NCBI GenBank assembly: GCA_905479115.1
Contig: CAJQLF010000040.1
Span: forward strand, 1 to 45,100
DNA: 45,100 nucleotides
Direction of reading: 5' to 3'
From: an uncultured Flavobacteriales bacterium
Lineage (GTDB): Bacteria; Bacteroidota; Bacteroidia; Flavobacteriales_D; Sanyastnellaceae
A program made the translations under genes and the position numbers. A model generated the notes under the pieces. The model did not search any database. It was not told the origin of the DNA and worked only from the letters and a program-made list of their open reading frames with translations. Below, piece after piece: positions 1 through 45,100 of this stretch (positions are counted from its first letter, which is position 1; each line of letters opens with the position of its first letter).

Positions 1-1
1 T

Positions 2-490
2 GCCTTCAACTACAATGTTTATGCAAATGCGAGCGACGGCGATTGCAACCTAGCTCCGATTGCTGACTTCAATGGTGACGGGGTTGTTCAAAACCAAGAT
101 CTACTTGACTTCCTGTTAGCTTATGGCCAAACTGGACCTGAGTGGGGAGGAGTCGACTGGGTGCAAGCTGCGTGTAATGTTGTAGCGACTCCTTTGGAGG
201 ACTTGTACACTCCAACCGATTACTGCGCTGCGGATGAGCCTGTAGATGTATGTGCAGAATTGGGTTGTATGTATCCAATGGCCAGCAACTACGACCCTGA
301 AGCGACTACAGAAAGTGGTGATTGTGTCTGGACCGGTTGTACAGATTCGGAGGCTTTCAATTACAATCCTGTAGCGAACCTCGAGGACGATACTTGTACA
401 TATGAGATATGTCCTGACTTCAACGGGGATGGACAAGTCCAGGCGCAGGATTTGCTTGACTTCCTCCTTGCTTGGGGCATGACTTACTAA
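2..490 (+). CDS. C-terminal part of a large secreted protein with cysteine modules and two dockerin-like calcium loops (5' end outside window)
   Basis: The reading frame is open from the left edge and ends at TAA 488-490, so about 162 C-terminal residues are visible and the true start lies upstream. It contains the end of one module (AFNYN...DGDC), then DFNGDGVVQNQDLLDFLLAYG, a linker, a further GCMYPMASNYDP module, a GCTDSEAFNYNP module, and finally DFNGDGQVQAQDLLDFLLAWG just before the end. The GCTD-x-FNYNP-DDxTC modules are a known pattern in large secreted Bacteroidota proteins. The DxNxDGxV-QDLLDFL units resemble the calcium loop of dockerin or EF-hand repeats. I infer an extracellular or surface protein; the substrate or partner cannot be told. 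No typical type IX secretion C-terminal domain is visible. A strong terminator follows. Confidence 0.85.
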   Translation, partial: AFNYNVYANASDGDCNLAPIADFNGDGVVQNQDLLDFLLAYGQTGPEWGGVDWVQAACNVVATPLEDLYTPTDYCAADEPVDVCAELGCMYPMASNYDPEATTESGDCVWTGCTDSEAFNYNPVANLEDDTCTYEICPDFNGDGQVQAQDLLDFLLAWGMTY

Positions 491-511
491 TTGAGTACAG
501 AATAACAAACG

Positions 512-548
512 CAGGCCGCCTTTCTCACGAAGGGCGGCCTGTTTTGTT
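512..548 (+). terminator. Rho-independent terminator after the secreted module protein
   Basis: Arms CAGGCCGCC (512-520) and GGCGGCCTG (533-541) pair perfectly. The stem continues inward through TTTC/GAAG with one G-T wobble to a four-base loop. The T-rich tract TTTTGTTTG follows. It starts 22 bases after the stop at 490 and is the clearest terminator in the window. Confidence 0.9.
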
Positions 549-578
549 TGGTGACGGACAAACCTCGGGGTAATTTAG
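547..578 (+). promoter_or_regulatory. Bacteroidota-type promoter for the 597 gene
   Basis: TTTG at 547-550, 20 bases, then TAATTTAG at 571-578 fits the known Bacteroidota sigma-A pattern TTTG-N17-23-TAnnTTTG with one mismatch. It predicts a leader of roughly 14 bases before ATG 597. It sits directly behind the preceding terminator, as expected for an independent transcription unit. Confidence 0.6.
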
Positions 579-596
579 CATCCAAAGAAACCTACG

Positions 597-1802
597 ATGT
601 TGAAAATGACGTATCGATTTGCATGTGTAATTTTAACAGCGGCCTTGTTCGGAGGAAGCATGAATGCTCAGTCTTACCTGCACCAGGTATTTGTGTTGAA
701 TGAAGGGTGGTCCAATTGGCAAACCGGTGAAATGATGGAACCGGTGACGCTTGGAGTGTACGATCCAGGACTCCAGAGCTATGCAGTCGTAGACACCTTG
801 GAAGATGCGGGTTTTGTCTCTGATGCATTCCTCCTCAACGAAAGGCTGTACGTTGCTGCAGATGGCCAATTGCTGATGTACGATGCAAATTCGTTTGCGC
901 TGCTGGCCTCGACTGAAGCAACGGGTATCCGCCGGATGGCCCATGCCGAGGGACTCATTTACGTCACCCGCGGAGATGTGGATGAAACCGGGATGAATTT
1001 GCCTTTCGATGCATACCTCCAATGGTTCGATGCCGAGACGTTGCTGCTGGAAGGGGAGTTGCAGGTCAATGCGGGACCGCAGTACGCTACGGAGGGGATT
1101 GTGCTGATTGAAAATCAACTCTTCATCGGAGTGAACAACGCCTTCGATTGGGGCAATGAAGTAGGGAAAATTGGCCGGTTTGACCTCAACATGGAAGAAT
1201 ATCAAGAATGGGATTTAGGAGAAGAAGGCAAAAATCCGAACCATCTATTTGCTTCCGGTGGCCAAATTCTAAGCGTGAATAACCGGGATTACGGTTCGAC
1301 TTCAATCAGTGTATTGAATCCTCCATCGGAATCAGTTGAGACGGTTTTGGTTTCCGATGCCAATGCAGGATGTCTTGCTGCAAGGATGGACGGCGAGACC
1401 TTGAAGTATCAAATCACGGGCGAAGGGCAGGTGCGTCAATCACACATTTCTTCGCCGGCTGCCTCGACGGTCTGGCTCGAAGATTCACCAGCGTATTACG
1501 GTGTGATCATTGATCCGGTGTCCGGCGATTGGTATGGTTCCGTGACGGACTATAGCACGTATGGTTACATTGAAATCCGCGATACGGAAGGTGCACTGCA
1601 AGGTGAGTTCGATTGTGGCGTAAGCCCAGGAGTGCTGTGCGCAGATGTGCGGAACATAAGCCAAGTAACGGATATCGATTTTGATAGAACTTCGTTCGGC
1701 GCCCCCATAGATGCCATTGGCCGAAAGACGCATGCTTCAGCCAATGGATTTGAAATGATCATTGGAGCGGATGGAAAGAAAGCTGTTCGGGCAAGACAGT
1801 AG
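597..1802 (+). CDS. Secreted beta-propeller-like protein (DUF5074/YncE-like)
   Basis: 401 residues. A Sec signal peptide is visible: charged start, hydrophobic segment, then SMNAQS around residues 20-26. The mature part has recurring blade-like strands such as VFVLNEG, LYVAADGQLLMYDAN, LIYVTRGDVDETG and LSVNNRDYGSTSISVLNP, typical of WD40/YncE-like propellers of the DUF5074 type in Bacteroidetes surface proteins. No catalytic motif or lipobox is seen. ATG 597 is preferred because it follows the promoter at 547-578; an in-frame ATG three codons later (606) is also possible. It converges on the UbiA gene with four bases between stop codons. Propellers of this type often sit in envelope or metal-uptake loci, but there is no such context here, so the role is unknown. 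Confidence 0.8.
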   Translation: MLKMTYRFACVILTAALFGGSMNAQSYLHQVFVLNEGWSNWQTGEMMEPVTLGVYDPGLQSYAVVDTLEDAGFVSDAFLLNERLYVAADGQLLMYDANSFALLASTEATGIRRMAHAEGLIYVTRGDVDETGMNLPFDAYLQWFDAETLLLEGELQVNAGPQYATEGIVLIENQLFIGVNNAFDWGNEVGKIGRFDLNMEEYQEWDLGEEGKNPNHLFASGGQILSVNNRDYGSTSISVLNPPSESVETVLVSDANAGCLAARMDGETLKYQITGEGQVRQSHISSPAASTVWLEDSPAYYGVIIDPVSGDWYGSVTDYSTYGYIEIRDTEGALQGEFDCGVSPGVLCADVRNISQVTDIDFDRTSFGAPIDAIGRKTHASANGFEMIIGADGKKAVRARQ

Positions 1803-1806
1803 GCCT

Positions 1807-2769
1807 TTACCCAACCATGAAGGCCAAAAAGCCGAGTCCGCCTGCTAGTGTGAGCTTCTGGTATGCCGAAACCGAATGAATGAGCCCCCGCGTGAGTTGC
1901 AAGTGTGCTCCCAGAAAAGGCAATAAGAAGAGGAGTGGAGTCCATGTAGCGTCAAACCACTTCAGGGCAGCCCAACTGCTGATTCCGAGTAAAGCCCATC
2001 CAGAAAAATGCAGGATTTGAAGCAAGTGGATGGTGCGGTTTGATCCCCACCGGACGGCGAGGGTATCATAGCCCGCTTCACGATCTCCAGCGACGTCTTG
2101 GAGATCCTTGGTGATTTCGCGCAGGAAAGTCAGGTAGGCGCTCAATGCCGCGTAGGTTAACAATCCAAAACCATTCAAAGTACCCAACATGGAAGACCAT
2201 TGAGAGAGCGGAAGCACTCCAATCAAGGTCCATAAGGGCAATTGACCGACAGCAAATGAAATGATGAGGTTGCCTCGTAAAAATCGCCTTTTGAACCACG
2301 GTGAATAGCCAGACAATAAGGTTCCTATGAAAGCGCACCAAATGAGGGGGACGGCCGACGAAAGGCGAAAAGACAACCAAACGCTCATGAGCGATGCCAA
2401 ACCATTCAAGACATAATGATACGCCATGGTCTTCCTCCGAGAAATCAACCGCCCCACAATCAGTCGATCGGGTTTATTTACGGCATCCTCTGTTACATCA
2501 AAGTAGTCGTTGATGGTGTTGCCTCCTGCTGCGAGCAGGCACATCACACAAACGCTTAAAACGAAGTTGGTTATTTCAAAAGTCTCCATGACGCTGACCA
2601 AGCCGTCGTAGTTTTCGGCGATGCCCGCCAATGTCGGTGCAATCCAGGCTTGGAAGACGAGTGCCATCGCTGCGGCGATGATAAGGACGTTCCACGGCCG
2701 CGTTATGCGGACGTAAGCCCAAAAAGTTGAGGGTGTCCCTCGCGAATTAATGTTCGCCATGGCTCGCAT
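1807..2769 (-). CDS. UbiA-family prenyltransferase (GGGP geranylgeranyltransferase-like)
   Basis: About 320 residues with roughly eight hydrophobic segments. Both aspartate-rich UbiA motifs are present: NDYFDVTEDAVNKPDR near residue 108, and DLQDVAGDREAGYDTLAVRWG near residue 220. They bind the Mg-diphosphate of the prenyl donor. UbiA enzymes transfer prenyl chains to an acceptor in the inner membrane. Closest Bacteroidota relatives are usually annotated geranylgeranylglycerol-phosphate geranylgeranyltransferase, but the substrate of the bacterial enzymes is uncertain, and a menaquinone or heme type enzyme cannot be excluded by eye. ATG 2769 overlaps the end of the asparaginase gene by 23 bases; ATG 2760 is an alternative. 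The overlap suggests translational coupling in one operon with the asparaginase and RND genes. Confidence 0.85.
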   Translation of the reverse strand: MRAMANINSRGTPSTFWAYVRITRPWNVLIIAAAMALVFQAWIAPTLAGIAENYDGLVSVMETFEITNFVLSVCVMCLLAAGGNTINDYFDVTEDAVNKPDRLIVGRLISRRKTMAYHYVLNGLASLMSVWLSFRLSSAVPLIWCAFIGTLLSGYSPWFKRRFLRGNLIISFAVGQLPLWTLIGVLPLSQWSSMLGTLNGFGLLTYAALSAYLTFLREITKDLQDVAGDREAGYDTLAVRWGSNRTIHLLQILHFSGWALLGISSWAALKWFDATWTPLLFLLPFLGAHLQLTRGLIHSVSAYQKLTLAGGLGFLAFMVG

Positions 2770-3763
2770 CAATCAATGCAGATTCAATGGGAGTGTCCGC
2801 ACTTGTTCGCTGATGCAGCGCATAGTTAAACCCACCATGAATAGCATGTCCACCTACTTGCCCATCCCGCCCCAAAGCGAGATATCCCACTTGCAGATCT
2901 TCTGTTGGCATGCTGCGAATAATCCGCTGAACGGCTTCAAAGCAGGCTTCTTGTGCGGAAGCTCCTTGACGCATCAATTCGACGACGAGAAATGATCCCA
3001 CAGTGCGCATTACGGCTTCACCGAGCCCCGTAGCAGTTGCCCCACCGATGGCGCCATCCACATAAAGACCAGCACCAATAATGGGGCTGTCCCCGACACG
3101 GCCATGCATTTTATAGGCGACTCCACTCGTGGTGCACCCGCCGGCGAGGCGTCCTTGGTCGTCCATGGCGAGCAGTCCAATGGTATCGTGGTTTTCTATG
3201 TTGATGACGGGTTGGTAATTGGAGGTTTCTCTCCACCGTTCCCAGGCCAAGCGCGCTTGTTCTGTGAGCAAGGGCGTTACCGGCATTCCAAGTTCACGGG
3301 CATATTGCTCAGCCCCTGCACCCGCCAACATGACATGTGGAGTGCGATCCATCACGTTGCGAGCTAAACTGATGGGGTGCGCGACGTTTTGGACAAAGCA
3401 TACCGACCCGGCATCTCCCAGGTGGTCCATGATGCAAGCATCTAAGGTCACATGCCCGTCGCGGTCAGGTAATCCGCCGATGCCAACGCTCAATCCTTCA
3501 GCATCCGCTTCAACCAGGCGTGCGCCCGCCTCGATCATGTCCAAAGCGGATCCCCCTTCATCGAGGGCCTGAAATCCCGCATCGTTGGCCAGCATTCCAT
3601 GATTCCAAGTCGATGTCATCACAGCGGTTCCTTCTTTTGCAGGTCCCGGCTTGCTGCCCCAGTTCGCAGGATGGGACCATGCCTGATTCCATCGAGATCC
3701 AATGCCCAAGGTGCCCGCAATGGCCGCTGCTTGAGCCAAAAATGTCCTGCGTGTAGATGCCAT
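2747..3763 (-). CDS. N4-(beta-N-acetylglucosaminyl)-L-asparaginase family, Tat-exported
   Basis: 338 residues. The N-terminus STRRTFLAQAAAIAGTLGIG is a twin-arginine signal, so periplasmic or outer-membrane export of a folded protein is predicted. The family is an N-terminal-nucleophile hydrolase that cleaves itself into two chains. The cleavage/nucleophile signature HDTIGLL places the catalytic threonine at residue 194. The beta chain carries GDSPIIGAGLYVD and GATATGLGEA, which hold substrate-binding residues in the family. It removes asparagine from GlcNAc-Asn remnants of N-glycopeptides; plain L-asparaginase or isoaspartyl peptidase activity is an alternative. Start ATG 3763 gives the intact Tat signal. 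It lies four bases after the RND gene stop and overlaps the UbiA gene. Confidence 0.92.
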   Translation of the reverse strand: MASTRRTFLAQAAAIAGTLGIGSRWNQAWSHPANWGSKPGPAKEGTAVMTSTWNHGMLANDAGFQALDEGGSALDMIEAGARLVEADAEGLSVGIGGLPDRDGHVTLDACIMDHLGDAGSVCFVQNVAHPISLARNVMDRTPHVMLAGAGAEQYARELGMPVTPLLTEQARLAWERWRETSNYQPVINIENHDTIGLLAMDDQGRLAGGCTTSGVAYKMHGRVGDSPIIGAGLYVDGAIGGATATGLGEAVMRTVGSFLVVELMRQGASAQEACFEAVQRIIRSMPTEDLQVGYLALGRDGQVGGHAIHGGFNYALHQRTSADTPIESALIDASHGEH

Positions 3764-3767
3764 GCAC

Positions 3768-6086
3768 CTAATATCGCAAAATTTTGCGTAAGATGCTCGT
3801 CCGTTTTTGAGGCTTCCATCGAAGGAGCCAGATGACCAACCAAGGCAGAACGAATAAGTCGGCTAAAACGGCAAGCACCAAGGTCAATGAGATCAAAACA
3901 CCAATGTAGAATGTGCCTAAGAAACTGCTCAATCCAAGGGTGATGAACCCTCCGCAGAGTATAATGCTCGTGATGATGATGGCTTTGCCTGCGCTTAAGA
4001 AGCTTCTTTTTACGCTGTAGATGAGGCTGTGCCCCTTGGCCAGTTGGAGGCGCATTTTACTGATGAAATGAATGGTGTCGTCCACTGCAATCCCAAAAGC
4101 GATGGTAAAGATGATGCTCGTCGAAAGTTTTAAGTCGATTCCCGTCCACCCCATGATCCCGGCAATCATCAAAAGAGGGAGCATGTTGGGGATGAGGGAA
4201 ATCAAGACCATTGTGCCGCTTCGAAACATGAGCCCTGCAATCAAGGCCACTATGATAAACGCGATGGACAGGCCTTTGGTCATATCGCTCGCCAAGGAGC
4301 CTATGTTCAAATCGATCAGCCGGGCGGTTCCTGTGAGATGCAGTGCAAGGGGGGAATCCGGATGGGTCGATTGGAACCAGTCTAAAAATGCTTCGTTTTG
4401 ACTTCGAAAATGCTGCGCACCTAAATCAGGAAGCTTACCAAAAACACGAAGCGCCCTTTCGTCCTCATTGACGACGATGCGCCAGGCGTCTATTCCTCCA
4501 AATTTTGTTACCGTTTCTGTGATTTGGTCTATGCTTCGTTGATTTTTGGGTACGGTTTGGAAGCGCGCCTGATCGCCGTTGTTTAAGCGATTAATTTGTG
4601 AGAGAATTCGGTCGCTGCTCACAAGGGAGCCAACCCCATAATGGCTCTCGAGGTAGGCCGTGATGGATTGCATCGTTTGCTGCACCTGCAGGTCCATAGG
4701 CTCAACCGAATCGGGCAATGAAATGGCAAGTTCGAACGGGCGCACGCCCGCAAATGACTCTTCGAAGAAGGCGAATTCTTTTCGAAATGGATCATCTTCA
4801 GCCAAGTCCTCCAAAAGAACATTGTTTACCTCTATTTGCAGGGCGCCAGCTACCGCAAGAGCAGTCAAACTCAAGGTGATAAAGGCAATGGTTCGAGGCC
4901 GACGCAGCACCTGCCTAAATCCTCGATGAAGCCAGCGATTCCACAATACGCCTCGACCTGATCTGGAAATATGCGGAGCCGGATACAGAATCATGACCGC
5001 TGGAAGCAAGGTGAAGGCCAGTCCATATGCTATTGCCACGCCAGCAGCAGCATACAAACCAAAGTTTTGAATGGGGACCACCGACGTAGTTAATAGTGTT
5101 AGAAACCCTACAGCGGTGGTTAGGGTGGTCAAAAAGGTGGCTAGACCGACTTCTTTAAATGCGGCTGCAATGCCATCAAACTGCGATTGGCCCTCACGCA
5201 GTTCTTCATAGTATCTCGAGAGGATGTGCACGACGTCTGAGATGCCAACGACAAATATGATTGTTGGAAGGACAATGGTCATGATGTCGATGGACTTGCC
5301 TGTCAATTGCATGAATCCCAGCGTCCAAAGTCCACTCAAGAGCACAACGAGCAATGGAATGATGACGCCCCAAACACTATGAAAGGCCACCCACAAAAAT
5401 AGAATCAAGATGCTGATGCCAATGCTCACGAACAAAACGACTTCGCGCTGCATCACATCGACATAGTATTTCTGGGCGACAGCTCTCCCGGCTACGTGAG
5501 TTTTCTCTGGCCACGTCTCAGTAAGTTCTAAAATCGCACGTGCTAGCGTGTCGCACCCTTGTTTGGAAAGCTTTTGATCATGCCGCAGCTGAATGCTCAA
5601 TGCTGCGCCGTCAGTGGCGATAAATGAGCCATCCCAGGTGGGGTGACCCGCTATCCGGGCAGAATCGGCACTCAAATGTCTTTCGACAAGGCTGTCAGGG
5701 GATTGCCAGCGAAGCAGCGGGCGCTGAACGACTGTGAAGCCCAATTTCACGGGCTCTGCAATCCGGGTTGGACTGACCACTTCGTTGACAAACGGAAGGG
5801 CGAGTAATTCATCTACGTGGGCATCGACTTTGCGCAAAAAATTCGCGTTGTAGATGCTACCTGGATGTTCGATTCCGATGATGAGGAAGTCATTGTCCGT
5901 CTCAAACTGTTCGCGGAAATCAAGATAAAAGGTGGTTTCAGGATCGTCTTTCGGAAAAAAGCTTTCGAAATCGTAGTTGAACCCAATGAGGCTTACCCGC
6001 CACCCCATGAACACGCTCATGAGTCCAATGAACCAGAGCGCCATGCGCGCTCGTCTCTTCCAAACGGGGTCGACATCCTCCACCAT
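3768..6086 (-). CDS. RND/MMPL superfamily membrane transporter
   Basis: 772 residues arranged as two repeated halves. In each, one transmembrane helix is followed by a large periplasmic domain (about residues 35-210 and 425-600) and then five helices. This is the hopanoid/lipid exporter-like MMPL (YdfJ-type) branch of RND permeases rather than the 1000-residue AcrB type. Family traits seen include the early FNYDFESFFPKDDPE segment, the GISDVVHILSRYYEE helix 4 region, and the matching GIAVDDTIHFISKM in the second half, with acidic residues that carry protons. Cargo is unknown; lipids or hydrophobic molecules are likely from family knowledge. Start ATG 6086 follows the dnaK terminator, so it needs its own promoter, and TAGCTTGG just upstream is a weak candidate. 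It is first gene of the RND-asparaginase-UbiA run. Confidence 0.88.
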   Translation of the reverse strand: MVEDVDPVWKRRARMALWFIGLMSVFMGWRVSLIGFNYDFESFFPKDDPETTFYLDFREQFETDNDFLIIGIEHPGSIYNANFLRKVDAHVDELLALPFVNEVVSPTRIAEPVKLGFTVVQRPLLRWQSPDSLVERHLSADSARIAGHPTWDGSFIATDGAALSIQLRHDQKLSKQGCDTLARAILELTETWPEKTHVAGRAVAQKYYVDVMQREVVLFVSIGISILILFLWVAFHSVWGVIIPLLVVLLSGLWTLGFMQLTGKSIDIMTIVLPTIIFVVGISDVVHILSRYYEELREGQSQFDGIAAAFKEVGLATFLTTLTTAVGFLTLLTTSVVPIQNFGLYAAAGVAIAYGLAFTLLPAVMILYPAPHISRSGRGVLWNRWLHRGFRQVLRRPRTIAFITLSLTALAVAGALQIEVNNVLLEDLAEDDPFRKEFAFFEESFAGVRPFELAISLPDSVEPMDLQVQQTMQSITAYLESHYGVGSLVSSDRILSQINRLNNGDQARFQTVPKNQRSIDQITETVTKFGGIDAWRIVVNEDERALRVFGKLPDLGAQHFRSQNEAFLDWFQSTHPDSPLALHLTGTARLIDLNIGSLASDMTKGLSIAFIIVALIAGLMFRSGTMVLISLIPNMLPLLMIAGIMGWTGIDLKLSTSIIFTIAFGIAVDDTIHFISKMRLQLAKGHSLIYSVKRSFLSAGKAIIITSIILCGGFITLGLSSFLGTFYIGVLISLTLVLAVLADLFVLPWLVIWLLRWKPQKRTSILRKILRY

Positions 6087-6129
6087 GCCAAGCTAACACC
6101 TAGGGGCCAGTTGAGTTCATCGCCAGGAC

Positions 6130-6163
6130 ACAAAAAACCCCAGGCTGATGCCCGGGGTTTTGT
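6130..6163 (-). terminator. Rho-independent terminator of dnaK
   Basis: Read on the minus strand, AACCCC-type and GGGGTT-type arms pair over at least eight bases (AAAACCCC with GGGGTTTT), with an inner GGC/GCC stem. The right arm runs into six Ts. It starts about 30 bases after the dnaK stop and separates dnaK from the RND gene. Confidence 0.85.
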
Positions 6164-6193
6164 GTAGCAGAATGCCGGATTGACGATTCAACC

Positions 6194-8095
6194 TTATTTG
6201 ACTTCTTCAAAATCAACATCTGTAACCTCAGGTCCATCTGCATCAGCAGTTTCTGGCTCAGCAGTAGCTCCTTGTGCGGAACCATCAGCTTCCTGATTGG
6301 CATACATTTCTTGACTTGCTGCTTGAAAAGCGGTATTGAGTTTCTCAATTCCTGCCTTGCATCCGTCTACATCTTGCTCTGTATGGGCTTTCTTCAATTC
6401 TTCCAGAGCACTGTCAATTGGTCCGCGGTTGCCTTCGGAAATTTTATCTCCGAATTCCTTGAGCTGCTTTTCAGTTTGGAAGACCAGCGCATCGGCTTGA
6501 TTCAAGGTCTCAATCCGTTCTTTGGCTGTTTTGTCCGATTCTGCATTGGCTTCAGCTTCTTGCTTCATTCGGGTCACTTCTTCTTCACTTAATCCACTTG
6601 AAGCTTCAATGCGGATGTTTTGTTCTTTGCCGGTTGCTTTGTCTTTGGCGCTGACTTGAATGATTCCGTTGGCATCAATGTCAAATGTCACCTCGATTTG
6701 AGGCACACCGCGCGGAGAGGGTGGGATGTCAGCCAACTGGAACCGTCCGATGGTTCGGTTGTCACCAGCCATGGATCGCTCGCCCTGTAGCACGTGGATT
6801 TCGACACTCGGTTGATTATCCGAAGCTGTACTAAACGTTTCAGATTTTTTGGTCGGAATCGTGGTGTTGGCTTCGATTAATTTCGTCATGACGCCTCCCA
6901 TAGTCTCAATGCCCAATGAGAGCGGGGTAACATCCAAGAGCAACACGTCCTTCACATCTCCAGACAGCACACCGCCTTGGATGGCTGCCCCAACGGCGAC
7001 TACTTCATCTGGATTGACTCCCTTTGAAGGTTCCTTTCCAAAGTAGTCTTTGACCGCAGTTTGAACTGCAGGAATGCGAGTTGATCCTCCTACGAGGATG
7101 ATCTCGTCGATGTCTGACTTGTTTAAATCAGCAGCTTTGAGGGCGGACACGCAAGGCTCAATTGTGCGCTTGATGAGTTCGTCAGCGAGTTGTTCAAATT
7201 TCGCTTGAGACAAGGAGCGAACGAGGTGCTTAGGAATGCCATCTACAGGCATGATGTAAGGCAAGTTGATTTCCGAGCTGGAAGTGCTCGAAAGCTCAAT
7301 CTTCGCTTTCTCCGCCGCATCCTTGAGACGTTGCAATGCCATCGGATCTTTGGTTAGATCCAAACCGCCGTTTTCGTCCTTGAATTCTTGGACCAGCCAA
7401 TCGATGATGACTTGGTCGAAGTCATCACCGCCCAAATGGGTATCCCCATCAGTGGACAGCACTTCAAAAACGCCATCTCCCAATTCCAGAATGGACACGT
7501 CATGTGTTCCACCTCCTAGGTCAAAAACTGCGATTTTTTGATCGATGGACTTTTTGTCCATGCCGTATGCCAGCGCGGCGGCAGTTGGCTCATTGATGAT
7601 CCTCTTGACCTCGAGCCCTGCAATTTCACCCGCTTCTTTCGTTGCTTGGCGCTGCGCATCGTTGAAGTAAGCAGGAACGGTAATGACCGCGCCGGTCACC
7701 TCAGTACCGAGGTAATCCTCTGCCGTTTTCTTCATTTTCTGCAAGGTCATTGCACTGATTTCTTGCGGAGTGTATAATCGGTCGTCGATTTTTACGCGGG
7801 GCGTGTTGCCCTCGCCTTTAACCACTTCGTATGGCACACGGCTAATTTCTTGCTTTACCTCATCAAATGAGTTGCCCATGAAGCGCTTGATACTAAAAAT
7901 TGTTTTGCGTGGGTTGGTGATGGCCTGGCGCTTCGCTGGCTCACCTACTTTTCGCTCTCCTCCTTCGATGAAGGCAATGATGGAGGGCGTGGTGCGCTTG
8001 CCTTCTGCATTCGTGATGACCACAGGCTCATTGCCTTCCATGACGGAAACACAGCTGTTCGTGGTTCCCAAGTCTATTCCAATGATTTTACTCAT
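6194..8095 (-). CDS. dnaK: Chaperone protein DnaK (Hsp70)
   Basis: 633 residues, normal length. The ATPase domain begins [21 protein letters not shown] and contains the phosphate loop [16 protein letters not shown] and the adenosine motif [13 protein letters not shown]. The interdomain linker region [16 protein letters not shown] leads to the substrate-binding beta domain and helical lid. The end [11 protein letters not shown] matches the conserved DnaK tail. It binds exposed hydrophobic segments and cycles with DnaJ and GrpE, neither of which is encoded nearby. It is a single-gene transcription unit: a terminator follows, and about 185 bases of non-coding DNA precede it, holding a perfect palindrome at 8184-8197. 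No TAnnTTTG -7 element is obvious upstream of it. ATG 8095 gives the exact conserved N-terminus. Confidence 0.98.
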
Positions 8096-8183
8096 AGCGT
8101 TGTCTAATTCGCGTTGTTTGATTCAAATGATTTGACTACCAAATGGCAAGGAGCGTGCCGTTTGTGTAGATGCCTTGTTCAAC

Positions 8184-8197
8184 TGACAAGCTTGTCA
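8184..8197. promoter_or_regulatory. Perfect 14-base palindrome upstream of dnaK
   Basis: TGACAAGCTTGTCA lies about 90 bases before the dnaK start in the 8096-8281 gap, where TGTCA/TGACA occurs again at about 8216 and 8266. It does not look like CIRCE (TTAGCACTC-N9-GAGTGCTAA). It may be a repressor or activator site for heat-shock control; this is inference only. The rest of the gap shows nothing else I can name. Confidence 0.35.
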
Positions 8198-8281
8198 TGT
8201 TCGCGTGTGAAAGCCTGACAAAAAGACCCAGTTTTGACTAAAAAAGGGGCATTTCACCTCCCAATTGTCAGATGCTATTGC

Positions 8282-9004
8282 TTATTGGGATGATGAGAAT
8301 TGGGCCAAATATGAAGCAGCGTGGAGCATGCGACTGCCGTACCAGCTAAACGCCTCTCCATCGACCAACCTCGCTGAATGTTGCGCGGTTACATAAGACT
8401 CAAGGTGTTTTTCCTCGAAAGGAAACGGCTCAGAAGAGAGCAAAACGACGTCGCACTCCATGGCTTCCCACTCATCTTTTGCAAGAGAAGGATAGCGGCC
8501 CGCTATTCCGGATGGGCAGGCATTGTCAAATCCCCACCACTGCATCACATGATGAATGTAGGTGTCACGTCCAGCGAGCATTCTGGGCTGATTCCAAATG
8601 GCGTACGCTGCGCGGGAATGAAGAGAACGAGGTTCACCCCATGCATCCTCTATTTGTCTCCGCCAATGTTCACCTTCCCTTGGTTTGTCCATGGCCGAGG
8701 CAACCTGGACTAACGCTTCGAGGGCGCTATGAACGCATCGGACATCGGTGGTCAAAACGGAGGCAAATGTCAAACATGCTTCGACTTGGTCCTTCGAGTT
8801 CTCCTCCCGGCATGCGATGATCAAGTCAGGCTCAAGCTGCTTGACCTGATCAATATGAAATGATTTTGTCCCCCCAATGATTTTGGAAGAGCTTTCGAAT
8901 CCAGGTGCTCGAACACAGAATTTGGTGCGTCCCACCAGTTGATCTCCACACCCTAAATCCACGATGTATTCTGTCCAGCTGGGAACAAGACTCACAATTC
9001 GCAT
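8282..9004 (-). CDS. BtuF-like helical-backbone metal/cobalamin-binding protein, no signal peptide
   Basis: 240 residues. MRIVSLVPSWTEYIVDLGCGDQLVGRT and the following LEPDLIIACREENSKDQVEA match the N-lobe of TroA/BtuF class III periplasmic-binding proteins (ABC substrate-binding for vitamin B12, heme or siderophores). The C-lobe is shorter than usual. There is no signal peptide or lipobox and no permease or ATPase gene nearby. Orphan BtuF-like proteins of this type are common in Bacteroidota and are often annotated cobalamin-binding protein; their ligand is mostly unproven. The start at 9004 is supported by the conserved IVSLVPS beginning, and TACATTG ends four bases upstream of it. Divergent from the patatin gene with 42 bases between. 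Confidence 0.8.
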   Translation of the reverse strand: MRIVSLVPSWTEYIVDLGCGDQLVGRTKFCVRAPGFESSSKIIGGTKSFHIDQVKQLEPDLIIACREENSKDQVEACLTFASVLTTDVRCVHSALEALVQVASAMDKPREGEHWRRQIEDAWGEPRSLHSRAAYAIWNQPRMLAGRDTYIHHVMQWWGFDNACPSGIAGRYPSLAKDEWEAMECDVVLLSSEPFPFEEKHLESYVTAQHSARLVDGEAFSWYGSRMLHAASYLAQFSSSQ

Positions 9005-9034
9005 CCTGCAATGTACGATAGAGGTATTCGGTTC

Positions 9035-9042
9035 TAAATTAG
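9035..9042 (+). promoter_or_regulatory. Candidate -7 element, leaderless geometry, for the patatin gene
   Basis: TAAATTAG ends four bases before ATG 9047. It matches TAnnTTTG except for one base. No good -33 TTTG is visible 17-23 bases upstream. It is listed because the spacing equals that at several other starts in the window. Confidence 0.35.
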
Positions 9043-9046
9043 CGGT

Positions 9047-11341
9047 ATGTGCAGATGGATTTTTAGGATGGCTTTTTTGTCACTGGTTGCATTTGAAGGC
9101 TTCGGATTGAAAGCTTCCGCGCAAGATCGACCAACGGTGGGCGTGGTTCTATCTGGCGGAGGGGCTCGAGGGGCTGCACATGTAGGATTTTTTCGAGCAC
9201 TTGAAGAGGCAGGTATTCAGGTGGATTACATCGTGGGTTCAAGCACGGGTGCGCTGGTAGGTGCTTATTACGCAGCAGGTTGGACTCCGGAAGAAATGAC
9301 CAAGGTGGTGGAATCAAGAGATTTTTCTGACCGCCTCAAAGGAAGGCATGCGCATTCTCTTTTGTTTAAGAATGACCAGGTTTCCCCTGTGCTATTTGAT
9401 ATCCGATTTTCCGGGAACGACGGACGATTCAGGTCCAACCTCGTTTCGAGCTTGCCATTGGAGTGGTCGTTGCTGGAAGAGTTGGGCCCCGCCGAAGCGC
9501 TGTGTCGGAATGACTTTGATCAATTGCTCATACCGTTTAGGTGTGTAGGAAGCGATGTGCTCGCAAAAAAGGATACGGTGTTTCGCTCCGGGAGTCTCGT
9601 GCGAAGCGTTCGTGCGTCGATTTCATTTCCATTTTATCTTCCGCCTGTCTGGATGGACGGGCGCCCATTTTACGATGGAGGGCTTTACAACAATGTTCCG
9701 CTGGATGTGATGATGCAGGAATTTGATCCGGACATCATTCTCGTATCGGCCATCCAATCTGGCACGGTCGATTTTGAATCAGATGATCTTCTTAGTCAAT
9801 TAGAGGCTCTGATTGTCCGAGATCAATTAGAGATGAATGAAGCAAAAAATGTGTGGGTTATTCAGCCTGATTTGCCCGTGGGAACCTTCGATTTTGAGGG
9901 CATGAGTCATGCTATTCAGGTGGGCTTTGATGATTCAGGTAAATATTTGAAAAACAGTGGTTTAGACTCGATTGGGTCAAGTGAATTATTCAATGGTTGG
10001 AATGAGATAAGGAGACGTTTTAGGGAAGATTTACCGCCCTTTTCTATTGATTCATGTCGGGTGAGTGGATTGGAGCCCTCTCAGACGGCATATGCAGAGC
10101 GATTTCTTGTCGGAGGATTGGATGATGGGCGCACGCAAGCACTAAAACGCAACCTCTTTTTATTGGATTCCGATGACCACATCGGGAGGATTACTCCGCA
10201 AACTCATTGGGATTCTTTGACAGGAATGTTTGACTTGCAGTTGGATGTCCAGACGGAACGAGAATTGTTCTTTGAAGTCGGAGGCAGCCTACCATCGAAT
10301 ACTTCAGGTTTTGGTTTTGCCAGTTTATCCTATAATAGGTTCTCACGCATTCCATTGAAAATAGAGGGCGCGTTGGCAAGAGGTCCTTTCTACAATTCGA
10401 CGCACGCGGATTTGCGGTTTGATTTTCATCAGAGGCTTCCGTTTGCGATTGATCTTTTTTTCTCAAATAATCAATTCAATTTTAGGCGTTCTTCTTCAAC
10501 ATTTTTCGAAGACATACAACCTATATTCCTTACTTCTCGAGAACGTGAGACCGGGGTGGTTATTAGTACTCCCGCAGGTTCCAATGGCGTTTTGAAGGGA
10601 AAGTTTACAGATTTGTGGACGCAGGATCAGTCATACGGTGATTGGCTTTTTGATCCGATTGATACGGCGGACGTTGAGGATTTTAGAGGCCGTGTAGGAG
10701 AGTTGCAATGGATGTTCGAAGACCGGGATGATGTTCAATTCCCCACATCCGGGGGATTTGCCAACATCCGTATTCAACGTTTTCATGGAGAATCTTCGGC
10801 CGTGATTGCAGATGCGCAGAATCTCGGATCGAGGGATTCCTTGCAGCGCAGTCATGAATTCTTTCGGTTTCGGGCCATCGGTGAGTCCCGATTTGGCTTT
10901 TGGAACAGACGCTTGGTTCTCGGACTTCGCGGTGAACTCTGTCTATCGGATGAGCGGCTTCGTTCAACCTATCGAGCTTCGCTCGCACAAGCAGTTGGAT
11001 TCCAACCTATGCTCGGGTCCAAAGTACTTTTTTTGGATTCCTTTCGGGCGTATAATTTCATTGCCTTGGGAACCTCGCTTGATGTGAGTCTTTCGCCCAA
11101 TCTTATGCTTAAGCTAGAAGCACATGGTTTTCAGGCGCTTGAAGGTATTTATGATGCGGAGAAGGGGCCGGGCTTTAGGAGTCAGACACCTGCACGGTGG
11201 ATGTCGGGTTTACACCTCGTTTCGAAGTTGCCCATTGGTCCGATTTCAGTGGGGCTTGAGTATTATGAAAAAGAACGAACTCCTTGGATTTTTGAGGTGC
11301 ATTGGGGTTACCGATTGTTTCGAGGGTCATCGAGGAGATAA
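9047..11341 (+). CDS. Patatin-like phospholipase fused to POTRA-like region and outer-membrane beta-barrel (PlpD-like)
   Basis: 764 residues. A signal peptide (about residues 1-25, ending ASAQ) is followed by a patatin domain. This has the oxyanion loop SGGGARG (36-42), nucleophile elbow GSSTG with Ser66, and catalytic Asp210 in DGG, forming the Ser-Asp dyad. Residues from about 335 (FSIDSCRVSGLEPSQ) look like one POTRA repeat. From about 400 onward, alternating amphipathic strands end in HWGYRLFRGSSRR, as in a BamA/TpsB-type 16-strand barrel. PlpD-like (type Vd) proteins carry a lipase through or on the outer membrane. The predicted role is surface or periplasmic phospholipase A1/A2 activity. 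It is flanked upstream by the divergent binding protein and followed 24 bases later by the sugar dehydrogenase gene, probably a separate transcript. Confidence 0.9.
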   Translation: MCRWIFRMAFLSLVAFEGFGLKASAQDRPTVGVVLSGGGARGAAHVGFFRALEEAGIQVDYIVGSSTGALVGAYYAAGWTPEEMTKVVESRDFSDRLKGRHAHSLLFKNDQVSPVLFDIRFSGNDGRFRSNLVSSLPLEWSLLEELGPAEALCRNDFDQLLIPFRCVGSDVLAKKDTVFRSGSLVRSVRASISFPFYLPPVWMDGRPFYDGGLYNNVPLDVMMQEFDPDIILVSAIQSGTVDFESDDLLSQLEALIVRDQLEMNEAKNVWVIQPDLPVGTFDFEGMSHAIQVGFDDSGKYLKNSGLDSIGSSELFNGWNEIRRRFREDLPPFSIDSCRVSGLEPSQTAYAERFLVGGLDDGRTQALKRNLFLLDSDDHIGRITPQTHWDSLTGMFDLQLDVQTERELFFEVGGSLPSNTSGFGFASLSYNRFSRIPLKIEGALARGPFYNSTHADLRFDFHQRLPFAIDLFFSNNQFNFRRSSSTFFEDIQPIFLTSRERETGVVISTPAGSNGVLKGKFTDLWTQDQSYGDWLFDPIDTADVEDFRGRVGELQWMFEDRDDVQFPTSGGFANIRIQRFHGESSAVIADAQNLGSRDSLQRSHEFFRFRAIGESRFGFWNRRLVLGLRGELCLSDERLRSTYRASLAQAVGFQPMLGSKVLFLDSFRAYNFIALGTSLDVSLSPNLMLKLEAHGFQALEGIYDAEKGPGFRSQTPARWMSGLHLVSKLPIGPISVGLEYYEKERTPWIFEVHWGYRLFRGSSRR

Positions 11342-11353
11342 GCTGCTCTTGGT

Positions 11354-11361
11354 TACTTTTG
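11354..11361 (+). promoter_or_regulatory. -7 element TACTTTTG, leaderless geometry
   Basis: An exact TAnnTTTG match ends four bases before ATG 11366, so the transcript is predicted to begin at or next to the start codon. A clear -33 element is not seen. Confidence 0.5.
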
Positions 11362-11365
11362 CCCC

Positions 11366-12394
11366 ATGAGAAAGGTGAAGTTTGGAGTAATTGGAGCCGG
11401 ACATATTGGAAAGAGGCACATGGAAATGATTCGGCGAAACGAGGCCTTTGATCTCGTCGCTTTTTCAGATCTCAAAAGTCCCGAGGAGTGTTTCGTCGAT
11501 GCGGGATTGCCCTACTTTTCTGATTACCGCGACTTACTCAAGGCTCATCCGGAACTGGATGTGGTATGCATCTGCACACCGAATGGTTTGCACGCATCTC
11601 AGGCTGTCGATGCCATTCAAGCGGATTGCCATGTGGTCATCGAAAAGCCGATGGCGCTAACGCGGGCGGATGGAGAAGAAGTGCTCCATGCGGCCTTATC
11701 AAAAGGAAAGCAAGTCTTTTGCGTGATGCAAAATCGCTATTCACCGCCGTCAATTTGGTTGCGGGATGTGATTCAAAATGGAACGATTGGCGCTATCCAC
11801 ATGGTTCAAGTGCAGTGTTTCTGGAACCGCGATGACCGCTATTACGGTAAAAGCCCCTGGAAAGGAACACAGGATCTGGACGGAGGAACGCTCTTCACGC
11901 AGTTTTCCCATTTCATTGATTTGATGTATTGGATTTTTGGTGACATCCATAAAATACAAAGTCGGTTTGCAGACTTTACCCACCAGCAGAATACGGACTT
12001 TGAAGATTCAGGACTCATTTCATTCGAATTTGTCAAGCATGATGCCCTAGGGGTATTTAATTTTTCTACGGCCGTGGCCAACCAGAACTTTGAGTCGTCG
12101 GTTACTGTGATTGGTGAACATGGCACAGTCAAGGTGGGCGGACAATACATGAATGAGGTGGAAACGTGCGATATTGCGGGCTATTCGATGCCAGAATTGC
12201 CCCCTTCGAATCCGGCGAATGATTATGGCCATTACAAAGGTTCTGCAGCCAATCACGGTTATATCTTTGAAAACATCGAAGCTGCATTGAGTGGTCAAGG
12301 TGAAATTACCACGAATGCCTTGGAGGGATTGAAGGTGGTGGATATCATAGAGCGCATGTATGCAGCGGGTAAACGGCCGGCAAAGCAGCGATAA
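11366..12394 (+). CDS. Gfo/Idh/MocA-family sugar dehydrogenase (WlbA/WbpB-like)
   Basis: 342 residues. An N-terminal Rossmann fold with GAGHIG (10-15) binds NAD(P). The signature EKP (93-95) supplies the catalytic lysine of the family, and the C-terminal alpha/beta domain contains DGGTLFTQFSHFIDLMYWIFG with the conserved histidine. This domain order and the start VKFGVIGAGHIGKRH resemble UDP-N-acetyl-2-amino-2-deoxyglucuronate dehydrogenases, which oxidise the C3 hydroxyl during synthesis of diacetamido uronic acids for O-antigens. The GT4 gene six bases downstream supports a glycan role. The partner aminotransferase and acetyltransferase of that pathway are not in the window, so the exact substrate is open. 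Confidence 0.88.
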   Translation: MRKVKFGVIGAGHIGKRHMEMIRRNEAFDLVAFSDLKSPEECFVDAGLPYFSDYRDLLKAHPELDVVCICTPNGLHASQAVDAIQADCHVVIEKPMALTRADGEEVLHAALSKGKQVFCVMQNRYSPPSIWLRDVIQNGTIGAIHMVQVQCFWNRDDRYYGKSPWKGTQDLDGGTLFTQFSHFIDLMYWIFGDIHKIQSRFADFTHQQNTDFEDSGLISFEFVKHDALGVFNFSTAVANQNFESSVTVIGEHGTVKVGGQYMNEVETCDIAGYSMPELPPSNPANDYGHYKGSAANHGYIFENIEAALSGQGEITTNALEGLKVVDIIERMYAAGKRPAKQR

Positions 12395-12400
12395 GGAGAG

Positions 12401-13552
12401 ATGCGCATTGCCAACGTCGTCCTGAATGACTTCACACGGGATAATCGGGTGCTCAAAGTGGCCTCTCTGCTTCAGGAAAATGGAGCTGAGGTAACAGTTG
12501 TGGCTCTTCATCGACCAAATTTGCCTCGTTTTGAACGCCACGAAACAGGTGGGTTTGCCATTCAACGTATCCCTATTGTGTCGCCCAAGCACCGAATTTT
12601 TGGTCTTATAAAATGGATGGAGTTGGTCATAAAGATCACCTGGAGTCATCGCAGGGCGGATGCTTGGCATTGCAATGATGCAGAGGCTTTTGCCATTGGC
12701 CTGGTCGCAAAAGCTACGCGTCCTCGCCTCAAATTGGTTTACGATTGCCACGAATTCGAATCCGAGCGAAACGCGAAATCCGCCTGGTTGAGCCGGAGCG
12801 TGCGGTGGATGGAAGAACGCTGGATTCACCGGGCAGAGGAAGTGATTGTGGTGAGCCCGTCAATCGAGGCCGCTTATCGAGACCGCTACGAATCCCGAGG
12901 CATGAAGCGAATTTCGCTCGTTCGCAACGTTCCGGATGCCCGCGCATTGATTGCCTCTTCCCATCCGCTTCGGTGTGCTTTAGGACTGGATGAAGCGGCA
13001 TTCATCGCGCTGTATCAGGGGGCATTGACGTTTAATCGCGGAGTGGAGACGCTTGTTGCCATGGCACCCATGCTCGAGGGAACGCGGATTCATTTGGTCT
13101 TTATGGGATATGGACCGCTGGAACCGCTGGTCAAGAATGCCGCTGTGAGTCATGCACATGTTCATCTCCAACCCGCTGTACCGTACACAGAAGTGCTCGA
13201 TTACACCAGCGATGCTGACGTGGGATTGGTCTCTGTAAAACCCGTGTGTTTAAGTTACCTCTATTGCTTGCCTAATAAGCTATTTGAATCCATTCAGGCA
13301 GGCATACCTGTTTTGGTAAATGACTTGCCGGACTGCATATCCCTGGTGCAAGCCTACGGCATCGGAGAACAGGTGGAAGGTGATGAGCCAACTGATTGGT
13401 TCGCAGCACTGAGTCGGGTGTCCAAGAAAAAGCCCGCTTGGAAAAAGCAGGCTCATTCGAATATTGTAAAGGCCCAAAATGAGTTGAATTGGGGCAAGGA
13501 ATCAAAAGTGCTGACCGCGCTTTATCATCGGGTGGGCTTATCCTCCGATTGA
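12401..13552 (+). CDS. GT4-family glycosyltransferase
   Basis: 383 residues with a GT-B two-domain fold. The N-domain begins MRIANVVLNDFTRDNRVLK, with a DCHEF segment near residue 115. The C-domain carries ALYQGALTFNRGVETL (about 205) and the nucleotide-sugar motif CLPNKLFESIQAGIPVLV (about 288), the family's usual PxKxxE helix. It is predicted to add a sugar to a lipid-linked or surface glycan on the cytoplasmic face. It follows the dehydrogenase stop by six bases, and AAGGAGAG just before ATG 12401 is one of the few Shine-Dalgarno-like sequences in the window. Its last 15 bases overlap the 3' end of the convergent TPR gene. Confidence 0.9.
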   Translation: MRIANVVLNDFTRDNRVLKVASLLQENGAEVTVVALHRPNLPRFERHETGGFAIQRIPIVSPKHRIFGLIKWMELVIKITWSHRRADAWHCNDAEAFAIGLVAKATRPRLKLVYDCHEFESERNAKSAWLSRSVRWMEERWIHRAEEVIVVSPSIEAAYRDRYESRGMKRISLVRNVPDARALIASSHPLRCALGLDEAAFIALYQGALTFNRGVETLVAMAPMLEGTRIHLVFMGYGPLEPLVKNAAVSHAHVHLQPAVPYTEVLDYTSDADVGLVSVKPVCLSYLYCLPNKLFESIQAGIPVLVNDLPDCISLVQAYGIGEQVEGDEPTDWFAALSRVSKKKPAWKKQAHSNIVKAQNELNWGKESKVLTALYHRVGLSSD

Positions 13553-14311
13553 ACGGAGCACCGCCTGAACTTCCCGGTCATTGCTGAAAAGAGCGTTCGT
13601 CGCTTCTATCCATTTCCTCGCATCCGTTCGATTGCCTTCGCCAGCTAGCATTTCTGATGTGTAGATCACGGCGTACTTGAGGAGATCCGTTTGGACCTCT
13701 TGCAAACCTTTCCCGCCGAATTCGACCAGGAGTTGTTCCGCCGTTGTCCAGGCCTCAGTGGCATCGCGCACAGCCTTACTTCGCCACATCACGGTGCCGT
13801 ACATAAGCCAGGCACCGGGGTCCTCTTGATCCAAGGTCCAAAGGTATTTGTAGTAGGACTTGGCCTTGGTGAACTTCTCCTCGTCTACATAGATTTCGGC
13901 TTGATTCATCGTGGCGCGGCGCAAATCATTGAAGTAGTCGGTGTATTCGTCAATGTATTCTCGATCCTTGTCTTTCTTCACAAACTTCGACGCGTACTTC
14001 AAAGCATCTTTCAGGGCTTTACTGTATTTCAGCAATAATTCGGCATCACTGGATTCAGAAATTTTGAAATATGCCATGGACATGAAAACGTAAGGGACCG
14101 GCTCTTTTTTGGTTTCGTCATCCTCGGTGTAGCGAATGGCTTTGTACAGTACTTTCTCGTACTTCCCGTCTACCATCCACATTAGGAGCTCGTCAAAGTC
14201 CTCTTGTGGAATCAGCGGAGCTTCATCCTCGTCGCCGTAGCGTTGACCGAAAGACGTAAAAGGTTGGAGGACCATGAAACCAACCAGGAGTGTAAATTGT
14301 AATGCTTTCAT
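13538..14311 (-). CDS. Periplasmic TPR-like helical repeat protein
   Basis: 257 residues from ATG 14311 (MKALQFTLLVGFMVLQPF...SFGQ), which gives a clean Sec signal peptide; upstream in-frame codons do not look like protein. The mature part is acidic and lysine-rich with helical repeats: KYEKVLYKAIRYTEDD, DAELLLKYSKALKDALKY, EIYVDEEKFTKAKSYYKYLWTLDQEDPGAWLMYG and a further pair. This is tetratricopeptide-like. Such proteins act as scaffolds in envelope complexes in Bacteroidota, but I recognise no specific family. The promoter at 14338-14368 lies upstream. The stop overlaps the GT4 gene tail to tail. Confidence 0.78.
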   Translation of the reverse strand: MKALQFTLLVGFMVLQPFTSFGQRYGDEDEAPLIPQEDFDELLMWMVDGKYEKVLYKAIRYTEDDETKKEPVPYVFMSMAYFKISESSDAELLLKYSKALKDALKYASKFVKKDKDREYIDEYTDYFNDLRRATMNQAEIYVDEEKFTKAKSYYKYLWTLDQEDPGAWLMYGTVMWRSKAVRDATEAWTTAEQLLVEFGGKGLQEVQTDLLKYAVIYTSEMLAGEGNRTDARKWIEATNALFSNDREVQAVLRSIGG

Positions 14312-14337
14312 ACCAATGGGATTACCAAATAACATGC

Positions 14338-14368
14338 CGAAGATAATGTGCATATGCCGCAAGACAAG
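14338..14368 (-). promoter_or_regulatory. Promoter of the TPR gene
   Basis: On the minus strand, CTTG, 19 bases, then TATCTTCG (14345-14338) matches the Bacteroidota consensus TTTG-N19-TAnnTTTG with one mismatch in each element. It predicts a leader of about 22 bases. The site lies in the 63-base divergent gap with the helicase gene. Confidence 0.55.
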
Positions 14369-14374
14369 TGAGCA

Positions 14375-16804
14375 ATGAAAGATTCTGTTGAGTTGTGGTT
14401 TACCCAACGGTCTTGGATTCCCCATGCATTTCAATTGGCAGCATGGGATGCATTCGAGCGGAATCAAGAAATCCTGATTCAAGCTGCTACAGGTTCAGGA
14501 AAGACGTATGCCGGCTTGGGTGGTGTTATCAATGCAGCCCTCAATGAGCAGCTTGCAGGGCGAGAAGTGAAGGGGCTTCAGGTCATTTGGATTGCCCCAA
14601 TTCGCGCTCTAACCAAGGAAATTCAAATGAGTGCAGAGCGGCTCGTAGAAGGAGTTGGATTGAATTGGCAGGTGGGTATTCGAACCGGTGATACATCGAG
14701 TAAAGAAAAAGCAGCTCAGCGAAAGAAATGGCCACAGATTTTGGTCACGACCCCTGAATCACTGCATGTGATGCTGGCGATGACAGGTTCAGTCCAGCGG
14801 TTTGAGGGATTGAAGTTGATGGTGGTGGATGAATGGCACGAGCTGATGGGGACGAAGCGCGGAACACAGGTTGAATTGGCTTCGGCCTTCTTTCGCACAT
14901 GCGCTCCCGAATACCGGATTTGGGGAATTTCCGCGACAATGGGAAACTTGGAGGAGGCGATGAAGGTTTTGATTGGGCCCCATCGATCGGGTGCGTTGAT
15001 CCAGAGCACCGAAGTCAAACGTACCGAGGTCCTTTCGCTAATGCCCAAGCAATTTGAGCGTTTGCCTTGGGCGGGCCATATCGGGGTCAAACTGGCTCAT
15101 GATGTGGTAGACGTCATTCAATCTCATTCGAGCACATTGATTTTTACCAATACCCGAGCACAATCGGAAATCTGGTATCAAAAATTACTGGAAATCGCAC
15201 CGGAATTATCAGGAGTGCTTGCGTTGCACCACAGTTCCATAGCGAAGGAATTGAGGAATTGGGTTGAAGAAGCATTGCACCAGGGTCAGCTCAAGGCCGT
15301 GGTGTGCACGAGTTCACTGGATTTAGGAGTGGATTTTCGTCCGGTGGAAGCCATCGTTCAAATTGGGGGGCCTAAGGGAGTTGCGAGGTTTATTCAGCGT
15401 GCCGGTCGATCGGGGCACCAGCCCGGCGCAACCAGTCGAATTTATTTCCTGCCAACTCATGGATTGGAATTAATTGAGTCCAGTGCCTTGAGAGATGCGA
15501 TGCTGCACAATCGAATCGAGCCACGTGAGCCTATTATTCGGTCGTTTGATGTGCTGATTCAATTTTTATGCACCCTTGCAGTCGGCGATGGGTTTTCTGC
15601 TGAGACGGTGTGGAAGGCCATCAAAGGAACCCATGCGTTCGCGGAGATGGATGAGGTAGAGTGGCACTGGTGCTTGCGGTTCATTCGAGATGGGGGCCCC
15701 GCGTTGGAAGCTTATGGCGATTACCGCCGCGTTGATTGGGATGGAGAAGAAGGCAAATACGTCATGCGGGATCGTCGCCTTGCCCGGAGGCACCGAATGA
15801 GCATTGGCACCATCGTTTCGGATCAAATGATTAAGGTGAAATGGGCACGAGGAGGATTTATTGGCCACGTTGAAGAGTATTTTGTAGCGAGCATGGAGCC
15901 TGGGGATACATTTTGGTTTGCAGGATTGAGTTTAGAGTTTGTGCGATTGAAAGAGGGAGCTGTTCATGTGCGCAGGAGCAAAAAACCGAAGGGTAGGATA
16001 CCGGTATACCTCGGGGGTAAACTCTCTCTTTCTTCGGAGCTGGGCCACGCTATTCGCGATGAACTGGATGCTTACAGTCAAGGTCATATCCGATCTCCTG
16101 AGATGAGTCGGGTTGGTCCTTTGCTCGATTTGCAGCATGAAATGAGCCGGATTCCGCGCAGAGACGAAATCCTAATTGAGCAATTTGAGACAGAGGACGG
16201 TCATCACCTGTGTGTTTTTCCATTCGAGGGACGAGCGGTCCATGAAGCCATTGGCATGCTTTTCGCTCATCGCTGGTGCGCGAGTCGTCCCCTTTCTATT
16301 TCCATAGCTTGCAATGATTATGGGTTTGAATTACTCTCCGATGTTCCGCTGCAAGCGAGTGAAGTAGAATCGCTAAACTTACTTGACACACACGGGTTAA
16401 TGGACGATTTGCAATCCGGTGTGAATGCTGCAGAATTGGCAAAACGAAGGTTCAGAGATATCGCTGTGATTTCCGGATTGGCCTTCCAAGGATTTCCTGG
16501 GAAACGGCAAGGTGTCCAACACCTTCAATCTCATTCGGGACTTTTGTTTGACGTTTTCAATGATTTTGATGCGGACAACCTGCTTCTGCGCCAAGCGTAC
16601 GATGAACTTTTGGATCAACAGATGGAATGGAAGCGACTGCGCAAAGTGCTCGAGCGCATGAAGGTCAAGGCTAGAATAGTGGCATTCCCAACTCATCCGA
16701 CACCGTTTTCTTTTCCGCTCGCAGTGGACCGGCTGAGAGAGCGGATGAGTTCCGAGCAACTTGAGGATAGAATTCAAAAGATGCTCATCCATTCTACGCG
16801 TTGA
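14375..16804 (+). CDS. Ligase-associated DExH-box DNA helicase (Lhr-like, TIGR04121 type)
   Basis: 809 residues, usual length. Superfamily 2 motifs are present: Walker A ATGSGKT (38-44), TTPESLH, Walker B DEWH (152-155), SAT in GISATMG, ALHHSSIAKELR, and motif VI QRAGRSGHQPG. These are followed by a winged-helix/Lhr-core C-terminal region. The ending FSFPLAVDRLRERMSSEQLEDRIQKM is characteristic of ligase-associated helicases. In most bacteria this 3'-5' helicase sits with an ATP-dependent DNA ligase, an MBL-fold exonuclease and the PdeM phosphoesterase as a DNA repair set. None of those is adjacent here; the neighbours are a TPR protein and a TonB receptor. ATG 14375 is the first plausible start after the divergent promoter region. 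Confidence 0.92.
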   Translation: MKDSVELWFTQRSWIPHAFQLAAWDAFERNQEILIQAATGSGKTYAGLGGVINAALNEQLAGREVKGLQVIWIAPIRALTKEIQMSAERLVEGVGLNWQVGIRTGDTSSKEKAAQRKKWPQILVTTPESLHVMLAMTGSVQRFEGLKLMVVDEWHELMGTKRGTQVELASAFFRTCAPEYRIWGISATMGNLEEAMKVLIGPHRSGALIQSTEVKRTEVLSLMPKQFERLPWAGHIGVKLAHDVVDVIQSHSSTLIFTNTRAQSEIWYQKLLEIAPELSGVLALHHSSIAKELRNWVEEALHQGQLKAVVCTSSLDLGVDFRPVEAIVQIGGPKGVARFIQRAGRSGHQPGATSRIYFLPTHGLELIESSALRDAMLHNRIEPREPIIRSFDVLIQFLCTLAVGDGFSAETVWKAIKGTHAFAEMDEVEWHWCLRFIRDGGPALEAYGDYRRVDWDGEEGKYVMRDRRLARRHRMSIGTIVSDQMIKVKWARGGFIGHVEEYFVASMEPGDTFWFAGLSLEFVRLKEGAVHVRRSKKPKGRIPVYLGGKLSLSSELGHAIRDELDAYSQGHIRSPEMSRVGPLLDLQHEMSRIPRRDEILIEQFETEDGHHLCVFPFEGRAVHEAIGMLFAHRWCASRPLSISIACNDYGFELLSDVPLQASEVESLNLLDTHGLMDDLQSGVNAAELAKRRFRDIAVISGLAFQGFPGKRQGVQHLQSHSGLLFDVFNDFDADNLLLRQAYDELLDQQMEWKRLRKVLERMKVKARIVAFPTHPTPFSFPLAVDRLRERMSSEQLEDRIQKMLIHSTR

Positions 16805-16810
16805 ATGCTG

Positions 16811-16818
16811 TAAATTCG
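16811..16818 (+). promoter_or_regulatory. -7 element TAAATTCG, leaderless geometry, for the TonB receptor
   Basis: TAnnTTCG ends five bases before ATG 16824. It lies seven bases after the helicase stop, so it would give the receptor its own transcript. No clear -33 TTTG at the normal distance. Confidence 0.45.
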
Positions 16819-16823
16819 CATTC

Positions 16824-19148
16824 ATGCAAGATTTGATTCGTCGTTTGGGGTTGTTGCCTTTGATGCTCGTGCCTTTAATGGTTTGGGGCCAAGCGACAGT
16901 CAAGGGGTTTTTGAGGAGTAAAGACTCTGGCGAGCCGGTGATGTTTGCAAGCGTCTCACTGGAGGGGACGAGCTTTGGGGTGATTTCTGATATCGAAGGA
17001 TTCTACAGCTTGAGCCGTATCCCTGCAGGATCATACACGTTGGTGGTTTCCAGCATGGAGTTTGAGGGGGTCAGCGAAAAGGTTGAATTAATCGATGGAA
17101 AAATACTGTCCCGCAATTTCTTGCTCGCAGAGAATGTGATTCAATTGGGAAGTGCTGAAGTTAATGCAGACCGGGAGGAACAAACGACCCGAGTCAACAT
17201 GTCGGTTGAGACCATTCGACCCAGTGACCTGAAGAAAATCCCCAGTTTTGGTGGTCAGCCAGATTTAGTGCAAGCATTGCAGGTATTGCCTGGGTTTATT
17301 AGCACAGGGGACCAAGGAGGGCAGCTGTACATTCGGGGGGGATCTCCCATTCAGAATAAAGTTTTATTGGACGGGATGATCATTTACAATGCGTTTCACA
17401 GCATTGGCCTGTTCAGCGTTTTTGATTCAGATGTCATTGCCAATGCGGATGTTTACACGGGTGGTTTTGGCGCCAAATTTGGGGGGCGTATCTCATCGAT
17501 AATGGACATCAAAACCCGCGATGGCAACAAACTCAAAACCGAGGGTCGCGTGGGTGCGAGTCCATTTGGAGCCAAATTGACCATCGAAGGTCCACTCAAA
17601 AAACTAAATGAGTCGGGTGCCGGAATTTCTTACATCCTATCGCTGAAGCACAGCTACTTAGAACAAACATCTAAGGTTCTGTACGATTACATTAATAACG
17701 ATGGGGAAGGACTCCCTTTCAACTTTACGGATGCGTATGGTAAAATATCTTTCGGCAGTGGGAACGGTTCCAAGTTGAGCCTTTTTGGTTTCAACTTTAA
17801 TGATATGGTTAGTTACCAATCACTTTCTGAATTGCGTTGGAATAATTATGGCGCAGGAGGCAACTTTACGATTGTTCCGAGTGGATCCGCTATTCTGATG
17901 AGTGGTCATTTTGCGGCGAGTGATTATGAAATCCGATTAAGAGAAGACGAGTTGCCGGATCGATTCAGCAGTGTCAATGGATTCAATTTCGGATTGGATT
18001 TTAAATACGTGCTAGGGGAGGATGCCGTAGAATACGGATTGGAGGTCGTTGGCATGCAAACGGTGTTCGAAACCTTCAACGCGATTGGCGTGCAAATTGG
18101 TCAAGACGAGAATACCACTGAATTTGCGGGATATGTCGATTACCGGATGAACCGAGGAGATTGGATCATCAATCCAAGCATGCGAATGCAGTATTTCAGT
18201 TCACTCGCACGCTTCCGACCTGAACCCCGAATTGGAATAAAGTACAAAGCAAGTGAACGGCTTCGGTTGAAGCTTGCAGCGGGATTGTATTCGCAAAACG
18301 TGATCAGTTCCAATTCTGATCGGGATGTTGTGAATTTGTTTTACGGGTTTTTATCGGGTCCACAGAACCTCCAGCGAAATCTATTGACATCCAGCGGCGT
18401 GGTGAGAGAAATCAATCATTCACTGCAAACCGCAGAACATGTGATTTCAGGCTTTGAATTTGATTTGACTGAACGCCTCAACCTGAATGTAGAGGGATAT
18501 TTCAAGAATTTTAGTCAATTAACCAATGCCAATCGGAATAAATTGTTCGAGGACAATGCTCAGAATAAGGAGATTCCGGAAGCCTTGCGCAAGGACTTTA
18601 TTGTCGAAACGGGCATTGCCTACGGCGCGGATGTAGTGCTGAAGTACGAAGAGCGTTCGAGCTATGTTTGGTTGGTTTACGGATATGGGAATGTCGACCG
18701 GTGGGACGGTATCCGATGGTACGACCCCGTTTTTGATCGCCGTCATAACGTGAATTTGGTCGTCTCCCAGGGAATTGGGAGGGACCAAGATTGGGAAGTA
18801 AGCGCTCGCTGGAACCTGGGCTCCGGTTTGCCCTTCACCCAGACCCAGGGCTTTTATCAACCACCGAGCGTTGTTGATGGCATCTCGACGGATTACGTGG
18901 TGGCGAACAACTCAGAATTAGGCATTCAATTTGCCCCGCTTAATGAGGGGCGACTCCCAGCCTATCACAGGTTGGATTTGAGTGTTCGAAGGGAGTTTAA
19001 GTTCAGCAACGGCCAGACCGTAGACTTTTCAGCGGGAGCGACGAACGTTTACAGCCGCGAGAATGTGTTTTACGTGAATCGGATCACCGGCGATCGGGTC
19101 AACCAGCTGCCGTTTTTGCCATCGATCAGTTTAGACTGGCGATTCTAA
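16824..19148 (+). CDS. TonB-dependent outer-membrane receptor with carboxypeptidase-regulatory-like domain
   Basis: 774 residues from ATG 16824 (MQDLIRRLGLLPLMLVPLMVWGQ, a signal peptide). An earlier in-frame ATG at 16761 lies inside the helicase gene and would spoil the signal. Residues about 24-105 form a CarboxypepD_reg-like beta-sandwich (TVKGFLRSKDSGEPVMFASVSLEG). The plug domain follows with LVQALQVLPGF, GQLYIRGGSPIQNKVLLDGM and VYTGGFGAKFGGRISS. The rest is beta-barrel ending in FLPSISLDWRF, with a terminal aromatic as outer-membrane proteins need. There is no SusD partner, so this is not a SusCD pair. The length and lack of neighbours with substrate enzymes leave the ligand unknown. 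It converges on recN. Confidence 0.92.
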   Translation: MQDLIRRLGLLPLMLVPLMVWGQATVKGFLRSKDSGEPVMFASVSLEGTSFGVISDIEGFYSLSRIPAGSYTLVVSSMEFEGVSEKVELIDGKILSRNFLLAENVIQLGSAEVNADREEQTTRVNMSVETIRPSDLKKIPSFGGQPDLVQALQVLPGFISTGDQGGQLYIRGGSPIQNKVLLDGMIIYNAFHSIGLFSVFDSDVIANADVYTGGFGAKFGGRISSIMDIKTRDGNKLKTEGRVGASPFGAKLTIEGPLKKLNESGAGISYILSLKHSYLEQTSKVLYDYINNDGEGLPFNFTDAYGKISFGSGNGSKLSLFGFNFNDMVSYQSLSELRWNNYGAGGNFTIVPSGSAILMSGHFAASDYEIRLREDELPDRFSSVNGFNFGLDFKYVLGEDAVEYGLEVVGMQTVFETFNAIGVQIGQDENTTEFAGYVDYRMNRGDWIINPSMRMQYFSSLARFRPEPRIGIKYKASERLRLKLAAGLYSQNVISSNSDRDVVNLFYGFLSGPQNLQRNLLTSSGVVREINHSLQTAEHVISGFEFDLTERLNLNVEGYFKNFSQLTNANRNKLFEDNAQNKEIPEALRKDFIVETGIAYGADVVLKYEERSSYVWLVYGYGNVDRWDGIRWYDPVFDRRHNVNLVVSQGIGRDQDWEVSARWNLGSGLPFTQTQGFYQPPSVVDGISTDYVVANNSELGIQFAPLNEGRLPAYHRLDLSVRREFKFSNGQTVDFSAGATNVYSRENVFYVNRITGDRVNQLPFLPSISLDWRF

Positions 19149-19172
19149 AAAACGAAGCACCCTCAGTGGCTT
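19147..19172 (-). terminator. Weak candidate terminator after recN
   Basis: On the minus strand the end of recN forms a short imperfect hairpin (GCCAC / GTGC with a bulge), followed by six Ts at 19152-19147. The stem is weak. Confidence 0.3.
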
Positions 19173-20824
19173 TTCAGCAGCGCCTGTGCATTGGTTATGG
19201 CGGCCTCACTAATTTCGGAACCGCTTAGCATGGCGGCGATTTCTTGAATGCGTTCTGCAGAAGAAAGCAATTGGACATCCGTTGAAGTGGTGCTGTCATT
19301 CGAGGACTTCGATACCCGAATGTGGTGGGCTGCCAAAGCCGCGACTTGTGGCAAATGAGTAACGGAGATTACTTGTTGTTGCTCGGCCATGGTGGCCATC
19401 AACTTCGCCATTTCTTCTGCGACTCTTCCACTGACTCCGGTATCAATTTCATCAAGAACAATAACAGGAATGGGCTGAGTGGCTTGTCCAGTGGCTTTGA
19501 TGGCGAGCATCAAACGGCTTTTTTCGCCTCCTGAAGCTACCTTCTGAAGTGGGAGGGGAGGTTGTCCGGGGTTGGCAGAAAACAGCACCTGCAGCTCTTC
19601 AATGCCCCAGGCGTCAGGTTCTGGAGCCAAGTTCCAATCAAAATCGAGTCGAGCCTTGGGAATACTCAACAGTTGAAGTGCACCTTCTATTTGTGTGCTC
19701 AGCTGTTTTGCTGCAAGAACACGGCGCTCCATGAGTTCATGGCCCAATTTCAATGTTCTTTTTCGGCATGTCTCCAAGTGCTCTTGGGCTTGGCTGTGCG
19801 CGGCATCGATGTTGCTGGCAGCTTCAATGGAAGCTTGAAGACTCGTTTCCAATGCCATCAGCGTTTTAGCATCGGGAGCATTGTGCTTGTGCAAAATGCG
19901 CTGTAGTTCATTGTGCCAAGCTTCGAGTTGTGCCAATCGCTGTGGATTGGACTCGATGGCATCACTTTGAGACTCCATTTCGTCAGCAATGTCTTGCAAC
20001 TCAATGGTGACTGATTGCAACCGGGCTTGCAGGGACTCATAAAGTCGGGACATCGAGGTCACTTTGCTCAAAGACTTCAGGGACCATTGCAATCGCTCCA
20101 ATGGGCTTGAATCTGATGCGCCTTCAGCCAGGGCCGACCAAGCTTCATGGAGCGCGGTGCGAATGTCCGTGCTATTCTCAAGCAGCTCTTTCTCGGTCAA
20201 CAGGGCATCCCAATCTTTGCTGCGTAGCTCGAGAGATTCGAGTTCCCTCAATTGATAGTGGATGTAATCTAAATCTGTTTGTGGCTTTGATCGCTCTAGC
20301 TCCAGTTTGGCAAGGTCGGACTGTGCCAATACAAATTCCCTAAACGATTGCTGGTAAGCCGCAAGGTGCTCCATGTTTTGTGCGTGGGTGTCGATCCAAG
20401 CTAATTGGTACTCGCGCTGCAGAAGCAACCGGGTACCATCTTGTCCGTGTAAATCCACTAAGAGTGCTCCCAATGCTTGCAAATCATGGGCTTTCACCGG
20501 GGTGTCATTGATAAAGGCCCTGCTTCTTCCTTGAGGTGTAATCTCCCTTCGGACGATCAACTCCTCCCAAACATCTAATTCACTGGCGGCGAGCCAGTCT
20601 TGGGCGGATCGTGGAGGAGTGAAGATTCCTTCAACCGTGCATCGGTCTGTCGAATTCCGTAAAGCGCTGCTCTCGCTTCGATGGCCGAGCAACAGTCCCA
20701 AGGCTCCAAGTACAATGGACTTGCCGGATCCGGTTTCACCCGTCATCGCAGTCATGCCCGTGTTTAAATCCAAATCCAAGGATTCGATCAAAGCGTAATT
20801 CCGAATTTTCAGCTTTTTGAGCAT
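19163..20824 (-). CDS. recN: DNA repair ATPase RecN
   Basis: 553 residues, usual length. It is an SMC-like ATPase: Walker A GETGSGKS (about 30-37) near the N-terminus after LKIRNYALIESLDL, the conserved LVDLHGQDGT, a long coiled-coil middle (about 155-355), then the signature KVASGGEKSRLMLAIKA and Walker B VIVLDEIDTGVSG. The D-loop histidine region VISVTHLPQVAALA follows. RecN acts early in double-strand-break repair by recombination. It is the last gene of the bamD-rpoZ-coaBC-DUF4835-recN run, 14 bases after DUF4835. Unlike in many bacteria, no LexA-type SOS box is visible in that 14-base gap. Confidence 0.97.
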   Translation of the reverse strand: MLKKLKIRNYALIESLDLDLNTGMTAMTGETGSGKSIVLGALGLLLGHRSESSALRNSTDRCTVEGIFTPPRSAQDWLAASELDVWEELIVRREITPQGRSRAFINDTPVKAHDLQALGALLVDLHGQDGTRLLLQREYQLAWIDTHAQNMEHLAAYQQSFREFVLAQSDLAKLELERSKPQTDLDYIHYQLRELESLELRSKDWDALLTEKELLENSTDIRTALHEAWSALAEGASDSSPLERLQWSLKSLSKVTSMSRLYESLQARLQSVTIELQDIADEMESQSDAIESNPQRLAQLEAWHNELQRILHKHNAPDAKTLMALETSLQASIEAASNIDAAHSQAQEHLETCRKRTLKLGHELMERRVLAAKQLSTQIEGALQLLSIPKARLDFDWNLAPEPDAWGIEELQVLFSANPGQPPLPLQKVASGGEKSRLMLAIKATGQATQPIPVIVLDEIDTGVSGRVAEEMAKLMATMAEQQQVISVTHLPQVAALAAHHIRVSKSSNDSTTSTDVQLLSSAERIQEIAAMLSGSEISEAAITNAQALLKSH

Positions 20825-20838
20825 GAGAAGGTAGGGGA

Positions 20839-21753
20839 TTACCCGAGAATGCTGTCGTATTTGGAAATGTTACCGGGATCCATTTGCTTCAAAACAGGAA
20901 GCAGGCGCGTTTTTTCTGCGTTTGGGGCTGGACCGAAGACTTTCAGAATCTCATCAGATTTGGCCAAGAAGAATAGCTGGAGATTGTATGATGAAGGCCT
21001 GATCCGATGGGTTTGGCGCATTTCGATGAGCGCATCAGCCATAGCAAGCCGTCCGCGTTCCACATCATCAAACAATTGATCTAACCCCATTCGGTGGTAA
21101 TAGTAAAGGCAATTTCGCACGGGACGAAAGGTTTGTGAGAGCATATTCTCAACCAACCAATACCGATTCTGTTGTCCCTGGCTTGCCTTCCAGCCAGATG
21201 GTCCTGAATTCTGGGCGTTGGCTACAATGGTTTGGGCCTGAAGATAGTGTGGTGTCCCTGCTTCAAGGGCCATGCTGTCATAATCCATTCCAAGGATCAT
21301 GTAAGCGTAGTACGCCAAAATGGAAGAGAGGTTATCACGGAACTGGCCGGGCGTGAACTGAATGTTACTGCTGCCGTCCCAAGCGATTTCAAAATTACCA
21401 TCGTTCACCAACAAGAGGGCGGAATTGTAGTCGCTGTTGAACACAGGTCTTGAACTCTGAACTTGAATGTTGCCTCGAAAGGAAGTGGGGCTTGGTGCTT
21501 CTGAAATGGTTATTTGCAAGGTGCACTCGATTCGTTCATCGAAGGTAAATTCGTCGTTGGTCCAACGCCGACCGTTCATGAACTCCTGGATGTTATCTTC
21601 CAATGACTCAAAGATGGAAGCTTCTACATTGGATATCTGGGGTGCGATGATTTGGACCCGGCAATTCAATTCTTGGGCGAGGCCTATGGGTGTGAAGAGG
21701 AGCGCTGTCAACCCTAACAGGGCGCCAGAACGAATTGCGTGGAGTGAAATCAT
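20839..21753 (-). CDS. DUF4835 family secreted protein
   Basis: 304 residues. A signal peptide (ALLGLTALLFTPIGLAQE, cleavage near residue 27) precedes a domain beginning LNCRVQIIAPQIS and VEASIFESLEDNIQEFMNGRRWTND, the conserved opening of DUF4835. The middle has a QFTPGQFRDNLSSILAYYAYMILGMDYDS segment and the tail has EKTRLLPVLKQMDPGNISKYDSILG. The family is nearly restricted to Bacteroidota and regularly sits between coaBC and recN. Its function is not known; an envelope role is likely because of export and the bamD linkage. Its ATG overlaps the coaBC stop as ATGA. Confidence 0.9.
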   Translation of the reverse strand: MISLHAIRSGALLGLTALLFTPIGLAQELNCRVQIIAPQISNVEASIFESLEDNIQEFMNGRRWTNDEFTFDERIECTLQITISEAPSPTSFRGNIQVQSSRPVFNSDYNSALLLVNDGNFEIAWDGSSNIQFTPGQFRDNLSSILAYYAYMILGMDYDSMALEAGTPHYLQAQTIVANAQNSGPSGWKASQGQQNRYWLVENMLSQTFRPVRNCLYYYHRMGLDQLFDDVERGRLAMADALIEMRQTHRIRPSSYNLQLFFLAKSDEILKVFGPAPNAEKTRLLPVLKQMDPGNISKYDSILG

Positions 21754-22955
21754 GGTTGCAAAGAGTTCATTACGGTATCAACGATGTCTTGGGCGACCTC
21801 TGCCTTGGACTTGAGTTCAAAATTATGGGTTTTGCCGTCTTTTTCGAAGATGGTAACCTTATTCGTATCTGTTCCAAATCCGGCCCCCTGATCAGCTGTT
21901 GTATTGAGGACGATCATATCGGCCTTTTTACGCTTCAGCTTTTCCTGGGCACTGCCTCGTCCTTCATCCGTTTCCAAAGCAAATCCGACGACGAACTGCC
22001 CAGAATGTTTGTTTGCTCCGAAAGCGGCAAGCGTGTCAGGCGTTGGTTCCAACGAGATCGCATCAGGTAATTCGTTTTTGCGCAGTTTGTTTTCGCTGGG
22101 ATTGATGGGCCGAGCATCTGCTACAGCGGCTGTGGCCACGGCAATGTCAACCTTTTCAAAACTGGCAATGGCTTCATCGAACATTTCCTGCGCAGTTTGG
22201 ACGTGCACGACCTCTTGAACGTTCGCAGGTGGGGTTAATTGTGTAGGGCCTGTGATCAGTTTTACCGTTGCTCCGGCTTTTGCAAATGCTGCAGCCAAAG
22301 CATACCCCATTTTTCCGGAGCTGCGATTTCCAATGAACCTGACGGCATCAATGGGCTCGTGTGTGGGACCTGCGGTCACGAGCACGCGTTTTCCTTGGAG
22401 CGGCGATCGATCAGCAAACCAGGAATCGAGCGCATCCGCGATGTCATTCGGCTCGGCCATTCGGCCTTTGCCGTCCAATCCTGAAGCGAGAGGACCTGAA
22501 TCGGGTTCGATAATCGATATTTCTCTTGATCGAAGTGCACCTAAGTTTTCTTGGGTGGCGGGATGTTGAAACATGTCCAAATCCATCGCGGGGGCTACAA
22601 TCACGGGGCAGCGACTGCTGAGGTGAACGGCGAGCAGGAAATTATCTCCCGCCCCCGCAACCATACTACTCAAGGTTTGCGCGGTCGCTGGTGCGATGAG
22701 GAATACATCTGCCCAGAGCCCCAGCTCAACGTGGTTGGTCCATAAGCCCTTGTTCTTGTCTTCCGTAAAATCGCTGTATACCCTGTGCCCTGTTAAAGTA
22801 GCCAACGTCAGCGGCGTAATAAACTCGGTCGCAACAGGTGTCATGACGACACGCACCTCCGCACCCCGCCTTTGCAACTCACGCGCAAGCAAGGCAGATT
22901 TGTAGGCAGCGATGCTGCCCGTAATTCCCAATAAAATGCGTCGATTATGCAACAT
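21750..22955 (-). CDS. coaBC: Bifunctional phosphopantothenoylcysteine decarboxylase / phosphopantothenate-cysteine ligase
   Basis: 401 residues from ATG 22955 (MLHNRRILLGITGSIAAYKSALLAREL), the conserved start. A longer in-frame start at 23039 would overlap rpoZ and is rejected. The N-terminal CoaC flavoprotein half (1 to about 185) contains GSIAAYK, IAPATAQTLSSMVAG and VAPAMDLDMFQHPA. The C-terminal CoaB ligase half contains GPTHEPIDAVRFIGNRSSGKMG and the FALETD region. It makes 4'-phosphopantetheine from phosphopantothenate in coenzyme A synthesis in the cytoplasm. It lies 25 bases after rpoZ and overlaps DUF4835 by ATGA. Confidence 0.97.
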   Translation of the reverse strand: MLHNRRILLGITGSIAAYKSALLARELQRRGAEVRVVMTPVATEFITPLTLATLTGHRVYSDFTEDKNKGLWTNHVELGLWADVFLIAPATAQTLSSMVAGAGDNFLLAVHLSSRCPVIVAPAMDLDMFQHPATQENLGALRSREISIIEPDSGPLASGLDGKGRMAEPNDIADALDSWFADRSPLQGKRVLVTAGPTHEPIDAVRFIGNRSSGKMGYALAAAFAKAGATVKLITGPTQLTPPANVQEVVHVQTAQEMFDEAIASFEKVDIAVATAAVADARPINPSENKLRKNELPDAISLEPTPDTLAAFGANKHSGQFVVGFALETDEGRGSAQEKLKRKKADMIVLNTTADQGAGFGTDTNKVTIFEKDGKTHNFELKSKAEVAQDIVDTVMNSLQP

Positions 22956-22980
22956 GGCGGGTGTTTTTCCGCCTGGTTGG

Positions 22981-23352
22981 TTAGGCCTGTTCTGGGGTGA
23001 CTTCGAGGCTCTCAATGCCTTCGTCATCCAGCTTCGCATCGTTGACCCCGATTAAGTCCTGTCCCAGTTCTGCAACAGCAATGCTGTGTGGCTTGGGCAG
23101 ACGCTCATAAAATTTTGAGATTTCGATTTGCTCTCGGTTTTCGAATACTTCTTCCAACGAATCAGTGGGTGTGATGAATTCTTCAAGCTTCGCGTTCAAC
23201 TCTTGCTTCATCTCCAGTGCCAGTTGGTTGCTTCGGCTGCTGAGGATCACAATGGTCTCGAACAAGTTGCCAGTTCCTTGTGATTCAAGTTCGTGATTGT
23301 CACGGGTTTCCGTGCTCTTGTCAGCCTTGATGGATTTGAAATTCATGGTCAT
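22981..23352 (-). CDS. rpoZ: RNA polymerase omega subunit (Rpb6-like)
   Basis: 123 residues. The core GNLFETIVILSSRSNQLALEMKQELNAKLEEF corresponds to the conserved omega/Rpb6 helices, followed by the PKPHSIAVAEL strand typical of the Bacteroidota version. It binds the beta-prime C-terminus and aids polymerase assembly. The acidic tail (about residues 95-123) extends beyond the core. Position between bamD and coaBC is the conserved Bacteroidota arrangement. ATG 23352 overlaps the bamD stop (ATGA). Confidence 0.88.
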   Translation of the reverse strand: MTMNFKSIKADKSTETRDNHELESQGTGNLFETIVILSSRSNQLALEMKQELNAKLEEFITPTDSLEEVFENREQIEISKFYERLPKPHSIAVAELGQDLIGVNDAKLDDEGIESLEVTPEQA

Positions 23353-24200
23353 TCAATGGTTTGATTAGCCGTGAGGTTGTCAATGGCATAGATGCTTTTT
23401 TCATGCACGGCTTGTGCGAGCTCCATGTACTGACTTTCCGGGAAACGGGCCACGAAGGTAAGAAAAGCTTCAATGGTATCGTTATATCGTTCCAATTTCC
23501 TTCTGTCCGTGCTCAATAGGGCGTATTTAAAGTAACTATCTACGATGAGCCACTGCATTTTCTCGCGAAACGGGGTGTCAGGGTATTCCTTCATGGCGTT
23601 TTCAAAAGCAATCACAGCGCTTTTGTATTTTCCTGTATGGTAGTACAAGTGGGCGGATTCGAACGACTTGATTTCAAGTTTCCGTCTTAGACCATCGACC
23701 ATGCTTTGGCACGAGTCTCTGTATGCACTCGCAGGATAGCGGTCCATGAAGAGTTGAAATTCCTCAATGGCTTGTTCGGTTTCCATTTGGTCCAGTGACG
23801 GTTTAGGGCTCAATCGGTAACTGCACATGGCGCTTTCAAATTGCGCTTGCTCTGCCCGTGGATCGTTGGGAAAGGTTTTTGCAAAGCTTTTGAAATAGTA
23901 GCGTGCTAGGTAATTGTCTCCGACACACCGGTGGGCTTCAGCAAAATGGTACTGGGCATCAATGGATTGCTCTGTGCCTCGGCTTAGACTCACCACTTCT
24001 TCCAAAATCGGCAAAGCACCATAGCATTTGTTGGAATCTAGAAATCCGAGTGCACGCTCGTATTTGTAATCCAAATCGGTGCTCTTCATTATCTTATTGT
24101 ATTCACTGCATCCCGAATTGGAAAGGCCCGCCAAAATAAGGAGGGTAAAACCCACCAAAGTGAAAGGCCCTGCTGCGAATTTTTTACAAGCGTGATTCAT
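23349..24200 (-). CDS. bamD: Outer-membrane assembly lipoprotein BamD
   Basis: 283 residues. Signal peptide with lipobox LSNSGC; lipidated Cys31. The mature protein has TPR-type helix pairs: CYGALPILEEVVSLSRG, DAQYHFAEAHRCVGDNYLARYYFKSFAKTFPNDPRAEQAQFESAMCSY, QAIEEFQLFMDRYPASAY, and KYKSAVIAFENAMKEYPDTPF. With BamA it inserts beta-barrel proteins in the outer membrane. It is first gene of the five-gene minus-strand run. A candidate -7 element, TACCTTCG (24215-24208), ends seven bases before ATG 24200. The divergent neighbour is the SPT-like gene. Confidence 0.94.
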   Translation of the reverse strand: MNHACKKFAAGPFTLVGFTLLILAGLSNSGCSEYNKIMKSTDLDYKYERALGFLDSNKCYGALPILEEVVSLSRGTEQSIDAQYHFAEAHRCVGDNYLARYYFKSFAKTFPNDPRAEQAQFESAMCSYRLSPKPSLDQMETEQAIEEFQLFMDRYPASAYRDSCQSMVDGLRRKLEIKSFESAHLYYHTGKYKSAVIAFENAMKEYPDTPFREKMQWLIVDSYFKYALLSTDRRKLERYNDTIEAFLTFVARFPESQYMELAQAVHEKSIYAIDNLTANQTIE

Positions 24201-24207
24201 GGTGACG

Positions 24208-24215
24208 CGAAGGTA
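24208..24215 (-). promoter_or_regulatory. Candidate -7 element of the bamD operon
   Basis: TACCTTCG on the minus strand matches TAnnTTTG with one mismatch and ends seven bases before the bamD ATG. The -33 region is not convincing. Confidence 0.35.
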
Positions 24216-24291
24216 ACTGCCCGCGTTGATTTTTTATTGCTGAGTGCTGCAATTTTGGAAAACTTGGATGTTTGATAGAAATCGAAAGGCG

Positions 24292-24307
24292 CAATGTTCA
24301 AACATTG
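24292..24307. promoter_or_regulatory. Inverted repeat between bamD and the SPT-like gene
   Basis: CAATGTT, two bases, AACATTG: perfect 7-base arms in the 24201-24356 divergent gap. It lies about 90 bases from the bamD start and 45 bases ahead of the SPT-like -7 element. A dimeric regulator site is plausible; no regulator gene is adjacent. Confidence 0.35.
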
Positions 24308-24351
24308 ACGCTTTGTCCACCGAAAATGTGCCATAACTGAGAAAGGCATAG

Positions 24352-24359
24352 TAAGTTTG
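24352..24359 (+). promoter_or_regulatory. -7 element of the SPT-like gene
   Basis: TAAGTTTG is an exact TAnnTTTG match. TGTG at 24327-24330 is a partial -33 element at 21 bases. The expected transcript start is near 24363. Confidence 0.5.
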
Positions 24360-24380
24360 CCCTTTAAACACCGATTCACT

Positions 24381-25625
24381 TTGGATATATTCGATCGCAT
24401 TCGCAACGACCGTGGCCCTTTGGGCCAGCACGCACGGGAGAGTCATGGGTATTTCACCTTCCCCAAACTAGAAGGAGAAATTTCCAATCGCATGACGTTC
24501 CGAGGCAAGGACGTATTGGTTTGGTCCGTGAACAATTACTTGGGCCTTGCAAATCACCCTGAAATTCGCAAGGTGGACGCTCAAGCCGCTGCTGACTGGG
24601 GCATGGGGTATCCCATGGGTGCTCGAATGATGTCAGGTCAAACGGCACAGCATGAGTTGCTTGAATCGCAACTAGCCGACTTCATGCAAAAGGAAGACGC
24701 ATTTCTTTTGAACTACGGTTACCAAGGCTGTCAATCCGCAATTGAAGCGCTGGTGTCCCGGCACGATGTCATCGTATACGATTCAGAGTCTCATGCCTGC
24801 ATGGTAGATGGTGTCCGATTGCATCAGGGAAAGCGATTCGTTTACCAACACAATGACATGACGTCGTTTGTAAAGCAACTGGACCGAGCGAAAGCGCTCT
24901 GTGATCGCTCTGGTGGAGGGATTTTGGTTGTGACAGAGGGTGTGTTTGGTATGGCGGGTGACCAGGGTGCCCTCAAAGACATCTGTGCGTTCAAGGAGCA
25001 ATACGGATTCCGTCTCTTCGTAGATGATGCCCATGGTTTTGGGACCATCGGAGAATCGGGACGGGGTGCTGGAGATGCCCAAGGCGTTCAAGATGAAATT
25101 GACGTCTATTTTGGAACGTTTGCGAAGTCCATGGCGACCATCGGCGCCTTTGTCGCTGGAGATGAAGACGTCATTGACTACCTGCGGTACAACATGCGTT
25201 CTCAGACCTTTGCGAAATCCTTGCCCATGCCGATTGTACTCGGAGCCCAGAAGCGACTCGAGATGCTGCGCACGCAGCCAGAGCACAAGGCCAATCTCTG
25301 GGAGATTGCCAATGCTTTGCAATCGGGGTTGCGCGAAGCAGGATTTAACTTGGGGGTTACGAATTCGTGCGTTACGCCTGTTTTCCTTTCAGGCGGCTTG
25401 GGTGAAGCGACCAACCTCACATTGGATTTGCGCGAGAATTACGGAATCTTCTGCTCCATTGTGGTTTACCCGGTGGTTCCTAAGGATACGATCATGCTGC
25501 GATTGATTCCGACAGCGGTCCACACATTGGAGGATGTGAGGTATACGATTGAAACGTTTTCAACGGTCAAAGACAAGCTGTTCGCTGGTGCCTACAAAAG
25601 CGAGAAGATTGCATCTTGGGCTTGA
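24381..25625 (+). CDS. PLP-dependent alpha-oxoamine synthase, serine-palmitoyltransferase-like
   Basis: About 414 residues, fold-type I PLP enzyme. Family residues visible include GARMMSGQTAQHELLE, the pair DDAHGFG with cofactor-binding Asp and His, and the Schiff-base lysine in GTFAKSMA. The class joins an amino acid to an acyl-CoA. The GPLGQHARESHGYFTFPKLEGEISNRM beginning is that of the Bacteroidota enzymes linked to sphingolipid synthesis, so serine plus palmitoyl-CoA-like donor is the best guess; 2-amino-3-ketobutyrate CoA ligase is the alternative. No ATG start exists. TTG 24381 starts LDIFDRI, which I recall as the conserved start. TTG 24357 (eight codons earlier) lies inside the promoter's TAAGTTTG and would not be transcribed from it. 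truA follows after 21 bases. Confidence 0.87.
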   Translation: MDIFDRIRNDRGPLGQHARESHGYFTFPKLEGEISNRMTFRGKDVLVWSVNNYLGLANHPEIRKVDAQAAADWGMGYPMGARMMSGQTAQHELLESQLADFMQKEDAFLLNYGYQGCQSAIEALVSRHDVIVYDSESHACMVDGVRLHQGKRFVYQHNDMTSFVKQLDRAKALCDRSGGGILVVTEGVFGMAGDQGALKDICAFKEQYGFRLFVDDAHGFGTIGESGRGAGDAQGVQDEIDVYFGTFAKSMATIGAFVAGDEDVIDYLRYNMRSQTFAKSLPMPIVLGAQKRLEMLRTQPEHKANLWEIANALQSGLREAGFNLGVTNSCVTPVFLSGGLGEATNLTLDLRENYGIFCSIVVYPVVPKDTIMLRLIPTAVHTLEDVRYTIETFSTVKDKLFAGAYKSEKIASWA

Positions 25626-25646
25626 TGCTCAGATTCGCCTTTCTCT

Positions 25647-26456
25647 ATGAGGGTCTTCATTGAACTTTCTTACGATGGATCGCCTTTCCATGGATGGCAG
25701 AAGCAGCCGAATGCATTAACAGTTCAGGAAGTTATTGAGGCTCAACTTGCCCTCTTTGTTGGTGTACCCGTGCCCATCATGGGGTGCGGGAGAACAGATA
25801 CGGGGGTGCACGCAGCCTATTATGTGGCGCATGCTGATTGGCCTGAAGATTCTCCAAAATCCAAACAATACCGGGATTGGACAGAGGCCGCTTGGAAATT
25901 GAACGGAATGTTACCGGTTTCCATTGCCATTCATCGCATTACGGAAGTGTCAAATACCGCGCATGCTCGATTTGATGCGGTAGAACGAGGGTATCTGTAC
26001 AGAATGCACACGTATAAGGATCCATTCCTTGAGGGGCGATCAGTTCGAATCATGCGGGAAACTAATTTTGCGGCCATGCAAGAAGCGACAAAGTTTCTTG
26101 TTCGAAAAGAAGATTTCGCGGCTTTTTGTAAAGCCGGATCAGATCAAAAAACGACGGTGTGTGATGTGCGCTTTGCTGAATTGCGGGAGGACGTGAAAGG
26201 TGAACAATGGACCTTTGAAATTCGTGCTGACCGCTTTTTACGCAATATGGTTCGGGCCATTATGGGTACTTTATTTGAAGTAGGGCAGGGCAGGATGAAC
26301 CCACAGGATGTTTTGAAGGTAATAGAGCAAGGAGAACGTTCTGAGGCCGGTGCTTCTGCTCCGGGTGCAGGTCTGTACCTCAACGAGGTGATTTATCCTG
26401 ACTTTAATAGATTGAAAACCAAGGGGTTTATGAAAGCTGCAGACCATGCCAAATGA
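25647..26456 (+). CDS. truA: tRNA pseudouridine(38-40) synthase TruA
   Basis: 269 residues. The catalytic motif GRTDTGVHA has Asp51 as nucleophile, and the fold start VFIELSYDGSPFHGWQKQPNALTVQ is the family's conserved beginning. C-terminal motifs FLRNMVRAIMGTLFEVGQGR and ASAPGAGLYL complete it. It isomerises uridines 38-40 in tRNA anticodon arms. Its last 11 bases overlap the ABC transporter gene in another frame, so the two are probably translated from one message. Confidence 0.97.
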   Translation: MRVFIELSYDGSPFHGWQKQPNALTVQEVIEAQLALFVGVPVPIMGCGRTDTGVHAAYYVAHADWPEDSPKSKQYRDWTEAAWKLNGMLPVSIAIHRITEVSNTAHARFDAVERGYLYRMHTYKDPFLEGRSVRIMRETNFAAMQEATKFLVRKEDFAAFCKAGSDQKTTVCDVRFAELREDVKGEQWTFEIRADRFLRNMVRAIMGTLFEVGQGRMNPQDVLKVIEQGERSEAGASAPGAGLYLNEVIYPDFNRLKTKGFMKAADHAK

Positions 26457-28215
26457 GCAAAAGAAGGATGTGACCGGTCGAATATTTGACGGTGCTACCC
26501 TTCGCAAAATTTTGGAACAAGTGCGTCCTTACCGCGCCCGATTCACGTTGACGGGCATACTGGTGTTGGTACTGTCGAGCTTGGTTTGGATCAGGCCGGC
26601 TTTGATTCGAGTGGCGGTTGATGATGCCATTCCCCAGGGTGATGCGGAGCTGCTGCTTCGGGTCTTTCTCGGTGTGGTTGCGATGCTTGTTGTGGAAGCA
26701 CTGTTGCAATTTCGTGTGACCTACTTGGCCAATTGGGTGGCTCAATCAGTGAGCCTCGACTTACGCTCCAAGTTATTTCGGCACATCGCTCGGTTTCGAT
26801 TGCGGTACTTTGATCAGACCCCTGTCGGTACCTTGGTGACCCGTCACGTCAGTGATGTAGATGGCATTGCTGATGTTTTTTCGAATGGAATTCTGAACGC
26901 AATTGGAGACTTGTTAGCCTTGCTTGTGGTCATCGGCACGATGCTGTGGGTCGACTGGCAGCTAACCCTGATTGTCTTGCTTCCCATTCCCGTGCTGTTA
27001 CTCGCCACGAGGGTTTTTCAAAAGGTGATCAAAAAAGCATTTGTAGACGTCCGTAATCAAGTGTCTCGGATGAATGAATTTGTCCAAGAGCATGTGACAG
27101 GTATGCACATTGTGCAAGTGTTCGGCCGGGAACGAAAGGAGGCGATAGAATTTGAGGAGATCAATGCGACTCACCGAGATGCGAATATCCGCTCAGTATG
27201 GGCCTTTAGTGTCTTCTTCCCTTTGGTGGAGTTGCTGTCCGCAACCAGCATTGGTCTGCTTCTTTGGTGGGGGATGCAGGATGTACTCGTCGAACGCATG
27301 ACCCTGGGAATTTTACTCCAGTTCATCCTCTATGTGTTTATGTTGTACCGCCCCATTCGCCAATTGGCTGATCGGTTCAACGTCTTGCAAATGGGCATTG
27401 TCAATTCGGATCGCGTCTTCAAGCTTTTGGCCAAAGACGATCGGATTGAGGATTCAGCGACAGTTCCTTTTGATGATTCACGCGGTGAAATTGAATTTGA
27501 CGGTGTGTGGTTTGCTTATCAAGATGAAGAATGGGTCTTGAAGGACGTGTCTTTTCATATTCGCCCCGGTGAAACCATTGCTTTTGTGGGCCCAACAGGC
27601 GCCGGAAAATCAACCATTATTAACCTCTTAAGTAGGTTTTATGAGCATCAACGAGGAACGATTCGCATCGACGGAAGGGACATTGCTGCCATTCCACTTG
27701 AAAGCTTGAGAAAACACATTGGAATCGTATTGCAGGATGTGTTTCTCTTTTCCGATAGCCTACGAAACAATGTTACGCTCTACGACGCGGAGGTTAAAGA
27801 GCCCGAATTAGAGGCTGCTGCTGTGGCCGTGGGGGCGGATGAATTCATTCGGCAACTGCCGGAAGGTTGGAACCAAAATGTGCGAGAGCGGGGTGCGATG
27901 TTGTCGGTAGGCCAGCGGCAACTGATTGCCTTTATGAGAGCGTATGTTATTTCACCCACCATCCTTGTGTTGGATGAGGCTACGTCAAGCATAGATTCAG
28001 AGAGTGAATTGCTTATTCAACGCGCAACGACGCGGATAACAGAAGGAAGAACATCTTTGTTGGTGGCCCATCGATTGTCTACGATTCGCAACGCGGATCG
28101 CATCTTGGTTATGGACGAAGGACGAATAGTGCAATCGGGCTCCCATGATGCGCTTGCAGCCGTTGAAGGCCTTTACCGCGAACTCAGCCAGTCTCAGTTT
28201 GATGAGATAGATTGA
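26446..28215 (+). CDS. ABC exporter, fused membrane and ATPase domains (MsbA/LmrA-like)
   Basis: 589 residues. Six transmembrane helices in residues about 30-320 are followed by the nucleotide-binding domain: Walker A GPTGAGKS (382-389), Q-loop IGIVLQDVFLFSDSLRNNV, signature LSVGQ (486-490, Val replacing the first Gly), Walker B ILVLDEATSSID and the switch His in VAHRLST. It would work as a homodimer or with a second half. The family exports lipids, drugs or peptides, and no specificity can be read here. It starts inside the end of truA. The linkage SPT-like, truA, ABC exporter may be an operon; an export role for the sphingolipid would be speculation. Confidence 0.92.
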   Translation: MPNEQKKDVTGRIFDGATLRKILEQVRPYRARFTLTGILVLVLSSLVWIRPALIRVAVDDAIPQGDAELLLRVFLGVVAMLVVEALLQFRVTYLANWVAQSVSLDLRSKLFRHIARFRLRYFDQTPVGTLVTRHVSDVDGIADVFSNGILNAIGDLLALLVVIGTMLWVDWQLTLIVLLPIPVLLLATRVFQKVIKKAFVDVRNQVSRMNEFVQEHVTGMHIVQVFGRERKEAIEFEEINATHRDANIRSVWAFSVFFPLVELLSATSIGLLLWWGMQDVLVERMTLGILLQFILYVFMLYRPIRQLADRFNVLQMGIVNSDRVFKLLAKDDRIEDSATVPFDDSRGEIEFDGVWFAYQDEEWVLKDVSFHIRPGETIAFVGPTGAGKSTIINLLSRFYEHQRGTIRIDGRDIAAIPLESLRKHIGIVLQDVFLFSDSLRNNVTLYDAEVKEPELEAAAVAVGADEFIRQLPEGWNQNVRERGAMLSVGQRQLIAFMRAYVISPTILVLDEATSSIDSESELLIQRATTRITEGRTSLLVAHRLSTIRNADRILVMDEGRIVQSGSHDALAAVEGLYRELSQSQFDEID

Positions 28216-28234
28216 TGTGCCAAGACAACAAGGA

Positions 28235-28255
28235 TTGCGCACACGTTATGCGCAA
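28235..28255. repeat. Hairpin TTGCGCA / TGCGCAA at the 3' end of the 160-residue ORF
   Basis: Perfect 7-base arms (28235-28241 and 28249-28255) around a 7-base loop. It overlaps the stop of the 28246-28728 gene and lies 19 bases after the ABC exporter stop, so it may act as a bidirectional end-of-transcript structure, although no T tract follows. It resembles the hairpin at 28735-28768. Confidence 0.5.
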
Positions 28256-28728
28256 CGCTTCAGGCTTTCATGCGCTAAACAGCCGAGTAGACGAAAACTC
28301 TCAATCTCATGCACATCACAGTTGCTTTGCTGAAATTGAAGGGGGAGTTTTGAGAGAATTATAGCCTTGCGTACTTGTTTGATGGCGTAGACTCGGCGGT
28401 ATAAGTCGCGCAGTAAGTCGGTGTGGTGGTCGTTCAATTCTTCCGCATGGTAGACGCTGAACTTAATCAACTTTCGAGTTCTTAGAGCGAAGAACAGGGC
28501 TGAATGCGCAGAGAGTGTGGAGGGATTGGCTCCTGACTTAAATACTTCCCAAGCGGTCATCTGACTTTGAACCTCCTTGAAGTAAAGGTGCCGAGCGGCT
28601 TTGTCAAACGCAGGGTCCACTCCTCCATGCACCAGCCAAACCCAAGCATGACGTGCTTTTTCGCGCATTGTATTCCAGCGCGAGTTGGGTTGAACGGACG
28701 TCTGATTGGTGGTGTCTTTGGACTGCAT
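28246..28728 (-). CDS. Unrecognised 160-residue protein
   Basis: I do not recognise a family. There is no signal peptide or transmembrane segment. The first 20 residues are polar and probably disordered (QSKDTTNQTSVQPNSRW), so translation could also start at the internal ATG giving MREKARHAWVW. The rest looks mainly helical: DPAFDKAARHLYFKEVQSQMTAWEVFKSG, SALFFALRTRKLIKFSVYHAEEL, HTDLLRDLYRRVYAIKQVRKAIILSKLPLQF. It is rich in basic and aromatic residues, which could suit nucleic-acid or membrane-surface binding; that is inference. It lies between the ABC exporter (convergent) and paaD (same strand, 53 bases upstream), with similar hairpins at both ends. It could be a tail gene of the paa operon or an independent orphan. 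Confidence 0.55.
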   Translation of the reverse strand: MQSKDTTNQTSVQPNSRWNTMREKARHAWVWLVHGGVDPAFDKAARHLYFKEVQSQMTAWEVFKSGANPSTLSAHSALFFALRTRKLIKFSVYHAEELNDHHTDLLRDLYRRVYAIKQVRKAIILSKLPLQFQQSNCDVHEIESFRLLGCLAHESLKRCA

Positions 28729-28734
28729 GAATCA

Positions 28735-28768
28735 CCTTACGCAAGCTTTATTAAAAGGTTGCGCAAGG
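28735..28768. repeat. Long hairpin between paaD and the 160-residue ORF
   Basis: Arms CCTTACGCAA (28735-28744) and TTGCGCAAGG (28759-28768) pair over 10 bases with one wobble. An inner CTTT/AAAG stem closes on a four-base loop. It lies 13 bases after the paaD stop and 6 bases before the ORF start. No T run follows on the minus strand, so it may be a processing or partial-termination structure within the operon. Confidence 0.55.
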
Positions 28769-28781
28769 GATGAAGCACGGT

Positions 28782-29273
28782 TTAGATGCACTTGAAGTGG
28801 TCAAACGGCTCGAGGCAGGATTCGCATTGAAAATGGGCCTTGCAGGCAGTAGATCCGAACGCACTGATCATTTTGGTCTCAGCGCTGCGGCAGCGAGGAC
28901 AGGAAATGTGTCGCTCTTTACCGAGTAAGAATGCTTTGTCGGCGCTGTTACCATCAGGCGGGGCGATGCCATGCTGTCTCATTTTTTCTCTTGCAGCGTC
29001 GTTGATCCAGTCCGTTGTCCACGCGGGTGAATGAACCAATTTCACGCGAAAGTTTGATTCAAACTCGGATACGGCATCTCGGATGTCATCTTGAATGGCA
29101 TCGGTCGCTGGGCAACCCGAATACGTCGGTGTGAGAAGAATGACTGCTGTGTCGTTCTCATCGAGCTCACAGCCGCGGACCATCCCCAGTTCTGTGATGG
29201 TCAAAAAGGGAAGTTCTGGATCCATGACGTTCGAGAGGCATGCTCGAATGCGACTCAAGCGATCATTCACCAT
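28782..29273 (-). CDS. paaD: 1,2-phenylacetyl-CoA epoxidase subunit PaaD
   Basis: 163 residues. The N-terminal MIP18/DUF59 domain has MDPELPFLTITELGMV and PTYSGCPATDAI with the conserved Cys54. The C-terminal zinc-ribbon has CPRC (125, 128), Cys144 and the CESC pair (150, 153), ending EPFDHFKCI as in other PaaD proteins. PaaD is required for epoxidase activity and is thought to help mature its iron or iron-sulfur centres. The gene overlaps the end of paaC by seven bases, the usual paaABCD order. Confidence 0.95.
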   Translation of the reverse strand: MVNDRLSRIRACLSNVMDPELPFLTITELGMVRGCELDENDTAVILLTPTYSGCPATDAIQDDIRDAVSEFESNFRVKLVHSPAWTTDWINDAAREKMRQHGIAPPDGNSADKAFLLGKERHISCPRCRSAETKMISAFGSTACKAHFQCESCLEPFDHFKCI

Positions 29274-30022
29274 TGCGCTCCGGGATAGGTGCGAGGAAGG
29301 ACTTGCATTTCAGCAAGAAGAAAAGAAAGATGTTCTGTGTGCAGACCGGACCGACCCCCTGATTGGGTACCGCTTTTTTCTGGGGCAACAAGCGTTGCCT
29401 CTTCTAGAATTCTGTTCATGGCCTCTTGCCAAGGCCCTTGTAAATCCTGGAGCAGCGGCATCAACCCAATTGCCGCAAGGGACTCAGAAACCGCATCTTC
29501 AATAAAAAATTCAGCAGTGTAAGGCCAGAGTCTGTCGAGGCTGTTTTGAATGCGCTGATGGCTTTCTTCTGTTCCGTCTCCCAATCGAATGACCCATTGG
29601 GCAGAATGTTCCGCATGGTAGCGTACTTCTTTCACTGCTTTCGCAGCAATCGCAGCAACTTCCATGTCGATTGACTGCGCTGATAAAGCCGTATAACGCA
29701 AGAGAGCAAATTGATCGAATAAACACTGCCGCATGATCGTATCTCCGAAATCCCCGTTAGGAAGCTCAACAAGTAGCGCATTGGTGAATTCGCGATCAGT
29801 GCGGAAGTAGGCCAAGGAGTCCTCATCCCGCCCTTTCCCTTCTCGCTCCGCGGCCAAGGTCAGGAAAGCACGTGCTTGGCCCAACAAGTCCAATGCGATA
29901 TTGGAAAGGGCAATGTCTTCCTCTAATGCAGGTCCGTGGCCGCACCATTCACCAAGCCTCTGTGCAAGAATAAGGGCGTCATCGCCCAGCCTCAATAAAC
30001 CAGTATGCTCGTGACTCTCCAT
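29267..30022 (-). CDS. paaC: 1,2-phenylacetyl-CoA epoxidase subunit PaaC
   Basis: 251 residues, ferritin-like helical protein. GDDALILAQRLGEWCGHGPALEEDIALSNIALDLLGQARAFLTLAA and the later EVRYHAEHSAQWVIRLGDGTEESHQRIQ match PaaC. It is the structural partner of PaaA in the PaaAC heterodimer and helps bind the CoA substrate. The start at 30022 shares one base with the paaB stop (TAATG), and the end overlaps paaD. Confidence 0.95.
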   Translation of the reverse strand: MESHEHTGLLRLGDDALILAQRLGEWCGHGPALEEDIALSNIALDLLGQARAFLTLAAEREGKGRDEDSLAYFRTDREFTNALLVELPNGDFGDTIMRQCLFDQFALLRYTALSAQSIDMEVAAIAAKAVKEVRYHAEHSAQWVIRLGDGTEESHQRIQNSLDRLWPYTAEFFIEDAVSESLAAIGLMPLLQDLQGPWQEAMNRILEEATLVAPEKSGTQSGGRSGLHTEHLSFLLAEMQVLPRTYPGAQW

Positions 30023-30315
30023 TACATGTTCTTCACTTCGTCCGGTAAATCATAGAAGGTGGGATGCCGATACACTTTGTCATTCGCTGGGTCGAAGAGC
30101 ATGTCTTTCTCCGAAGGGGAAGAAGCCGTGATATCTTCTGCCCGAACAGCCCAAATGCTCGTTCCTTCTTGGCGTCGGGTGTAAACGTCCCGCGCATTTT
30201 CCATGGCCATTTGAGCATCCGATGCGTGCAGACTGCCCACATGCTTATGGCTCAAGCCTTGCCGGCTTCTGATAAAAATTTCCCAAAGAGGCCAATCTTG
30301 TTTCTTAGAACTCAT
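30022..30315 (-). CDS. paaB: 1,2-phenylacetyl-CoA epoxidase subunit PaaB
   Basis: 97 residues from ATG 30315 ([33 protein letters not shown]), the normal length and start; a longer frame to 30438 runs antisense-like inside paaA and is not homologous. The core [30 protein letters not shown] is typical. PaaB bridges PaaAC dimers and probably docks the reductase. ATG overlaps the paaA stop (ATGA) and its stop overlaps the paaC ATG. Confidence 0.95.
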
Positions 30316-31268
30316 GCTGCGTGGGGTTGATCTGAATTTCGTTTTGCGCATTTTTCGGCATACGCTGCAGCTGCCTCGCGGACCCATTCGCCTTCGGTAT
30401 GCGCTTTGACACGTGTTTCTAGTCGCTCTCGGTTGCACGGGCCGTCTCCTGCAATAACCCGTTGAAGCTCACTCCAATCAATCGAGCCGAAATCATAGTG
30501 TCCCGTGTGTTCATTCCATTTCAAGTCAGGATCGGGGAGGGTTAAGCCAAGCAATTCTGCCTGCGGCACCGTCATATCCACAAATCGCTGGCGTAATTCA
30601 TCGTTGCTGAATCGTTTGATTTTCCACTTCATGGACTGATCGCTGTGCTTAGATTCACTGTCACTCGGACCGAACATCATCAACGAGGGCCACCACCAGC
30701 GATTCAAGGAATCTTGCGCCATCTCTTTTTGTTCGGGTGTCCCGTTGCACAGGTTCATCATGATGGAGAACCCTTGGCGTTGATGAAAGCTTTCCTCTTT
30801 GCACACCCGTACCATGGCTCTGGCGTACGGGCCGTAACTGCACTTGCACAAAGGCACTTGATTCATGATGGCAGCGCCATCCACCAACCAACCAATCGCA
30901 CCCATGTCCGCCCAGGACAATGTCGGATAATTGAAAATGCTCGAATATTTGGCTTTGCCTTCATGAAGGGCATCCAGCAATTCTTCTCGGTTGACTCCCA
31001 AGGTTTCTGCTGCAGAGTACAAATACAAGCCATGACCTGCTTCGTCTTGAACCTTGGCAAGCAGAATGGCTTTGCGCTTGAGGCTCGGTGCGCGGGTAAT
31101 CCAATTGCCTTCGGGCAGCATGCCAATGATTTCGCTGTGCGCGTGCTGACTAATTTGTCGAATCAGTGTTTTGCGGTAAGCATCGGGCATCCAGTCTTTC
31201 GCTTCAATTTTTTGTTCTGAAGCGATGTAGGTGTCGAACCGTTTTGTCAAGTCCATTTCTTGCGACAT
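30312..31268 (-). CDS. paaA: 1,2-phenylacetyl-CoA epoxidase catalytic subunit PaaA
   Basis: 318 residues from ATG 31268 ([28 protein letters not shown]); the frame extends to 31322, but that stretch lies upstream of the promoter. The di-iron ligand regions are visible: Glu46 in [11 protein letters not shown], Glu76 and His79 in QDEAGHG, and the EESFHQRQG box with Glu159 and His162, plus Asp130. PaaA epoxidises the aromatic ring of phenylacetyl-CoA using O2 and electrons from PaaE. It leads paaABCD, and its promoter overlaps a palindrome. Ring-opening and beta-oxidation genes (paaF, G, H, J, Z) and the CoA ligase paaK are not in the window. Confidence 0.96.
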
Positions 31269-31278
31269 GTGCGGATAT

Positions 31279-31296
31279 TTGTTACAAAGATAACAA
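31279..31296 (-). promoter_or_regulatory. paaA -7 element inside an 18-base inverted repeat (operator candidate)
   Basis: On the minus strand TTGTTATCTTTGTAACAA has perfect TTGTTA/TAACAA arms. The exact -7 element TATCTTTG (31292-31285) lies inside it, so a protein bound here would block paaA transcription. The predicted leader is about 13 bases. The -33 element is poor. No regulator is encoded beside it. Confidence 0.5.
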
Positions 31297-31333
31297 CCTG
31301 AGGCCCCAATGGTTTTGATCAAACTTTGTCGAG

Positions 31334-31341
31334 TATTTTCG
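31334..31341 (+). promoter_or_regulatory. -7 element TATTTTCG, leaderless geometry, for paaE
   Basis: TAnnTTCG ends four bases before ATG 31346. TTTG at 31314-31317, 16 bases upstream and part of the palindrome TTTGATCAAA, is a possible -33 element. Confidence 0.5.
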
Positions 31342-31345
31342 CGGC

Positions 31346-32428
31346 ATGAATGAATTTTTCACGCTGCGTGTTTCCGATGTGCGCAGGGAAACAGAAGGGT
31401 GCGTTTCGGTAAGTTTGGAAGTGCCAGAGGCGGACGTTAAATCGTTTTCTTTTGACGCAGGCCAATACCTGACACTGGAGGCAGAGATCAATGGACAGGT
31501 CGTTCGACGGAGCTATTCACTTTGCAGCGCTCCCTACGAAAAGGAATTGCGCGTTGCCATTAAGCAAGTCGAAAACGGCGTTTTCAGTACATGGGCAAAT
31601 CAATCGCTGCAAGCAGGGGATGAAATGCGTGTGATGCCTCCAAACGGCAAGTTTGTCTTGAAGACAGACGCGCAAGAATCTCGCGAATTTTTGGCCTTTG
31701 CTGCAGGTTCGGGCATTACACCCGTGTTAAGCCAAATCAAGCAAGTTCTTCACGAAGAACCGAACAGCCAGTTTACGTTGTTCTATGTCAACCGCGATAC
31801 ATCGAGCATCATCTTTCGAGAGGCGCTCCAGGAGTTAAAGGATATCTACCTCGAACGCTTTCGGTTGTTTCATATCCTCACCCGTGAGCCGCAGGACATT
31901 GAGCTATTCAACGGGAGGTTGGACGAGGAACGTTGCAGGGCCATTCTCACCAGTGAATGGGTCAATCTGGATCGGGTAGAGGCAGCATTCCTTTGTGGAC
32001 CGGAGCAGATGATTTGGGCATGCAAAGCTGCACTAGAAGGCGCGGGAATGAGTTCTGATGCGGTCAAATTTGAGTTGTTTACTTCGGGAAAAACGCAAGC
32101 GAACGAGGAAGAGGTTCGTCCAGATGTCGCTGCGGATGATCCAAATGGCAAGCGGCTTTCCATCGTGATGGATGGCGTGACGACCGTGGTGCAAGTTCCA
32201 CCGGGCAAAGCGATCATGGATGCGGCCTTGGATGCAGGACTGGATGCCCCATACAGTTGCTTGGGTGGCGTTTGTTGCACGTGCCGAGCCAAATTGGTGG
32301 AGGGCACTGCAGAGATGGAAGTCAATTATGCGTTAGAGCCCGATGAAACCGAAGCGGGCTTTGTGCTCACGTGTCAGGCTAAGCTAACAGGAGAAGGTCC
32401 GTACACCGTGGATTTTGACCAACAATAA
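31346..32428 (+). CDS. paaE: Phenylacetyl-CoA epoxidase reductase subunit PaaE
   Basis: 360 residues. The N-terminal ferredoxin-reductase module has the FAD motif RRSYSLCS (54-61), the NAD(P)-binding GSGITP (121-126) and CGPEQM (217-222). The C-terminal plant-type 2Fe-2S ferredoxin has Cys305, Cys310, Cys313 and Cys343. Electrons flow NADPH to FAD to 2Fe-2S to the PaaA di-iron site. In many bacteria paaE follows paaD in one operon; here it is transcribed divergently from paaA across a 77-base gap, so both units can share control. A generic ferredoxin-reductase is the only alternative, and context favours PaaE. Confidence 0.93.
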
Positions 32429-32441
32429 TGGGGTCAACGGT

Positions 32442-34337
32442 TTAGCCCGCCCGTTCAGATAATTCGAGCCATCGGTTTTCGGCGTCCTCCAACTCCGTGG
32501 TGACTTCGTTCAGTTCGTTACCGATTGATTGCAACTGTTCTGCGTCTTTGATTGAATAGAGCTGCTCGGTGAGCGATGACTTTCGACTTTCGAGCCCCTC
32601 AATCTTGCTTTCGAGTTGTTCGAATTCGAATTTCTCTTTGTATGAAAGTCGCTGAGAATAGTCATTTTTGTTCTCTTTAGAGGCTTCTGAAACCTCCGAT
32701 GGAGGTTGTCCACTCGTCGCTTGAGGTTTATTTTCAGCTTCTTTGAGTTGTTCGCTGAGAGCCAAACGATACTGCGTGTAATTGCCAGGATAAAATCGAA
32801 CTTCAGGGGAATTCCCCAGCACCCAAACGTGCTCGACCAGTCGGTCCATAAAATACCGATCGTGGCTCACGATGATGAGGCACCCGGGAAAATCCATCAA
32901 AAATTCTTCTAGAATTTGTAGGGTGTAGATATCCAAGTCATTGGTGGGCTCATCCAAGATCAAAAAGTTTGGATTGGCCATGATTACTTGGAGCAGATGC
33001 AGGCGTTTCCGTTCTCCTCCACTCAGCGATGAAATCAACTGGTGGTGGGTCGACCGAGGAAATAAAAAACGCTCTAGTAAGGCAGCGGCGGTTATTTTCT
33101 GGCCTTTTTCCAAGGGCATGAATTCGGCAATTTCATACACAGCCTCAATGATGCGCTGTCCATCTGGAAATTCTGCTCCCGATTGATGATAGTGTCCAAA
33201 AACGACCGTCTCACCCAGGACAACCTTGCCACGCGAAGGGGAAGTATTTTGAGTTATGATGTCGAGCAACGTGGACTTGCCGGACCCGTTTTGGCCCACG
33301 ATACCAATGCGTTCTGATCGTTTGAAATGGTGAGAAAGGCCTTCAAATAAGACGCGGTCATCAAATTGCTGGGCCACCTTATGGAGCTCAACAATTTTGC
33401 CCCCGAGGCGATGCGGGTTGAGGCGCAGGGTTAAGGGGTCCTCTTCCAATCTTTTTTTGGCGGCACTTTTGATTTCGTAGAATCGCTCTATGCGGGATTT
33501 GGACTTTCCCGTGCGGGCGGATGGTGTGGAGCGCATCCACTCCAGCTCACGCTTGAATGCTCCGCGTGCTTTGCCGCGGTTGGCCAATGCGTTTTCCTTT
33601 CGTTCTTCCCGTTTTTCTAAATAATAGCTGTAATTGCCCTTGTACTTAAACAGCGATTGGTCGTCCAATTCCAGGATGGTATCGCACACGTTTTCGAGGA
33701 AATAACGATCGTGGGTGATCATGAGCAGCGTCATTTTGGATTGGACCAAGTGCCGCTCAAGCCATTGAATCATGTCCAAATCAAGGTGGTTGGTGGGCTC
33801 GTCAAGGAATAACACTTCTGGTTCTTCAATTAACACACGGGCTAAAGCGATACGACGACGCTCTCCTCCGCTCAAAGATTCCATTTTACGGGTCAAATCA
33901 TGCAAATTGAGTTTACCAAGGATTTCTCTGGCCCGCGCCTCAAAGTCCCAACCGTCGTGCAGGTCCATTTGCTCGTAGGCTGCTTGCATTTGGCTGTCGT
34001 CCTGTCCAGATTCCAAGGCGCTCGCGTAGGCGCGCATGGCGACTACTGCCGCCATATCGCTCGCGTAGAGGTGATCCAGAATATCCTCTTCTGGTTCGAA
34101 CGAAGGTGCCTGTTGCAAATAGCTCCAACGAACGCTGGCGTCCATGCTAATCCTCCCAGAATCCAAAGGTTCGATGCCGCAGATTCCGTTGAGCAAGGTC
34201 GTCTTCCCGGTGCCATTTTTTGCCACGAGGGCTGTTTTTTGACCCAGCGAAAGTCCAAAGGTGAGGTCCTCGAAGAGCAGGCGCTCGCCGTAGCGTTTGC
34301 TTAAGTTTTCAGCGGAAAAAACATTGATGACTGACAT
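32442..34337 (-). CDS. ABC-F family ATPase (Uup-like)
   Basis: 631 residues, two tandem ATPase domains without membrane segments. Domain 1 has Walker A GKNGTGKTT (as AKNGTGKTTLLNG), signature LSGGERRR and Walker B LFLDEPTNHLD. Domain 2 has GQNGSGKS, LSGGERKR and LILDEPTNDLD. The linker with KRELEWMRSTPSARTGKSKSRIERFYE and the C-terminal coiled coil (about 545-625) fit Uup, which acts on ribosomes or branched DNA structures. ABC-F proteins bind the ribosomal E site. It converges on paaE with 13 bases between, and is divergent from the ElaA-DinB gene. ATG 34337 follows TACTTTCG by five bases. Confidence 0.93.
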   Translation of the reverse strand: MSVINVFSAENLSKRYGERLLFEDLTFGLSLGQKTALVAKNGTGKTTLLNGICGIEPLDSGRISMDASVRWSYLQQAPSFEPEEDILDHLYASDMAAVVAMRAYASALESGQDDSQMQAAYEQMDLHDGWDFEARAREILGKLNLHDLTRKMESLSGGERRRIALARVLIEEPEVLFLDEPTNHLDLDMIQWLERHLVQSKMTLLMITHDRYFLENVCDTILELDDQSLFKYKGNYSYYLEKREERKENALANRGKARGAFKRELEWMRSTPSARTGKSKSRIERFYEIKSAAKKRLEEDPLTLRLNPHRLGGKIVELHKVAQQFDDRVLFEGLSHHFKRSERIGIVGQNGSGKSTLLDIITQNTSPSRGKVVLGETVVFGHYHQSGAEFPDGQRIIEAVYEIAEFMPLEKGQKITAAALLERFLFPRSTHHQLISSLSGGERKRLHLLQVIMANPNFLILDEPTNDLDIYTLQILEEFLMDFPGCLIIVSHDRYFMDRLVEHVWVLGNSPEVRFYPGNYTQYRLALSEQLKEAENKPQATSGQPPSEVSEASKENKNDYSQRLSYKEKFEFEQLESKIEGLESRKSSLTEQLYSIKDAEQLQSIGNELNEVTTELEDAENRWLELSERAG

Positions 34338-34342
34338 GGGTG

Positions 34343-34350
34343 CGAAAGTA
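34343..34350 (-). promoter_or_regulatory. -7 element TACTTTCG, leaderless geometry, for the ABC-F gene
   Basis: On the minus strand TAnnTTCG ends five bases before ATG 34337. No clear -33 element. Confidence 0.45.
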
Positions 34351-34397
34351 CGCGCCGGGTGCTGGAAATCGGGGGCTTTCCCATTGTAAATTGCGGC

Positions 34398-35405
34398 GTG
34401 CTTTGGTTTGAAAAGACGTGGGGCGAAATGACCCCGATGGAGATGTTTGCTGCCTTGCGACTGCGGTCGGAAGTGTTTGTGGTGGAACAGGATTGTGTTT
34501 ACCCCGACTTGGACGACAAGGATGTTTCGTCAATTCATTTGGGGGCTTTGGCTGATGAGGCTGCGCCGGGTGAATCCGCAAGGGCCGTGGTTCGATTGGT
34601 TCCGCCGGGTGTCTCTTATGCTGAACCGAGTATAGGACGTGTCGCCATCGATGCAGGGGACCGCGGAAGCGGATTAGGCGTGGAGCTGATGGAGCGCGCC
34701 ATACGTTGTTGTGAGCGGCATTGGCCAGGAATGGGCATTCGTATTTCGGCACAACAATACCTGATTGGTTTTTACAACCGTTTGGGATTTTCAGCGGTTG
34801 GAGAAGGCTATGACGAGGACGGGATCCCTCACATTCAGATGTACCTTGCGCCTCGTGGGCTATCGCATTGGAAGGCGGAATGGAAGGACGCACGTAAGTC
34901 CTTTTGTGAGGAGTTGAATGCACTGCCTTTCGCACAGCTCAATGGCACAAAGGAGCATTGGGGCGGCTTGCAGGTGCTTGAGCACTTGCGCCTGTCTGAG
35001 GCTGGAATTTGGGGCTATTTGAACAAGAAGCGGCAAGCCAATCCCCTTGATCTGCCGAATTCAACGCTTGAATCCGATGGGCGCGGGTGGAGCTTGATTA
35101 AAGCGCTTCAGTCCAATGCTCGTTGGAAGGACCCAACGCCTGGGGCAAGATTGACTCCAGGTCAAGTGCAATCGCATGATTTGCACCAACTGCAGAGCGA
35201 ATGGGAGCAGGAACAAGACCAAGCCTTTGATCTTCTTGCTGATGCTTTTGAATCCGATTGTTGGTGGCAGGTGCAGGTTTTCAATCATCCGATTGCGGGC
35301 CGAATTTCGCTGTCTGATACCTTTGGTTTTGGCGTGGCGCACGTGCAACACCACATCCATCAATTGCGTCGGTTAACCCGTTCTATACCTGAAGACGCCT
35401 CATGA
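34398..35405 (+). CDS. Fusion of an ElaA-like GNAT acetyltransferase and a DinB-like domain
   Basis: 335 residues from GTG 34398 (VLWFEKTWGEMTPMEMFAALRLRSEVFVVEQDCVYPDLD), the usual ElaA beginning; GTG 34359 is an earlier option. Residues 1 to about 155 form the GNAT fold, with the acetyl-CoA loop around DRGSGLGVELME and the QQYLIGFYNRLGF strand. From about 175 the sequence changes to a helical DinB-like four-helix domain: GGLQVLEHLRLSEAGIWGYL, a histidine in the second half, and GFGVAHVQHHIHQLRRL near the end, giving the spaced histidines of a metal site. DinB-superfamily proteins include thiol transferases and proteins of unknown function. It begins an ATGA-coupled set with GT2 and the O-antigen-ligase-like gene, so it may act on glycan or cofactor; the substrate is unknown. 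Confidence 0.8.
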   Translation: MLWFEKTWGEMTPMEMFAALRLRSEVFVVEQDCVYPDLDDKDVSSIHLGALADEAAPGESARAVVRLVPPGVSYAEPSIGRVAIDAGDRGSGLGVELMERAIRCCERHWPGMGIRISAQQYLIGFYNRLGFSAVGEGYDEDGIPHIQMYLAPRGLSHWKAEWKDARKSFCEELNALPFAQLNGTKEHWGGLQVLEHLRLSEAGIWGYLNKKRQANPLDLPNSTLESDGRGWSLIKALQSNARWKDPTPGARLTPGQVQSHDLHQLQSEWEQEQDQAFDLLADAFESDCWWQVQVFNHPIAGRISLSDTFGFGVAHVQHHIHQLRRLTRSIPEDAS

Positions 35406-36439
35406 TATCTGTCGTGATTCCTTGTTTGAATGAAGTCGGGTACATCGAAAGTACCTTGAACAGCTTGCTGCGACAGGAAGACCCAGGAGAACCATGGGAG
35501 GTGGTTGTGGCCGATGGAGGCAGCGATGATGGAACCCGGTTATGTTTGGATCGTATCAGCGCCGAAAATGGGAACATTCGTTGGGTGGAGAATCCGCTCA
35601 AAACCACGCCGAATGCCTTGAATATAGGCATTGAAGCCTCAAAGGGGGAGACGATCATCATCTTAGGGGCCCACGCAGAAGTGGATGAAGATTTTTTAGT
35701 TCGGAACGCAGAGTTGATCAAGGCCCACCCCGAATCGGGCTGTGTCGGCGGAGTTGTTGAACAAGTGCACGGTTCTGAGGCTTCTCGACGAATTGGGGCA
35801 GCCATGAGTACTCCGTTCGGCGTCGGAGATGCTCGATTTCGCACAGGTGGAGCTTCGGGCCATGTCGATACCGTCGCATTTGGAGCTTACCGGAAGTCTG
35901 TTTTTGACGAAATCGGGTTGTTTGATTCAGCATTGACCCGAAACCAAGACGACGAATTGAATTACCGGCTTTTAAAATCAGGATGGCGCATATGGTTCGA
36001 TCCTCGGATTCGAAGTCGCTACCATGTGAGATCTACTTATAAAAATTTGTTGCGACAGTACTTTCAGTACGGATACTGGAAGGTCTTTGTGAATCGAAAG
36101 CACTCAACCATCACGACGTGGAGGCAAGTCATTCCGGCTCTTTTCTTATTGATTCTTGTTGTCACCGGAGCAGCCTGGGTTTGCGAGCTTCTCGGGCATT
36201 GGAATGAACTTTGGGATGGATTTGGAGCATCTATTTTCATGACATCGCTCTTCTTATGGATGGTGGGAGCTGCGGGCTCTGCCATTGCAGCGGCCAATAC
36301 ATATCGCGATGTGCTCGGAATTATGCAAGCTTTTTTGGTGATTCATGTTGGATACGGTTGGGGATATTGGCAGGGCATCTTGGATTTTTTGATTCTTCGC
36401 AGGAACCCTAGTTCGCAGTCCGAAGCCTTGACTCGATGA
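35402..36439 (+). CDS. GT2-family glycosyltransferase with membrane tail (ExoA-like)
   Basis: 345 residues. The GT-A start ISVVIPCLNEVGYIESTLNSLLRQ, the ADGGSDDGT strand and the later NQDDELNYRLLKSGWRI (catalytic-base region of GT2) are present. The mid motif is GAHAEVDEDF, with HAE in place of the more usual D-x-D. After about residue 235 there are two or three transmembrane segments (TWRQVIPALFLLILVV; SIFMTSLFLWMVGAAGSA). It resembles succinoglycan ExoA-type enzymes that add sugars to undecaprenyl-linked glycans. ATG overlaps the preceding stop, and its stop overlaps the next gene (both ATGA). Confidence 0.9.
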   Translation: MISVVIPCLNEVGYIESTLNSLLRQEDPGEPWEVVVADGGSDDGTRLCLDRISAENGNIRWVENPLKTTPNALNIGIEASKGETIIILGAHAEVDEDFLVRNAELIKAHPESGCVGGVVEQVHGSEASRRIGAAMSTPFGVGDARFRTGGASGHVDTVAFGAYRKSVFDEIGLFDSALTRNQDDELNYRLLKSGWRIWFDPRIRSRYHVRSTYKNLLRQYFQYGYWKVFVNRKHSTITTWRQVIPALFLLILVVTGAAWVCELLGHWNELWDGFGASIFMTSLFLWMVGAAGSAIAAANTYRDVLGIMQAFLVIHVGYGWGYWQGILDFLILRRNPSSQSEALTR

Positions 36440-37701
36440 GTTTCAGAATGCACAAATGGATGGCCTGGATGCCGGCGCTTACCGCATTGGCCATTCCCAT
36501 GCATCCCCGCCTCAGTAGCATTACCCTGCTCCTTTGGGTGTTATCTGTTGTGGCCTTTGAAGCAAGCGTTGTTTTTTCGGATGAATCGCCTGGATTACGG
36601 GGTTCATCCTCGGTATTTTTGGGAAGGTCAGGCAGGTGGTTTGCATGGGGTGGAGTGGGACTTTATTTGCTCTACGGCCTTGGTTTGTTTTGGACAGAGC
36701 GGATGGAGGTGGGGAGGTTTGCTATGGAAGGAAAATTCAGTTTGTTGCTGATTCCATTGCTCACGATGCATCATGTCGGTCGCTGGGGTAGGGAAGGGTT
36801 TGCGAAAGCGAGGCAAGCTTTTTGGCTCGGATTGATTGGGTTTGTGTTGTGGCGTGCTTCCTTCGCTTTGTTTTCTGGCGAAGACGGGGCATGGAGGTAC
36901 GATGGGTTAGCAGGACCCTTTCATCCGACCTACATGGGCATGTACTTGACATTGGGTGTCATATTGAGCTCATCAAAGAAGCATTGGAATCGTGTCATGG
37001 TCTGTTTGGCTGGGGTATTCGTTGGGCTATTGGCGTCGAAAGCGGCTTGGCTAGTGGCGACGTGTGCGTGGGGGGCAGAGGCCTTGCGTTCAAGGAAAAT
37101 GGAAACGAGCAGGGCGTTGAGTCTTTTTGCAGCAATTGTGCTGCTCGTGGCGAGCGGAACCATTGCCGACGAAGGAAGAATGGATGAGTTCCGTACGTAT
37201 GCTATGCCTGGCGCGGTGGCTGAACAGGCCGAAGAGTCCGCTTCGACAGCTCTTTTAGATTCGTCTCAATTGAATGAAAAGACAGGTTCTTCCGGAGGAA
37301 GGATGCAGGCGTGGAAGGCTTCAGTTGCGATAATGCAAACCCACGCTATCGGTGCAGGTACAGGCGATGTCACGGATGAACTTTGCTCTGAATACGAAAG
37401 GTTGGGGGCTCGTTATGCGCTCAAAAAGCGCATGAATCCTCACAGCGTATGGTTGCAATTAGGTGTGAGCCACGGTGTATTGGGGCTGGCTTACCTGCTG
37501 ATTTGGATCGGTGGAACGGCATTTTTAGCGGCCCGAAGTCGTCAGTGGATTTTGGTTCTCTGGCTCGGCATTTGGGCTGTGAATGGTTCCGTTGAAAGCC
37601 TGCTGGAATTACAGCAAGGCGTTGTCCCTACGATGTTCCTCACGTTAATGCTCGCTGTACTAACCTCGCCGGATCGAGCAGTTGACTCACTTGACGCGTG
37701 A
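36436..37701 (+). CDS. O-antigen ligase/polymerase-like membrane protein
   Basis: 421 residues with about 10-12 hydrophobic segments and a larger periplasmic loop around residues 245-335, containing SGGRMQAWKASVAIMQTHAIGAGTGDVTDEL and MNPHSVWLQLGVSHGVLGL. This is the Wzy_C/WaaL pattern (arginine then H-x-x-W). Such proteins polymerise O-units or ligate glycans to a lipid carrier on the periplasmic side. With the GT2 gene it suggests a small surface-glycan operon. It converges on pyrG. Confidence 0.85.
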   Translation: MSFRMHKWMAWMPALTALAIPMHPRLSSITLLLWVLSVVAFEASVVFSDESPGLRGSSSVFLGRSGRWFAWGGVGLYLLYGLGLFWTERMEVGRFAMEGKFSLLLIPLLTMHHVGRWGREGFAKARQAFWLGLIGFVLWRASFALFSGEDGAWRYDGLAGPFHPTYMGMYLTLGVILSSSKKHWNRVMVCLAGVFVGLLASKAAWLVATCAWGAEALRSRKMETSRALSLFAAIVLLVASGTIADEGRMDEFRTYAMPGAVAEQAEESASTALLDSSQLNEKTGSSGGRMQAWKASVAIMQTHAIGAGTGDVTDELCSEYERLGARYALKKRMNPHSVWLQLGVSHGVLGLAYLLIWIGGTAFLAARSRQWILVLWLGIWAVNGSVESLLELQQGVVPTMFLTLMLAVLTSPDRAVDSLDA

Positions 37702-37729
37702 GCCGAAAAAGACCCGACGTCTCGCTGAT

Positions 37730-37753
37730 CAGCATACTAATGCTGTCTTTCTT
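37730..37753 (+). terminator. Candidate terminator after the O-antigen-ligase-like gene
   Basis: Arms CAGCAT (37730-37735) and ATGCTG (37740-37745) form a 6-base stem on a 4-base loop, followed by TCTTTCTT. It overlaps the pyrG stop region. Modest strength. Confidence 0.4.
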
Positions 37754-39398
37754 GCGAGGCTGAGCTTGTATTGGTTGAATCTACCGTTGCTTTCGAGGCA
37801 TTCAGGAATCCTATGAAAAGAGGATGAGGACTCTCTACAGTACTGGAGTATTCTGGATGAAATTGAGCCGCAACAAACCAAGGGTGACTTGGGATTTCCA
37901 TGATTTCAACCAATCCCGAATCGGGGTTTTTTCCTGTGGCGATCATTCCCTTGGATGCAAACGAATCTAGGTAGGTGTTGTTGAATTCATAGCGGTGCCT
38001 ATGGCGCTCTTCAATCCGAATCCTCTGATAGGCATCAAAGGCCAAGGAGCCCGCTTCTAAGTCACACGGATATGCCCCAAGTCGCATGGTCCCACCCATG
38101 TTTTGGATGCTTTTCTGTTCAGCCATAAGGTCGATCACGGGATGGTCCGTATACTCCTTTATTTCAGTTGAATGCGCTCCGTTCAGTTGAACGACATTTC
38201 GGGCGAATTCAATCACGGCACATTGCATGCCGAGGCATATGCCGAAAAAGGGAATCCCGTTTTCTCTTGCATACTGGATGGTCTCAATCTTCCCGTCAAT
38301 TCCACGAGAACCAAATCCGGGTGCGACGATAATTCCGTCCAAGTGACGCAGCTTTGCCGCGCTATTTTTTGCTTGAATGGACTCGCTGTGAATCCAATCA
38401 ATTTCCACATGGACTTCGAGTTGAGCCCCGGCGTGAATCAGTGCTTCTGCAATGGATTTGTAGCTGTCTTTTAATTCAACATATTTGCCCACTAATCCAA
38501 TGGATACCGTGGATTTGGGGTTTTTGTAGTTGTCTAAAAATTGCATCCAAGAGCGAAGGTCGGGTTCCTTGTCCTGCGTGGACATGCTCAGCTTGTTGAG
38601 AACGACTTGGTCCAATTTCTCATCCATCATCAAGAGCGGGACGTCGTAAATGGTTTCTGCGTCGATGCTTTGGATGACGGCATTGGGCGCTACGTTGCAA
38701 AATCGAGCCACTTTAGAACGCACAGAGTCTGTCAATTCATGTTCGGTCCGACAAACCAAAATATCCGGTTGAACCCCGAATTCTAGCAGCTGTTTGACCG
38801 AGTGCTGTGTTGGTTTGGTTTTGAGTTCGCCTGCGGCGGCCAAATAAGGAATGAGGGTCAAGTGGACTACGAGGGTTTCTTCCGGACACTCCCACTTCAT
38901 TTGGCGAACGGCCTCGATGTAGGGCAAGGACTCAATGTCTCCAACTGTGCCTCCGATTTCGGTGATGACGAAGTCGTAATTCTTTTCGGCTCCGAGAATT
39001 TGGACGCACCGCTTAATTTCATCCGTGATATGCGGAATGATTTGAACCGTTCGTCCCAGGTATTCCCCTCGCCGTTCTTTGTCAATGACCGATTGATAAA
39101 TCCGTCCCGTGGTGATGTTGTTGGCTTGAGTGGTTTGAACGTTTAAAAACCGTTCGTAATGTCCCAAGTCTAAATCCGTTTCTGCACCGTCAACAGTCAC
39201 ATAGCATTCACCGTGTTCGTATGGATTGAGCGTTCCGGGGTCTACGTTGATGTATGGGTCGAGTTTTTGGATGGTAACCGTGTACCCTCGCGCCTGCAGG
39301 AGCTTGGCCAATGAGGCACTAACGATGCCTTTTCCCAAACTGGAGCTCACTCCGCCGGTAACAAAAATGTAGCGGCTATTGCGGACGGTGTCCGACAT
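37737..39398 (-). CDS. pyrG: CTP synthase
   Basis: 553 residues from ATG 39398 (MSDTVRNSRYIFVTGGVSSSLGKGIVSASL). The synthetase half has the P-loop-like GGVSSSLGKG, KLDPYINVDPGT and the EIGGTVGDIES box. The glutaminase half has the class I amidotransferase nucleophile Cys388 in FGICLGMQ and the His514/Glu516 pair in QFHPEYSS. It makes CTP from UTP, ATP and glutamine. Starts at 39431 and 39458 are in frame, but the latter precedes the predicted transcript start. A promoter and a 5' hairpin lie at 39435-39463. The tail after residue 535 is longer and polar compared with E. coli PyrG. Confidence 0.96.
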   Translation of the reverse strand: MSDTVRNSRYIFVTGGVSSSLGKGIVSASLAKLLQARGYTVTIQKLDPYINVDPGTLNPYEHGECYVTVDGAETDLDLGHYERFLNVQTTQANNITTGRIYQSVIDKERRGEYLGRTVQIIPHITDEIKRCVQILGAEKNYDFVITEIGGTVGDIESLPYIEAVRQMKWECPEETLVVHLTLIPYLAAAGELKTKPTQHSVKQLLEFGVQPDILVCRTEHELTDSVRSKVARFCNVAPNAVIQSIDAETIYDVPLLMMDEKLDQVVLNKLSMSTQDKEPDLRSWMQFLDNYKNPKSTVSIGLVGKYVELKDSYKSIAEALIHAGAQLEVHVEIDWIHSESIQAKNSAAKLRHLDGIIVAPGFGSRGIDGKIETIQYARENGIPFFGICLGMQCAVIEFARNVVQLNGAHSTEIKEYTDHPVIDLMAEQKSIQNMGGTMRLGAYPCDLEAGSLAFDAYQRIRIEERHRHRYEFNNTYLDSFASKGMIATGKNPDSGLVEIMEIPSHPWFVAAQFHPEYSSTVESPHPLFIGFLNASKATVDSTNTSSASQERQH

Positions 39399-39434
39399 GT
39401 TCGAGCGAAGATCTGAAGTTTTTAGAGGCATGTT

Positions 39435-39463
39435 CCCGTATAACGATACGGGTTTCAAAGTTA
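39435..39463 (-). promoter_or_regulatory. pyrG -7 element followed by a perfect 5' leader hairpin
   Basis: On the minus strand TAACTTTG (39463-39456) is an exact -7 match. Four bases later begins a perfect hairpin, CCCGTAT-CGTT-ATACGGG (39452-39435). The predicted mRNA therefore starts at or next to the stem, roughly 37 bases before ATG 39398. TTTC 17 bases upstream is a weak -33. Confidence 0.5.
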
Positions 39464-39515
39464 GGGTGAAACTTCAGGCTGAAACGCGATGTGAACATCT
39501 TTTGTACAAATCAGT

Positions 39516-40613
39516 TCAACGAAGGTTTTGGGTGAGACGGTCAACGAGCTTGAAGCCACTGAATAATTCCTGAGCTACGATGCGAAATAACGTGTAGATC
39601 GGAACAGCCAAAATCATTCCAATCACTCCTCCAAGTCCTCCAGCGATGGTGATAACGAGAAAAATCTCCAAAGGATGGGCGTGAACTCGGTTGGCAAAGA
39701 TGACGGGTTGAGTGAAAAAATTATCCACGAGTTGTGCGGCGGCGAAGACAAGAAGGCTGCCCCAAAAAATACCGGTTATGGAAGTGGCATCCCCGGTGGC
39801 AGTCGCCAGCGCTAAGGTGATGCCAATCGCAGCCCCAGCAAGCGGTCCTAAGTACGGGACGAGGTTGCAAAAGCCCGCGAGCAAACCGATCAGAAAAGCA
39901 TGTTGTACACCAACAATTTGAAGACCAACAGAAACAACCGATGTGATGATGATCATTTGAATTACCAGCCCACCAAAATATCGTGTGAGCAGTCGGCTCG
40001 TCCGGTCGACGATGGAATTGACTTTTGGGGTCAATTCATCCGGAGTAATCGACTCGATCATGGTGCGAAACAAGGCGCCGTCCTTTAGAAAAAAGAACGT
40101 CATAAACGTGATGGAAAAGAGTCCGAAAAGCAGATCTCCAATGCTCGAGAGCAACTGACTAATGGTCCCTCCAATTTCCCGAAACTCCAACGAACTTTGG
40201 ATGGTGTCCAAAACGAAATCGCTGTTCCTGCGCTCATCGCCGCTTAAGTTGATAGGTGCCATGGTTTGATCTAACCAATTGAGGCCCTTGCCGGCGAATT
40301 GCTTGAGTTGTTCGGTGTCGAGTCGCTCGACAGTTTTAGCTTGCTCAGATACCAGAGGAACAAAAAGCTGAACAACGCCAATGCCGGTGAACATCAGAGT
40401 TACAAGGGCGATGATTGCTCCAACCGATTTGGGTAATTTCCGTCCTTTGATTTGGATGCGATCGATCAGAAGTACGATGGGGCGCCCGATGAAGCTCAAT
40501 GCTACCGATACCAGCATAAGTCCAACCAGTGTTTTGAATTTCCACAGGCCAATGAACAGAAGGATGAATCCAATGACTCCAACAAGCGATCGGACGCTGG
40601 GTTTTTTGATCAT
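39516..40613 (-). CDS. AI-2E family membrane protein (YdiK/PerM-like)
   Basis: 365 residues with seven or eight transmembrane segments. A cytoplasmic helical stretch (about 85-150) follows the first pair. Family regions include FGLFSITFMTFFFLKDG, GLLAGFCNLVPYLGPLAGAAIGI and HPLEIFLVITIAGGLGGVIGMILAVPIYTLFRI. Members have been linked to Na+/H+ antiport, autoinducer-2 export or unknown permease roles; the substrate here cannot be told. Same strand as pyrG, which lies downstream across 117 bases with its own promoter. ATG 40613 is preceded by TAACTTCG. Confidence 0.92.
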   Translation of the reverse strand: MIKKPSVRSLVGVIGFILLFIGLWKFKTLVGLMLVSVALSFIGRPIVLLIDRIQIKGRKLPKSVGAIIALVTLMFTGIGVVQLFVPLVSEQAKTVERLDTEQLKQFAGKGLNWLDQTMAPINLSGDERRNSDFVLDTIQSSLEFREIGGTISQLLSSIGDLLFGLFSITFMTFFFLKDGALFRTMIESITPDELTPKVNSIVDRTSRLLTRYFGGLVIQMIIITSVVSVGLQIVGVQHAFLIGLLAGFCNLVPYLGPLAGAAIGITLALATATGDATSITGIFWGSLLVFAAAQLVDNFFTQPVIFANRVHAHPLEIFLVITIAGGLGGVIGMILAVPIYTLFRIVAQELFSGFKLVDRLTQNLR

Positions 40614-40618
40614 AAAGG

Positions 40619-40626
40619 CGAAGTTA
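40619..40626 (-). promoter_or_regulatory. -7 element TAACTTCG, leaderless geometry, for the AI-2E gene
   Basis: On the minus strand TAnnTTCG ends five bases before ATG 40613. The -33 region is weak. It lies in the divergent gap with the DtxR-type gene. Confidence 0.45.
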
Positions 40627-40667
40627 GTCTGTTCCTTTTGAGTTGAAGTGCCTCGAGTCGAATCAAT

Positions 40668-40684
40668 TTTTAGTCTGGCTAAAA
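40668..40684. promoter_or_regulatory. Candidate DtxR/MntR-type operator
   Basis: TTTTAGTCTGGCTAAAA is a 17-base near-perfect palindrome (7 of 8 base pairs). It lies 22 bases before the dtxR-like start, covering the expected -33 region of its promoter. The TTAG/CTAA half-sites resemble known DtxR-family boxes. Autorepression with Mn or Fe is the likely reading. Confidence 0.55.
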
Positions 40685-40693
40685 TATTTTTTT

Positions 40694-40701
40694 TATATTT
40701 G
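40694..40701 (+). promoter_or_regulatory. -7 element TATATTTG, leaderless geometry, for the dtxR-like gene
   Basis: An exact TAnnTTTG match ends four bases before ATG 40706 in a very A/T-rich stretch, directly downstream of the palindrome at 40668-40684. Confidence 0.6.
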
Positions 40702-40705
40702 GAAA

Positions 40706-41371
40706 ATGGAAGTTTCCGTAAGCCAAGAAAATTACCTCAAGACCATCCTTAAATTGGAACGTTCAGAGGGAATAGCGAGCAATCAAGCAATTGCACAAAA
40801 CTTGGATTCTACGCCCGCTGCAGTTACGGGAATGTTGCGGAAATTGTGCGAGGAGGGACTGGTGGAGTATGAAGCGTATCAAGGCGCAAAATTGACTCAA
40901 GTTGGAGAGCAACATGCCTTATCCACCGTACGGAAGCATCGGCTATGGGAGGTGTTTCTCGTTGAGAAGCTCAACTTTCGATGGGACACGGTGCATCAAT
41001 TAGCGGAAGAATTGGAGCACATCGGCAATGAAGATTTCGTGAACCGCTTGGCTGAATTTTTGGGGAATCCACTATTCGATCCACATGGAGACCCGATTCC
41101 GGATGCTGCCGGGAACATTCGAGAGCGCGTCGACGTGGTTTTTTCCAGTGAGGCTGAGGCAGGGACAATGTTCGTGGTGTGCGGTGTGTCGGATTCCTCC
41201 GATGAATTCTTGAGGCATTTAAACCGATTGGGGATAGAATTGGGAAGCAAGTACCATGCCGTGGAGCGCTTCGAATTTGATGGGAGTATGGAGTGGTCGA
41301 ATAATCAAGGCGCACGAATTCTCATTTCAAGTGGGGTATCAGAAAAAATTTTAATACAAGTTCATGCATGA
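40706..41371 (+). CDS. DtxR/MntR-family metal-dependent transcriptional regulator
   Basis: 221 residues from ATG 40706 (MEVSVSQENYLKTILKLERSEGIASNQAIAQNL); the frame extends upstream, but the start there would lie before the promoter. Residues 1-65 are a winged helix-turn-helix. Residues about 75-140 are the metal-binding dimerisation domain with RKHRLWEVFLVE, HQLAEELEHI and the FDPHGDPIP box of the family. The C-terminal part (145-221) resembles an SH3/FeoA-like domain. It senses Mn2+ or Fe2+. The downstream ZIP transporter overlaps by eight bases, so they form one operon, probably regulated through the palindrome upstream. Confidence 0.92.
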   Translation: MEVSVSQENYLKTILKLERSEGIASNQAIAQNLDSTPAAVTGMLRKLCEEGLVEYEAYQGAKLTQVGEQHALSTVRKHRLWEVFLVEKLNFRWDTVHQLAEELEHIGNEDFVNRLAEFLGNPLFDPHGDPIPDAAGNIRERVDVVFSSEAEAGTMFVVCGVSDSSDEFLRHLNRLGIELGSKYHAVERFEFDGSMEWSNNQGARILISSGVSEKILIQVHA

Positions 41372-42185
41372 TTTAATTGCTTGGTTTGAGTCAGTAGGAG
41401 CCGTTCAAGCGGCTCTTGCGGCAACTTTATTCACTTGGTTTATGACAGCTTTAGGAGCGTCATTGGTTTTTGTGTTTCGAGAAATGAAGCGGAAATGGTT
41501 CGATAGCATGCTCGGCTTCACAGGAGGTGTCATGGTCGCAGCGAGTTTTTGGTCGCTCCTGGCGCCGGCCATCGAAATGTCAGAAGGCTCGGGCTTTGCA
41601 AAGGTTTATCCGGCTGCTATAGGCTTTGGATTGGGAGCGTTGTTCATTTATGCTCTGGATAAACTGACTCCACACCTGCACATTAATTTCCGAAAGGACG
41701 AAGCAGAGGGCCCGGCAACGGATTGGCACCGCTCCACGTTGCTGGTTCTGGCCATTACGCTCCATAACATTCCTGAAGGACTGGCCGTCGGGGTTCTTTT
41801 TGGTGGTGCCGCGCTGGGATTGGATGGCGCGACTGTGGGTGCTGCAGTGGCTTTGGCCATTGGGATCGGCATTCAGAATTTTCCCGAGGGTCTGGCCGTA
41901 AGCATGCCGCTTAGACGTCAGGGCGTCTCGGCCGGTCGATCCATGTGGTTTGGGCAGTTGTCTGCGGTTGTTGAGCCGGTGGCGGGAGTCATAGGAGCTT
42001 TGGCGGTGATGCAGATGCAGGCGATTTTGCCTTATGCCCTGGCTTTTGCAGCGGGAGCAATGATTTACGTTGTTGTGGAAGAGGTTATTCCGGAAACACA
42101 GCGCGACAAATACACGGATTTTGCCACCTTGGGATTCATCGGTGGATTTTTGGTCATGATGTCCCTGGATGTCGGCCTGGGCTAA
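41364..42185 (+). CDS. ZIP-family metal transporter (GufA-like)
   Basis: 273 residues, eight transmembrane segments. The transmembrane 4 and 5 metal-site motifs HNIPEGLAVG (134-143) and QNFPEGLAVSMP (171-182) are both present, along with EEVIPE near the end. ZIP proteins move Zn, Fe or Mn into the cytoplasm. A histidine-containing loop (about 100-123) separates helices 3 and 4. Co-transcription with a DtxR/MntR-type regulator favours Mn or Fe over Zn, though this is inference. The start overlaps the regulator's end by eight bases. It converges on mpl with 20 bases between. Confidence 0.94.
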   Translation: MHDLIAWFESVGAVQAALAATLFTWFMTALGASLVFVFREMKRKWFDSMLGFTGGVMVAASFWSLLAPAIEMSEGSGFAKVYPAAIGFGLGALFIYALDKLTPHLHINFRKDEAEGPATDWHRSTLLVLAITLHNIPEGLAVGVLFGGAALGLDGATVGAAVALAIGIGIQNFPEGLAVSMPLRRQGVSAGRSMWFGQLSAVVEPVAGVIGALAVMQMQAILPYALAFAAGAMIYVVVEEVIPETQRDKYTDFATLGFIGGFLVMMSLDVGLG

Positions 42186-42205
42186 GCGAGGTCAGTATTT
42201 CCGAA

Positions 42206-43555
42206 TCACCAAGTCCAATTGGCATTCCCGAACCAACCTGAACTCATCAAGAGGAGCACACGGTCTTTCGGCGCCAAGTTTTGCACTTCATCGTGCAGTG
42301 CAGCGGCATCGGTGAATATGCGCAAGTCGGGGTGATCTCCGAAGCATTTCGATACAAATTCCGGATTCAACGGCGGCAATCGTTTATGTGCAAGGACGGA
42401 AGGGTCGTAAAAGACAATGGCTTCATCCGCGCCAGCCATGGCATCTGCGTAGGTGGGTATGAAGTCTTTGTTGAGACTTGAAAAGGTATGAAGCTCGAGG
42501 ACCGCTGTGACCTTGCGCTCGGGGTACGATGCTTTCACGCCATGCACAGTGGCTTTGACTTTCGATGGAGCATGGGCGAAATCCCGAAACACCGTAAAGT
42601 TGTCGGTTTCATGCACGAGTTCCAGCCTTCGCGCGGCACCTTTGAAGCCGCCTATGGCTTTGTCAAATCCGCTCGCATCCAAGCCCATCTCTGCTGCTAA
42701 GGCCCTTGCGCCGGCCAAGTTTTGGATGTTGTGCGTCCCGACAAGATGGGTTGTCAAGGTGTCCCCCGATTCGAATACGACGGTCATGGTTCCATCTGCA
42801 TTCGGCTGGCAATCCGGCGTCTTGTAAGGAACGAACTTCAAGTCTTCCCTTGGACAGCGGTGAATTACTTGTTGCAATTTCGGGTCTTCCGCGCACCAGA
42901 CTACCGCTGCATTGGGTGCGAGGGTCTCGAGGTAGGCATCAAACTGAGCGATGTAGTCCAATTCCGTTGGAAAGACATTGATGTGGTCCCAGGCAATGCC
43001 GGTAAGTAAAGTGAAATGACCTCCGTACCAAAAAAACTTCGGCCTGCGGTCGATGGGTGAGCTGAGGTATTCGTCTCCCTCGAGAATGCACCAATCTCGA
43101 TTTGGATCAATTTCCACCATTCGGTCAAACCCCTCAAGTTGAGCGCCAACCATGTAGTTGGTAGATGCATTCATTTGATTCATGGCATGAAGGATCATGG
43201 AGGTCACCGTGGTTTTGCCATGAGATCCACCGATTACTACGCGTCGGGCATGTTCATTGCACGTCCTCAAAAACTCGGGGTAAGACTGAATGTTCAATCC
43301 CAAATGCTGCGCTTGCAGTAGTTCAGGATTGTCAGGCCGTGCATGCATCCCGAGTACAACCACATCAAGCTCCGATGTGAGCTGCTCAGGAAACCAACCT
43401 TCTTGGGCTGGGAGAAGCCCTCTGGATGCCAACCGTGAACGGGATGGTTCGAAGATTTGATCGTCCGAGCCAGAGACAATATGGCCTGCGGCTTTAACAG
43501 CCAAGGCGATGTTGTGCATGGCGCTTCCACCAATGGCAATAAAGTGTACACGCAT
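42206..43555 (-). CDS. mpl: Mpl-like muropeptide ligase (UDP-MurNAc:L-Ala-gamma-D-Glu-meso-DAP ligase family)
   Basis: 449 residues from ATG 43555 (MRVHFIAIGGSAMHNIALAVKAAGHIVSGSD), the normal Mur-ligase N-domain. The ATP loop GGSHGKTTVTSM (109-120) is followed by EGDEYLSSPIDRRPKF, the Mpl-type DEY signature, and the C-terminal domain with RRLELV and FRDFAHAPSKVKATV. Mpl re-attaches recycled tripeptide to UDP-MurNAc in the cytoplasm. Its position away from the mur/dcw cluster supports recycling rather than de novo synthesis. MurC is the alternative, but the DEYLSSP/DRRPKF box argues against it. A candidate promoter TTTG-N18-TATTCG ends three bases before the ATG. Confidence 0.9.
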   Translation of the reverse strand: MRVHFIAIGGSAMHNIALAVKAAGHIVSGSDDQIFEPSRSRLASRGLLPAQEGWFPEQLTSELDVVVLGMHARPDNPELLQAQHLGLNIQSYPEFLRTCNEHARRVVIGGSHGKTTVTSMILHAMNQMNASTNYMVGAQLEGFDRMVEIDPNRDWCILEGDEYLSSPIDRRPKFFWYGGHFTLLTGIAWDHINVFPTELDYIAQFDAYLETLAPNAAVVWCAEDPKLQQVIHRCPREDLKFVPYKTPDCQPNADGTMTVVFESGDTLTTHLVGTHNIQNLAGARALAAEMGLDASGFDKAIGGFKGAARRLELVHETDNFTVFRDFAHAPSKVKATVHGVKASYPERKVTAVLELHTFSSLNKDFIPTYADAMAGADEAIVFYDPSVLAHKRLPPLNPEFVSKCFGDHPDLRIFTDAAALHDEVQNLAPKDRVLLLMSSGWFGNANWTW

Positions 43556-43585
43556 AAACGAATATCCCTTGCACTTGCTTTGCAA

Positions 43586-43597
43586 AGGCACGTGCCT
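43586..43597. promoter_or_regulatory. Perfect 12-base palindrome between mpl and the EI24 gene
   Basis: AGGCACGTGCCT lies in the 81-base divergent gap. It abuts the candidate -33 TTTG of mpl (43586-43583, minus strand). It may be a shared operator; function unknown. Confidence 0.35.
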
Positions 43598-43623
43598 GTA
43601 TTACATTACCAACATAAAGCCCT

Positions 43624-43631
43624 TAATTTCG
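43624..43631 (+). promoter_or_regulatory. -7 element TAATTTCG, leaderless geometry, for the EI24 gene
   Basis: TAnnTTCG ends five bases before ATG 43637. No clear -33 element at the usual distance. Confidence 0.45.
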
Positions 43632-43636
43632 AAGGC

Positions 43637-44488
43637 ATGCAGTCGATATCGCATTTCAGGCATTTCGTTCTTGGATTTAAGCATTATGCGGAGGCGTTTG
43701 GTTTTATGCGTCGGCACGGATTGCGGCATTGGTATGTAATCGTGGGCTTGGTGGCGTTTGGGACCATGTTGGCTGTTAATGCACTCTTGGACCAAATGGC
43801 CGGGTTATTTCAAGGGTGGATGAACAACCACATCGAAGGGCTGACCGGCGCTGTGGAAGCCCGGGGTATCGGCCGTATTGCGGATTGGATTTCGATGGGA
43901 GTGAATGAAGTATTGGACTGGGGCGTTTGGCTTTTGATGCTTTGGCTTCATATAAAATTCACGAAGTACATTGTTTTGGTTGTGATGAGTCCGGTTTTTG
44001 CACTGTTTTCGGAGGCGGTGTCTGCTGCACTGGATTCTTCTCCTTGGTTCAATGGTAAGTCTCGCTTTTGGTGGTCGATTTTTCGTGGGATTCGAAGCGC
44101 GGCGCTTTTGATTGTGTTGGAAATTGCAATGAGTGGATTGCTTTTCTTGTTGTGTTTTGTGTTTCCATTGCTGTTTCCTGTCCTTGCTCCATTGGCGCTG
44201 CTTTTTCCTGTCTTATCAGCTCTGCTGAGTATTTGGTTTTATGGAGCGGCTGTGCTCGACTATGCATGGGAAAAAGAAGGGGTGGATGCACTGAAAAGTC
44301 TTCGATTAAGTTGGCAATGGACTGGAGCCGTTTTGAGTCTAGGATTGCCATTTTTTTTGTCTATGGCTGTGCCTCTGATTGGCTTCTTGACTGGACCATT
44401 GCTCGGCGGCCAGCTTTGCATATTGGCAGCACTTTGTTTGGTGCGACAACAATCGAAGTTGCGGCAATCTCCCACCAAAAGAATCTAA
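43637..44488 (+). CDS. EI24-domain (CysZ-like) membrane protein
   Basis: 283 residues from ATG 43637 (MQSISHFRHFVLGFKHYAEAFGFMRRHGLRHW). The frame extends back into mpl, but that part is antisense to coding sequence. Four main hydrophobic regions: VIVGLVAFGTMLAVN (about 34-50), a double segment GVWLLMLWLHIKFTKYIVLVVMSPVFALFSE, a long VFPLLFPVLAPLALLFPVLSALLSIW region, and GLPFFLSMAVPLIGFLTGPLLGG. The conserved core SPVFALFSEAVSAAL fits EI24/CysZ. CysZ takes up sulfate in Proteobacteria, but no cysteine-synthesis genes are here, so the function is open. The divergent neighbour is mpl. Confidence 0.85.
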   Translation: MQSISHFRHFVLGFKHYAEAFGFMRRHGLRHWYVIVGLVAFGTMLAVNALLDQMAGLFQGWMNNHIEGLTGAVEARGIGRIADWISMGVNEVLDWGVWLLMLWLHIKFTKYIVLVVMSPVFALFSEAVSAALDSSPWFNGKSRFWWSIFRGIRSAALLIVLEIAMSGLLFLLCFVFPLLFPVLAPLALLFPVLSALLSIWFYGAAVLDYAWEKEGVDALKSLRLSWQWTGAVLSLGLPFFLSMAVPLIGFLTGPLLGGQLCILAALCLVRQQSKLRQSPTKRI

Positions 44489-44560
44489 TCCTCGGATAGA
44501 ACATCGGCTAAGCTGTTGATTGCAGGTTGTGTCTCTTTCTCATTAAAAAAACAGATTAAA

Positions 44561-44592
44561 CTTGCTTATTTAGTAATGAATGCGTATTTTTA
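44561..44592 (+). promoter_or_regulatory. Candidate promoter of the right-edge secreted gene
   Basis: CTTG (44561-44564), 20 bases, TATTTTTA (44585-44592) in an A/T-rich stretch fits the Bacteroidota pattern with mismatches. It would give a leader of about 22 bases before ATG 44619. The rest of the 130-base gap after the EI24 gene shows no clear terminator. Confidence 0.4.
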
Positions 44593-44618
44593 CCCTGCTA
44601 ATTTATCATTAAGAACTC

Positions 44619-45100
44619 ATGTTGTTGAACAAAACCGCAACACTCCGTCTTGGAGTCCTTTCCGTCTTTGCGTTTGCACTGTCCTTTGGCCTGCACGCGC
44701 AAACCGACGTCAACAAAGTGGTCAAAGCTGAAAGTTCAGGCTCAGCTCTGTACATCAACATTGATTATGCTGCACTTCATCTCTTTAATGATTCAACAAT
44801 TGCAAGGTTGAACCCGGATGGGGATACGGAATGGAATACCTGGAAGGATGCATTGACCAACGGAAACTCTCCGGGTATGAATGTGGATTTTGACAGCTAT
44901 GCGGCCTTTGGTCTCACAGATGTTGATGGCACGGGAGATTTATCCTTGGGTACGATTACGATGACGGGCTTTATCATTGATGGTGTCGGAAATGCGACCA
45001 CGAACTCTTTGAATAACTCTAATGGTGGCATTACGAATACAGGTTCAATTACTGGAGCAACTAGCATTGACGGATCTGGCGATTTGACCATGGGCACAGT
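44619..45100 (+). CDS. N-terminal part of a secreted repeat protein (runs off the right edge)
   Basis: The frame is open from ATG 44619 to the window end, about 160 residues. It starts MLLNKTATLRLGVLSVFAFALSFGLHAQ, a Sec signal peptide with cleavage after HAQ. Then come VNKVVKAESSGSALYINIDYAALHLF, a DGDTEW segment, and the onset of glycine/threonine/asparagine-rich repeats: DVDGTGDLSLGTITMTGF, NNSNGGITNTGSITGATSIDGSGDLTMGT. This low-complexity pattern is seen in long surface or fibre-like proteins of Bacteroidota that often end in an S74 peptidase/chaperone domain, but the end is not visible. Function cannot be assigned. Confidence 0.75.
   Translation, partial: MLLNKTATLRLGVLSVFAFALSFGLHAQTDVNKVVKAESSGSALYINIDYAALHLFNDSTIARLNPDGDTEWNTWKDALTNGNSPGMNVDFDSYAAFGLTDVDGTGDLSLGTITMTGFIIDGVGNATTNSLNNSNGGITNTGSITGATSIDGSGDLTMGT

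Follow-up and report, generated by a model that had tools for sequence, protein, structure and literature searches.

A single open reading frame in the window, by which we mean the whole 45,100-nucleotide stretch of DNA analysed here, joins an ElaA-type GNAT acetyltransferase to a DinB/YfiT-type domain. As far as the searches named below reach, this GNAT-DinB chain is a new domain combination of known families, and no description of such a fusion was found in the literature among the matches listed. Our preferred reading, held tentatively, is that the protein may be a bifunctional detoxification enzyme combining a bacillithiol S-transferase with a cysteine-conjugate N-acetyltransferase. The gene and its parts lie as follows:

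34398..35405, forward strand: fused gene, ElaA-type GNAT (N-terminal) plus DinB/YfiT-type domain (C-terminal); 335 aa, GTG to TGA
34398..34847, forward strand: GNAT (ElaA-type) half, residues 1-150; over the Pfam Acetyltransf_10 cut-off, with VIA Z scores to 1xeb and 5z6n
34860..35387, forward strand: DinB/YfiT-type half, residues 155-330; over the Pfam DinB_2 cut-off, VIA comparison made with the first, weaker model
34983..34985, forward strand: codon of H196, presumed metal ligand 1
35340..35354, forward strand: codons of H315-x-x-H318-H319, with H315 and H319 as presumed metal ligands 2 and 3

Pfam Acetyltransf_10 matched residues 78-149 of the fused protein with 42.7 bits (cut-off 23.6), and the best NCBIfam GNAT match was the ElaA model PRK10314. 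On this profile evidence we class the half as ElaA-type and, because the PRK10314 score of 91.7 bits stays under the equivalog cut-off of 171, do not call it an ElaA equivalog. DinB_2 covered residues 164-323 with 27.7 bits, only just over its cut-off of 24.8, and reached 30.1 bits when the second half was scored alone; it was also matched, at E ≤ 0.1, by all 15 scanned members of our DinB model A2. The solved structures nearest in sequence are PA0115 (1xeb) and E. coli ElaA (5z6n) for the first half and, for the profile of the second half, BH0186 (2rd9), YfiT (1rxq) and TTHA0303 (2yqy), at E-values between 0.0001 and 0.0014.

Two structure models of the protein were obtained, the first built on 12 fused sequences (pLDDT 77.7) and the second on 107 sequences, comprising 22 full-length ones plus separate ElaA-type or DinB proteins (mean pLDDT 95.2, pTM 0.92). 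By VIA, the fold of the GNAT half was nearest to PA0115 (Z 24.2, 146 aligned residues, 1.2 Å) and E. coli ElaA (Z 23.1, 142 aligned, 1.2 Å), and S. aureus SACOL1063 (5jph) reached Z 21.3 with 27% identity. The second model places helices of the DinB half at residues 155-174, 190-211, 224-238, 262-280 and 305-326. Because the GNAT domain fills the match list of this model, where all of the best 50 matches listed are GNATs or CoA-dependent relatives, we assessed the DinB half on the first, weaker model. With it, the DinB-fold chains 1rxq, 2yqy, 6iz2, 2ou6, 7mtl and 2rd9 lay over the C-terminal half at Z 10.8-12.4, led by YfiT (1rxq, Z 12.4, 151 aligned, 3.7 Å) and 2yqy (Z 11.9, 124 aligned, 2.5 Å), with 6iz2 at 11.6, 2ou6 at 11.0, ClbS at 11.0 and 2rd9 at 10.8. 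Helical bundles can reach Z ∼13 by chance and these values fall within that range, so that the assignment to the DinB fold is carried by the sequence profile and the histidines described next.

H196, H315 and H319 are invariant in 48 of 48 proteins, namely 22 fused ones and 26 separate DinB proteins (23 from the window's family and 3 from other families). W188 is likewise kept in 48/48 and Q322 in 47/48. In the profile alignment the three histidines line up with histidines of YfiT, the last two falling on its WHSHHHIAHI segment, and we take these YfiT residues to be its metal ligands. We therefore regard H196, H315 and H319 as the likely metal site of the DinB half, as predicted from the alignment; DinB proteins usually hold their metal by three conserved histidines, according to excerpts of PMC10950700. 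The sequence-only reading had named an ElaA-type first half and a DinB-fold second half with a late H-x-x-x-H. Both assignments stand: the GNAT fold is clear, the C-terminal half resembles the YfiT bundle, and the late motif is the H315/H319 pair, which H196 completes to a predicted three-histidine site.

The GNAT half is equally well preserved. Of 33 positions checked, those that never vary among 59 separate ElaA-type proteins do not vary in the 22 fused ones either, and R23, E30, Q31, C33, D39, D42, R89, Q119, Y126, Y138, D141 and H145 are kept in 22/22 and 59/59. R89-x-x-G-x-G is present in all 22 fused proteins; among the separate ones G92 is kept in 54/59 and G94 in 52/59 (7 Ala). We take this to be the acyl-CoA-type motif of the family, and no observation points to the thiol-dependent acyl transfer suggested in the sequence-only reading. 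The protein thus shares fold and invariant positions with the ElaA-type GNATs 5z6n, 1xeb and 5jph, from which it differs by its sub-cut-off PRK10314 score and by its fusion to a second enzyme-like domain. The DinB_2 assignment, helical-bundle model and three-histidine pattern are common to the second half and to YfiT/BstA of B. subtilis (1rxq), TTHA0303 of T. thermophilus (2yqy) and BH0186 of B. halodurans (2rd9).

Both halves were found in 22 of the 22 searched genomes of the genus, that of the window included. A join of two frames by sequencing error, the objection raised beforehand against the fusion, is ruled out, since 19 of these genomes carry both halves in one ORF; the fusion claimed at the outset is real. 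The remaining three genes are interrupted by assembly gaps (an N-run in G009, contig ends in G209 and G271). Between the window and its nearest relative dN/dS was 0.09 for the GNAT half and 0.15 for the DinB half, figures that are rough because dS is 1.0 and 1.4, respectively.

In the taxonomic family the fused-protein model matched in 102 of 114 genomes (E ≤ 1e-3; table count). DinB matches (model A2) occurred in 48 of the 114, each together with elaA; an extra weak 48-residue DinB match elsewhere in the genome of G012 was left aside from this number. Outside the window's genus, the 26 genomes with DinB fall, by table count, into 21 tandem elaA-dinB pairs, 3 fusions (G061, G217 and G237), one divergent arrangement of adjoining genes (G186) and one case split between contig ends (G181, with elaA and dinB each at an end). 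In the tandem pairs elaA is directly followed by dinB on the same strand, with 4-base overlaps in 8/21. Genes lying side by side in relatives suggest that ElaA-type and DinB-type proteins work together. A further 54 family genomes have an elaA match and no DinB match. Sixteen elaA loci fetched from these genomes gave no DinB by profile; in 15 of the 16, elaA adjoins an ABC-F gene and/or pyrG, and in G056 a paaE-like ORF lies between elaA and the ABC-F gene. Since many bacteria, these 54 genomes among them, have ElaA-type proteins, the ElaA-type GNAT has a role independent of DinB.

Fused loci all lay on one side of a single branch in an ABC-F tree of 60 rows (SH-aLRT 94) and in a DinB tree of 47 rows (SH-aLRT 90), both made by a quick method with midpoint drawing and including several rows that are long, such as L214 in the ABC-F tree. 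Because of this grouping, a single origin of the fusion is the simplest reading. DinBs of other families fall, on long branches, among the separate DinBs of the window's family; the separate pairs may therefore have one origin or several, which leaves room for a reading without joint chemistry, in which the DinB half serves the acetyltransferase as a regulatory or metal-sensing add-on or is merely co-expressed with it. Fusion by itself is no proof of channelling either. We nevertheless judge this reading somewhat unlikely, as the conserved histidines, W188 and Q322 are what would be expected of a working site.

The arrangement was also sought beyond the family. Neither the order search (399 genomes, E ≤ 1e-3) nor the phylum search (395 genomes, E ≤ 1e-45) gave, among the matches listed, any match spanning both halves outside the window's family; the order-search listing could omit weaker pairs or pairs in different frames. 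Sixteen loci outside the family were fetched, most of them chosen because the match extended far beyond the GNAT half or crossed stop codons. An ElaA-type gene was present in 16/16, and the profile of window-family DinBs found no DinB within ∼2 kb on either side of elaA, or within the shorter distance available at contig ends. In G013, G015 and G018, which belong to other families, DinB lies away from elaA. From at least 569 confirmed contig loci, 80 were kept for the DinB profile search, which gave one marginal match, more than 5 kb from elaA, in L088; a profile of this kind could miss more distant DinB neighbours. Among plasmid records 52 matched, none over 80% of the query. The search for fused or adjacent genes in other Bacteroidota was thus positive within the family, with both fusions and tandem pairs, and gave none outside it among the matches listed.

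The surroundings of the fused gene bear on its function, and comprise the following features:

28782..32428: paaD, paaC and paaA (reverse strand) and a paaE-like ORF (forward strand), 1,2-phenylacetyl-CoA epoxidase genes; syntenic neighbours
32442..34337, reverse strand: divergently oriented neighbouring gene for an ABC-F ATPase that passes the 'ribosomal protection-like ABC-F' cut-off
34385..34393, forward strand: promoter-like box TGTAAATTG, 4 bases before the GTG of the fused gene
35402..36439, forward strand: GT2 glycosyltransferase, in ATGA overlap with the fused gene; neighbour, outside the conserved unit
36436..37701, forward strand: O-antigen-ligase-like (Wzy_C) gene; neighbour

A second in-frame GTG at 34359 would give a longer ORF. 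We favour the GTG at 34398 as the start because of the alignment of relatives and because the TGTAAATTG box is conserved 4-5 bases 5′ of it in 20/20 same-genus loci examined. On the minus strand of the window, TACTTTCG stands just before the ATG of the ABC-F gene (34335-34350), and in g12 and g28 the ATG of the fused gene is immediately preceded by TAACTTCG or TACCTTCG. The boxes before both divergent genes resemble what we take to be the Bacteroidota-type -7 box consensus, and suggest leaderless transcripts of both genes starting from such boxes. The ABC-F protein of the window scored under the cut-offs of the EttA and Uup models. In two g10 genomes (L189 and L190) the ABC-F gene lies on the same strand, ∼10 bases upstream of elaA-dinB; it is divergent in most other loci.

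Downstream, the ATGA overlap with GT2 described in the sequence-only reading is confirmed, GT2 starting at 35402, and recurs in many same-genus loci; in several genera without GT2, Wzy_C directly follows dinB. These adjacencies favour the earlier proposal, in which the downstream GT2 and Wzy_C genes make a sugar or lipid-linked glycan and the fused protein modifies it. The fusion, however, persists in G007 (95% complete), with pyrG directly after it; a search of that genome at E ≤ 1e-20 gave no GT2, and Wzy was sought at the locus alone. It persists in G156 as well, where all that was found of GT2 is a 64-residue remnant. Six loci of genera g9, g10, g15 and g22 have one or two long opposite-strand ORFs intervening between dinB and GT2, and neither GT2 nor Wzy was seen at the fetched g19, g20 and g23 loci, where elaA remains. 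The link between elaA and dinB is therefore tighter than that of dinB to the glycan genes, and across the loci compared in the family the fused gene or elaA-dinB pair is not kept only alongside GT2/Wzy. Gene order and loss so weaken the glycan function that we consider it very improbable, and the tie to glycan export is not sustained.

Some details of these loci deserve mention. Loss of GT2/Wzy inside the genus is seen at L218:6806-7462 and L029:9638-9760: G156 retains remnant frames, and G007 gave no GT2. Between dinB and GT2, four genera share an opposite-strand ORF (∼540-560 aa) whose W/G-rich repeat units look like a beta-propeller by eye, and L188 has a second opposite-strand ORF, of another kind, at 4403-5440. 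The W/G-rich ORFs lie at:

L188:2706-4319, L189:3694-5316, L190:6493-8112, L191:3956-5587, L192:3892-5568 and L193:3594-5270, all on the opposite strand

On the other side of the ABC-F gene, the NCBIfam models placed paaD, paaC and paaA over cut-off and PaaE at 408.8 against 420.8 bits; an additional ORF lies between paaC and paaA (30022-30438). Many members of the family share the synteny of this block. Phenylacetyl-CoA epoxidase makes a reactive epoxide, which makes the paa block a candidate source of an electrophile near the fused gene. A paaE-like ORF was present at 17 of 20 further same-genus loci, at 11 of the 27 remaining loci that have DinB (split halves counted) and at 9 of 16 loci without DinB; several of the stretches end too early to reach it. 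Since the block also stands at loci lacking DinB and is not seen at many that have it, we treat it as a lead only.

The thiol context was examined in the genome of the window and across the family. BshA (537 bits, cut-off 273.7) and BshB1 (269.5, cut-off 182.5) are encoded in the own genome together with a BshC-like protein under the NCBIfam cut-off, as it is in the other 21 genomes of the genus; judged from these genes, the host is equipped for bacillithiol synthesis. The fused protein is the only DinB_2 match in this genome (E ≤ 0.1). The PIG-L search matched solely within the BshB1 gene, and gave no dedicated LmbE-type S-conjugate amidase besides it in the own genome. BshA passed its cut-off in 107 of the 114 family genomes and BshC-like proteins were found in 99; with DinB the counts were 46/48 for each, and without DinB 61/66 and 53/66. 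Because most of the 114 genomes have the genes, this co-occurrence is uninformative.

In bacillithiol users a DinB-type Bst conjugates the electrophile, an amidase cuts the product to the cysteine conjugate, a GNAT N-acetylates the latter and the mercapturate is exported. According to PMC5815605, all eight B. subtilis proteins of the DinB/YfiT superfamily are reported to be bacillithiol transferases, the B. subtilis genome has GNAT genes near its bst genes, and as of 2018 both the mercapturate-forming GNAT of the pathway and the natural substrates of the transferases were still to be identified. SACOL1063, the structural relative of the GNAT half, acetylates threonine (excerpts of PMC10267138). 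With its DinB domain and a GNAT whose relative acts on an amino acid, the fusion fits the first and last steps of this route. In the bacillithiol/mycothiol mercapturate pathway (Bst/Mst, Bca/Mca, GNAT), the fused activities would be the first and last enzymatic steps for bacillithiol users; no case of a Bst-type protein and a GNAT in one chain was met in the genome, plasmid and literature matches listed, whereas in the window protein the two proposed roles are joined.

GNATs of the SnaA/SnaB type act on cysteine conjugates, and in EgtB the partner of the DinB domain is FGE-sulfatase-like. The eight B. subtilis superfamily members are single-domain proteins and EgtB and LmbV combine a DinB thiol-transfer domain with a second domain (PMC5815605). 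In the window protein the DinB domain follows a GNAT; the partner domains of EgtB and LmbV are not GNATs.

In the detoxification reading that we prefer, the fused enzyme would be cytosolic, and its DinB/YfiT half would bind a divalent metal via H196, H315 and H319. The metal would activate the thiol of bacillithiol, or of a derivative such as N-methyl-bacillithiol, to attack an electrophile. An LmbE-type amidase would then cut the conjugate to the cysteine S-conjugate, a task that BshB1 would have to perform as well, and the ElaA half would use acetyl-CoA to acetylate the alpha-amine of this conjugate, so that a mercapturic acid could be exported. The location, the metal binding, the thiol, the two substrates and the sequence of steps are our proposal. 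Points in favour are that the two domains and their sites are conserved, that elaA and dinB adjoin in relatives, and that the own genome has bsh genes and a single DinB_2 match; against it stand the lack of a dedicated amidase, which is the weakest point, a DinB half barely over the Pfam cut-off with structural Z scores that a helical bundle may reach by chance, the DinB-independent role of ElaA-type GNATs, and a bsh distribution that hardly discriminates. The two-step modification envisaged in the sequence-only reading thus retains support as a proposal, separated from glycan export.

Two other readings keep both halves enzymatic. A metal-dependent DinB hydrolase or isomerase could be paired with an amino-acid acetyltransferase for two steps in the catabolism of a shared small substrate or in self-protection against it, with no thiol involved. 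ClbS, a DinB-fold protein with a non-thiol role, is among the structural matches, and one of the 15 scanned DinB members weakly touches MDMPI_N; a host with bacillithiol genes and no other DinB_2 match argues the other way, and we rate this reading as unlikely. Alternatively, the GNAT half could act like MshD and acetylate the cysteine amine of bacillithiol, the DinB half using N-acyl-bacillithiol as its thiol. MshD acetylates cysteine in mycothiol synthesis (excerpts of PMC4360819), and the bacillithiol amine is N-methylated in Chlorobi/Bacteroidetes (excerpts of PMC6282198). Such a role would also explain the single LmbE-type protein of the own genome. The 54 family genomes with elaA and without DinB speak against it, E. 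coli and other organisms that are not known bacillithiol producers have ElaA-type proteins, and to our knowledge no N-acetyl-bacillithiol has been described; the chance that this reading applies is accordingly slight.

Within the detoxification reading, a more specific version is that the GNAT half is the missing N-acetyltransferase of the bacillithiol mercapturate pathway and that the electrophile may be the product of phenylacetyl-CoA epoxidase, which we regard as doubtful. If it were true, ElaA-type GNATs in general would be cysteine-conjugate acetyltransferases. The growth of an E. coli strain was inhibited when ElaA was overexpressed (excerpts of PMC6199490), and our literature search found no report of a substrate for ElaA itself. 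ElaA-type acetyltransferases are widespread, and the fusion, together with the family-wide two-gene unit, ties them to DinB-type proteins; if the GNAT half acetylates the cysteine conjugates of the pathway, a missing step of bacterial electrophile detoxification would be identified.
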